From Thermoflexales bacterium (GTDB taxonomy: Bacteria; Chloroflexota; Anaerolineae; B4-G1; SLSP01): a stretch of DNA of 42,192 nucleotides. Of this stretch, positions 1-42,192 are shown piece by piece; within the stretch, counting starts at the first letter, position 1; each line of letters opens with the position of its first letter. A program made the translations under genes and the position numbers. Below the pieces are notes generated by a model, which was given only the letters and a program-made list of their open reading frames with translations, was not told the origin of the DNA and made no database searches. The DNA lies in NCBI GenBank assembly GCA_007125545.1, contig SLDA01000578.1:1-42192 (forward strand), in the 5' to 3' direction.

Positions 1-2660
1 GATGCTAGCTGCAGTAGGATCGATACCGTGATGGCGGCGATCAAGTAAGGGTTTGTGAACAGCCCAAGCTGGAGAATAGATTTGTCACGCGAACGGCAGT
101 TCAGTGAGTTAAACACCTGGAACATGGCGAGCGTCGTAAAGGCGATCGTCTGTGCGCGAGCCGGGCTGCCCTCGTCGACGGCTCTGAGATACATCCACAG
201 CGTACCGACCGCCATAAACAGCGCGACAAAGACGACATTTCTCAGGATTTCTGCATTGATGATGCGTGCATTTGGATTGCGTGGCGCCTCCTCCATCACA
301 TCGGCTTCCTGAGGCTCTAGAGCGAGGGTGATATCCAGAATCCCGTCCGTGACCAGGTTAACCCACAGGATCTGCACCGGTGACAGGATGAGTCCAAGGT
401 GCGGGAAGAATGCCAGCGCGCTGATCAGGGTCAGATCCTCGCCAATGTTCGTGGATAGCAGGAACTTCACGACCTTCCGTACGTTCTGAAAGACGACCCG
501 GCCTTGCTCGACGGAGTCGACGATGCTGGCAAAGTTGTCGTCGGCCAGGACCATTTCCGCGGTCTCCCGTGTGACGTCCGTTCCCGATATCCCCATCGCC
601 ACGCCGATCTCTGCCGCTTGAAGGGCCGGCGCATCATTCACGCCATCACCGGTCATTGCGACAACATTGCCCTTGCGCCGTAAGGATTCCACGATGCGGT
701 GCTTATGGTGGGGTGCCACCCGGGCGAAGACAGCAGTCCGTTCTATGACTGCATCCAATTCGTCGTCCGTCATCTCCTCTACTTCGCGTCCCGTTAGCGT
801 TTGATAGCCTGGTTTCGCGATGTTGACCTCTCTGGCGATCGCCTCCCCTGTCAGCTTGTGGTCGCCTGTTGCCATAACAACATGAATCCCGGCATCGTGG
901 CAGCGTTGCACTGCGTGAGGTACCTCGGGACGCGGTGGGTCAATCATCCCCACAAATCCAACCAACGTCAGATCAGGCGATCCTGTGTTCAACGTTTCCT
1001 TGAAGGCCTCAACCTCCCCGGCATCGATGCGGCGATAAGCGACCGCCAGCACGCGCAAGGCTCGCGCAGCCATATCGTGGTTTGTCTCTTCTAGCTCGTC
1101 ACGCAGCTCCGCGTTGAGGACCCGGATATCACCTGCGTGCAGTTGTGTCGAGCTCATGGCCACTACTTCCTCAGGTGCGCCTTTGACGAACACCCAAACT
1201 TTCTCCGAGCCGCTTCCGTCTGACTCTGGCTCAACATGGAAGGTGGCCATCCACTTGGTCATAGGACTGAAGGGGATTTCGTCCACACGCGCAAAGCGCT
1301 CTGCCTCCGTCTCCTTCCATTGTCCAGCCTTGGCCGCTGCCACAACCAGCGCCGCTTCCGTGGGATCGCCTCGGATTTCCCATTCGCGCTTTCCATCAAT
1401 GCGCTCTAGAAGCCGTGCATTGTTGCACAACGCTCCGATCCTGAGTGCCATATCCAGTTCCTGATCCTTAGGATCGATTCTAGCCCCGTCGATTTCAAAG
1501 TCACCGTGAGGTAGGAATCCCACGCCAGTTACATGGACGTGCGCTTGTGCCAGCGCGATTTCCTGAACTGTCATCTGGTTTGTCGTCAATGTTCCCGTCT
1601 TATCTGTACAGATGACGGTAGCTGCTCCCAGCGTATCGACGGCATGTAGCTTTCGGATTATTGCGTTATGCTGCGCCATACGGCTCACACCTACGGCGAG
1701 CGTGATGGTCATCACGGCTGGTAGCCCCTCAGGGATGGAGGATACGGCAGACGCTAGGGCGAAGAGGAACATTTCCTGCAAGTCTAACCCTTGAATGATG
1801 CCTAACAGAAAGGTCAACCCTGCAACAAAGATGGCCAATAGCGCCAACTTGCGACCGAGATCTAGTGTCTGTATCTGGAGGGGAGAGGCGACCTTCTCAG
1901 TTTCTTCAATAAGGGTTGCGATTTTGCCCATCTCTGTACCCGATCCGGTGGCAATCGTGACGCCTTTGCCGCGCCCCTCTACCACGACGGTGCCGCCGTA
2001 GAGCAGGTTGATTCTCTCGGCGACCACTCGGTCCTCGGCGACGGGTTCTGTTACCTTGCGAACTGCGGTCGACTCGCCCGTGAGCATAGACTCATCGACT
2101 TCCAGGTTGATCGCCTCGAAAACGCGAAGATCGGCGGGTACTTTGGCCCCGGCCTCGAGCAGTACCACGTCACCGGGTACGACCTGCGTGGCCGGGATGC
2201 GCATTTCGATGCAACTGCTACCACTGTATCGGTCGCAGTCTCGGAAAACTTCAGCTTCTGGCGCTGCCTGGGATTTTAGCTTCTCGAGCGCTTCTTCAGC
2301 GCGATACTCCTGGATGAAACCGATCAGCGTATTGACGATAATCACTACGGCGATCACGATCGCGTCGATGACCTCATGGGCCAGCACTGAAATAACGGCC
2401 GCTACCACCAAGACCGCAACCAATGGATTCTTGACTTGCGACCAGAGGAGTGCGAGCTTGTTAATCCCCTGTTCCGCCGTGATCTCGTTAGGCCCGAATC
2501 TCTCGAGTCGCCGCTCGGCCTCGGTTTCTGTCAGTCCGGTGGGCCGTGACCGGAGTTTGTCGAAGACATCTTGTTGCCCGAGTGCATGCCAGTAGATTGA
2601 GTTACCTCTCTCAACCGCGGCGGACACGTCTTCTGCCAGGTCAACCTGAGTCGATTCCAT
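1..2660 (-). CDS. P2-type calcium-transporting ATPase (C-terminus outside window)
   Basis: This is an integral-membrane P-type ATPase that pumps cations, probably Ca2+ (or Mn2+), out of the cytoplasm. I translated the reverse strand from the ATG at 2660 and found 886 open codons with no stop before the edge, so the C-terminus is missing. Visible landmarks are TGES near residue 193 (actuator), the phosphorylated Asp353 in DKTGTLT, KGAPE in the nucleotide-binding domain, and MTGDGVNDAPA near residue 670. Transport-site signatures match P2 pumps: IPEGLPA in M4, STNIGE in M5 and NLVTDG in M6. These carry the Glu, Asn/Glu and Asn/Asp ligands known from SERCA and PMR1. The ribosome site GGAGGGG lies 8 bases before the ATG. 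Na+-type P2 pumps are the alternative. The family is certain and the ion is inferred. Confidence 0.95.
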   Translation of the reverse strand, partial: MESTQVDLAEDVSAAVERGNSIYWHALGQQDVFDKLRSRPTGLTETEAERRLERFGPNEITAEQGINKLALLWSQVKNPLVAVLVVAAVISVLAHEVIDAIVIAVVIIVNTLIGFIQEYRAEEALEKLKSQAAPEAEVFRDCDRYSGSSCIEMRIPATQVVPGDVVLLEAGAKVPADLRVFEAINLEVDESMLTGESTAVRKVTEPVAEDRVVAERINLLYGGTVVVEGRGKGVTIATGSGTEMGKIATLIEETEKVASPLQIQTLDLGRKLALLAIFVAGLTFLLGIIQGLDLQEMFLFALASAVSSIPEGLPAVMTITLAVGVSRMAQHNAIIRKLHAVDTLGAATVICTDKTGTLTTNQMTVQEIALAQAHVHVTGVGFLPHGDFEIDGARIDPKDQELDMALRIGALCNNARLLERIDGKREWEIRGDPTEAALVVAAAKAGQWKETEAERFARVDEIPFSPMTKWMATFHVEPESDGSGSEKVWVFVKGAPEEVVAMSSTQLHAGDIRVLNAELRDELEETNHDMAARALRVLAVAYRRIDAGEVEAFKETLNTGSPDLTLVGFVGMIDPPRPEVPHAVQRCHDAGIHVVMATGDHKLTGEAIAREVNIAKPGYQTLTGREVEEMTDDELDAVIERTAVFARVAPHHKHRIVESLRRKGNVVAMTGDGVNDAPALQAAEIGVAMGISGTDVTRETAEMVLADDNFASIVDSVEQGRVVFQNVRKVVKFLLSTNIGEDLTLISALAFFPHLGLILSPVQILWVNLVTDGILDITLALEPQEADVMEEAPRNPNARIINAEILRNVVFVALFMAVGTLWMYLRAVDEGSPARAQTIAFTTLAMFQVFNSLNCRSRDKSILQLGLFTNPYLIAAITVSILLQLA

Positions 2661-2844
2661 ATCCCTACCCCTCCGTGCACTAAGATGGCAAATCTAGAGG
2701 ATTACAGTGTTGTGACCCTGTCCCTGCGACCTAATCATAGGCTAGCGCTTCGTAGCGATATTCTTTGGCTGTGTGAAGGCCTATACGCTTGGTCTCTATA
2801 TTCGATTGTACCCGCTTCTGCTATGCCAGCGAGTGGGCGTCGGC

Positions 2845-3813
2845 TCAACTGACGCGCTCTCCAACGCAACTTACATTACTTCCCCACCGTGCCTTTACCG
2901 GCACATGGGTGCGGGGCACCTCTACCGGTTCCTCCATGGATGCCTCGAAATAGAGATACTCGGCCCCTTCGTAAGTGCTGAACCCGGCGTGGTTGCCGTG
3001 GCTGTCAACGGCGATGAAGTTCATGCCTGCCAGATAGCGCCCGCCCAAGTCATTGAGATCGGCCATCGCGCGGGTGCCTGCTTCCATCAGCGGGAGCCCC
3101 ATCTTCATATACATAACGATGCTGTGGGCTGTAGCAGCCCGGATGGCCATTTCACCGGCCCCCGTGCACGCAGCGGCGCCATAGCGGTCGTCGGCATAGA
3201 AGCCGGCGCCTACAAGTGGTGAGTCGCCGACCCGGCCCGGGTATTTCCACGCCCAGCCGCTGGTCGAGACCCCTACACATAGGTGTCCATCAATGTCGCG
3301 CGCGATTACGTTCGTGGTTCCTCCTGTGCGTTCGGGGTCGGTGGCAATCTCCACCCAGCGCCAGAGGTCATGTCGCTCTTGAATGTGCTCCAGATCCTCC
3401 ACAGACATTTCCGGCTGTAGCCCCTTGGTCCACGCCTCCCGAGCCGGCTCGGTGAGCAAATTGCTGGGCTCAAATCCCATCTCGGCAGCAAACCGGGCGG
3501 CGCCCGTCCCCACGAGCAGCACATGGGGCAGTCTCTCCATCACCTTTCGGGCGATGGAGATGGCCTGAGGATACTGCTTGAGGGCTGCAACCGATCCGCT
3601 CGTCAGGTCGTGGCCCTGCATCAGCCCGGCATCCAGCTCTACCTCGCCAAGGAGGTTGGGATAGCCGCCAACGCCAACCGAATGGTCGTCGGCGTTGGCC
3701 TCCACGGCACGAATGGCGACCTCAACGGCATCGATCGCAGAGGCGCCATCGCGCAAGAGAGTCATAGCCTGGGTCAGGCCAATGGCTGCATTAGTGCTGG
3801 CAACAAGAAACAT
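2845..3813 (-). CDS. N4-(beta-N-acetylglucosaminyl)-L-asparaginase family Ntn hydrolase
   Basis: This is a glycosylasparaginase-like Ntn hydrolase of 322 residues, the usual family size. Known members cleave the amide between Asn and N-acetylglucosamine, or isoaspartyl/asparagine amides, after autocatalytic cleavage before a threonine. The family core GRVGDSPLVGAGFYAD (about 193-208) and the following GAAACTGAGE are plain. Aligning the spacing to that core places the nucleophile at Thr166 within GGTTN. Classic glycosylasparaginases have HDT at this point. The Gly before Thr here resembles the isoaspartyl peptidase/plant-type asparaginase branch, so substrate is uncertain. There is no signal peptide, so it is probably cytoplasmic. 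It lies 57 bases downstream of the lipoprotein gene on the same strand and may be cotranscribed with the amino acid transporter cluster. Confidence 0.88.
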   Translation of the reverse strand: MFLVASTNAAIGLTQAMTLLRDGASAIDAVEVAIRAVEANADDHSVGVGGYPNLLGEVELDAGLMQGHDLTSGSVAALKQYPQAISIARKVMERLPHVLLVGTGAARFAAEMGFEPSNLLTEPAREAWTKGLQPEMSVEDLEHIQERHDLWRWVEIATDPERTGGTTNVIARDIDGHLCVGVSTSGWAWKYPGRVGDSPLVGAGFYADDRYGAAACTGAGEMAIRAATAHSIVMYMKMGLPLMEAGTRAMADLNDLGGRYLAGMNFIAVDSHGNHAGFSTYEGAEYLYFEASMEEPVEVPRTHVPVKARWGSNVSCVGERVS

Positions 3814-3870
3814 AATGGCGCATGCTCCGTAGTCAATAGATTCTAACCGGAGTTCCTCTATCTGGCCTCC

Positions 3871-4908
3871 CTAACGGGGTGGCAGTGCCTGGACGTAGAG
3901 TCGGGTCTCGCTGTAGGGGACGTAACGGACCATAACGTCAAAGGGCGCGCTGGCGCCAGGGGCAAGCGGTCCAAGAATCAGGTCTGCACCCATGCTCACG
4001 ATCTGTCCGCTCTCCAGCAGCACCCCGTTGATGGTAATGTCCTGTGCCGCGACCGGGTTGGGGTTGCTGACGGTGCCCACAATGTGGACGTAGCCGAGAT
4101 TATCGACATAGCGACGCGTTGTGCGAAGTTCCACAGGAATGGGTTGACGCCGGTCGGTGGGGCGCCCCTCTGGATGGAGCATCACGTCGGAGAGGTCTTT
4201 GTCCGTCGCCTCGACAATGAAGGGGCACGCATCGCCAGGGCCGAGTATCGGGCATTGAATCCTGGCCCGGACCGGCCCGTAACGCGAACCATCGGTCCGG
4301 TAGAAGGTCGCGATCACACCCAGGCTTGTGTAGGGCTCGGCGCTGTCGTTTCGCAGGATACCCGAGACCTTGAACCGGTGCCCTTCGAGCTCGCGGTTGG
4401 CGCTGACCTCGATACTCAGTGGCGGCGCGACGTTCTCATTTGGGCGGATGACGAGAGCTGAGGTCGAGATGGTCTGTTCGCGGGTACGCGTGGCGATCGC
4501 GCCGGGCATGTGCAACCGTGCAACGGGAGCAGGTGTCGGCGTCATCTCCGGAATCGCAGCATCTTCAGTATCGCCTGCCGCTTCTTCTGCAACGACTTCT
4601 TGCCCTTCCTCAGAATCCACCGGCTCTAGCATTTCGATAGGCTCTTCCGGATCTGGAGGCTCCACATCAACGGCCGGCACGACGACTGGCTCCGCTAGCG
4701 GCATCGGCGTCTGGGTCGCTACCGGTTCCTGTTCTACGACCGGCTCCTGGGCCACTACAGGTGGCGCTACTTCCTCCGGCGCGGCAACCGGAGGTTCGAC
4801 TGCCGGTTCGATCACGGGGTCCTGCCTGCATGCGTTCAGCACGAGCACGCTTAGCAGCAGAATCAGCGCTACGCGTAGAGAATAATGATGTCGGTTATCG
4901 ACGGGCAT
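3871..4908 (-). CDS. Lipoprotein with Pro/Glu-rich linker and two beta-sandwich (FxLYD-like) domains
   Basis: This is a secreted lipoprotein of 345 residues. The N-terminus has a hydrophobic stretch ending in the lipobox LNAC, so Cys27 should be lipidated. Residues from about 30 to 130 form a low-complexity linker rich in Pro, Glu, Val and Ala, typical of proteins that reach away from the membrane. The C-terminal 200 residues look like two tandem beta-sandwich units, each with a pattern of 'hxVxGxhxNxSxxxxxxhxVxAxFY' type (SGILRNDS and VGTVSNPN are the clearest parts), as in FxLYD/DUF3426-like extracytoplasmic domains. No catalytic residues are visible and the function is unknown. The ribosome site GGAGG is just before the ATG. 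It sits between the URO-D-like gene (76-base gap) and the asparaginase gene. Confidence 0.8.
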   Translation of the reverse strand: MPVDNRHHYSLRVALILLLSVLVLNACRQDPVIEPAVEPPVAAPEEVAPPVVAQEPVVEQEPVATQTPMPLAEPVVVPAVDVEPPDPEEPIEMLEPVDSEEGQEVVAEEAAGDTEDAAIPEMTPTPAPVARLHMPGAIATRTREQTISTSALVIRPNENVAPPLSIEVSANRELEGHRFKVSGILRNDSAEPYTSLGVIATFYRTDGSRYGPVRARIQCPILGPGDACPFIVEATDKDLSDVMLHPEGRPTDRRQPIPVELRTTRRYVDNLGYVHIVGTVSNPNPVAAQDITINGVLLESGQIVSMGADLILGPLAPGASAPFDVMVRYVPYSETRLYVQALPPR

Positions 4909-4984
4909 AGATCCTCCGTAGGGATTATGAGTTTATGTCGGCTTGTTCGGCGCGCGCCCAGATATCGGTGCATTCCTGCACGAC

Positions 4985-6049
4985 TCAATCAAGAGGCTCC
5001 AACCACGCATCAAACACAGCCGCAACGTTCTCGGCGGCGACGTCGAGACCCCATTCGCACTGGGCAATGACGCCGCCTTGTCCATCATCGAGCGCCCGGC
5101 GGACTCGCCGGACGCCGTCCTTGACCTCTTCCGGTGTGCCAAAGGGCAACAGATGTTGGCGGTCGATCTCACCCCAGAACGTGATCTGTCCCTTATATGA
5201 CTCTGCCAGAGACTCGATGTCCATGCAGAATAGCTGGGAATTGAGCGCGTCGACGCCGATTTCGATCAGATCGGGATAGATGGCGGCAATATGTCCATCG
5301 GAGTGCATAAAGACAAACTTGCCCGCGTCGTGGATGAGCTTGCAGTATTCGGCATAGAGCGGTTTGTAGATCTCGCGCCACATCTTGGGCGAGATTAGCA
5401 GCCGTTCTTGGGTCCCCCAATCATCCATAAAGCCGATGGCATCCACGTCGGTATGCGTCCACATCTCGATTTCGCGCACGTAGTACTCGTGGACCATATC
5501 GCGGAGGAGCAGTACTTCGCGAGTGCCGTAGGCGAGGTCTATGAAGAGCTTCTCGGTGCCACGGAGGAACTGCATGCGCTCGAATGGGCGCGCAACGCCG
5601 GCGCCTGCCAGCACGAATTTGTCGGTCCTGGCACAGCTTGAATTGACACGGCTGAAGTCTGCGCCTTCAAGCACCTCCCAGGGCGGGCTGAAGGTGGCGA
5701 GGTTCTGCCAGTCGTCGAGTGGGGCGCGTTTCACTTCACCGACGACGCCCGGTTCTGCAACCTCCCATCCGCAGCCCCACTCGTCTACGTAGGACCCAAC
5801 CCGGTTGGGAAGTCCGCGTGCACGGTTGGATGCCCCATAGGTCACGTCGGGGCCGGCAAAGTCAGAGGGGTAGCGAGATAGCAGCGCTGCCAACTTTTCG
5901 CCGTGAAACATCGGTATGCCGGGCAGTGTCCAAAGGTCTCTCGGTGCACGGTCCGGCGCCTCGAACCGCAGCGCCTTTGCGACGCGCTCGCGGCTGGTTA
6001 TGACATCAGGATCCATACGGTAATCCCTCACTGTCAAAGGTTTGCTCAT
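4985..6049 (-). CDS. Uroporphyrinogen decarboxylase (URO-D)-like TIM-barrel protein
   Basis: This 354-residue protein belongs to the URO-D superfamily, which includes HemE and the corrinoid methyltransferases MtaA, MtbA and CmuA. The opening SRERVAKALRFEAPDRAPRD and the later barrel segments DVDAIGFMDDWGTQ and FVFMHSDGHIAAI are characteristic of the large uncharacterised URO-D-like group. MtaA-type enzymes bind zinc through an H-x-C-G motif, and here the equivalent stretch reads HSDG with no Cys, so methylcobalamin chemistry of the MtaA kind is doubtful. The context argues against a haem role: no hem genes are near, and it follows an amino acid ABC transporter by 113 bases. A second diverged paralogue lies at 9404. 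The substrate is unknown. Confidence 0.85.
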   Translation of the reverse strand: MSKPLTVRDYRMDPDVITSRERVAKALRFEAPDRAPRDLWTLPGIPMFHGEKLAALLSRYPSDFAGPDVTYGASNRARGLPNRVGSYVDEWGCGWEVAEPGVVGEVKRAPLDDWQNLATFSPPWEVLEGADFSRVNSSCARTDKFVLAGAGVARPFERMQFLRGTEKLFIDLAYGTREVLLLRDMVHEYYVREIEMWTHTDVDAIGFMDDWGTQERLLISPKMWREIYKPLYAEYCKLIHDAGKFVFMHSDGHIAAIYPDLIEIGVDALNSQLFCMDIESLAESYKGQITFWGEIDRQHLLPFGTPEEVKDGVRRVRRALDDGQGGVIAQCEWGLDVAAENVAAVFDAWLEPLD

Positions 6050-6162
6050 TGCATTTACCTTACTCCCAAACGGCTGGAATGCAAGGAGTCGGGACTCGGG
6101 TGATTCGGAGTTCCGGAGCGAGCAGCGACCTATTTGTCCCCAAATATCAGGGACAGGCGCTG

Positions 6163-6933
6163 CTACTGCAGGATCTGGCTCAAGAACCGCTTTGTCCGCT
6201 CGTGCTTGGGGGCGGTAAAAAGCGCCTCAGGCGTGGTGATTTCCACAATCTGACCCTCGTCCATAAAGACGATGCGGCGAGCAGCTGCGCGAGCGAAGCC
6301 CATTTCGTGCGAGACGACCAGCATGGTCATCCCTTCACCGGCAAGATCCAACATAACGTCGAGCACTTCTTTGATCATCTCCGGATCCAGCGCGGAAGTC
6401 GGTTCATCAAAGAGCATCACTTTCGGCTGCATGGCCAATGCCCGGGCGATGGCGACACGCTGCTGCTGCCCGCCCGAGAGTTGATCCGGATAGGAATCGG
6501 CCTTTTCCGGGATGCCGACCTTGACCAGAAGCTCATGTGCCAATGCGTGAGCTCGGGTCTGCTCCCAACCCTTGACGACGATCGGGCCCATCGTGATATT
6601 CTCCAGCGCCGTCTTGTGCGGGAAGAGATTGAACTGCTGGAAAACCATTCCCACGTCAGCGCGGATCCGGTTGATCTGTTGCTCGTTGTTGGTCAATTCC
6701 TGACCGTCAATGTGGATGGTGCCACCATTGGGCACCTCCAACCGGTTTACACAGCGGAGCAGCGTCGACTTGCCCGATCCGCTAGGGCCGATGATGACCA
6801 CGACTTCGCCTCTTTGCACGTCTAGACTGACACCATGAACGGCATGAGTTCGCCCGAATCTCTTGTGTAGATCGCGGATCTTGACAATCGGTGTTTCCGC
6901 ATTGTGCGTCTGCAAACTGTCTATTACTGACAT
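6163..6933 (-). CDS. Polar amino acid ABC transporter, ATP-binding subunit
   Basis: This is the ATPase of a GlnQ/HisP-type importer, 256 residues from the chosen start. Walker [10 protein letters not shown] is at 49-57, the Q-loop is in [10 protein letters not shown], the signature is LSGGQQQR, Walker B is [12 protein letters not shown], and the switch His is in VVSHEMGFA. The open frame extends 22 codons further upstream. I place the start at the ATG at 6933 because it has AGGAG seven bases before it, and because the longer version would overlap the end of the permease gene. The gap to the permease gene is 13 bases, so the two are surely cotranscribed. It would act at the cytoplasmic face with the permease and binding protein encoded upstream. 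Confidence 0.95.
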
Positions 6934-6946
6934 AGATTTTCTCCTG

Positions 6947-8140
6947 TCACGCCTGAATGACGTAGGTGTGCGTCCAGCGATCGTGGAGCGGGCGACCACC
7001 CAGGGCCGGTATCGCGCCGATCAGAGCGAGTCCGGGCAGGGGGAGCATTGCCAGTAGGAGCCGGGGGATTGCCCGACTCAGCGAGGCATGGGCACCCTCT
7101 GGCGTGGTAAGCCGCAATCCTACCGCCAGCATCCCCGGCGTGGCACCTGAGCGGGTCCAAAAAGCCAGCAGGTAGATGGCGGCAATGAGCCCGATTACCA
7201 CGAGTGGGATGAGCAGACCGGTAGGCGAATCTGCCACCAGCAATCCGATCAAAGCGAAGATCGGGAGCCCGATAATGTCGAGAATGACGAAATCGATAAC
7301 GCCGGCCGCAAGCCGGTGCATCACCGTGACGGGCTGCCCCTTGTTCTGGCGGGCCATGCCCAGCTCTATGTAATAGACAACGCGCGAGAAGATCAGTGTG
7401 ACCAGCAGATAAACCAGGGCAACCAACGTGTAGGACTCGAAATAAGCGAAGGTCCTGGAGGCATACTCGCGAGCCCGACGGAGCATATCCGAGATGGCGA
7501 GGACCGAGACAAGCGACGAATCCTTGAGCATCGCGATGAACTCGTTGCCGACAGGCGGCAGCACAATGCGAACGGCTTGTGGGATGATGATGTGGCGCAT
7601 CGCCTGGCCCTGGGTAAGGCCTAGCGCGCGCGCCGCTTCCATCTGTCCTTTGGGGATCGACTGGATGCCGGCGCGAAAGGTTTCACCGATGTAAGCCCCG
7701 TAACAGACACTTAACCCGAGCACGGCGGAGGCGTTAGGGCCAAGCCGCACGAAACGCGATAAAGCGTAGTAGATCCAGAAGAGCTGGACCAGCAGCGGGA
7801 TGCCCCGGATGACCTCGACGTAGAGTGAGGCAAGCGTATTAATGAAGTTGGATCGCGAGGTGCGGCCCAGACCCGCGACGAGGCCCAAGATCAGGGCGAA
7901 AAGCATCGACACGATAGTGATCTGGAAGGTGACGACCAACCCGTCCCCGATAAAGCGCACGATATCAAGGTAGGGATCGGGCCTGAACAGGATAACTGCG
8001 GAGATAAAGATGAGAGCGCCGATCACGGCAATCCACCAAGCCGCCTTAAGGCTCTGTTCGCGCGGGATTGCCGCGCTGTCATCCTGCCAGAGATGTGGGG
8101 GGGCTGGTTGAGCCTCAACCCCAGGTGTTTGTGAACTCAT
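6947..8140 (-). CDS. Amino acid ABC transporter permease fused to a C-terminal RDD membrane domain
   Basis: Residues 1-265 are a HisM/GlnP-type permease of the polar amino acid family. The EAA-type loop around 168-200 ([16 protein letters not shown], then [14 protein letters not shown]) contacts the ATPase. Normal permeases end near residue 260-280, but here the frame continues to 397 through a second membrane module. That module starts [12 protein letters not shown] (about 275-286), has two to three further hydrophobic segments, and ends [10 protein letters not shown]. The Arg276, Asp283 and Asp387 pattern is that of the RDD family. The join is in frame with no sign of a frameshift. RDD proteins have been linked to transport and Na+ or osmotic tolerance, so the domain may gate or stabilise the importer. 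Its role here is unknown. SD GAGGAG is seven bases before the ATG. Confidence 0.9.
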
Positions 8141-8165
8141 GTCACGACTCCTCTTCTTCTAATCG

Positions 8166-8198
8166 CAGAGAACACGGGCTCGGGCGCCGTGTTCTCTG
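8166..8198 (-). other. Intercistronic stem-loop between binding-protein and permease genes
   Basis: The arms 8166-8177 and 8187-8198 pair perfectly over 12 bases (core AGAACACGG/CCGTGTTCT) with a 9-base loop. There is no U-run after it on the minus strand. It lies after the binding-protein stop and 25 bases before the permease ATG. In known solute-transport operons such stems protect the binding-protein mRNA or attenuate read-through, giving excess binding protein. That role is inferred. Confidence 0.65.
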
Positions 8199-8367
8199 TT
8201 GAATGCGGCCTGCGACTCATAATCGCGAGATCGCCGGTTATTTGCCGAACCGTGCTGCGCTGTCCATGGGCACCGGGAGGTTAGCCAGTGACTCAGCCCG
8301 TGTTTTACAGCACCCGAGACCCGTTCCCCTCATGACCGCACGCGCTCGGTGATCTGGCGGATGGATG

Positions 8368-9123
8368 CTAGCGAAGCCAGGTATCCGCGATCTGGGCGTC
8401 GATCCCTGCCTCCTGAACTGCACTGAGGCCCCGGTTGATTTTGTCGAGCAACTCAGTGTTGCCCTTCTGCACCAAAATGCCGTAGTACTCTTCCGTAAAG
8501 GACTCACCCACAATTTCGAGCTGTGCCCTATACTCCTCACGCTGCAGTGCGAAGTCGGCGGCGACCGGTGTATCGCAGACGACAGCATCGATGCGGCCCG
8601 CCAGTAAGTCCTCGAAGGCCAGCCCGACCTCATCATACTCTTTCAGCTCCACCCCATCCATATCCTGAACCGCGAAGGCACCGGTCGTGCCGATCTGCGC
8701 GCCTACCGTGTAGCCCGAGAGTGTGTCCGGTCCGGTGATGTCGCTGCCTGTGCGGACGACCACGATCTGGCCGGCGTTGATGTAGGGATTGGAGAAGTCG
8801 TAGTCTGCCTTGCGCTCATCAGTGATTGTTACGGATGAGATGACCGCATCGTATTCGCCGGCTGCGAGACCCGCGAAGATGCCGTCCCAGGCCACGTTTC
8901 GGAACTCTATCTCGAAGCCGCCGTGCTCGGCAATGGCCGTCATCAGATCGATATCATACCCAACGATCTCTCTGTTCTCATTCACGAACTCCATCGGAGG
9001 CCAGGTTGCGTCAGTGGCGACGACGATAGTGTCGGATGAAGCCCGTGGCTGACAAGCGGTGATCACGGTTGCAACCAGTAGAACTAAGGCAATACTCACA
9101 AATGTAGACCTGCGGAAAGTCAT
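8368..9123 (-). CDS. Polar amino acid ABC transporter substrate-binding lipoprotein
   Basis: This 251-residue protein is a family 3 solute-binding protein (PBPb/SBP_bac_3). The signal peptide ends in the lipobox ITAC, so Cys24 anchors it to the outer face of the membrane. Ligand-site features of alpha-amino acid binders are present: IVVATDATWPPMEF at the first strand, Arg104 in TITDERKADYDFSNPY for the alpha-carboxylate, and Asp184 in VVCDTPVAADFA for the alpha-amino group. This supports an amino acid rather than a sugar ligand, but the side-chain specificity cannot be read. The gene is the first of the transporter operon. A promoter lies about 75-100 bases upstream, and SD AGGAGGAG precedes the ATG. 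Confidence 0.93.
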   Translation of the reverse strand: MTFRRSTFVSIALVLLVATVITACQPRASSDTIVVATDATWPPMEFVNENREIVGYDIDLMTAIAEHGGFEIEFRNVAWDGIFAGLAAGEYDAVISSVTITDERKADYDFSNPYINAGQIVVVRTGSDITGPDTLSGYTVGAQIGTTGAFAVQDMDGVELKEYDEVGLAFEDLLAGRIDAVVCDTPVAADFALQREEYRAQLEIVGESFTEEYYGILVQKGNTELLDKINRGLSAVQEAGIDAQIADTWLR

Positions 9124-9150
9124 ATAGTCTCCTCCTGGGACGCTTTTGTA

Positions 9151-9164
9151 GTGGCATATGCCAC
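9151..9164. promoter_or_regulatory. Perfect 14-bp palindrome in the transporter leader
   Basis: GTGGCATATGCCAC is a perfect palindrome, located between the promoter at 9199-9226 and the binding-protein start. Its position, downstream of the promoter and before the ATG, suits a repressor operator. No regulator gene is in the window. The role is inferred. Confidence 0.4.
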
Positions 9165-9198
9165 CTGTTTATGGGACGTTGCTAACCTCTGACGGAGT

Positions 9199-9226
9199 AT
9201 TATCCGCGTTGGGTGCTAAAAGTCAA
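9199..9226 (-). promoter_or_regulatory. Sigma70-like promoter for the amino acid transporter operon
   Basis: On the minus strand TTGACT (9221-9226) is followed by a 16-base spacer and GATAAT (9199-9204). Both hexamers match the consensus in five of six positions. It lies upstream of the binding-protein gene, with the 14-bp palindrome between the promoter and that gene. Confidence 0.65.
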
Positions 9227-9280
9227 TCTTCTCGCGAGGCCCGGTGAATCGCCGTATGTGCCACTCCTTACAAGCGGACC

Positions 9281-9298
9281 GCTTGACAAGGGGAGCCG
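9281..9298 (+). promoter_or_regulatory. 15-bp palindrome overlapping a TTGACA -35 element
   Basis: CAAGCGG-A-CCGCTTG (9281-9295) is a perfect odd-centred palindrome, and its right end overlaps TTGACA (9293-9298). A weak -10 (CATATC, 9317-9322) follows about 18 bases later. This is upstream of the second URO-D-like gene. An operator overlapping the -35 box would fit simple repression. No partner regulator is visible. Confidence 0.45.
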
Positions 9299-9403
9299 AC
9301 GGGGCCACAATCGCAGCATATCGACTCGAGCGCAGGGGAAGTGGGTGTCGGTGCACCCTCTAGCTACATGGCCTATCCGGGCTCTCAGAAATGGGGGAAA
9401 GAC

Positions 9404-10540
9404 ATGGACGTTCAACCTATGACCGATCGTGAGCGCATATTAGCTGTCATCGAAGGCCGGCTGCCGGACCAAATCCCCTGGATTCCGCGGATGCAGATCT
9501 GGTATGATGCCCACGTGCAGCGAGGCGACCTGCCCACTCGCTATGATGGCTGGGATTTGCGCCGGATTGAGCAGGATCTAGGTATGGGCACGCCTGCTCG
9601 TGATGGGCGCGTTTTCCGTACCGAGTTGGAGGGGGTTGACGTCCGCACCGAGCAGACCGGAAACGACATCGTAACTACCTACACCACCTCCAAGGGTTCG
9701 GTCTTCACCGTGCACCGCCAGTCCAAGACCTTGAGCGAAGGCGGCATTGCCGGCGGGCTTGTTGTCAAGCATATGATCACCGGGCCCGAGGATTATGCCG
9801 TGGTCGAGGAGATTATACGGCGCACGCGCATCATCCCTACCTACGCGGACTATCTGGCTTATGACGCGCAAGTGGGTGATGCAGGGCTGCCGCTTGTCGC
9901 GATGGGTCCCGATCCAATGTATCGCATCATCCAGGATCTTATCGGATACAACAACGTCTTCTTCCATCTGCATGACGATCGGGCTCAGGTCATGCATCTC
10001 TACCACGTGTTGGAGGAGCAGGCCCTCGAAATTCAGCGGGTCGTCCTCGACTCGCCCGCGAGCCTCATCTTGCACGGCGAGCACTTCGACTCGCAGTTCA
10101 CGCCTCCGCGCCTCTTCCGAACCACGATGTTACCCTATTTCCAGGCTTTTGCCGACCGGCTGCACGCCCGCGGAAAAGTGTTGGTCTGCCACGCGGATGC
10201 GGATACCAGCCGTTTATTGGAGCTTATCAAGGAGGCGGGCTTCGACATGGCGGAGTGTTTTGTGACGGCGCCGATGGTACCCGTGACGCTCGCGGAGGCC
10301 CGCGCCGCCTTCGGTGATCAGGTTATCATCTGGGGTGGTGTGCCCTCTTCGATCCTATGCGATCCTGTGACGGACGCTGCCTTTGAGTCGTATATACGCG
10401 ACCTCTTTCACATCATCGCTCCCGGGTATGCCTTTATCCTCGGGGTAGCTGACAACGTGATGGCAGAGGCGAAGCTCGACCGGATAAAACAGATCAGCGA
10501 GATGGTGGCTACGCTCGGACGCTGCCCAATATCGGGCTGA
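9404..10540 (+). CDS. URO-D-like protein, second paralogue
   Basis: This 378-residue protein is from the same broad URO-D superfamily as the gene at 4985, but is strongly diverged from it. The start TDRERILAVIEGRLPDQIPWIPRM matches the N-terminal signature of the group. A later barrel strand reads GKVLVCHADADTSRLLELI. As in the other copy, the zinc motif of corrinoid methyltransferases (H-x-C-G) is absent: here HADA. The frame is open 21 codons further upstream, but GGGGGA six bases before the ATG at 9404 and the family N-terminus favour this start. It is divergent from the amino acid transporter operon, and the shared region holds an operator-like palindrome for each direction. The substrate is unknown. 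Confidence 0.83.
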   Translation: MDVQPMTDRERILAVIEGRLPDQIPWIPRMQIWYDAHVQRGDLPTRYDGWDLRRIEQDLGMGTPARDGRVFRTELEGVDVRTEQTGNDIVTTYTTSKGSVFTVHRQSKTLSEGGIAGGLVVKHMITGPEDYAVVEEIIRRTRIIPTYADYLAYDAQVGDAGLPLVAMGPDPMYRIIQDLIGYNNVFFHLHDDRAQVMHLYHVLEEQALEIQRVVLDSPASLILHGEHFDSQFTPPRLFRTTMLPYFQAFADRLHARGKVLVCHADADTSRLLELIKEAGFDMAECFVTAPMVPVTLAEARAAFGDQVIIWGGVPSSILCDPVTDAAFESYIRDLFHIIAPGYAFILGVADNVMAEAKLDRIKQISEMVATLGRCPISG

Positions 10541-10564
10541 TCGCCGCTCCTTGGAGAGGATGGC

Positions 10565-11791
10565 TCAGCCCTGCAAGTGCGTTCCGAACCAGACCATGGC
10601 TTGTTCCTGTAGATCCGTATCGTAGCAGTGGGGCTTCGGCGGATGCAGGAACCGCATGTGGTCGGGATATCCGGCCCAGCTGTAGCCCGCTGCGATCTGG
10701 CGCGCCGCTTCTAGCTGTCCCTCCGGAGGAAAAAGGCGATCCTCTGCGGCGCTGACGATGAGGCTGGCGCCCGGTGCGGCCATTACCGCGAGATCTGGAA
10801 TGTCCAGTCTGTCCCACACACCAGGCAACAGGCAGAAGGTGCCGACAGCTCCCGCGACGTTGTAAAGCTGCTGGTGGTCGCCGGTCGTCATCCAGCCGAC
10901 ACTGACCGAGGCTTTGATTCGTGCATCGAGTGCCGCAAGAAAGTTGGTCCGCCACCCGCCGCCGGAGAGACCTGTGCATCCGATGCGATCCGGGTCGACC
11001 TCGGGACGACTGAGAAGAAAGTCTACACAACGACTGTCATCCCAATAGTTGACGCCCATCCACGTGGTTCCCGCCCACGCAAGCTGACGTACTCCGAGAT
11101 AGATCTGCTCCCGCACCAGGCTATCGAGCGCCTGGTAATCGCCCGGAGATAGATCAAAGGGATCAACCACCGCCGGAATGCCGTTGAGACCTCGCGGCGC
11201 GCGCGAGCCGAAGTGGAAAGCGTCGATCACGATGACGGCGTAGCCCGCGCGGGCGAAGACCTCCGCGAGGTAGCGACCATCATACACAGTATCACGATGC
11301 TGCTGCAAGGCGGGGTGGTCGCGTCCGCTGTTGACGATTCGATCTCGCCCGAAGAGCATCGGTCCGCCCCAGGCGTGGAAGACGACCAGCCCCGGGACGG
11401 GCAAGTCAACCCCGGTTGGAATGAGGAAAGCGCCCTCTACGCGAATCCACGCGGTGGTGTTGAAGGCGACGGTCTCCAGGATGAAACCGTCACGTGTCTC
11501 ACGCGCGAGCACCTCGGGGCGCAGGTCGAGGACGCCGGGATTGTAGTGGAGCCCGTCTAGTAGGCACTGCCGCGCGGCAGCCTGCCACGCGGTGAACTCG
11601 AGCTCGGGATGGGCCTCCCGCCAGATTTCGGCATTGAGATCCAGCGGTCGATGGTCGCGAATTCCGCGAATGAGCGGCTCGAGGCTCCCGTAGTCGTTCA
11701 AAGCGGCGCGCTTCACGGTCAGATCATCGCAGGACGGACGTGTGTCGTGGCGCATAGACACTGATATACCCGGGATGACAGCTCTTGTCAA
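10565..11791 (-). CDS. Alpha/beta hydrolase (dienelactone hydrolase/acetyl xylan esterase-like), TTG start
   Basis: This serine hydrolase of 408 residues is probably an esterase acting on acylated sugars or similar small esters. The nucleophile elbow is GLSGGG (family G-x-S-x-G). The acid is probably the Asp in SAAEDRLFPP, and the His is in PPKPHCYD near the C-terminus. VFHAWGGPML is the oxyanion-strand region. The start is a TTG at 11791: AGGAGG lies seven bases before it, whereas the first in-frame ATG (11755) has none. There is no signal peptide. It is convergent with the URO-D-like gene (24-base gap) and divergent from the nitrilase gene (93-base gap). The substrate is not evident. Confidence 0.85.
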   Translation of the reverse strand: MTRAVIPGISVSMRHDTRPSCDDLTVKRAALNDYGSLEPLIRGIRDHRPLDLNAEIWREAHPELEFTAWQAAARQCLLDGLHYNPGVLDLRPEVLARETRDGFILETVAFNTTAWIRVEGAFLIPTGVDLPVPGLVVFHAWGGPMLFGRDRIVNSGRDHPALQQHRDTVYDGRYLAEVFARAGYAVIVIDAFHFGSRAPRGLNGIPAVVDPFDLSPGDYQALDSLVREQIYLGVRQLAWAGTTWMGVNYWDDSRCVDFLLSRPEVDPDRIGCTGLSGGGWRTNFLAALDARIKASVSVGWMTTGDHQQLYNVAGAVGTFCLLPGVWDRLDIPDLAVMAAPGASLIVSAAEDRLFPPEGQLEAARQIAAGYSWAGYPDHMRFLHPPKPHCYDTDLQEQAMVWFGTHLQG

Positions 11792-11884
11792 GAATCCACC
11801 TCCTCTCTTGCGCGGGCTTTCCCTCTGTAACTGCCGGACTATAATGACAGCGTCCCTGAAGATAAGTGAGCGGAGGACATCGCA

Positions 11885-12931
11885 ATGAACCTATCCGATA
11901 TGCCAAAATCCGTTCAACTACGAGAGGCGGGAGCCGCTCGGGGAGGCGGTAACCTCGTTGGCATTCAGCCGTGGATGACGCCCGCGGACTATGCCTCGGA
12001 AGGCACACTGGTTTCCAGGCTGGCGGGCTACTTGGAGGCAGCGAAACGTCAAGGTTGGCTGAACGCGCGCACCATCGTCGTCTTCCCCGAATACCTCGGC
12101 ACCTGGCTTGTGATCACAGGAGAGGGACCCGCAGTTCATCGGGCAGCGCGCCTCAGCCACGCGATGCAGCGGCTTCTTCTCAGGCATCCCATACGTGCCT
12201 TCGCGGCTGTATTCGCGGCTCGAGAGAAAGACCGGGTGGCGGCGGGCCTTTTCAGGGTGCGGGCTAGAGCGATTGCACGTGGATATCAGGGCACTTTCTC
12301 TCGACTGGCAAGGGACTTTGGCGTGACTGTAGTGGCCGGCTCCACCGTGCTGCCCAACCCAAGTGTTAGGCGCGATAAGATTGTGGCGGGTGAGGGTCCC
12401 CTGTATAACGTCTCCGCCGTCTTCGGGCCGGACGGAATCCCGTATCCTAAACTCGTCCGCAAGGTTAATCTGACGTCGGCAGAATCGCCTTTTCTGGCGT
12501 CGGGAAGCGTGACCGAGCTACCCGTTTTCGAAACGCCCGCTGGACGCCTCGGTGTGCTTATATGTGCCGACTCCTGGTATCCGGAACCTTACGACCGCCT
12601 ACGCTCGCAAGGGGTCGAGTTGATTGCGGTGCCTTCGTACATCGCGCAGCAGGGTTGCTGGAACGAGCCCTGGCACGGTTACGACGGCGCGGCAGGGCCG
12701 GACGACGTCGACAAGCTGGACGTAGGCTACCTGACTGAGGCCCAGGCCTGGCGGGCCTATACGCTGCCGGCGAGGATCTCGTCTAGCGGTGCTCGTGCAG
12801 GCATCAATGTCTTTTTGAGCGGCGCTCTGTGGGATCTCGGCGCAGAAGGTGGATCGGTAATGGTGACGGCAGGCCAGGCGTCGGTGGAGGTTCAACCGGC
12901 AAGAGGAGCCCTGCTCAATCTTTGGGTCTAG
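11885..12931 (+). CDS. Nitrilase-superfamily carbon-nitrogen hydrolase
   Basis: This amidase of the nitrilase superfamily has 348 residues. The Glu-Lys-Cys triad is visible: Glu69 in VVFPEYLG, Lys193 in LVRKVNLT, and Cys227 in LICADSWYPEPY. Family members hydrolyse nitriles, amides or carbamoyl groups or transfer acyl groups. The insert of about 50 residues between Glu69 and Lys193 (RHPIRAFAAVFAAREKDR region) makes it longer than a plain amidase of 270-300 residues, so the substrate is open. There is no signal peptide. SD GGAGG is seven bases before the ATG. A TATAAT at 11840-11845 could be its -10, but the -35 is poor. Confidence 0.88.
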   Translation: MNLSDMPKSVQLREAGAARGGGNLVGIQPWMTPADYASEGTLVSRLAGYLEAAKRQGWLNARTIVVFPEYLGTWLVITGEGPAVHRAARLSHAMQRLLLRHPIRAFAAVFAAREKDRVAAGLFRVRARAIARGYQGTFSRLARDFGVTVVAGSTVLPNPSVRRDKIVAGEGPLYNVSAVFGPDGIPYPKLVRKVNLTSAESPFLASGSVTELPVFETPAGRLGVLICADSWYPEPYDRLRSQGVELIAVPSYIAQQGCWNEPWHGYDGAAGPDDVDKLDVGYLTEAQAWRAYTLPARISSSGARAGINVFLSGALWDLGAEGGSVMVTAGQASVEVQPARGALLNLWV

Positions 12932-13006
12932 ACAACAATGCCCGGGAAAGGGTAGGTCCTTCCACCGCGGCACTTGGGCCTTCCAACTTGCTCGGCTCCT
13001 CAGATA

Positions 13007-13219
13007 TCAGGAGATTCGGAGCGTCTTGATCTCGAATGGACGGAACGCCAGGGTAACGCTGCTGTCCTCCTCTTTCTTAACGGCTTCAATGACAATGTTC
13101 GAAGTTGATAGCTCCAGAAAACTGTGCCGGCGTGGTGGATCGCCGGTTTGTCCCCGCTCCAGGGACAGAATCCGCAACGGGATATTGAGGCCATATGCCT
13201 CTGGGTTGGCATAGGTCCT
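13007..13219 (-). pseudogene. GH38 alpha-mannosidase C-terminal remnant
   Basis: Reverse-strand translation ending at the TGA 13007-13009 reads ANPEAYGLNIPLRILSL, then SFLELSTSNIVIEAVKKEED, then SVTLAFRPFEIKTLRIS. These are recognisable pieces of the end of bacterial GH38 alpha-mannosidases: the late beta-domain with the VIEAVKKAED segment, and the typical closing RPFEIKTLR. In intact proteins a long stretch (starting with a RLYE-like segment) separates VKKAED from the final strand. Here they are joined directly, so about 60-80 codons are deleted. An in-frame stop lies just upstream of the preserved part and the catalytic domain is absent. The fragment sits 3' of the enolase-superfamily gene and next to a repeat element. 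Confidence 0.72.
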
Positions 13220-13347
13220 CCTCTAGTTCCTCTGCACGCAGTAGAAAGTAAGAAGTAAAGCGGAGCAGACCGCTGCACTGGTCTGCTCATGCCTTACTCG
13301 CCTGCTCCTTACTGCCTCTCCCTCTGCGTGCTATTTTCTACCTCTAG
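13220..13347. mobile_element. Possible miniature inverted-repeat/heptamer element with 7-bp direct repeats
   Basis: CCTCTAG occurs at 13220-13226 and again at 13341-13347 and brackets a segment of 114 bases. Inside, GCACGCAG (13234-13241) is mirrored by CTGCGTGC (13324-13331), and the centre holds a 9-bp perfect stem. The left arm shows 7-base periodicity (AGTAGAA, AGTAAGA, AGTAAAG). This could be a MITE with a 7-bp target duplication or a degenerate heptamer repeat. The right direct repeat overlaps the stop codon of the enolase-superfamily gene. There is no transposase. Confidence 0.4.
13263..13288 (-). terminator. Candidate terminator hairpin after the enolase-superfamily gene
   Basis: GAGCAGACC (13263-13271) pairs with GGTCTGCTC (13280-13288) across an 8-base loop. 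On the minus strand the stem is followed by the T-rich CGCTTTACTTCTTACTTTCT. It lies 55 bases past the stop of the gene at 13344. Confidence 0.5.
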
Positions 13348-14549
13348 GGTCGCGCCGGACTCCCGTCCGGCCAGCGAGTCTGCGTCCAACGCTCGATGGT
13401 GTCCTGAACCGGGTACTTGGCTGCAAGCTCCTCGTCGATATCGATGCCGAGGCCCGGTTTATCATTCGGGTACAGATAACCGTTGCGCACCTCGGGCAGA
13501 CCCGGGAACATTTCATAGACGTGTTCCGGGAACCGGCACCATTCCTGAATGCCGAAGTTGGGCGCCCAGAGGTCCAGGTGCAGATTCGCGGCGTGTCCGA
13601 CCGGGCTCGTATCGCCTGGGCCATGCCAGGCCGTGTGCACGCCGTAGATGTTGGCAAACAGGGTGACGGCGCGGGCCGGTGTAATGCCGCCCATCTGGCT
13701 TACGTGCATGCGGAGATAATCAATCAGGCTCTCTTCTACTACTAGCTTCCACTCATGCGGGCTGTTGAAGAGCTCGCCCATTGCCAGGCGGGTCGCACAC
13801 TGGCTGCGCATATGGCGGAACCACCCAATATCCTCAGGCGCAAGGGCATCTTCCAGGAAGAAGAGGTTGAACCGCTCTACATCCTTGGCGAACCGGACGG
13901 CGTCGATGGGCTGCAGTCGCTCGTGGATGTCATGCAAGAGCTCGACCTCCTCGCCAACCTCCTCGCGCACGTACTCCATCATCTTTAGCATCCGGCGGGT
14001 GTAATCACGTGGATCATAGTAAGCCCCATCGGGCGCGTTCTCGGGCTTGACCATCCTGGCATCCTTACCGCCATATCCTCCCATTTGGATGCGGATATAG
14101 CGGTAGCCTTGCTCCATATACTGCTTGACGTTTTCAGCGACCTCTTGCTCTGATCGACCGTCGGCGTGTGTGTATACCGCCGCCGCCTCGCGCGACTTGC
14201 CGCCGAGCAAATCGTAGACGGGCATATTGGCCATCTTGCCCTTGATGTCCCAGAGTGCCTGATCGATGCCGGAAATGGCATTATTGAGCACGGGACCGTT
14301 GCGCCAGTAGCCGTGGACCATAGCCATCTGCCAGAACTCCTCAATCCGCGAGACGTCTCGGCCGAGGGCGAAGGGCTTGAGGTGCTTCTCGATGGCAGCG
14401 TGAACTGCATGAAAACGCTGGGTGAAAGTGGCGCAGCCAAGTCCATAGAGGCCGGGCTCCGAGGTGATGACCTTGACGATAACCAGCCGCGAGCCCGCAG
14501 GTTGAGTTAGAATCGTCTTGATATCCTGGATCGTAACGGGTGTTGCCAT
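13344..14549 (-). CDS. Mandelate racemase/enolase-superfamily sugar-acid dehydratase (RspA/mannonate dehydratase-like)
   Basis: This enolase-superfamily enzyme of 401 residues would dehydrate an acid sugar to a 2-keto-3-deoxy acid. The closest group I recognise is D-mannonate dehydratase/RspA, from DIKGKMANMPVYDLLGG, the C-terminal FGIQEW and DKPGLGIDIDEELAAKYP. The Mg ligands are Asp207 (LLHDIHER), Glu233 (FLEDA) and Glu259 (MGELF). His209 follows two residues after Asp207 as in mannonate dehydratases, and His309 is in TAWHGPGD. The frame is open 23 codons further upstream, but AGGAG before the ATG at 14549 and the protein start favour this site. A promoter lies 68-95 bases upstream. It fits with the sugar-acid genes at 21.6-26 kb. 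The exact substrate is unproven. Confidence 0.9.
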   Translation of the reverse strand: MATPVTIQDIKTILTQPAGSRLVIVKVITSEPGLYGLGCATFTQRFHAVHAAIEKHLKPFALGRDVSRIEEFWQMAMVHGYWRNGPVLNNAISGIDQALWDIKGKMANMPVYDLLGGKSREAAAVYTHADGRSEQEVAENVKQYMEQGYRYIRIQMGGYGGKDARMVKPENAPDGAYYDPRDYTRRMLKMMEYVREEVGEEVELLHDIHERLQPIDAVRFAKDVERFNLFFLEDALAPEDIGWFRHMRSQCATRLAMGELFNSPHEWKLVVEESLIDYLRMHVSQMGGITPARAVTLFANIYGVHTAWHGPGDTSPVGHAANLHLDLWAPNFGIQEWCRFPEHVYEMFPGLPEVRNGYLYPNDKPGLGIDIDEELAAKYPVQDTIERWTQTRWPDGSPARP

Positions 14550-14616
14550 TGAGTATCTCCTGTAGTCGATGAGTAACTGCTGTTGCCGAGCCCAATGTGG
14601 CTGGGCCCTCCCCTTC

Positions 14617-14644
14617 ATTGTAGAAGGGATGAGGGCGCTGTCAA
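14617..14644 (-). promoter_or_regulatory. Sigma70-like promoter for the enolase-superfamily gene
   Basis: On the minus strand a perfect TTGACA (14639-14644), a 16-base spacer and TACAAT (14617-14622) lie about 70 bases before the ATG at 14549. Confidence 0.7.
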
Positions 14645-14711
14645 AGTCGCCGCTGCTGCCGATTGCTGCCCCGGTAGCCGAGACTAAACGTAGAGTCTAG
14701 TCCCGGGGTGG

Positions 14712-14754
14712 TTGCAGGGAACGGGCGAGCCTCAAGCCGGCGCGTTCCCTGCAA
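14712..14754. repeat. 12-bp inverted repeat
   Basis: TTGCAGGGAACG (14712-14723) and CGTTCCCTGCAA (14743-14754) pair perfectly around a 19-base loop. It has no U-run on either side. It could be a transcript end structure for the operon entering from the right. Confidence 0.5.
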
Positions 14755-14878
14755 ACCCAGAGGAGGATACGAAGCTCGAGAAGCTTCTGTAACAAAGAGA
14801 CAATTGCCCCCATGCAACTATCTCCCTGATACCAAATTGAGTGTCCCTGGGGTCTGTAAGCAACTATTATGTCGCTCT

Positions 14879-15013
14879 CAGACCCCTGGGGTTGCCGCGC
14901 GCGCGTCAAACTATTTATACATCCTCTATTTCCGCTTGTAAGTCCAAAGTTGTGTGGCATTGGTCAATATACTTCTTCGCGACCCTTGGCGTTCGCCGCG
15001 CGCGCATCACGTT
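14879..15013. repeat. Degenerate direct repeat, about 100-bp period
   Basis: GACCCCTGGGGTTGCCGCGC at about 14880 resembles GACCCTTGGCGTTCGCCGCG at about 14981. Both continue as CGCGCRTCA and then a TTTAT-containing segment. Roughly 75% of about 35 positions agree by eye, and a shared TAAGT-CCAA stretch follows each copy, suggesting an old tandem duplication of about 100 bases. Confidence 0.4.
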
Positions 15014-15071
15014 TATGGACTGCCTCACATGCATATCCGTAAGTGCCAAGGATCGGGTGACGGTCAGGCTG

Positions 15072-15596
15072 CTAGACGGATAGGAACTCCTCCAGCAACC
15101 TTTGACTGCGTGTATCGAGCTGGCCTACATCGGGAATCTCGTGGCGGGCATCGTTGACGTCAATGATAAGCCAGTGCATAGGAGAGACCCGCCGGGTGTT
15201 GTGAATGATGCTGTTGCGCATCACGAACTCCTGAGGGCCTTTATCGGTTTCCACCCGCCAATAGAGGAATCCAAGCTCCTCCTTGATGCTGTGAATCCGC
15301 GTGACTTGGGGCACGAAATAGTGCAATCCCAACTCCGCAGCTACAGCTTGACGATCGCTGGTCTCAAGCTCAGTCCAATTCGTTATGATACCTATCTCGG
15401 ATTGCTTCTCGTCGTTGGCATCGCGCACAGAAAGATACCCTCCGTTATTGGAAACCGGGAAGCAGAACCGCAAGATGACCCGCGGATAATGGGTGCTGCC
15501 CGCATCCTCAACCACAGTTAAGCTCAGTGTATCGCCGTGCCGTTCGAACTGCACCATCTCTGGTGCCAGGTAGACTACTTCAAATGCTTTATGCAT
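15072..15596 (-). CDS. DUF1854 family protein, partner of the ABC transporter
   Basis: This 174-residue soluble protein has the DUF1854 pattern: YPRVILRFCFPVSNNGGYLSV near the start, ISLRDADG-like SVRDANDEKQ, then EIGIITNW, YFVPQVTRIHSIKEE, LGFLYWRVETDKGPQEFVMR and IIDVNDARHEIPD. DUF1854 proteins are known mainly as neighbours of ABC transporters, including some annotated beside cyanophycin genes. Their biochemical role is unknown. It starts 12 bases after the ABC transporter gene, so both are under the same c-di-AMP riboswitch. A GTG one codon before the chosen ATG is also possible; GGAG lies before both. No membrane segment or catalytic motif is visible. It may be a regulatory or substrate-handling subunit of the transporter. 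Confidence 0.9.
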   Translation of the reverse strand: MHKAFEVVYLAPEMVQFERHGDTLSLTVVEDAGSTHYPRVILRFCFPVSNNGGYLSVRDANDEKQSEIGIITNWTELETSDRQAVAAELGLHYFVPQVTRIHSIKEELGFLYWRVETDKGPQEFVMRNSIIHNTRRVSPMHWLIIDVNDARHEIPDVGQLDTRSQRLLEEFLSV

Positions 15597-15608
15597 CACT
15601 CATTCTCC

Positions 15609-17930
15609 TTACACATTCACCGTACTGCCATCGATGCGGGCCATCTCTGACTGCATCTGTACCAAATTGTAGAACGCGCCCTGATTGGCTAGCAACTGCT
15701 TTGGCGTACCCTGTTCCTCAAGCTTGCCCTGATTCAGAACCAGAATGTGATCGGCTTTGTAAAGCGTGGAGAGGCGGTGCGCAATCGCAATCGTAGTGCG
15801 TCCTTTAACCAATTCTCCGAGTGCTTCCTGGATCTGACGCTCTGTCTCCGTATCGACTGACGACGTCGCTTCATCCAGGATCAGGATGCGGGGATCGTGG
15901 AGGATGGCGCGAGCGATCGAGATGCGCTGCCGTTCGCCACCCGACAATCCACTGCCGCCCTCGCCGACAATGGTGTCGTAGCCCTCGGGCATCCCGGTGA
16001 TAAAGTCGTGAGCATTGGCAGCCTTGGCGGCGCGTACGATCTCTGCGTGTGTGGCCACCGGCTTGCCGTAGGCGATGTTCTCCGCGAGCGTACCTTCGAA
16101 GAGATAGGGTGACTGCAAAACCATTCCGATTTGCTGACGAATTTCCTCCATCGAGAGATCGCGAAGATCTACGCCATCGATACTGATCGAGCCCCGTGTG
16201 ACATCGTAGAAACGACACATCAGGTTCACGATCGTTGTCTTGCCCGCGCCGCTGTGCCCCACGACGCCCACCATCTGGCCGGCTTCCACCTTGAAGCTCA
16301 CGTCGTTGATAACCGGGAAGTACGGGTCGTACCCGAAGGTGACACGGTCGAAGGTGATTTCCCCGCTGATAGCCGGCTTACGAACAGGTGTCTCGGGCTG
16401 CACTTGCTCTGCTTCGTCGAGCAGCTCGAACGTGCGCTGGGAGATCGTCAGAAAGCGGTTGAGCGCCTGGCTCACGTGAGTCAAGTTGGAGAGCGGACCA
16501 TAGAACATCCCCAGATAGCCGATGAAGGCCATCAGTGTGCCCAGTGTGATACGACCGTCCAGGACCGCAATCCCGCCCGTGTAGCGTATGATCAGGCCAC
16601 CGGCGGCAAAGGCGAAGGAGATGAGTGGGAAGAACTTGGACCACGCCAGGTCAACCTGGAGCTGGGTCTGCAACATATCATCGTTGCGCTGGTGATAGCG
16701 GGCGGCCTCTTGATCCTCTTGGGCGAAGGCCTTGACGACCCGAACTCCGGAAATGAAGGTGTTGAGCATGGCGTTAAGGCGCCAGCGGGCGATCCAGAAG
16801 CGCCGGAAGTGAGGCCGCATATACCGGTAATAGAAGTAAGCCGCGATCAAGACGAAAGGCGTTGGAATCAGGACGTAGAGACCTAGCGACGGCGCCATCG
16901 AGAAAAGCACGATGCCGATGCCGAGTACGACGAGCAGGTTGAAGGCAAATGTGGTCATCTGACTGAAGAGACCCTGCAACTCGTTCGTGTCCTGGTTAAT
17001 GCGCGTCATCAAGCGTCCCGTCTGGTGTTTGTCGAAGTAATCGACGGGCAGTTTCTTTAGGTGCGAAAACAGGTCGTCGCGTATCTCTGCAGTGAACCGA
17101 CCACTGACGTTGATGGTCAACCAGTTGCGCCCGAGCATCAGCGCGACGTGCACAATCTGGATAATCAGCAGGGCCAGCACCAACTGGAGCAGCAAAGCCG
17201 GACTTCCGCCAGGTTCGAGCACATCATCGATCATAATCCGCGTCAGATAGGGGGGCATCAGATCTGTTACTGCGCTAAGCAGCAGTAGCACAACCACGAT
17301 GGCGAGGCTGCCCCAATACGGCTTGGCCTGGAGTATCAGGCGCTTAAAGATCTTGCCGCGCTCGATACAGTTCGGGCAGACTGTGGACGAGGGATCTGCG
17401 AGATAGCGCCCGCAACTCAGGCAAGAATGACTGTCTCCAGTGGCGTCAGGCACTGGGGTGTCCGGTCCGTTCTTGGCCCGCTCTTGCAGATAGTGGGCTA
17501 TGCGTCCGAAGCGATCGGTGAGATCATTGGAATAGTGCAATAGAACGTGGGGTTGCTTGAGGACAGTCACTTGCATCAAGCCGTTGCCTACGCAGCGCTC
17601 GATCTTCGCGTCCTCAATATCATCCAAGTCGAAGCTGTGTCTCAGGTAGGCCCGCCCATTAGGGCGGTCCACGACCAGCAGGCTACGGTCGTCGACCAGG
17701 AGCCATTGCTCGCCAAACTGCCCGTCCGGCCCAAGGTCGGACTTGACGGCAATTCGCAGGTCGCCTACATCGTGACCCGTTGCCTTGATCTCTAGTGCGA
17801 CTGGTTGGGGGATTTCCGCGGGCTGGACCCGCCCAGATTCGGCTTGTGCCCCATCGCTGTTCACGCGATCGGTCACAAAGCCGCGTAGGAGCGGGTCCTC
17901 GGATTTCTCCGGGTTCTCCTTAGATTTCAC
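15609..17930 (-). CDS. ABC transporter (exporter type) with N-terminal PH-like domain and zinc ribbon
   Basis: This half-transporter of 773 residues is probably an exporter that works as a dimer. Residues 50-155 form a soluble beta-rich region resembling a bacterial PH/GRAM fold. A zinc ribbon follows (Cys170, Cys173, Cys185, Cys188 in CLSC and CPNC). Six membrane segments span about 205-480. The nucleotide-binding domain has Walker A GHSGAGKTT (558-566), Q-loop Gln606, LSGGE (662-666), Walker B ILILDE (682-687) and the switch His718. Ordinary exporters are about 580-600 residues, so the N-terminal 190 residues are the extra part. The start is GTG at 17930, with AAGGAGG five bases before it. 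A c-di-AMP riboswitch and terminator lie in its leader, and the DUF1854 gene follows 12 bases after it. The substrate is unknown; lipid, peptide or cyanophycin-related roles are conceivable. Confidence 0.93.
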   Translation of the reverse strand: MKSKENPEKSEDPLLRGFVTDRVNSDGAQAESGRVQPAEIPQPVALEIKATGHDVGDLRIAVKSDLGPDGQFGEQWLLVDDRSLLVVDRPNGRAYLRHSFDLDDIEDAKIERCVGNGLMQVTVLKQPHVLLHYSNDLTDRFGRIAHYLQERAKNGPDTPVPDATGDSHSCLSCGRYLADPSSTVCPNCIERGKIFKRLILQAKPYWGSLAIVVVLLLLSAVTDLMPPYLTRIMIDDVLEPGGSPALLLQLVLALLIIQIVHVALMLGRNWLTINVSGRFTAEIRDDLFSHLKKLPVDYFDKHQTGRLMTRINQDTNELQGLFSQMTTFAFNLLVVLGIGIVLFSMAPSLGLYVLIPTPFVLIAAYFYYRYMRPHFRRFWIARWRLNAMLNTFISGVRVVKAFAQEDQEAARYHQRNDDMLQTQLQVDLAWSKFFPLISFAFAAGGLIIRYTGGIAVLDGRITLGTLMAFIGYLGMFYGPLSNLTHVSQALNRFLTISQRTFELLDEAEQVQPETPVRKPAISGEITFDRVTFGYDPYFPVINDVSFKVEAGQMVGVVGHSGAGKTTIVNLMCRFYDVTRGSISIDGVDLRDLSMEEIRQQIGMVLQSPYLFEGTLAENIAYGKPVATHAEIVRAAKAANAHDFITGMPEGYDTIVGEGGSGLSGGERQRISIARAILHDPRILILDEATSSVDTETERQIQEALGELVKGRTTIAIAHRLSTLYKADHILVLNQGKLEEQGTPKQLLANQGAFYNLVQMQSEMARIDGSTVNV

Positions 17931-18018
17931 GTTCGCCTCCTTTGGCTGTTGAGTCCAATACTCTTCACCAAAAGGCGCCCGGACGGCAGTCCATCAAAAT
18001 GGATACGCACCGACACAC

Positions 18019-18050
18019 AAAAAAAGGGCACCTTCCACACGAGGTGTCCC
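18019..18050 (-). terminator. Rho-independent terminator, expression platform of the riboswitch
   Basis: On the minus strand GGGACACCT (18042-18050) pairs with AGGTGCCC (18026-18033), with one bulged A, and is followed directly by seven T (18019-18025). It lies between the riboswitch aptamer and the ABC gene, so it would stop the transcript before the gene when formed. In the known ydaO class, ligand binding favours termination. Confidence 0.88.
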
Positions 18051-18051
18051 T

Positions 18052-18215
18052 CTTCCACGCCTGCGAGGTTAGCTGTCGGGCTCGGGCGGAAGAAGCTCGC
18101 CCTACGTACCTGTCAGAACACGCGTGTTCTGACCCGATCACGATTCGCCCCTTGGTTGGTTCCCCCACTGCTGCACACGAACTGAGTGGGTGTGCAGTCA
18201 TTAGGCGCTGATTCA
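18052..18215 (-). promoter_or_regulatory. c-di-AMP riboswitch (ydaO/yuaA class)
   Basis: The leader contains the conserved blocks of the ydaO/yuaA aptamer in order (minus strand): GCGCCTAAT (18200-18208), GTGGGGGAACCAA (within about 18154-18168), GGGGCGAATC (18142-18151), and the hallmark CCCGACAGCTAACCTCG followed by CAGGCGT (18057-18080). A variable arm between them is a perfect 22-base palindrome (18112-18133). I first considered a T-box, but these blocks match the c-di-AMP class instead. c-di-AMP is a signal for osmotic, potassium and cell-wall state, and known targets include K+ and osmolyte transporters. Here it would control an ABC transporter and a DUF1854 protein through the terminator that follows. 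Confidence 0.92.
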
Positions 18216-18247
18216 AATACCGCTATTCACTTGTCCCTACACGGATT

Positions 18248-18276
18248 ATCGTACCATACAAACATGGGGGTGTCAA
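18248..18276 (-). promoter_or_regulatory. Sigma70-like promoter of the riboswitch operon
   Basis: On the minus strand a perfect TTGACA (18271-18276), a 17-base spacer and TACGAT (18248-18253). Transcription would start about 18240 and enter the riboswitch within 35 bases. Confidence 0.82.
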
Positions 18277-18619
18277 TCAATTTCAGGTTGTTTTAGGCCG
18301 GGTTTCGTTGGAGTCGCGTTTGGTACTTCGAGGGAGGTAAGGAGCATAGCACTCGTCCGAACGAAGGGGTTCCTCGACGATAGTGGGAAGTCCCCGAATA
18401 CGCTCCTCGACGCACTGATGCGCTCACGGCTCATTGCGGTGCTACACGCTCATGGTGGAGTTGCATAGCTCTAGATGAGGCTATGTATAATAGAGAACGG
18501 CTGCTTGCGCCTTATCTTGGGAAGGCTATGATAGGAGCCGGAGTCCGCCCGGGTGTGTTAGGTCCGCGGCACCGTCTTACTGGTGAATTGTAAGCAAATC
18601 ACGACTGGAGGAGCAAAAC
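18277..18619. other. Intergenic region upstream of the GH172 gene
   Basis: No gene is seen in these 343 bases. The only notable signal is a weak plus-strand promoter (TTGCAT 18461-18466, 19-base spacer, perfect TATAAT 18486-18491) about 130 bases before the GH172 gene. Confidence 0.5.
18461..18491 (+). promoter_or_regulatory. Possible promoter for the GH172 gene
   Basis: TATAAT at 18486-18491 is perfect. TTGCAT at 18461-18466 gives a long 19-base spacer. It precedes the GH172 ATG by about 130 bases. Confidence 0.35.
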
Positions 18620-19678
18620 ATGACCGATCTTTTTGGCCCGAATCTGGGCCTTGGAAGCCTTCACTTGCTGTCTGATGCCGAGACCCGCTCCATTTCCGCC
18701 GAAAACCCTGATGGTAAGAAGGGTGGGGGTGCCAAGGCAGTTCCCGACGCGAACAACGCCGCTTCCATGCTGGGTCAGGGGTGGAAAGTCCGTCCGTGCA
18801 TTACGCTGGAGCCGGCGTCGACGACCTGCCTGGCCGACATCGCGGGTCCCGGTATCATCCAGCACATTTGGATCACGGTGAAACCTGCGGCTTATCGCGA
18901 CACCGTCCTGCGCTTCTATTGGGATGGCGAGAGCGAAGCCTCCATTGAAGTGCCGTTGGGCGACTTCTTCTGCAATGGCCATGCGCTGCGCTACGACGTG
19001 AACTCTATACCGGTGGCAGTCAACCCTTCCGGAGGCTTCAATTGCTATTGGCCGATGCCCTTCCGCAAGGGAGCGCACATCACGATCGAAAATCAGCACA
19101 ACGAGGCTATCGATGGCTTTTTCTACCAGATTACCTATGCTCTGACCGAGGTCCCCGACACCGCGGCCTACTTCCACGCACAGTGGCGTCGCAGTCTGAC
19201 AACCCGCGACTATCCGGAGCACGTTCTCGTCGACGGTATTGAGGGACAGGGGCACTACGTCGGCACATTCCTTGCCTGGACTCAGCTCTCGAATGGCTGG
19301 TGGGGCGAGGGCGAGATCAAGTTTTACATGGACGGCGACACAACATTCCCCACCATTTGTGGAACCGGTACGGAGGATTACTTCTGTGGCGCCTGGGGCT
19401 TTGGCGGCGAGACTTACTCTACCCCCTTTCTCGGCTATCCACTGTATCGTAAGGAGCCGGGCGAGACGCCGCGCCATGGTCTCTATCGCTGGCACGTCCT
19501 CGATCCGATCCGGTTCAAGCAGGAACTGAAAGTGACAATTCAGGCGCTGGGTTGGTGGCCGAATGGTAAGTTTGAACCCTTAACGGACGACATCGCTTCG
19601 GTTGTCTACTGGTATCAGACCGAACCGCATGCGTCCTTTCCGGAGTTCCCTCCGGTTCATGAGCGCTGGTCGCGGTAG
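18620..19678 (+). CDS. GH172 (DUF2961) glycoside hydrolase-like protein
   Basis: This DUF2961/GH172 protein of 352 residues is from a family whose characterised members act on alpha-D-fructofuranosyl or D-arabinofuranosyl linkages. The hallmark segments WGEGEIKFYMDGD (228-240) and GTGTEDYF (248-255) hold the likely catalytic acids. Other family segments are GPGIIQHIWIT (77-87) and FNCYWPMPF (140-148). Members are usually 360-420 residues, so this one is near full length. There is no signal peptide. SD GGAGGAG is five to seven bases before the ATG. It is followed by a sulfatase gene (127-base gap) on the same strand, so it may act on sulfated or furanose-containing glycans. The substrate cannot be fixed from sequence. 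Confidence 0.9.
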   Translation: MTDLFGPNLGLGSLHLLSDAETRSISAENPDGKKGGGAKAVPDANNAASMLGQGWKVRPCITLEPASTTCLADIAGPGIIQHIWITVKPAAYRDTVLRFYWDGESEASIEVPLGDFFCNGHALRYDVNSIPVAVNPSGGFNCYWPMPFRKGAHITIENQHNEAIDGFFYQITYALTEVPDTAAYFHAQWRRSLTTRDYPEHVLVDGIEGQGHYVGTFLAWTQLSNGWWGEGEIKFYMDGDTTFPTICGTGTEDYFCGAWGFGGETYSTPFLGYPLYRKEPGETPRHGLYRWHVLDPIRFKQELKVTIQALGWWPNGKFEPLTDDIASVVYWYQTEPHASFPEFPPVHERWSR

Positions 19679-19805
19679 CCACCAGCCAAACGTCCTGGCA
19701 ACTTAGAGTAGCGAGGATACCGACCCCATGCCGGCGATGGGACTGACCGTGTTTCTGGTAGCCGTTGTAGAAATGATGCTTTTTGTCGACTGAGGACGGG
19801 TGAAT

Positions 19806-21392
19806 ATGACACAGATGGCATCGAAGCGCCCGAATATTGTCTGTATTATGTCGGACGATACGGACTTCGGATGGCTCGGCTGCTACGGCGGGCGCACGCC
19901 CACACCGCATATCGACAGCCTTGCGGCGAGGGGGGTGCGGTTTACCCATATGACCTGTTCCGCGCCTGCTTGTACGCCCAGTCGCTACAGCTATCTGACC
20001 GGGCAGTATGCGGGACGTTGCCCGGATGAGCACTTCTTGGCGACGAATCCACCAGACGAGCCCTATAACCTGGCATGGAACGTCGTTCTCAATGCGCACG
20101 AGCCCAGTCTCGCAAGGGTGCTGCGGGCACGCGGGTACCGGACTGGGCTGGCAGGCAAATGGCACTGCGGACGCCCGCGGCACGAGCTGGTTCTTCCCGA
20201 TCTCCACGCCGATGATAATCCGAATGATCCTGAAGTCGATGCCAGACTCCGCGTACACCAGGCTGCCCTACAGGCCGAAGTGCGCCACACCGGCGGGTTC
20301 GACTATGCGGCGAGCATTATCTGGGGCGACAACGAGAGCTTCCCTCTGGCGCAGCTTCGGGCGCATAATCTGGAGTGGATCACGCAGGGCGCCCTCGACT
20401 TTCTTGACACCTGTTCTGGGGATCAACCCTTCTTTCTGTATGTGACGCCCACGGCGATGCACGGTCCGCCGCATGACAGCTCCTACGAACTCGACGAGCG
20501 GTATACGCAGGGTGGCAGGCGCGAGGTGCCCTTTGCTTGCCACCCGCCCCGGGACGAGATGCGGCAGCGACTGGAGGCGCGTGGGCTGCCCTATAACCAC
20601 GACACGGTGGGGATCACCTGGATCGACGATCAAGTCGGGGCGATTATGCGCAAGCTCGAGGAGATGGGGGCTGCCGCCAACACAGTCGTGATCTATAAGG
20701 TCGATCACAACACCGAACCGGGTAAGGGTACCTGTTATCAGAGCGGTGTACGCATTCCATTGGTGATGGCGTGGCCCGGTGTGATTGAGCCCAGGTCCAG
20801 CTGTGACTCGTGGACACAGAACGTCGACCTGATGCCCACACTCTTGGATGTCTCGGGTACGCAGGCACGGGATTCACTGGTGCTCGATGGTGTCAGTTGG
20901 CTGCCGCTTCTGATGGGCCAGGCGGATGCCTTACCTGCAGAAGACCTGTTTTTCGAGTTTGGTTATGCGCGGGCGCTCCTCCATAGTAAGTGGAAGCTCG
21001 TGGCACTGCGCTATCCGCAGCGTCTGATCGATGCGATGGCCTCTGGGGAGCTCGATGAGGCGCCTAACCACAGCAACATGCGCTTGCAGGGCCAGATGAA
21101 CATCGCCATCGAAGCTTATCCCTCTTACTTCGATCCCGACCAGCTTTTCGACATTGAGCAGGATCCTGATGAACGCCACAATCTCGCGGACGACCCGGCC
21201 TATGCTGAGGTGCTGGCAATGATGAAGGCACGTTTGCAACTCCATCTCGACACCTTTAACCATCCCTTTGATCTGACCGTGCCAAACTTTATGCGCTCGA
21301 CACGATACCGCGAACTCTGTGACGCTACACGCCAAATCGGCACTCGCCACCTCTCGTGGTGGCCTAAAGAGCCCTGGTGGTTGCCGGACTAG
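19806..21392 (+). CDS. Cys-type sulfatase (arylsulfatase family)
   Basis: This is a type I sulfatase of 528 residues. NIVCIMSDDTDFGWLGCYGG opens the metal-site domain, and the active Cys56 is in CTPSR (C-x-P-x-R). It needs conversion to formylglycine by a maturase, which is not encoded here. The second metal and substrate region reads KVDHNTEPGKGTCY, where typical sulfatases have SDHG. The ATG at 19806 is favoured over the GTG six bases earlier because GAGGA then sits nine bases away; the GTG would have only a three-base gap. There is no signal peptide, so it is probably cytoplasmic and processes imported sulfated sugars. It forms a possible pair with the GH172 gene upstream. Confidence 0.9.
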   Translation: MTQMASKRPNIVCIMSDDTDFGWLGCYGGRTPTPHIDSLAARGVRFTHMTCSAPACTPSRYSYLTGQYAGRCPDEHFLATNPPDEPYNLAWNVVLNAHEPSLARVLRARGYRTGLAGKWHCGRPRHELVLPDLHADDNPNDPEVDARLRVHQAALQAEVRHTGGFDYAASIIWGDNESFPLAQLRAHNLEWITQGALDFLDTCSGDQPFFLYVTPTAMHGPPHDSSYELDERYTQGGRREVPFACHPPRDEMRQRLEARGLPYNHDTVGITWIDDQVGAIMRKLEEMGAAANTVVIYKVDHNTEPGKGTCYQSGVRIPLVMAWPGVIEPRSSCDSWTQNVDLMPTLLDVSGTQARDSLVLDGVSWLPLLMGQADALPAEDLFFEFGYARALLHSKWKLVALRYPQRLIDAMASGELDEAPNHSNMRLQGQMNIAIEAYPSYFDPDQLFDIEQDPDERHNLADDPAYAEVLAMMKARLQLHLDTFNHPFDLTVPNFMRSTRYRELCDATRQIGTRHLSWWPKEPWWLPD

Positions 21393-21624
21393 AACCCACA
21401 GCCCCAACGCCATCCGATAATCCCCTACGCTGTGGCGTAAGCCTCCCGCTTGCCGTTCTATGACGGTGACAGCGAGCGCGACTTATTCCTCACACAGAGG
21501 CGATGCTTGGGCCACACGGGTCACGGCCTTAAGGATGCAGTCTCGGGGCGGGCCTGTATAATTGTAGGTCGAGCGAGACATCAGGCAGGACCGGTGTCAT
21601 TCGGTCCGGAATTGTGGAGGCTAT

Positions 21625-23613
21625 ATGAAAACCGTCAGCGACCCCGTTAGTCTTGAGGCCGAACAGGCCGAAGCCTACGTAGTGGCTACCCACGCGCCGG
21701 GGCCGGCAGGAGCGCTGCCCCTCGATTCGGACTACCTGCGCTCTGTTTCTAGCGGTGAGCTGTTTGGCCTTACCGAGGATGCGGGCATGGGGTGGGCGCC
21801 CGACCGGCTGCGGAGCAAGGAGTTTCTGATTCTCTCCACACTGGGGGGGCTGCGTGCACCCGACGGTAGGCCGGTGGCTCTTGGCTATCACACCGGGCAC
21901 TGGGAGCTTGGGCTTATGGTGGAAGCCGCCGCCGAGCGCTTCGCTGCCCTGGATGCCGTACCCTTTGCCGGTAGCGTGAGCGACCCCTGCGATGGGCGCA
22001 CCCAGGGAACGCCGGGGATGATGGACAGTCTTCCCTATCGCAATGATGCTGCCATCGTGTTCCGGCGCCTGATCCGGTCACTGCCTACGCGGCGAGGTGT
22101 CTTGGGGATTGCCACCTGCGATAAGGGGCTGCCGGCTATGATGATGGCACTTGCCGCCCAACGGGACTTGCCATGCGTGCTGGTGCCCGGAGGATCGACG
22201 CTACCCCCCACGGAGGGCGAGGATGCCGGTAAGGTCCAGACTCTGAGCGTGCGCTTCGCGCAGGGCGAGATCGGACTGGAGGAGGCGATGCTGCTGGGCT
22301 GCCGCGCCTGTGCCTCACCGGGCGGAGGATGTCAGTTTCTCGGCACCGCCGGCACAAGCCAGGTTGTGGGTGAAGCGCTGGGCCTGACCCTGATGCACGC
22401 GGCCCTGGCGCCTTCGGGTCAGGAAGTCTGGCTTGACCTCGCGCGGCGTTCGGCAGAGGCGCTGGTTCGCCTCGAGCGGGCGGGAATCACCACGACCGAT
22501 ATTGTCACCGGTGAGGCCGTTCATAACGCGATGGTCGTTTACGCGGCGTTCGGCGGCAGCACCAACCTGCTGCTGCATTTACCTGCGATCGCGCACGCTG
22601 CTGGGCTTCCCCGCCCCACCGTGGCAGACTGGGATCGGGTCAATCGGGTGACACCCCGGCTCGTCGACGTGCTACCTAACGGTCCCGTGGGACATCCGAC
22701 GGTCCGCGCCTTCTTGGCGGGAGGCGTGCCGGAGGTGATGCTGCATCTGCGCGATCTCGATCTGTTGCACCTTGACGCGCTCACGATCCACGGGCGCCCC
22801 TTGGGCGAGATGCTCGACCACTGGAAGGCCAGCGAGCGCCGCAAGCGGCTGCGAGACCGGCTTTTTACCCAGGACGGGGTGGATCCGGATACCGTCATTA
22901 TGAGTTCTACCGTTGCCCGCGCGCGCGGGCTGACGGCTACACTCACTTTTCCAGTTGGGAACCTCGCACCTGAGGGCTCTGTCATCAAGAGTACGGCCAT
23001 TGACCCTTCACTGCTCACCGCAGAAGGCATCTACAGGATGGAAGGCCCCGCCCGGGTCTTCACAAGCGAGCGCGATGCCATTGCTGCCGTGAAGGGGGAG
23101 ACCGCAGAACCGCTTCGACCCGGCGACGTTATGGTCTTGATCGGGCGTGGACCGCTAGGTTGCGGCATGGAGGAAACCTATCAGATCACCGCGGCGTTGA
23201 AGCATCTCTCCTGGGGCAAACAAGTCGCGTTGATCACCGATGCACGTTTCAGCGGCGTGAGCACCGGCGCGTGTATCGGGCACATAGGGCCGGAGGCGCT
23301 GGCGGGTGGCCCCATCGGTCGCGTCCGGAATGGGGACCGCATTCGCATTGTGGTAGATTGTGCTAATCTTAAGGGGAGCGTGGATCTGGTCGGTTGCGCG
23401 GGACAAGGCGAGCCATCCGATTGCTCCCCGGAAGAGGGCGCGGAGGTATTGGCTTCTCGTACAGCTCATGCTGCCTTGGCTCCCGATCCGGACTTACCTG
23501 ACGACACCCGGCTCTGGGCCGCCCTACAGCAACTGGGGGGAGGTACCTGGGGTGGTTGCGTGTATGATCCTGATGCCATCATCGCGGGTCTCGCTGGAGA
23601 CCGGCATCGCTAA
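21625..23613 (+). CDS. yjhG: YjhG/YagF-type D-xylonate dehydratase (IlvD/Edd family)
   Basis: This 662-residue protein is of the YjhG/YagF subgroup of the IlvD/Edd family (about 655 residues in E. coli). It dehydrates D-xylonate (or another aldonate) to 2-keto-3-deoxy-xylonate. Characteristic segments are [35 protein letters not shown], and [18 protein letters not shown]. The three Fe-S cysteines are probably Cys122, Cys165 and Cys236, and the C-terminal swivelling domain carries [19 protein letters not shown] is five bases before the ATG. It is the first gene of a tight operon with the next two Weimberg-type enzymes. A TATAAT at 21557-21562 could be its -10. The sugar could be xylonate, arabinonate or another C5 acid. 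Confidence 0.93.
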
Positions 23614-23693
23614 AGTAGGCTGGGAGCATAGGTTGATCCGTGCCTTTGCACCCACTCGCAATATATACAACGAAAGTCTAAAGGAGGCTTGTT

Positions 23694-24506
23694 ATGTTCC
23701 TGTCTCGTCACCAAACCCCGAGTGGACCGTGTTGGGCTCTCGACGGCGAGCTGCTCCCCCCGGCCTTTGACCTTGGCCTGTTACTGGAGCTTCCTCGTGC
23801 CGCTTATCCGGATTTCCTGCGCAGTCTCGGCACAGGTGAGTCCGCTGGAGGACCAAGGTTGGCGCCTGTAGAATTGATGCATGAGGTCTGGGCCAGCGGT
23901 GTGACCTACCTGCGCAGTCGTGACGCCCGCCAAGCCGAGTCCGAGGTTGGCGATGTTTATGCCCGAGTCTATATGGCCGAACGCCCCGAGCTGTTTATGA
24001 AGTCAGCGGGTTGGAGGGTGATGGGCCCCGGCGACCCGATCCGTATTCGTCCCGATAGCACCTGGAACGTTCCGGAGCCGGAGCTAACTCTGGTGATCAA
24101 CCGGCATAGGGAGATCGTGGGCTATTGCGCCGGGAATGATGTGTCGTCGCGCAGTATTGAGGGCGCCAATCCGCTCTATCTGCCGCAAGCCAAGGTCTAT
24201 ACCGGCTCCTGTGCCCTGGGCCCGGGCCTGCAACTCGTCGGCCCTGAGAAGATGCGCGATGTCCGCATCACGCTCCAGATCGAGCGGGGCGGCGAGCAGA
24301 TCTTCTGGGGAGAAACCGCAACCTCGCAAATGAAGCGCACGTTCGAGGACCTTGTCGACTATCTCTGCCGTGAGTTGGTTTTTCCCCGCGGTGTCTTCCT
24401 GATGACCGGCACCGGCATCGTGCCGCCGGATGCGTTCACGCTGAGCGGCGGAGATCTGGTTCGGGTGACGGTGGGTGAGTTGGAGTTGGAGAATGAGGTT
24501 CAGTAG
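23694..24506 (+). CDS. 2-keto-3-deoxypentonate (D-arabinonate/xylonate) dehydratase, FAH fold
   Basis: This 270-residue protein is of the fumarylacetoacetate hydrolase fold, in the branch of 2-dehydro-3-deoxy-D-arabinonate dehydratase (KdaD). It dehydrates 2-keto-3-deoxypentonate to 2-oxoglutarate semialdehyde. Evidence is the family opening with [16 protein letters not shown] and the segment [14 protein letters not shown], then [11 protein letters not shown] and [21 protein letters not shown], which carry the metal-binding acids. The position, between a xylonate-type dehydratase and a semialdehyde dehydrogenase, fits exactly. SD AAGGAGG is six bases before the ATG. The gap after the dehydratase gene is 80 bases; the next gene starts 14 bases after the stop. 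Confidence 0.92.
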
Positions 24507-24520
24507 TAAGGAGTCGCAAT

Positions 24521-26122
24521 ATGACGACTACACAGTCTGTTTTGGTTGATGGTGAGTGGCGACCCTCGCGGGCGCCGGTCAAAACGTTTACGGCTGTTAA
24601 CCCAATGACGAAGACGCCGCTGCCGGACATCTACCCGGTATCGACGTGGGAAGAGGTGGAGGAAGCAGTACGCGCCGGTGCGGAGGCTGCAGTGGCGCTA
24701 CGCGACGTAGCCCCTGAGAGCATCGCTCTTTTTCTGGAGGCGTTCGCTGACGGAATTGAGGCGAGGACTGAGGCCATTGTGAATATGGCGCATCGTGAGA
24801 CGGCGCTGTCCGTGGAGCCACGGTTGCGCTCTGTCGAGCTGCCCCGAACCACCGACCAACTGCGTCAGGCGGCGGGAGCGGCACGCGAGGGCTCATGGCG
24901 TCACGCGACCCTCGACACTGCGCGAAACATCCGATCGATGTACGGTCCGCTCGGGGGTCCGGTCGTCGTCTTCGGCCCGAACAACTTTCCCCTGGCCTTT
25001 AACTCCGTCTCGGGTGGGGACGCCGCGGCCGCCCTGGCGGCGGGAAATCCGCTGATCGCAAAGGCCAACACCGGGCATCCCGGCACGACACGGCTGCTGA
25101 CCGAGGCAGCGTTCGAGGCCGTGCAAGCCACCGGTCTGCCCGCCGCGACAGTGCAGCTGCTCTACAGGACGAGTCACGAGTCGGGTGAAAAGCTCGTTTC
25201 CCATCCGTTAGTAGGTGCCACAGGGTTTACCGGCAGCAGAAAGGCAGGGCTCCAGCTCAAAGCCGCTGCCGATCGCGCCGGCAGGCCGATATATCTCGAG
25301 ATGTCGGCAGTCAACCCGGTTTTTGTGTTACCCGGTGCACTGGAGGAGCGCCTGGAGCAGATCGCTGACGAGTTGTTCGCCTCCTGTTCGCTGGGGACGG
25401 GCCAGTTCTGCACCAAACCAGGTCTTGTCATCGTGCTCGATTCCGACAGGAGTGAGGCATTCCTGGCGGCGCTTGCCGACCGCTTTCAGAGCCCTCCCGG
25501 CGTGTTGCTGGGTGAAGGTGGCGTCTGGACTATCTCTGAGGGCATCAAGACGCTGCGCGACCACGGCGCGGTGCTGATCGTTGGAGGCGAGCCTGTCGAT
25601 GGGTCCGGCTACCAGTATGCTAACACGCTGCTGCGCGTCTCTGGCGATCAATTCTTGGCCCACCCCCATGCGCTGCAGACAGAAGCCTTTGGTGTTGTCT
25701 CACTCCTTGTCTTCGCCCGGGATCCCGATCAATTGCAGGCGATTGCGCGTCGTCTGGAGGGCAGCCTCACGGGCAGCTTCTACACGCACACGGGCGGGGA
25801 GGATGACGTACTCTACAGCAGAATCGCGCCAGAGGTCCGGCAGAGGGTGGGGCGCCTGCTCAATGACAAGATGCCCACGGGCGTTGCTGTATCCCCGGCA
25901 ATGAATCATGGCGGCCCCTATCCGGCGACCGGCCACCCGGGCTTCACCGCAGTGGGCATTCCCGCTTCGATGTTGCGCTTCGGGGCGTTACATAGCTATG
26001 ATAACGTCCGTCATCACCGGTTGCCGCCGGAGCTGCAAGACAAGAATCCGGTGGACCGCAGCCCGGCGGAAAGGATGTGGCGTTACATCGACGGCGTGTG
26101 GACGCAAGAGGACGCCGCCTAG
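24521..26122 (+). CDS. 2-oxoglutarate semialdehyde dehydrogenase (NADP+, ALDH superfamily)
   Basis: This aldehyde dehydrogenase of 533 residues oxidises 2-oxoglutarate semialdehyde to 2-oxoglutarate, the last step of the Weimberg pathway. The catalytic Cys297 is in GTGQFCTKPG and Glu260 is in YLEMSAVNP. GFTGS (235-239) is the nucleotide loop, and FGPNNFPLAFN (151-161) carries the structural Asn. The FGPNNFP and LEMSAVNPVFVLP segments are typical of the KGSADH group that works with sugar-acid dehydratases, rather than of betaine or succinate semialdehyde dehydrogenases. SD AAGGAG precedes the ATG. It is in one operon with the two upstream dehydratase genes. Confidence 0.94.
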   Translation: MTTTQSVLVDGEWRPSRAPVKTFTAVNPMTKTPLPDIYPVSTWEEVEEAVRAGAEAAVALRDVAPESIALFLEAFADGIEARTEAIVNMAHRETALSVEPRLRSVELPRTTDQLRQAAGAAREGSWRHATLDTARNIRSMYGPLGGPVVVFGPNNFPLAFNSVSGGDAAAALAAGNPLIAKANTGHPGTTRLLTEAAFEAVQATGLPAATVQLLYRTSHESGEKLVSHPLVGATGFTGSRKAGLQLKAAADRAGRPIYLEMSAVNPVFVLPGALEERLEQIADELFASCSLGTGQFCTKPGLVIVLDSDRSEAFLAALADRFQSPPGVLLGEGGVWTISEGIKTLRDHGAVLIVGGEPVDGSGYQYANTLLRVSGDQFLAHPHALQTEAFGVVSLLVFARDPDQLQAIARRLEGSLTGSFYTHTGGEDDVLYSRIAPEVRQRVGRLLNDKMPTGVAVSPAMNHGGPYPATGHPGFTAVGIPASMLRFGALHSYDNVRHHRLPPELQDKNPVDRSPAERMWRYIDGVWTQEDAA

Positions 26123-26125
26123 CGT

Positions 26126-27334
26126 ATGTATCCGCTCTCGTTGGAGCTTGTCGACTTCCTGCTCAGCCCGCGGGCAGCGGAGGCACTGGCTCGGCTAAGT
26201 GCAGAGGATCTGCGCGAGGCGAACACACTGGAGCTGGTCACGCGACTGCGAAGGCAGTTTTCTCGGCCCGAGGCTGCCGTGCTGCTGGATCAGGCGCGAT
26301 TGCGGCGCAAAGCCCAGGGTAAGTTCGCGCAGGCCGACCATCTTTTCTTCACCGACGAAGCGCTGCAACAGGCCACCGGCCCGGCGTGCGCGGAGTACCG
26401 GGCGCACAGCTTCCGGCGGTATGCACGCGTCGCCGACCTGGGTTGCGGTATCGGAGGTGACACTTTAGCGTTAGCGAGGGTCGTGCCCCACGTCGTTGCG
26501 GTGGAGTTGGATCCTGTGCGGGCCCGCTTGGCTGCGGCCAATGTGGCAGTGGCAGGACTAACGGATCGTGTAGACATTGTCTGTGGCGACTGGACGCGGA
26601 TGGTCTTGGATGTCGAGGCCGCTTTTGTCGACCCGGCGCGACGCACCGTGCAGGGTCGCAGGGTCTTTCGCCTGGCGGATATGACACCGTCCATCGTGGA
26701 CGTACTGGAACTTGTGGCACGTCTCCCGGATGTCGCCGTCAAGGTGGCGCCCGGTGTCGACCACGCCGAGATACCGGCCCAGGCTCGGCTAGCGTTCATC
26801 TCAGAGCGGGGAAACATGAAGGAAGCGGCGCTCTATTTTGGCGAGCTTCGCCCGGCTGCACCGAGACAAGCTGTGCTGCTGCCGGGGCCGCATATTCTGG
26901 AGGGAGGGCCCGATGCACCGGAGGCTCCGGTCCGCGAGCCTGATACCTTCCTGTACGAGCCCGATCCTGCAGTCCTGCGGGCGTCGCTGGTGACGGATCT
27001 GGCTGCGCGGATCGGCGCGGCGCAGCTTGACGCGACGATTGCATACTTGACCAGCGCAACCTCGATAGAGACGCCCTTTGCTCGACGGTGGCAGGTCGTG
27101 CGCCATGGGAGGTTCAATCTCAAAGAATTGAACCGGTGGCTGCGCGAGCTTAACGTGGGTCATGTGGTGATCAAGAAGCGGGGATCGCCTATCGATCCTG
27201 ATTCCTTCCAGCGGCGTCTTAAGTTGATGCCGGGTGGCGAGGCGGCGACAGTTTTCTTTACCCGTGTCAAAACTATACCGTGGATGATCCTGACAACCGG
27301 GGAGGAAGACCAGCTTCAATCGTCTCAAGACTGA
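26126..27334 (+). CDS. THUMP-like class I SAM methyltransferase
   Basis: This 402-residue methyltransferase has an N-terminal helical region (1-95), a SAM-binding Rossmann core with DLGCGIGG (104-111), VAVELDPVR and an FVDPARR motif (167-173), and a C-terminal domain with KKRGSPIDPDSFQRRLK of the THUMP-like type. Related proteins are annotated as RNA-modifying or uncharacterised methyltransferases. The substrate is probably RNA, but this is inferred. It begins three bases after the semialdehyde dehydrogenase stop, so translation is likely coupled, although no metabolic link to pentose oxidation is known. The ribosome site is weak (AGAGGA 14 bases upstream), consistent with coupling. Its 3' end touches the creatininase remnant on the opposite strand. 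Confidence 0.85.
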   Translation: MYPLSLELVDFLLSPRAAEALARLSAEDLREANTLELVTRLRRQFSRPEAAVLLDQARLRRKAQGKFAQADHLFFTDEALQQATGPACAEYRAHSFRRYARVADLGCGIGGDTLALARVVPHVVAVELDPVRARLAAANVAVAGLTDRVDIVCGDWTRMVLDVEAAFVDPARRTVQGRRVFRLADMTPSIVDVLELVARLPDVAVKVAPGVDHAEIPAQARLAFISERGNMKEAALYFGELRPAAPRQAVLLPGPHILEGGPDAPEAPVREPDTFLYEPDPAVLRASLVTDLAARIGAAQLDATIAYLTSATSIETPFARRWQVVRHGRFNLKELNRWLRELNVGHVVIKKRGSPIDPDSFQRRLKLMPGGEAATVFFTRVKTIPWMILTTGEEDQLQSSQD

Positions 27335-27596
27335 TTTGTCGCTGCTCATTACCAGATCGCTGTGTGCGAACTCGCCGCCAGTGCCGGTGGCGCTTGGAAA
27401 GTAGACCGGTGGGTAGACCACGCCGCCGAACTGCTCGGCGGTCTTCACCAGAATCGCGCGTGCCTTTGCCGTCATCTACGTGCCATTCGATCAGTCCGAA
27501 TGGCACGTAGATGACGGCAAAGGCACGCAGAGCAGCTTCTAGCTGGCCTGGAATCAAGTATTGCATCTGATCGTCGCCGGATAAGTGTGGTTCCAT
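27335..27596 (-). pseudogene. Creatininase-family remnant with internal disruption
   Basis: The gene starts with a good ribosome site (AGGAGG) and ATG at 27596, and reads LEAALRAFAVIYVPFGLIEWH, the opening of creatininase-family amidohydrolases. The conserved GPHLPLG-type stretch that should follow is missing. After a perfect inverted repeat the homology resumes in another frame as ARAILVKTAEQFGGVVYPPVYF, then FPSATGTGGEFAHSDLVMSS. The C-terminal two thirds are absent, and the plus-strand methyltransferase gene begins in the 3' flank. Intact members are about 230-260 residues. It lies 8 bases after the sialidase-like gene, so it was probably its operon partner. It is non-functional unless a sequencing artefact made the disruption. 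Confidence 0.78.
27458..27528. repeat. Perfect 32-bp inverted repeat with 7-base spacer
   Basis: Arms 27458-27489 and 27497-27528 are exact reverse complements over 32 bases around the spacer ATCAGTC. It lies inside the creatininase remnant, where one arm encodes the native segment (RAFAVIYVPFG region) and the other is its inverted copy in place of the expected downstream codons. It is too long to be chance. Confidence 0.9.
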
Positions 27597-27604
27597 ACGC
27601 CTCC

Positions 27605-28672
27605 TCAGGCGTACAGTGCGGCAATTGGAACTCGCGTGATCTGTAGCGTGTTCAGGCCTTTATTGTCGCGGCTGTCGCCCGCGCAGTGGGCCAACAGCAC
27701 GTGGTCGCCGGCAAAGGCGATAGCTGTATAACAATACCAGCCGTTAGGATCGTCCTCCAGAGGCTGTGCCCGGCTCCAACTCTCTCCCTCGTCGTGCGAG
27801 AGTGCAACCGTGAGGGGGGTGCGCTTCCCCGCGAGCTCCTCTGGGATGCATTCGTGGTTGTTCCATACCATAAGGAGATCCCCGGTTGTCGGTATCCGCT
27901 TGATCGACGCCGGCGAGCAGGGGGACTGAATAGCGGATGCGCGCAAGGGCGACCACGACATACCCTCATCGCTGGAGTAGGCCACGTACTGGCTCCCCGC
28001 ATCGGTGCGGCAGTAGATCATCAGCCTGCCGTCGCGCAGCGCGACCACGCCCGGTTCCTGGACCATGACGGGATCACCGTTGCTCTGCGCCTCGGTAAGC
28101 ACCTCGTTACTACGTTGCCACGTCTTCCCTGCGTCGTCGGAGAGATAGCAGGCGATCTCGCCGTAAGGGGTGAAGAGCGGTTCCGGCATGCCGCGGGAAT
28201 GCAGGGCTACGGGCACCACCAACCGTCCGCCGGAGAGCTGAATCACACGGTCATTGTTGACCACATAGTAGCCCATCTCCCGAAGTGGTATGATCTCAAT
28301 CGGGTCGGACCAGGTCTCAGCTTCGTCACTCGAGAAGCGAAGATAGGGGCGGCAGTCGCTTAAGGAGTGCTTGCGCAGGTAGACGAGCGCGATCCGCCCA
28401 TCGAGCAGTCTTAGGAGGGAGACCGACATCACGTTCATCTCTCCCTCGTTCAGCAGAATGACCATATCTTCCCGCGACCATGTAGTCCCATCATCCTCAG
28501 AGACCCGCCCGGCGAGGTGCGCGCCGGCATGATCGCTATCACCGCTGTCGAAATGCGTGTAGGCGAAGAGCCAGCGCCCATCTGCGAGTTGAACGAAATC
28601 CCCCTCGCTATTCCGGGGGTTACCGGGCACCGGAGTGAGACGCAGCACTCGTGAGATCGAATTCTCGACCAT
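27605..28672 (-). CDS. Sialidase-like (BNR/Asp-box) six-bladed propeller protein
   Basis: This 355-residue beta-propeller of the sialidase superfamily has no signal peptide. Asp boxes are visible as SEDDGTTW, SSDEAETW, SDDAGKTW, SSDEGMSW and SHDEGESW. They mark propeller blades but are not themselves catalytic. The early NPRNSEGDF and later RTDAG segments may supply the arginines that bind a carboxylate in sialidases, but I cannot confirm the full triad. Such bacterial proteins are often annotated exo-alpha-sialidase, and many act on other acid sugars or are unknown. The ATG at 28672 has GGGAGG close before it; the in-frame ATG at 28693 has none. A creatininase remnant follows 8 bases later. 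Confidence 0.85.
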   Translation of the reverse strand: MVENSISRVLRLTPVPGNPRNSEGDFVQLADGRWLFAYTHFDSGDSDHAGAHLAGRVSEDDGTTWSREDMVILLNEGEMNVMSVSLLRLLDGRIALVYLRKHSLSDCRPYLRFSSDEAETWSDPIEIIPLREMGYYVVNNDRVIQLSGGRLVVPVALHSRGMPEPLFTPYGEIACYLSDDAGKTWQRSNEVLTEAQSNGDPVMVQEPGVVALRDGRLMIYCRTDAGSQYVAYSSDEGMSWSPLRASAIQSPCSPASIKRIPTTGDLLMVWNNHECIPEELAGKRTPLTVALSHDEGESWSRAQPLEDDPNGWYCYTAIAFAGDHVLLAHCAGDSRDNKGLNTLQITRVPIAALYA

Positions 28673-28880
28673 AAAGCCTCCCTTGATCAACATATGCTAT
28701 GCTCAAGTCTAACCTGCCCTTAGGGGTTGGCAAGCCCCAAAGCGTACAGAATCTGAGGTTCGGCTGCAACGTTAGCTGTTCGACGGGATGCTTGTGACCC
28801 GCGCCGATGATAGGGGTTGCATAGGGGCCAACTCCGTTACGCTAGGCATAGGTGGTCAGCATAAGAGGTTTGTATGCCGA

Positions 28881-28908
28881 TTGAACTGTCCTTTGCTTGT
28901 GCTATAGT
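28881..28908 (+). promoter_or_regulatory. Extended -10 promoter for the AAC(3)-family gene
   Basis: TTGAAC (28881-28886), a 16-base spacer and TATAGT (28903-28908) preceded by TGC, an extended -10. It lies 60 bases before the ATG. The rest of 28673-28968 holds no gene and no other clear signal. Confidence 0.58.
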
Positions 28909-28968
28909 GTTTCGCTGGGTGGCAGTGGGCTAAGCAGAACGGGAGCTGCGTGAGAGGGGAGAGCTATC

Positions 28969-29772
28969 ATGATAATAGATTCGTTCCTGACGATCTCTAT
29001 GTTCATCGAGCAAGTGCGTGCGCTGGGCGTCGAGCCCGGCATGACGCTCGTCGTTCACAGCTCCTTGAGTTCACTCGGCTTTATGGTGGGTGGGGCGCCG
29101 GCGGTAATTCTGGCTCTGGAGGAGGTTCTCGGGGAGCAGGGCACGTTGGCGATGCCAACTCACAGTGGCGATCTGACGGACCCGGCGGGATGGCAAAATC
29201 CGCCTGTTCCCGAAGACTGGCACGTGACCATCCGTGAGTCTATGCCCGCGTTCCGGACCGATCTGACGCCGTCCGAAGGTGTGGGCATTATCCCTGAGTC
29301 CTTTCGCAAGCAGGATGGCACGTTGCGCTCGTACCACCCCTTCGTCTCCTGGGCAGCGCGTGGCCCTCACGCGGAGACGATCACCTCAGATCATGCCCTA
29401 AGTATGAGCAGTGGCGAGACCTCGCCTGTAGCTCGCCTCTATGATCTCGCCGCGAAGGTGCTGTTCATCGGCTCAAACTGGGACTGCAACACGAGCTTTC
29501 ACCTGGCGGAGTACAGGAACCGATTCGCAGAGCGCAAGCGGTGCACGCGCGGCGGGCCCGTGCTCACAGATACAGGTAGCACGCGTTGGGTGACCTACGA
29601 CGATATCTACTGGTACGATGCCGACTTTATGGAGATTGGCGCTGCGTTCGAGACGAGCGGAAAGGTGCGGACAGGGCTCATCGGAAAAGCAAACTGTAAG
29701 CTTTTCCCGCAGCGCGATGCGGTGGATTTTGCCGTGAAGTGGATGAACGCGCATCGTTCGCTGGGCGGGTGA
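28969..29772 (+). CDS. Aminoglycoside N3-acetyltransferase (AAC(3)) family protein
   Basis: This 267-residue protein is of the AAC(3)/YokD fold, in which acetyl-CoA is used to acetylate an amine. Family marks are TLVVHSSLSSLG near residues 25-36, GTLAMPTHSGD with the conserved MPT, the SYHPFVSWAARGP segment with the conserved HP, and GSNWDCNTSFHLAEY near the C-terminal third. Length and order match full members. Many environmental members do not give antibiotic resistance, and their native substrates are unknown. The neighbours (sialidase-like and GyrA-like genes) give no clue. SD GAGGGGAG precedes the ATG. Confidence 0.9.
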   Translation: MIIDSFLTISMFIEQVRALGVEPGMTLVVHSSLSSLGFMVGGAPAVILALEEVLGEQGTLAMPTHSGDLTDPAGWQNPPVPEDWHVTIRESMPAFRTDLTPSEGVGIIPESFRKQDGTLRSYHPFVSWAARGPHAETITSDHALSMSSGETSPVARLYDLAAKVLFIGSNWDCNTSFHLAEYRNRFAERKRCTRGGPVLTDTGSTRWVTYDDIYWYDADFMEIGAAFETSGKVRTGLIGKANCKLFPQRDAVDFAVKWMNAHRSLGG

Positions 29773-29880
29773 ATCCGTGATTAATGCCGCGGCACATTGG
29801 TTGGTAGAATGCTCATATAAACGCGAAATGGACTGACCACCAGGGCCTGTGGTGCAGCATCAGCTATTCGAGGAGAATGT

Positions 29881-30912
29881 ATGGAGCTTGAGAGACCGGA
29901 TCTAGATGGCGTTGACCCTGAAGTTGTTGCCTATATTGAGGCCTTGGAGGCGGCTGTGGCCGGGGTGACGCGGCGGGAGAGTGCCTCGCGTGCAACAGAG
30001 CCGGAGCTGGACCCCAGCGAACCCCCTACCACGATGAATGTCATCACGGTGAGCCGCGCCGGCGTGGCCAAGCGCACACCGCGTCACCTTTACGCTAGGC
30101 AGCGGCGTGGAGGTATGGGTGTCTTCGACCTCGATATTCCCAAGGAAGATGCACCATCCTTGCTCGCCGTGGCGGATGTGAGCGAGTCGTTGCTACTTTT
30201 TACCAGCCAGGGCCGGGCTTTCCGTTTGCCTGTGGCGAGCATTGTCGAGACCGAAGTACACGGTCGGGGACAACCACTGGGCCTGCCTCTTCCGTGGATG
30301 CCGGGTGAGCACGTGGTGGCCCTGCTGCCTGCCGACGCGGGTAATCAGGTGGCGATTGTCAGCGAGCGGGGACAGGTGCATCGGATCCGCGCCAGCTTTG
30401 TGAGCCAACGGATGGTGCCCGGAGTAAGGTTTCATGATTCCAAATCCGGGGGACCTTTGGTCGCCGCGTGTTGGACCGGGGGCGAAGACGATCTATTTGT
30501 TGTCACGCGCGCCGGGATCGGAATTCGCTTTCCAGAAGAGCGCATCTATGACCCCGGTTCGCTTGGTATCCGTGTTGGGCGTGACGACAGCGTCGTGGCA
30601 ATCGCGTCCGTGAACGAGGAGAGCGCTGTCTTTCTGTTAGGCGCCGACGGTAAGGGCACGCTTCGCCTTATGTCCGGTTTTGCTGCCAACAAACAACCGG
30701 GCGGCAGCGGCAAGGCTGCGATGAAGACAACGGCGTTGGTGGCTGCCGGCGCGGTTCAGCCCGAGGACGACCTTTTTGTCATTTCGCGTCTGAGCAAGAT
30801 CGTGCGCTTTCAGGCCGCCGATATTCCGGCAAAGGAGGGTGTGGTGCAGGGTGTTGTATGTATGGCCCTGCGCGCGGACGCATGTGTTGCCGCGGCGGCA
30901 GGGCGCGTCTAG
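29881..30912 (+). CDS. Stand-alone GyrA C-terminal beta-propeller protein
   Basis: This 343-residue protein consists of about 50 N-terminal residues followed by repeats of the DNA gyrase A/ParC C-terminal propeller, with no catalytic breakage-reunion domain. Each blade shows the pattern of a hydrophobic strand with a GRAFR- or GQVHR-type turn (TSQGRAFRLP, SERGQVHRIR, RAGIGIRFPEE, SRLSKIVRFQ). A GyrA-box-like QRRGGMG lies at 74-80; the canonical box is QRRGGKG, so the last basic residue is changed to Met. In gyrase this domain wraps DNA. A lone copy may bind DNA or a topoisomerase, but no function is established. SD GAGGAG precedes the ATG. Confidence 0.88.
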   Translation: MELERPDLDGVDPEVVAYIEALEAAVAGVTRRESASRATEPELDPSEPPTTMNVITVSRAGVAKRTPRHLYARQRRGGMGVFDLDIPKEDAPSLLAVADVSESLLLFTSQGRAFRLPVASIVETEVHGRGQPLGLPLPWMPGEHVVALLPADAGNQVAIVSERGQVHRIRASFVSQRMVPGVRFHDSKSGGPLVAACWTGGEDDLFVVTRAGIGIRFPEERIYDPGSLGIRVGRDDSVVAIASVNEESAVFLLGADGKGTLRLMSGFAANKQPGGSGKAAMKTTALVAAGAVQPEDDLFVISRLSKIVRFQAADIPAKEGVVQGVVCMALRADACVAAAAGRV

Positions 30913-30939
30913 CCTCACCGGCAGGGTTTTGGGGCAACC

Positions 30940-30973
30940 ATGACCCCTGGCTTGAACACAAGCCAGGGGTCAT
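30940..30973. terminator. Convergent hairpin terminator candidate
   Basis: Arms 30940-30954 and 30959-30973 pair perfectly over 15 bases with a 4-base loop (AACA), core CCCCTGGCTTG/CAAGCCAGGGG. It lies between two convergent genes. The flanking U-runs are weak, so it is a strong stem but a less certain terminator. Confidence 0.65.
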
Positions 30974-30978
30974 CATGA

Positions 30979-31752
30979 TTACCGGCTGTCGAGACGCTCG
31001 ATCGCCTCGAAAGCTTCCGTGTCCAGCTCCCAGCCAAAGATGTCCATATTGGCCTTGATATGATCGGGATTCTCGGATTTGGGGATCACCACAAGCCCTT
31101 TCATCACCAGCCACCGAAGGATGACCTGGGCTCCGGTTCGGTCGTACTTCCGGGCAATCCGGACTATCTCGGGATCGCGGACGAGGTTGCCTCTGCCAAA
31201 AGGCGAATACGCCGTGACCACGATGTTGTGCTCTTTGCAGTAGGTCAGCAGATCGTTCTGGTTATTGTAAGGGTGATATTCGACCTGATTCACCGCGATG
31301 GGCACCTCCGTCACCTCCAGCGCCTCTTCCAGGTGATCGATGGTGAAGTTGCTGACACCGATGTTACGTACCTTGCCCCGTTGTACCAGATCTGCCATAG
31401 CGGATAGGGTTTCCTCGACAGGAATGCGCTCGTTGGGCCAGTGAATCAGCAGCAAGTCAAGCGTATCGATGTCCAACTCGATCAAGGCACGCTCCGCCAT
31501 CTCGAGGACATCATCGTGTCGTAGGTCAGACTTCGGGATCTTCGAAACGACGAAGATCTTGCTTGGATCGAAGTCCTGAAGGGCCCGCCCGATCGCCCGG
31601 TGGTTTCCATACGCTTCCGCAGTGTCGATGTGCTCGTATCCCAGCTCCAGAGCTGTGCGTATGGCTTTGGTGCACGTGTCGCCTCGCAGCCGCCAGGTCC
31701 CAAGCCCCAGTGCCGGCATCTTGTCTCCCGAGGCCAGTTCAAAGTACTCCAT
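30979..31752 (-). CDS. Aldo/keto reductase
   Basis: This NADPH-dependent aldo/keto reductase of 257 residues has a (beta/alpha)8 fold. The catalytic tetrad is complete: Asp43 and Tyr48 in HIDTAEAYGN, Lys71 in VVSKIPKS, and His104 in LLIHWP. The IPKS segment near the C-terminus (VVIPKSENPDHI) binds the NADP phosphate. It is at the short end of the family (260-330) because the C-terminal loop is trimmed, as in some 2,5-diketo-D-gluconate reductase-like members. SD GAGGAGG is before the ATG. A promoter lies upstream, divergent from the GH9-like gene. The sugar or aldehyde substrate is unknown. Confidence 0.94.
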   Translation of the reverse strand: MEYFELASGDKMPALGLGTWRLRGDTCTKAIRTALELGYEHIDTAEAYGNHRAIGRALQDFDPSKIFVVSKIPKSDLRHDDVLEMAERALIELDIDTLDLLLIHWPNERIPVEETLSAMADLVQRGKVRNIGVSNFTIDHLEEALEVTEVPIAVNQVEYHPYNNQNDLLTYCKEHNIVVTAYSPFGRGNLVRDPEIVRIARKYDRTGAQVILRWLVMKGLVVIPKSENPDHIKANMDIFGWELDTEAFEAIERLDSR

Positions 31753-31792
31753 GTTGGTCCCTCCTCATTACTGAATCGATTGCTCTTAGGTC

Positions 31793-31820
31793 ATTCTACC
31801 ATAGCGTTTCCCCAGGCCAA
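31793..31820 (-). promoter_or_regulatory. Promoter for the aldo/keto reductase gene
   Basis: On the minus strand TTGGCC (31815-31820), 16 bases, TAGAAT (31793-31798), about 40 bases before the ATG. The -10 matches in five of six positions and the -35 is moderate. The 326-base divergent gap 31753-32078 holds no gene. Confidence 0.5.
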
Positions 31821-31989
31821 AATAGCGAGATGCAGATCTCGGATAATGCCACCCGGCATCACCCGCTCCAACCCAGAAGTGGGTCAGCTCTGCGCCTGCG
31901 CCGGTGGAATCTACCACACACCCGTCTGAATGCCGGATGGCGGCGTGGCATATGTCACCCTTCCTGCACCTGAATCTGAATGTGAGCGA

Positions 31990-32018
31990 TTGCAGCCTCC
32001 GGGCAACGACGGTATACT
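31990..32018 (+). promoter_or_regulatory. Promoter for the GH9-like operon
   Basis: TTGCAG (31990-31995), a 17-base spacer, TATACT (32013-32018). It precedes the GH9-like ATG by about 60 bases and has the same -35 hexamer as the rhamnosidase promoter. Confidence 0.55.
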
Positions 32019-32078
32019 GAGTTTGGCGTATGGTGTTGCGCAAGTAGGTCCAGTCCATACACGAGTAAGGAGCGGCAG

Positions 32079-33785
32079 ATGGAGGTAAGTGGGTTTCTGA
32101 CCTCACAAGTCGGTTACGACCTGGGCGACCCAAAGCGCGCCCTTATTCGGAGTCACAAACGTAGCTATCTCCCCGAGGATGCTACCTATCAGGTGCTGCT
32201 TGCCGGGGATAAGGGATGTGGCGACGCTCCTGTGCTATCCGGGGACGTACACTATTGGGGCGAGGTGTGGCAGGTGCATTGGTGGGAGATCGACTTCTCT
32301 GCCCTGCAGGATGCCGGCAACTACGTGATCGTGGTCCATGCCACCGCACCCGACGATCATGTAAGGCATACACTGCTCCGCAGTGAGATGGTCGAGGTGG
32401 GTGAAAACCTCCTCTGGAAGAAGACGGTCGAGCCCATTGCTCTGGAGCAAATGGAGGCGCGGGCCCGGCTGGCGCGCAACGGCATCGGCTGGAAGGATTG
32501 CGGCGCCGAGTGGCGCGAGGCTAATAGCCACGCGAGCACCTTGATCGGTCTCTGCGAGTTGCTATCCCTCGGTTTCGAGTGGCTGACGCCCGACCAGATC
32601 GAGCGCCTGCGCCGGCAGATCCTGCACGGCTGTGACTACCTGGCGCTGCTCCAGGATGCGGGAAGCCGTGTTGGGGCGCCGCCGGGCGCCCTCGTCCACG
32701 AGATTCCTAATCATCTGGTTGTGATCCCCGGTGACAGCGCTCAGGCAGTCGTGGCGCTGGCGCATGCCGGTCGCTTGCTTGCCGACACCCACCCGGAGAA
32801 GAGCGCTGAGTACATCCATCGCGCCGCCCGCGCGATGAACTATCTCATCCTCGAAGCGGAGCCTTACAAGGGCGGGAACTTCTCGGCGATGAACCATGGC
32901 GCGCCGGACGACTTCGAGGTGCCCGATGAGTTTATGACGCGGGACCTGGCCATGATGATGTGGGGCTGTGTCCAGCTTTTTGCCGGCGGACAGACCTCCT
33001 ATAAGCGCCACGCAATTCGCTTTGCGCGTGAGATTATGGCGCGCCAGGTCCCCGAGAAGGAGGCGGAGGACGGACTCCACGGTCATTTCTATACGTTCGC
33101 CTCCGCTACCATCACCGAGAAAGCGAACTGCCACCACCACGTAGGACACGACACCGGCACAACCTTTCCGCACTTCATTGCCCCCCTGCTTGATATGGCA
33201 ACCCGCTGGGCCGACCATCCCGATGTGCCCCTGTGGCATAGCTGTGTGCGCCGCTTCGCTGAGGGTTACCTCGTACCGGCGTGCAAGCGCAACCCCTTTT
33301 ACTTGCTGCCTATGGGGGTCTTTCCAGGTGAGGGATTGCTGAGCTTTTGCGGTCCCTGGCACGGGATCAACACCAGCTACGGCTTTGGTGCTATGCTCGC
33401 AGTCGCTTGTGAAGGAGTAAGCCCTGACCCTGCCTTGCGGCAGATTGCGGTGGGTAATCTCCAGTGGTTCTGTGGTCTAAACGCCGGGATCACCTCAAAG
33501 AGCTTCGACGGTTGCGTGATCTGGCGCGATGAGGTACCTGAGGGGCAGGCCGTGGCTTACAGTCAAATCTATGGCGTGGGCCGGCGCTGGACGGGCAACT
33601 GGACCGGCATCCGTGGCTCCGTACCCAACGGCTTTGACGTGAATCCGCAGTTCCAGCTCGTGGTCGAGCCCACCGTCGCTAATGACGAACCGTTACTCTA
33701 CACAGATGAGGATTGGATCCCCCATGGTGCCGGATTTCTCGCAGGGTTATCCGCGTTGCGGGCTAAGAAACGGTTCGAGACCTGA
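32079..33785 (+). CDS. GH9-like protein: N-terminal Ig-like domain plus (alpha/alpha)6 barrel
   Basis: Residues 4-105 look like the CelD N-terminal Ig-like domain found before GH9 cellulase modules (SGFLTSQVGYDLGDPKRALI). Residues 110-568 resemble the GH9 (alpha/alpha)6 barrel, with AMNYLILEA and a closing segment YTDEDWIPHGAGFLAGLSAL in the place of the GH9 end region. In true GH9 enzymes the catalytic base is the second Asp of DAGD. Here the matching stretch is WKDCGAEWRE (139-147), with Asp140 kept and the second position Ala143 or displaced to Glu144. Catalysis is therefore uncertain, and it may act on another glycan or not be hydrolytic. There is no signal peptide. It leads a run of plus-strand genes with deoC next (31-base gap). 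Confidence 0.72.
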   Translation: MEVSGFLTSQVGYDLGDPKRALIRSHKRSYLPEDATYQVLLAGDKGCGDAPVLSGDVHYWGEVWQVHWWEIDFSALQDAGNYVIVVHATAPDDHVRHTLLRSEMVEVGENLLWKKTVEPIALEQMEARARLARNGIGWKDCGAEWREANSHASTLIGLCELLSLGFEWLTPDQIERLRRQILHGCDYLALLQDAGSRVGAPPGALVHEIPNHLVVIPGDSAQAVVALAHAGRLLADTHPEKSAEYIHRAARAMNYLILEAEPYKGGNFSAMNHGAPDDFEVPDEFMTRDLAMMMWGCVQLFAGGQTSYKRHAIRFAREIMARQVPEKEAEDGLHGHFYTFASATITEKANCHHHVGHDTGTTFPHFIAPLLDMATRWADHPDVPLWHSCVRRFAEGYLVPACKRNPFYLLPMGVFPGEGLLSFCGPWHGINTSYGFGAMLAVACEGVSPDPALRQIAVGNLQWFCGLNAGITSKSFDGCVIWRDEVPEGQAVAYSQIYGVGRRWTGNWTGIRGSVPNGFDVNPQFQLVVEPTVANDEPLLYTDEDWIPHGAGFLAGLSALRAKKRFET

Positions 33786-33816
33786 ACTCAAGAGTGTGGA
33801 TGCGAAAAGGAGTGAG

Positions 33817-34509
33817 ATGACTGTTCAAGATATACACCGGTACTTGGATCATGCCGTTCTTCAACCGGAAATGACGCGTCAGAAGGCGATCGAGGCCATC
33901 CAGCTTGGCATAGACTACAAAGTGCGCACCGTCTGCGTTCGTCCTTGCGACATCGAGCTGTGTGCAGAGATGTGTCGCGGCACGGAGACCGAGGTTTCGT
34001 GCGTGGTGGCTTTTCCACATGGCTGCACATCCAGCCTCGTCAAGGCAGACGAGGCGAGGCGGTACATCGCCGCGGGTACGAACGAGATCGATATGGTCGT
34101 CAACTTCGGATATGTTCGGTCGGCACTCTGGGACGATGTGGTTGCGGATATCCGGGCGGTCACCGACATAGCGCGACCTGCGGGCGTGCTGGTGAAGGTG
34201 ATTTTCGAGACCGCCTATCTCACGATCCCAGAGATCCGGCGGACAACCGAGTGTGCGATTGAGGCCGAGGCTGACTTTGTCAAGACATCCACCGGTTTTG
34301 GCGGGCAGGGGGCGACGGTCGAGGCAGTTCAGGCTATGCTGGATACAGCACGGGGTCGGATTAAGGTCAAGCCCTCGGGTGGCATTCGCGACCGCGCAAG
34401 GGCCGAGATGTTCATCGAAATGGGGGCGGAGCGCATCGGTAACGGGTACAGTTCCACCGAAGCGATTTGCGCAGGCGCAGTCGCAACCAGCGATCCCGAC
34501 ACGTACTGA
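33817..34509 (+). CDS. deoC: Deoxyribose-phosphate aldolase
   Basis: This is a class I aldolase of 230 residues that splits 2-deoxyribose 5-phosphate to acetaldehyde and glyceraldehyde 3-phosphate. The Schiff-base Lys156 is in DFVKTSTGF, the second Lys185 is in KVKPSGGIRD, and Asp92 is in EIDMVVNFG. AFPHGCTSSLVK and KVIFETAYL are family segments. The frame is open 45 codons upstream, overlapping the GH9-like gene, but AAAGGAG just before the ATG at 33817 and the family N-terminus settle the start. It is followed by a ribokinase gene (64-base gap), so ribose or deoxyribose salvage is likely. Confidence 0.95.
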   Translation: MTVQDIHRYLDHAVLQPEMTRQKAIEAIQLGIDYKVRTVCVRPCDIELCAEMCRGTETEVSCVVAFPHGCTSSLVKADEARRYIAAGTNEIDMVVNFGYVRSALWDDVVADIRAVTDIARPAGVLVKVIFETAYLTIPEIRRTTECAIEAEADFVKTSTGFGGQGATVEAVQAMLDTARGRIKVKPSGGIRDRARAEMFIEMGAERIGNGYSSTEAICAGAVATSDPDTY

Positions 34510-34573
34510 GCGAGCGCTGCAGGTTTTAGGTAAACGAATACTTGATCATGTACATGCGGAGGGGGTAGGATTC

Positions 34574-35497
34574 ATGCCTGAGCCCATCGTCGTCATTGGA
34601 AGCTCGAACGTCGATTTCATTATGAAGATGGACCATCTGCCGGCACGGGACGAAACTGTAACCGGCGCGGTCTTTATGCAGACCTTCGGCGGGAAGGGTG
34701 CGAACCAGGCAGTTGCCGCGGGACGCGCCGGCGGCAACATCATCTTCGTCAACTGCGTGGGGGATGATCCCTACGCAGGGACGATGGTCGCAGGTTACGA
34801 GGTCAGCGGGGTGCGGACCGATCGCATCTTTCACGAAACCGGCATTGCCAGCGGGGCGGCGCTGGTGATGGTCGGCGAGGGCGGGCACAACTATCTCTCT
34901 GTTGCGTCCGGCGCTAACGGCAGGCTGACACCTGAACGAATCGACAGCGTACGTGACCTCATCGCCGGGGCTTCCTATGTGCTGATGCAGTTTGAGATTC
35001 CCGCTGAATCTATCGCTCGGGCGCTTGATATCGCGGCGGAGGAGCGGGTGCCGGTCGTATGGAACTATGCGCCGGCCAATCCCTTCGACATCTCCCAACT
35101 TGACAAGGTGGAGATCCTGGTGGCGAATGAACCCGAGGTCGCTACCCTCACCGGGATTACGGTGACGAATACAGCCTCAGCGGCTGATGCTGCCCAGGCA
35201 CTACGGGCACTCGGGGTGAGCACCGCCATCATCACCTTGGGCGAGGCGGGTTCCGTGATCGCGGCCGAGGACGGCATCGAGCACGTGTCAGCCTTTCCCG
35301 TCGAGGCTGTAGACACGACGGCAGCCGGTGACACCTACTGTGGTTGTCTCGTGGTGGCGTTGGCCGAGGGAAAGACTCTGCCGGAGGCGGTGCGCTTCGC
35401 CGGTGCAGCCGCAGCGCTCTCGGTACAGAAGCTCGGTGCTCAGCCCTCGATGCCCTGGCGCGAGGATATCGATGCGTTTCTGGCCGAACGAGGATGA
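34574..35497 (+). CDS. rbsK: Ribokinase (PfkB family)
   Basis: This PfkB-family sugar kinase of 307 residues fits ribokinase best. The N-terminal VVIGSSNVDFIMKMDHLP and GGKGANQAVAAGRAGG (39-54) are the ribokinase motif, and the catalytic Asp253 is in AAGDTYCG. NEPEVATLTG matches the region near the ATP site. The open frame extends 107 codons further upstream, but the ATG at 34574 has GGAGG and TAGGA before it and gives the expected length. The product, ribose 5-phosphate, suits the neighbouring deoC. Another pentose kinase activity is possible. The stop overlaps the start of the GNAT gene by four bases (ATGA). Confidence 0.93.
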   Translation: MPEPIVVIGSSNVDFIMKMDHLPARDETVTGAVFMQTFGGKGANQAVAAGRAGGNIIFVNCVGDDPYAGTMVAGYEVSGVRTDRIFHETGIASGAALVMVGEGGHNYLSVASGANGRLTPERIDSVRDLIAGASYVLMQFEIPAESIARALDIAAEERVPVVWNYAPANPFDISQLDKVEILVANEPEVATLTGITVTNTASAADAAQALRALGVSTAIITLGEAGSVIAAEDGIEHVSAFPVEAVDTTAAGDTYCGCLVVALAEGKTLPEAVRFAGAAAALSVQKLGAQPSMPWREDIDAFLAERG

Positions 35498-36105
35498 GCA
35501 AGCCAAATCAGGACCCACGGGAGGAGCGCTATGCCTTCCCGAACTTCCCGATCCTCACCACCGAGCGCCTGATTCTGCGTGAGGTGGTCGTTGATGATGC
35601 TGCGGATCTGGTCACCTTGCGCGGAGATCCCGAGGTCCAGCGCTACGATGAAGACGCCGAGCTGATAGCAGATGTCGCAGCGGCGGCTCGCCTCATAGAG
35701 GAGATGGCAGCCTGGTACCAGTCTGGAGAGGCCATCACTTGGGGCGTGACGCTGCGGGGCGAGGGGCGCGTCATCGGCCTTTTTGCCCTGTACTTCTGGG
35801 AACGCCGCTATTACGCCGGCTCCATCGGGTATGACCTCGCGAAGGCGTACTGGCGCCAAGGCATCGCCACAGAGGCCGGGTGCGCGGTCGTGGCCTGCGG
35901 TTTCAACACCCTACACCTGCATCGCATCAACGCGGACGCACGGATGGAGAACACCGCGTCCATCCGGCTGCTGACGCGTCTGGGCTTCAAGCACGAGGGC
36001 GTGCGCCGCGAGTGCGTGCTTGATCCGGATGGGAGCTGGCAGAACTGGGGCATTTTTGGCATCCTGGAATCCGAGTACCCGGTCCAGCTCCGGGATGGTC
36101 CCTAG
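35494..36105 (+). CDS. GNAT N-acetyltransferase (RimJ/RimL type)
   Basis: This 203-residue GNAT acetyltransferase is of the RimJ/RimL branch. ILTTERLILREVVVDDA is the usual beginning of that branch. The acetyl-CoA loop is near GYDLAKAYWRQGIATEAG (R/Q-x-x-G-x-A), and RINADARMENTASIRLLTRLGF is the conserved C-terminal part. The start ATG overlaps the ribokinase stop (ATGA), so translation is probably coupled. The longer open frame upstream is inside the ribokinase gene and not used. The substrate is unknown; ribosomal proteins, peptides or small amines are possible. Confidence 0.92.
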   Translation: MSKPNQDPREERYAFPNFPILTTERLILREVVVDDAADLVTLRGDPEVQRYDEDAELIADVAAAARLIEEMAAWYQSGEAITWGVTLRGEGRVIGLFALYFWERRYYAGSIGYDLAKAYWRQGIATEAGCAVVACGFNTLHLHRINADARMENTASIRLLTRLGFKHEGVRRECVLDPDGSWQNWGIFGILESEYPVQLRDGP

Positions 36106-36173
36106 TCGGTGTGCTGAGGGACTGCCTATAGAAAAAGCGGGCAAGTCCAACTCCAGCTACCGGGAGGTGAACG

Positions 36174-37565
36174 ATGAGCAACGGCGAAGCCAGACCCAAC
36201 ATCCTTTTCTTGATGACGGATCAGCAGCGCTGGGACGCGATGGGCTGCAGTGGCGGGTGGGTACGCACACCAAATATGGATCGTATCGCCTCTGAAGGTA
36301 TGCGCTTCAGCCGTTGTGTCACGAATTCGCCGGTCTGCATTCCGGCGCGTGTGTCGATGGCGACCGGATGGTATCCGCACAACACCGGAGTCTGGCAGAA
36401 TTTACCCTACGCCATGCCGCCCGAAACTCCCACCTGGATGCAGGTGATCCGAGACGCCGGGTACTGCACCAGCGTCTTCGGCAAGACCCACTTGCATGAG
36501 CACAGCGGGGACCTGCGCGACCGCGAGCACCTGATCCGCGCCTATGGGCTGGATGTCGTGGACGAGATCGGGGGGCCGCGTGCCAGTGCGCGCGTGAAAA
36601 GCCATATGACGGAGATGTGGCAGCGGCGCGGCCTCTGGGAGGCCTATCGCGACGACTATTCCGAGCGCTTTAGCAATAAGCCCCACGTCGTGCGCCCTTC
36701 GACGCTACCCCTGGACGCCTATGCCGACGTCTACGTGGGTCAGCAGGCCAAACATTATCTGGAGCGGCTCGATACGGACGCACCCTGGTTCTGCTGGGTG
36801 AGCTTCGGCGGGCCGCACGAGCCCTGGGATACGCCCGAGCCCTATGCCGGCCTATATGACCCCGAGCAGATGCCGCCGCCGGTTCCCAAACCTGGGCCAG
36901 CTGAATCTCGCCCGACCGGTTACCTGGACGAACGCTTGGCTAACGCACCTGCCCTCGAGCCGGGTGAAGCCGCCAGGCTACGTGCTGATTACGCGGGCAA
37001 GGTGACCCTTATCGACGACCAGGTTGGCGAGATCCTGGAGGTTATCGCGGCGCGCGGCGAGCTGGACAACACGATCATCACGCTGACCTCCGACCACGGT
37101 GAGTTGAACGGAGACTACGGCTTGATCTACAAGGAGACCTTTCTCAACGGCGCTGTTCGGGTACCGCTGCTGGTACGCACTCCGTGGATGCCGGGCAGCT
37201 CCGCCGCCGGTCGCGTATGCGATACCCCCGTAGAGTGGTTTGATCTGGGACCGACCCTGGTCGAGCTCGCCGGCGCGGAGCTCAACCACCGGCAGTTCGC
37301 GCGCTCGCTCGTGCCGGTGCTCGAAGACCCCCGACGTCTCCATCGAGATGAGGCCATCTCCGAGCTTCGGGGAGAGGTGATGGTAATGGATCGCCGGTGG
37401 AAACTGGTGCTCAATCGCAGTGGTCGGCCCTATCTGCTGTTCGATCTGCACAACGATCCCCAGGAAATGCGGAATCTGATTGGCGCTCCGGGCATTGACG
37501 CCGTTACCGAACCGCTGCGCCTACGGATCCTGGAGCGCATCCTGCAGTCGCAAGTGTACCGGTAG
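36174..37565 (+). CDS. Cys-type sulfatase, second copy
   Basis: This type I sulfatase of 463 residues has PNILFLMTDQQRWDAMGCSGG at the metal-site start and the active Cys55 in CIPARVSMATG (C-x-P-x-R). Formylglycine generation must come from a maturase elsewhere. The second metal site TSDHGELNGDYGLIYKETF is standard, unlike the altered KVDHN of the first sulfatase. The closing block YLLFDLHNDPQEMRNLI is the usual sulfatase end. There is no signal peptide. SD GGGAGG precedes the ATG. It follows the GNAT gene by 68 bases and may share the operon that starts with the GH9-like gene. The substrate is unknown. Confidence 0.95.
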   Translation: MSNGEARPNILFLMTDQQRWDAMGCSGGWVRTPNMDRIASEGMRFSRCVTNSPVCIPARVSMATGWYPHNTGVWQNLPYAMPPETPTWMQVIRDAGYCTSVFGKTHLHEHSGDLRDREHLIRAYGLDVVDEIGGPRASARVKSHMTEMWQRRGLWEAYRDDYSERFSNKPHVVRPSTLPLDAYADVYVGQQAKHYLERLDTDAPWFCWVSFGGPHEPWDTPEPYAGLYDPEQMPPPVPKPGPAESRPTGYLDERLANAPALEPGEAARLRADYAGKVTLIDDQVGEILEVIAARGELDNTIITLTSDHGELNGDYGLIYKETFLNGAVRVPLLVRTPWMPGSSAAGRVCDTPVEWFDLGPTLVELAGAELNHRQFARSLVPVLEDPRRLHRDEAISELRGEVMVMDRRWKLVLNRSGRPYLLFDLHNDPQEMRNLIGAPGIDAVTEPLRLRILERILQSQVYR

Positions 37566-37628
37566 CATTCCTGCCTCCGACGATCAGGCAACCACGGGTC
37601 ATGATTGCGGTATAGCTCATCTGGGTCT

Positions 37629-38447
37629 TCAGCGCAGCTCCCGATTGTGGCCCATCAATAGCCGTGCCAAGTTGCCGCCCTTTACCTGCTCTCGCTCCGC
37701 TTCTGATTCCCGATCCAGATGTGCATCCACGATGGTGGGTGTGCCTCCGCCCCAGACCATGCGGTCGACACCGAAGGCGTCAATCACCATGCGGGTGAAG
37801 CCTCGTGCGCTGCGGTAGAGCGGCGCATCCTTAGCGAAATGTCCCAGTCCGGATAGCTTCATATAGACTGTGTCGTACCGAGCCAGGTCGAGAAAGTCCG
37901 CGTACTCGACGGCGGTGCCCATGTTGGGTTCGGCAAGGTGGTCGATGAGGACCGTAAAATCGGGATAGTCCCGGATCATGCGCGCTACTTGCGCTCCGAA
38001 ATTGGGGCCTATATGCAACTCGATCACCAGACCGAGCTCGCCTGCTGTCTTCCACAGAGTGTGCACCCCCTCCTCATCGAAGGACTCGAAGTACGCCGTC
38101 TTACCGCGGTGAGCGTGGAAGCGCGTGGCTACGATACGCGGCTCTTTGCAGACGAGGTCGCGCAGCTTGCGCGGCGCATCGGCGTCGAGCGGATAGAAGA
38201 GGCTAGTGCCCCATAGCCGCGCCGGCTCACGCTCAAGACAGTCGAGGATTAGCCGGTGATCGTCGCCGTAGGGCTCCGGGTGTACCAGGACTGCCCGATC
38301 AATGCCCTCCGCCTCCATCCGCGCCACGTAATCAGCCAGTGGATCGGGCGAGCGCGCTTCTGGTCCGGGCGTATATGCGGCTCGGGGATGAAAAGGGTAC
38401 CGGCACGTGTCCGTGCTGAACATATGAGGGTTCCATTCGATGATCAT
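37629..38447 (-). CDS. Metal-dependent amidohydrolase (TIM-barrel, PDC-hydrolase-like)
   Basis: This 272-residue amidohydrolase-2 type TIM barrel is related to 2-pyrone-4,6-dicarboxylate lactonase and sugar-lactone hydrolases. Clues are the N-terminal WNPHMFSTD, a barrel His in ATRFHAHRG, VIELHIGPNFGAQV, and VLIDHLAEPNMG. The C-terminal GVDRMVWGGGTPTIV has the barrel-closing position where many members have GSDWP. The metal set is thus incomplete or altered. SD TGGAGGT is seven bases before the ATG. The gene follows the epimerase gene on the minus strand by 43 bases, so both may form an operon. A lactone or sugar-acid substrate is plausible but not shown. Confidence 0.83.
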   Translation of the reverse strand: MIIEWNPHMFSTDTCRYPFHPRAAYTPGPEARSPDPLADYVARMEAEGIDRAVLVHPEPYGDDHRLILDCLEREPARLWGTSLFYPLDADAPRKLRDLVCKEPRIVATRFHAHRGKTAYFESFDEEGVHTLWKTAGELGLVIELHIGPNFGAQVARMIRDYPDFTVLIDHLAEPNMGTAVEYADFLDLARYDTVYMKLSGLGHFAKDAPLYRSARGFTRMVIDAFGVDRMVWGGGTPTIVDAHLDRESEAEREQVKGGNLARLLMGHNRELR

Positions 38448-38490
38448 CGGTTTACCTCCATATCCGGAGCTTCCATCGGAACTGTCTGAT

Positions 38491-39498
38491 CTACCCGACC
38501 GCGTCGGCGTATGCGGTCAGAATCGCGTCCATCTCCTCGTTAATAGCCGCGTTGATTACCTTGCGGCGCTCGTCTTCGTCGAACCACGCCAGGGTGCGGC
38601 GGATGCCCTCGCGGAAGGGAATGGTGGCCCGGAAGCCGGGAACGTAGCGCTTGATCTTCGTGTTATCGAAGATCATGCTCCACGCCTTGTCGCCCAGCAA
38701 TCCCCCCGTCTTGCCCGGGTTCACTTTCGCGATGAAGTCTGAGGTGATGTGGACGATATTGGCTTTTACGCCCAATGCATCCGCAATCGTTTCGTAGATC
38801 TGATTCCACGTGAGCACCTCGTCTGAGGTGATGTGAAATGCATTGCCCAGGGTCTGTGGATTGCCTAATAGACCTACGAAGCCCTTGGCGAAGTCTCGAG
38901 CGTCAGTCACGGTCCAGAGTGACGAGCCGTCGCCGTGGACGATGATCGGCTTGCCCTTCAGCATGCGGTCGGCGAGGGTATAACACTTCCAGCTACCGAT
39001 AGCGACCGGAAAGACCGTGCCGTAGGTGAGTGAGGGGCGTACGATGACCGCGGGAAACCCCTCCTCGCGATATGCCTCCTCAAGACGTCGCTCGCACGCG
39101 ATCTTGTCGCGCGAGTATTGCCAGTAGGGATTGTGTAGGGGCGTCGACTCGGTGATGATAGGGTGAGCGGGCGGTTTCTGATAGGCGGAAGCCGAGCTGA
39201 TGAACACGTACTGGGGTGTCTTGCCGGAGAAAAGTGCGATATCCTGCTCAACATCTTGACGCGTAAAGGCAATCCAGTTGACCACGGCGTCAAACGTCAT
39301 CCCTGCCAAGACTGCTTTCATCTCCGCCGGTTGGTGGTAGTCGGCGACGAGGCTGTGGACACCGGGAATCTCGTCTGTGACCCGAGCACGCGCCGTCTTG
39401 CCGCGGTTGAGGTGATAGAGCTCTATGCCCTGCTGCAAGGCCAGCACGCTGACGTCGCTGCTGATATTGCCGGTGCCGCCGATAAAGAGAACGCGCAT
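38491..39498 (-). CDS. NAD-dependent epimerase/dehydratase (atypical SDR)
   Basis: This 335-residue extended/atypical short-chain dehydrogenase has the nucleotide motif GGTGNISSDV (residues 7-16) and FISSASAYQKPP with the active Ser and Tyr-like stretch. It has WQYSRDKIACE, in which YxxxK is intact, and VRPSLTYG. This Rossmann protein probably epimerises or dehydrates a nucleotide-linked or free sugar. HGDGSSLWTVTDARDFAKGF and FHITSDEVLTWNQIYE are typical of the family. The open frame runs 44 codons further upstream, but GGAGG eight bases before the ATG at 39498 and the motif position fix the start. A promoter lies upstream, divergent from the rhamnosidase. Confidence 0.92.
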   Translation of the reverse strand: MRVLFIGGTGNISSDVSVLALQQGIELYHLNRGKTARARVTDEIPGVHSLVADYHQPAEMKAVLAGMTFDAVVNWIAFTRQDVEQDIALFSGKTPQYVFISSASAYQKPPAHPIITESTPLHNPYWQYSRDKIACERRLEEAYREEGFPAVIVRPSLTYGTVFPVAIGSWKCYTLADRMLKGKPIIVHGDGSSLWTVTDARDFAKGFVGLLGNPQTLGNAFHITSDEVLTWNQIYETIADALGVKANIVHITSDFIAKVNPGKTGGLLGDKAWSMIFDNTKIKRYVPGFRATIPFREGIRRTLAWFDEDERRKVINAAINEEMDAILTAYADAVG

Positions 39499-39545
39499 TG
39501 TATGTGCCTCCGGATCATAAGGTTTGGAAGATGGTCGTGGGGGTG

Positions 39546-39573
39546 ATGATAACTTGCTCTCTGAGACATGCAA
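39546..39573 (-). promoter_or_regulatory. Promoter for the epimerase-amidohydrolase genes
   Basis: On the minus strand TTGCAT (39568-39573), 16 bases, TATCAT (39546-39551), about 50 bases before the ATG. Moderate match. Confidence 0.45.
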
Positions 39574-39606
39574 GACGAGGTCGCCCACGGCGCTGATTGA
39601 ACTGAT

Positions 39607-39635
39607 TTGCAGACTTCTGTGAGCTGCCATACAAT
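39607..39635 (+). promoter_or_regulatory. Promoter for the rhamnosidase gene
   Basis: TTGCAG (39607-39612), a 17-base spacer, TACAAT (39630-39635), 62 bases before the ATG. The same -35 hexamer and spacing occur at the GH9-like operon promoter. Confidence 0.6.
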
Positions 39636-39697
39636 TATGCCAATCGGCAGTCTAAGTCATCGATCCGCCGTTTCTATCGCTGGAGGTCTGGAGAACT

Positions 39698-42192
39698 ATG
39701 CCATCAACTGGAGATCAGTCGGAGAGCAGTATTCGCGATACCGCTGTGGTTCGGATTCGCTTCGATCATCTACAGGAAGCCCTGGGGATTGGCACGCCGC
39801 AGCCAAGAGTGAGCTGGTTGATCGAAACCAGCAGTGCCGGCTGGTCGCAGGCGGCTTACGAGATGGAAGCCAAGACGCCGACGGGTGACCGTTATGGCGA
39901 GACGGGTAGGGTCGATTCGTCGGACTCCGTCCTGATCGCCTGGCCTTTTGCACCGCTCTCCTCACGGCAACGTGTATTGGTGCGTGTGCGGGTCTGGGAT
40001 GACGCGGGCCAACTCTCTCCATGGAGCAACTTCGTGCCGGTTGAGGCGGCTCTACTCGAGCAGGGCGACTGGACAGGCCGCTTTATCCGGCCCGATTGGG
40101 AGGAGGACGTTAAAGTTGCTCAGCCGGGTCCTCTTCTGCGCAAGGAGTTTATCCTGCGTGACACGGTACGGGAGGCGCGGCTGTACGTGACCGCGCTCGG
40201 CGTCTATGAGGCGTCTCTTAACGGAAGCAAAGTAGGCGATCATGTGATGGCGCCGGGTTGGACCAGCTACCATCATCGCTTGACCTATCAGACTTTCGAT
40301 GTCACCGGACTGCTGCACGAAGGCCCCAATGCGATCGGGGCTATGTTGGGTGATGGGTGGTACCGCGGACGCCTCGGGTTTGGCGGTGGTATGCCGGCGA
40401 TCTACGGTGACCGCATTGCGCTCCTCGCCCAGCTGGAGGTGCAGTATGCCGATGGCTCAACCGAGCGCATCGTTACGGACGAATCCTGGCGTGCCCGGCG
40501 AGGCCCCATTCTCGTCAATGATATCTATGATGGTGAAGAGTACGATGCTCGCCTCGAGACACCCGGATGGACAGAAGTGGCTTATGATGACCGCGATTGG
40601 GCTCGCGTGAAGGCGGTTGAATGGGATCTGGGAACGCTCACCGCTCCGGTTGGCCCACCCGTCCGCAAAATCGAGTTGATTGAGCCGAAATCGATCTTCA
40701 AGTCGCCAGCGGGGCGAACCCTGATCGATTTTGGGCAGAACCTTGTTGGCTGGTTGCGGATTGCGGTGAGTGGACCTCCGGGTCAGACGATCACACTCCG
40801 CCACGCTGAAGTGCTTGAGGACGGCGAGCTCAGCCTGCGTCCCTTGCGGCACGCTCAAGCTACCGATCGGTATACCTTGCGCGGCAGCGACGCCGGTGTG
40901 CAAGAGATCTGGGAGCCGCGCTTTACGTTCCACGGGTTCCGTTACGCGGAAGTCGAAGGATGGCCGGGCGAGCTCACGAGTGAGAACATCAAGGCTGTCG
41001 TCTGCCACTCGGATATGGAGCGAACGGGCTGGTTTGGATGCTCCGATGACTTGATCAACCGGCTGCATGAGAATGTTGTGTGGAGTATGCGCGGCAATTT
41101 CTTCAGTATTCCAACAGACTGTCCCCAACGCGATGAACGTCTTGGGTGGACCGGTGACATCCAGGTCTTCACACCGACCGCTTCCTTCTTATATGACTGC
41201 GTGGGTTTTCTCACGTCGTGGCTGCTCGACCTTGCCGCCGAGCAGGCCGAGAAGGGGGTGGTGCCCTTTGTGGTGCCCGATGTGATGCCAAGAGTGGTGC
41301 CTCCCGCTGCCGCCTGGGGCGATGCGGCGGTTATCGTTCCCTGGATGCTCTACCAACGCTTCGGCGATGAACAGATCCTGGTTAATCAGTTTGAGAGTAT
41401 GTGCGCCTGGGTCGATCTGATCGACCGCGTCGCCGGGGAGGATAGGCTGTGGGATCAAGGTTTTCAGTTCGGCGACTGGCTTGATCCGGCTGCTCCCCCT
41501 GACAACCCGGCTGCCGCGCGAACACCGGGCTGGATCGTGGCCTCCGCGTATTTCGCGCGTTCGGCCGAGTTACTGGGACAAACGGCCGGCGTATTGGGGC
41601 ACGAGCAGGAGGAGGCGCATTACCTCACCCTCGCCGGTGAAGTGCGCGACGCCTTTAACTGGGAGTATGTAACGCCATCGGGACGGCTTCTCAGCGACGC
41701 GGCGACGGCCTATGCCCTCGCTCTGGAGTTCGCGCTGTTGCCCGATGCCCGGCAGCGGCGCCACGCCGGAGAGCGGTTGGTAAGCCTCCTTCGGGCGAAC
41801 GGTTACCGTATCAGCACGGGTTTTGTCGGCACCCCCTTGATCTGTGATGCTCTCAGCGGTCAGGGCCATGTCGCAGCTGCTTTTCGTCTCTTAACCCAGC
41901 GTGATTGCCCGTCGTGGCTCTATCCGGTAACGATGGGTGCTACAACGATTTGGGAGCGGTGGGATAGTCTGCTGCCCGACGGGTCGGTTAATCCGGGCGA
42001 GATGACCTCCTTCAATCACTATGCTCTGGGTGCGGTGGCCGATTGGTTGCATCGTACCGTAGCAGGGCTGGCTCCGGGTGCACCGGGTTATCGAACTCTC
42101 GATATCCAGCCTCACCCGGGCGGTGGCTTGTCCTATGCCTCAGCCCGGCACACCACTCCCTATGGAACCGCCGCCAGCTCCTGGCGGCTGAC
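39698..42192 (+). CDS. GH78 alpha-L-rhamnosidase (C-terminus outside window)
   Basis: This glycoside hydrolase family 78 enzyme would remove terminal alpha-L-rhamnose from glycans or plant glycosides. I see 831 codons open from the ATG at 39698 to the edge; full members are about 880-1,000 residues, so only the last segment is lost. The N-terminal fibronectin-like module (PRVSWLIETSSAGWSQAAYE) is followed by jelly-roll domains (ARLYVTALGVYEASLNG, GDGWYRGRLGFGG). The catalytic (alpha/alpha)6 barrel has PTDCPQRDERLGWTGD near residues 470-486, which carries the general acid region. The end shows ATTIWERWDS and SFNHYALGAVADWL, usual GH78 marks. There is no signal peptide. GGAG four bases before the ATG fits the start. 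Confidence 0.95.
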   Translation, partial: MPSTGDQSESSIRDTAVVRIRFDHLQEALGIGTPQPRVSWLIETSSAGWSQAAYEMEAKTPTGDRYGETGRVDSSDSVLIAWPFAPLSSRQRVLVRVRVWDDAGQLSPWSNFVPVEAALLEQGDWTGRFIRPDWEEDVKVAQPGPLLRKEFILRDTVREARLYVTALGVYEASLNGSKVGDHVMAPGWTSYHHRLTYQTFDVTGLLHEGPNAIGAMLGDGWYRGRLGFGGGMPAIYGDRIALLAQLEVQYADGSTERIVTDESWRARRGPILVNDIYDGEEYDARLETPGWTEVAYDDRDWARVKAVEWDLGTLTAPVGPPVRKIELIEPKSIFKSPAGRTLIDFGQNLVGWLRIAVSGPPGQTITLRHAEVLEDGELSLRPLRHAQATDRYTLRGSDAGVQEIWEPRFTFHGFRYAEVEGWPGELTSENIKAVVCHSDMERTGWFGCSDDLINRLHENVVWSMRGNFFSIPTDCPQRDERLGWTGDIQVFTPTASFLYDCVGFLTSWLLDLAAEQAEKGVVPFVVPDVMPRVVPPAAAWGDAAVIVPWMLYQRFGDEQILVNQFESMCAWVDLIDRVAGEDRLWDQGFQFGDWLDPAAPPDNPAAARTPGWIVASAYFARSAELLGQTAGVLGHEQEEAHYLTLAGEVRDAFNWEYVTPSGRLLSDAATAYALALEFALLPDARQRRHAGERLVSLLRANGYRISTGFVGTPLICDALSGQGHVAAAFRLLTQRDCPSWLYPVTMGATTIWERWDSLLPDGSVNPGEMTSFNHYALGAVADWLHRTVAGLAPGAPGYRTLDIQPHPGGGLSYASARHTTPYGTAASSWRL

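Follow-up and report, generated by a model that had tools for sequence, protein, structure and literature searches.

How does a gene come to carry, in place of conserved codons, a perfect inverted copy of the bases just before them? The question is raised by a fragment of a creatininase-family gene in a 42,192-nucleotide stretch of DNA from a Thermoflexales bacterium (contig SLDA01000578.1), called the window here. A minus-strand ORF (27596-27273) reads as creatininase-like as far as ...YVPFGLIEWH and is out of frame thereafter: its translation gives MEPHLSGDDQMQYLIPGQLEAALRAFAVIYVPFGLIEWH followed by VDDGKGT..., where the inverted copy begins. When the two halves were compared with relatives by tblastn, creatininase homology was picked up again in a different frame, as ARAILVKTAEQFGGVVYPPVYF. 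A preliminary description of this DNA had reported an exact 32-bp inverted repeat in the gene followed by a frame shift and a return of family homology, and so we find it: the two arms, lying 7 nt apart, are 100% complementary over 32 nt each (Table 1), and the homology resumes in another frame where 36 nt have become 16. We consider it about 80% probable that the palindrome was left behind by one short-range template switch; constraint on the gene had probably been lost by then. The palindrome itself, the change from 36 to 16 nt, the collinear flanks and the lack of this palindrome in the relatives are directly seen.

Table 1. Features of the creatininase remnant and its palindrome (positions in the window)
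Feature	Position	Strand	Remarks
5' remnant of creatininase-family (PF02633) gene; the palindrome breaks its frame	27400..27596	-	tblastn of the two halves to L010 and L011
Perfect inverted repeat, 2 x 32 nt, 7-nt loop	27458-27489 + 27497-27528	-	inside the creatininase-family remnant
First (template) arm, in coding direction GCGTGCCTTTGCCGTCATCTACGTGCCATTCG	27497..27528	-	encodes (R)AFAVIYVPF; codons equal family positions 24-33 in relatives
Loop GACTGAT, 7 nt	27490..27496	-	inside ancestral G-L-I codons
Inner half-stem CGAATGGCAC, very probably pre-existing	27480..27489	-	ancestral EWH codons; faces CGTGCCATTCG
Newly copied reverse complement, 22 nt, GTAGATGACGGCAAAGGCACGC	27458..27479	-	
Return junction, ...AAGGCACGC then GCGATTCTGGTG	27457..27458	-	family register regained

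The gene is far from whole. Its intact relatives L010 and L011 belong to PF02633 (91-92 bits, E about 1e-25), while the fragments of the remnant gave no match in a Pfam search, that is, they fall below the curated cut-off of this family; by homology, the remnant is derived from PF02633 and is not an intact member. Clear similarity stops around VYF, near 27400, so that of the gene's 240 or so codons roughly the first third is left and the other two thirds are absent. Four of the 27 columns in which at least 95% of relatives agree are altered. Truncation and these changes make the remnant a pseudogene regardless of the palindrome. Between the end of the homology and the stop of a methyltransferase gene lies an open stretch, SATGTGGEFAHSDLVMSSDKSV (27335-27397, minus strand), for which searches gave no convincing match; the idea that an internal deletion had fused VYF to a more distal part of the gene was rejected on that ground. 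The residues E34, H36 and D45 (relatives' numbering) are what we take to be the metal ligands of the N-terminal half of creatininase. The codons for E and H are retained in the remnant and the segment with D45 is replaced, the conserved G-x-H-L-P-x-G-N-D, which by alignment contains a metal-ligand aspartate of creatininases, being lost.

The ancestral state was reconstructed from relatives. Scanning genome contigs yielded 80 loci with relatives, of which the 75 in which both flanks could be placed were measured (two contigs are in twice under different locus ids). From the EWH codons to the next conserved block there are 36 nt in all 75 and 16 in the window, a net loss of 20 nt that results in the frameshift. 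The palindrome is absent from all 75, whose longest natural perfect stem is one of 10 bp, in L085. Both flanks in the window, the EWH side and the ARAILV side, are collinear with the family, with best DNA identities of 83% and 90%, respectively. The ancestral sequence is thus drawn from relatives that share no more than about 80-90% identity in the flanking DNA and not from a sister strain; a search for a second assembly of the same population found none. Two loci, L107 and L027, carry the same gene, each 100% to the query; the creatininase locus of G049, a genome of the same class as that of the window, appears to be the Anaerolineae locus L027. In the scan, the subfamily of the remnant turned up chiefly in Planctomycetota, Armatimonadota, Poribacteria and related phyla, and a close copy of the gene was present in one of 396 genomes of the window's own class. 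This distribution makes horizontal acquisition of the gene plausible.

Alignment with these relatives allows the loss to be counted, as the preliminary description had proposed. About 42 ancestral nt, from the glycine codon that follows EWH to the conserved AAR GCN CAY codons, were replaced by some 22 copied nt, leaving 20 nt missing. In no relative does the replaced segment exceed 12 of 22 ungapped identities to the copied one. The copied segment agrees with the reverse complement of what lies upstream at 22 of 22 positions, a match that reached at most 11 in 5000 shuffled copies.

The earlier claim that the codons after EWH gave way to an inverted copy of the preceding 32 bases holds as to the replacement and overstates the copying, with no more than about 22 of the 32 bp new: the inner 10-11 bp are accounted for by ordinary family codons. 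The codons CTG ATC GAA TGG CAC stand unchanged in several intact relatives, e.g. L057, L058 and L060, and CTGATCGAATGGCAC is present unaltered in relatives such as these. The inner half-stem thus requires no special event, since its codons occur in intact genes. Together with the upstream codons GTG CCA TTC it can form a stem of 10-11 bp with a predicted energy of -12.9 kcal/mol (DNA parameters), where the mean is -5.1 in 73 relatives and -2.5 across 29-mers taken from the window; L032, L058, L060 and L085 have comparable stems. The stem arises because V-P-F and E-W-H can be encoded by mutually reverse-complementary codons (GTG/CAC, CCA/TGG and TTC/GAA). Judged from the relatives, the inner part of the stem very probably existed before the event.

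The return to the family register can also be placed. In the best register, the copied AAGGCACGC lies opposite the ancestral AAGGCNCAC without gaps, and 7-8 of 9 bases match in the better-matching relatives. Averaged over 63 relatives the match is 6.46 of 9, the highest among the registers tested, whose average is 2.56, and shuffled tails equal it with p = 0.0065. In this register the remnant reads A-R-A-I-L where the family has A-H-A-I-L or A-H-G-I-L, the sole difference being a histidine that is invariant in the 63 relatives. An exact match of GCACGC combined with a 2-nt slip is an alternative return that is inseparable from the ungapped register. Both junctions are thus located at short homologies.

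These features suggest the following course of events. The 3' end of a nascent strand with the coding sequence, at ...CGAATGGCAC(G), would have annealed to CGTGCCATTCG, which lies 7 nt upstream on that strand; the conserved V-P-F-G-x-x-E-W-H all but builds this pairing in. DNA polymerase would then have copied 22 nt of its own new strand in reverse, after which the 3' end would have rejoined the normal template some 42 nt on, at the partial match of the return point. Such a course would yield a perfect 32-bp hairpin, remove 20 nt net, shift the frame and eliminate G-x-H-L-P-x-G-N-D. On the ancestral sequence the switch points have the order 3-2-1-4 of the four-point model; the mirror order 1-4-3-2, starting from the other strand, is formally equivalent. 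The template switch suggested in the preliminary description is thereby supported, resting on the 36-nt spacing in 75 of 75 relatives, short homologies at the junctions, collinear flanks and this order, and the search for the palindrome in relatives, which could have spoken against it, found none in any that was fetched. Priming by a hairpin on the same strand, the direction of synthesis and an origin in the cell rather than in the tube are what we infer.

That last point bears on the most obvious alternative, namely, that amplification or short-read assembly put a chimeric foldback into the contig and that the true gene retains its 36 nt. Multiple displacement amplification (MDA) typically yields foldback chimeras, with inverted priming at complementarities of 2-21 nt (PMC1855051), and the first junction would suit one; the assembly is fragmented (642 contigs, treated as a metagenome-assembled genome). 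The return match, 7-8 of 9 at best, is imperfect, and the version with exact microhomology requires the additional slip of 2 nt. However, an artefact would need two separate junctions, the second regaining the original strand and the family register within 22 nt, whereas amplification chimeras are typically single inverted joins with an intervening deletion (PMC1855051). Nor is a broken reading frame out of place here, as the remnant is already a pseudogene through its truncation and its altered columns. The rarity of the palindrome also tells against an artefact. In a scan of 1.04 Mb of the same genome, window included, which is about a fifth (~20%) of the whole, every other perfect inverted repeat with a loop of up to 60 nt is shorter, and no other foldback of such length in unique sequence was found, so this assembly is not generally prone to foldbacks. 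The runners-up, of 27 and 26 bp, both have one common sequence and point to a repeated element: a perfect hairpin of 26-27 bp, GGTGCATTTCACCGTGGGGGCAAGTC, is present in two copies (L230 6429-6487 and L177 10987-11045) and is probably an interspersed repeat. On balance, an artefact is unlikely.

The order in which changes entered the gene can in part be read from the arms. A proline found in 63 of 63 relatives is alanine in the first arm of the remnant, and the altered base recurs in the second arm. The proline-to-alanine change thus preceded the switch, and the gene had probably lost constraint before the hairpin formed. Another altered conserved column, H to R, falls within the copied sequence and resulted from the event itself. 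The preliminary description had called the switch recent because the arms are perfect. Perfect they are, but the bound is loose, as 0 differences in 22 copied pairs (44 sites) are compatible, at 95%, with a divergence as high as about 0.07 per site; the arms argue only weakly for recency.

The same proline helps to decide whether the inverted arm was copied locally or derives from another copy of the gene in inverse orientation, through recombination between paralogues or ectopic insertion. The genome has other creatininase-family genes (four matches), yet the paralogue on C552 is only 83-88% identical to the arm region over about 34-42 nt, whereas the local arms are identical across 32 nt, the lineage-specific alanine change included. 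On the genome sequence sampled, an origin from a second gene copy is accordingly disfavoured and barely credible.

Could the hairpin instead be an element under selection, serving the upstream sialidase-like gene, for example, as RNA processing site, attenuator or terminator? It lies 3' of that gene on the same strand, and as RNA it folds very stably (-70.2 kcal/mol, z = -12.5). However, a terminator search at the site found no T run and no terminator-like site, an Rfam search of the hairpin returned no family, both arms come from creatininase codons, and neither the hairpin nor its arm has a further copy in the genome sequence examined. The exact arm was also absent from the viral contigs searched, and plasmid records held nothing matching 26900-28700. 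We regard a selected element as very improbable; the hairpin is best read as a scar, with no function indicated.

The sialidase-like gene is present in the congeners G002, G003 and G004, and in G002 and G004 the creatininase is absent from its side, the neighbor being an epimerase-like gene. Close to it in the window is an Antibiotic_NAT (aminoglycoside 3-N-acetyltransferase-like) gene (28969-29772, plus strand), and an ORF similar to this gene, probably a broken copy, lies near the sialidase-like gene of G002 (L019 7247-7837). Elsewhere in the window are a c-di-AMP (ydaO/yuaA) riboswitch (18043-18217, minus strand; 73 bits against a gathering score of 38) and a 343-aa ORF (29881-30912, plus strand) that matches only the C-terminal beta-propeller repeats of DNA gyrase A, without the N-terminal breakage-rejoining domain.

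If the template switch is real, the locus offers a clear natural case from beyond the model bacteria: a single error of replication cost the gene a segment of its active site, created a perfect 32-bp hairpin and left both switch points traceable to within a few bases. The case would also mean that a conserved protein motif can render its own gene prone to fold-back. A stronger proposal is that V-P-F-x-x-x-E-W-H is a built-in hotspot for hairpin-primed template switching, at which creatininase genes would break more often than elsewhere. Most of the relatives fetched have the usual glycine codon after the EWH codons, and no other independent locus among them has an altered follower. When 400 Chloroflexota genomes were screened for genes of this type without that glycine codon, the window was the sole match, a result that supports the template switch and yields no rate because intact copies in those genomes were left uncounted. 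We regard a hotspot of this kind as improbable.

Short-range template switches have been described with the four-point model (PMC7954356, PMC8794818), and the event in the window resembles them in its local reverse-complement copy, its collinear flanks and its order of switch points. The orders 3-2-1-4 and 1-4-3-2 are the majority patterns that give single inverted repeats, and switching on the same strand is possible if point 2 precedes point 1 (PMC7954356), which is the case here. The replacement is an exact reverse complement, and ancestral and derived states can be told apart. The difference is that a bacterial pseudogene is compared here with distant relatives and not between sister genomes, with the ancestral bases inferred. 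In bacteria, the accepted model is one in which a pre-existing inverted repeat primes synthesis and the nascent strand is copied, as in the quasipalindrome-associated mutations of E. coli (Ripley model; thyA hotspot and lacZ reporters; PMC7202029). The window shares with these the priming by an inverted repeat, here a stem of 10-11 bp whose pre-existence is deduced from relatives, and an outcome that is a more perfect palindrome. Unlike in those mutations, the region as a whole was not an imperfect palindrome beforehand, the replaced segment of the relatives being at most 12/22 identical; 22 of the 32 bp of the new arm took the place of non-complementary sequence with a net deletion of 20 nt, and a short stem was extended rather than a long imperfect one corrected. 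MDA foldback chimeras (PMC1855051) are alike in having an inverted join primed by short complementarity, but theirs are single joins with a deletion, whereas the original orientation is regained here within 22 nt. Set beside these systems, the palindrome is a well resolved case of a known type of mutation and calls for no new mechanism.
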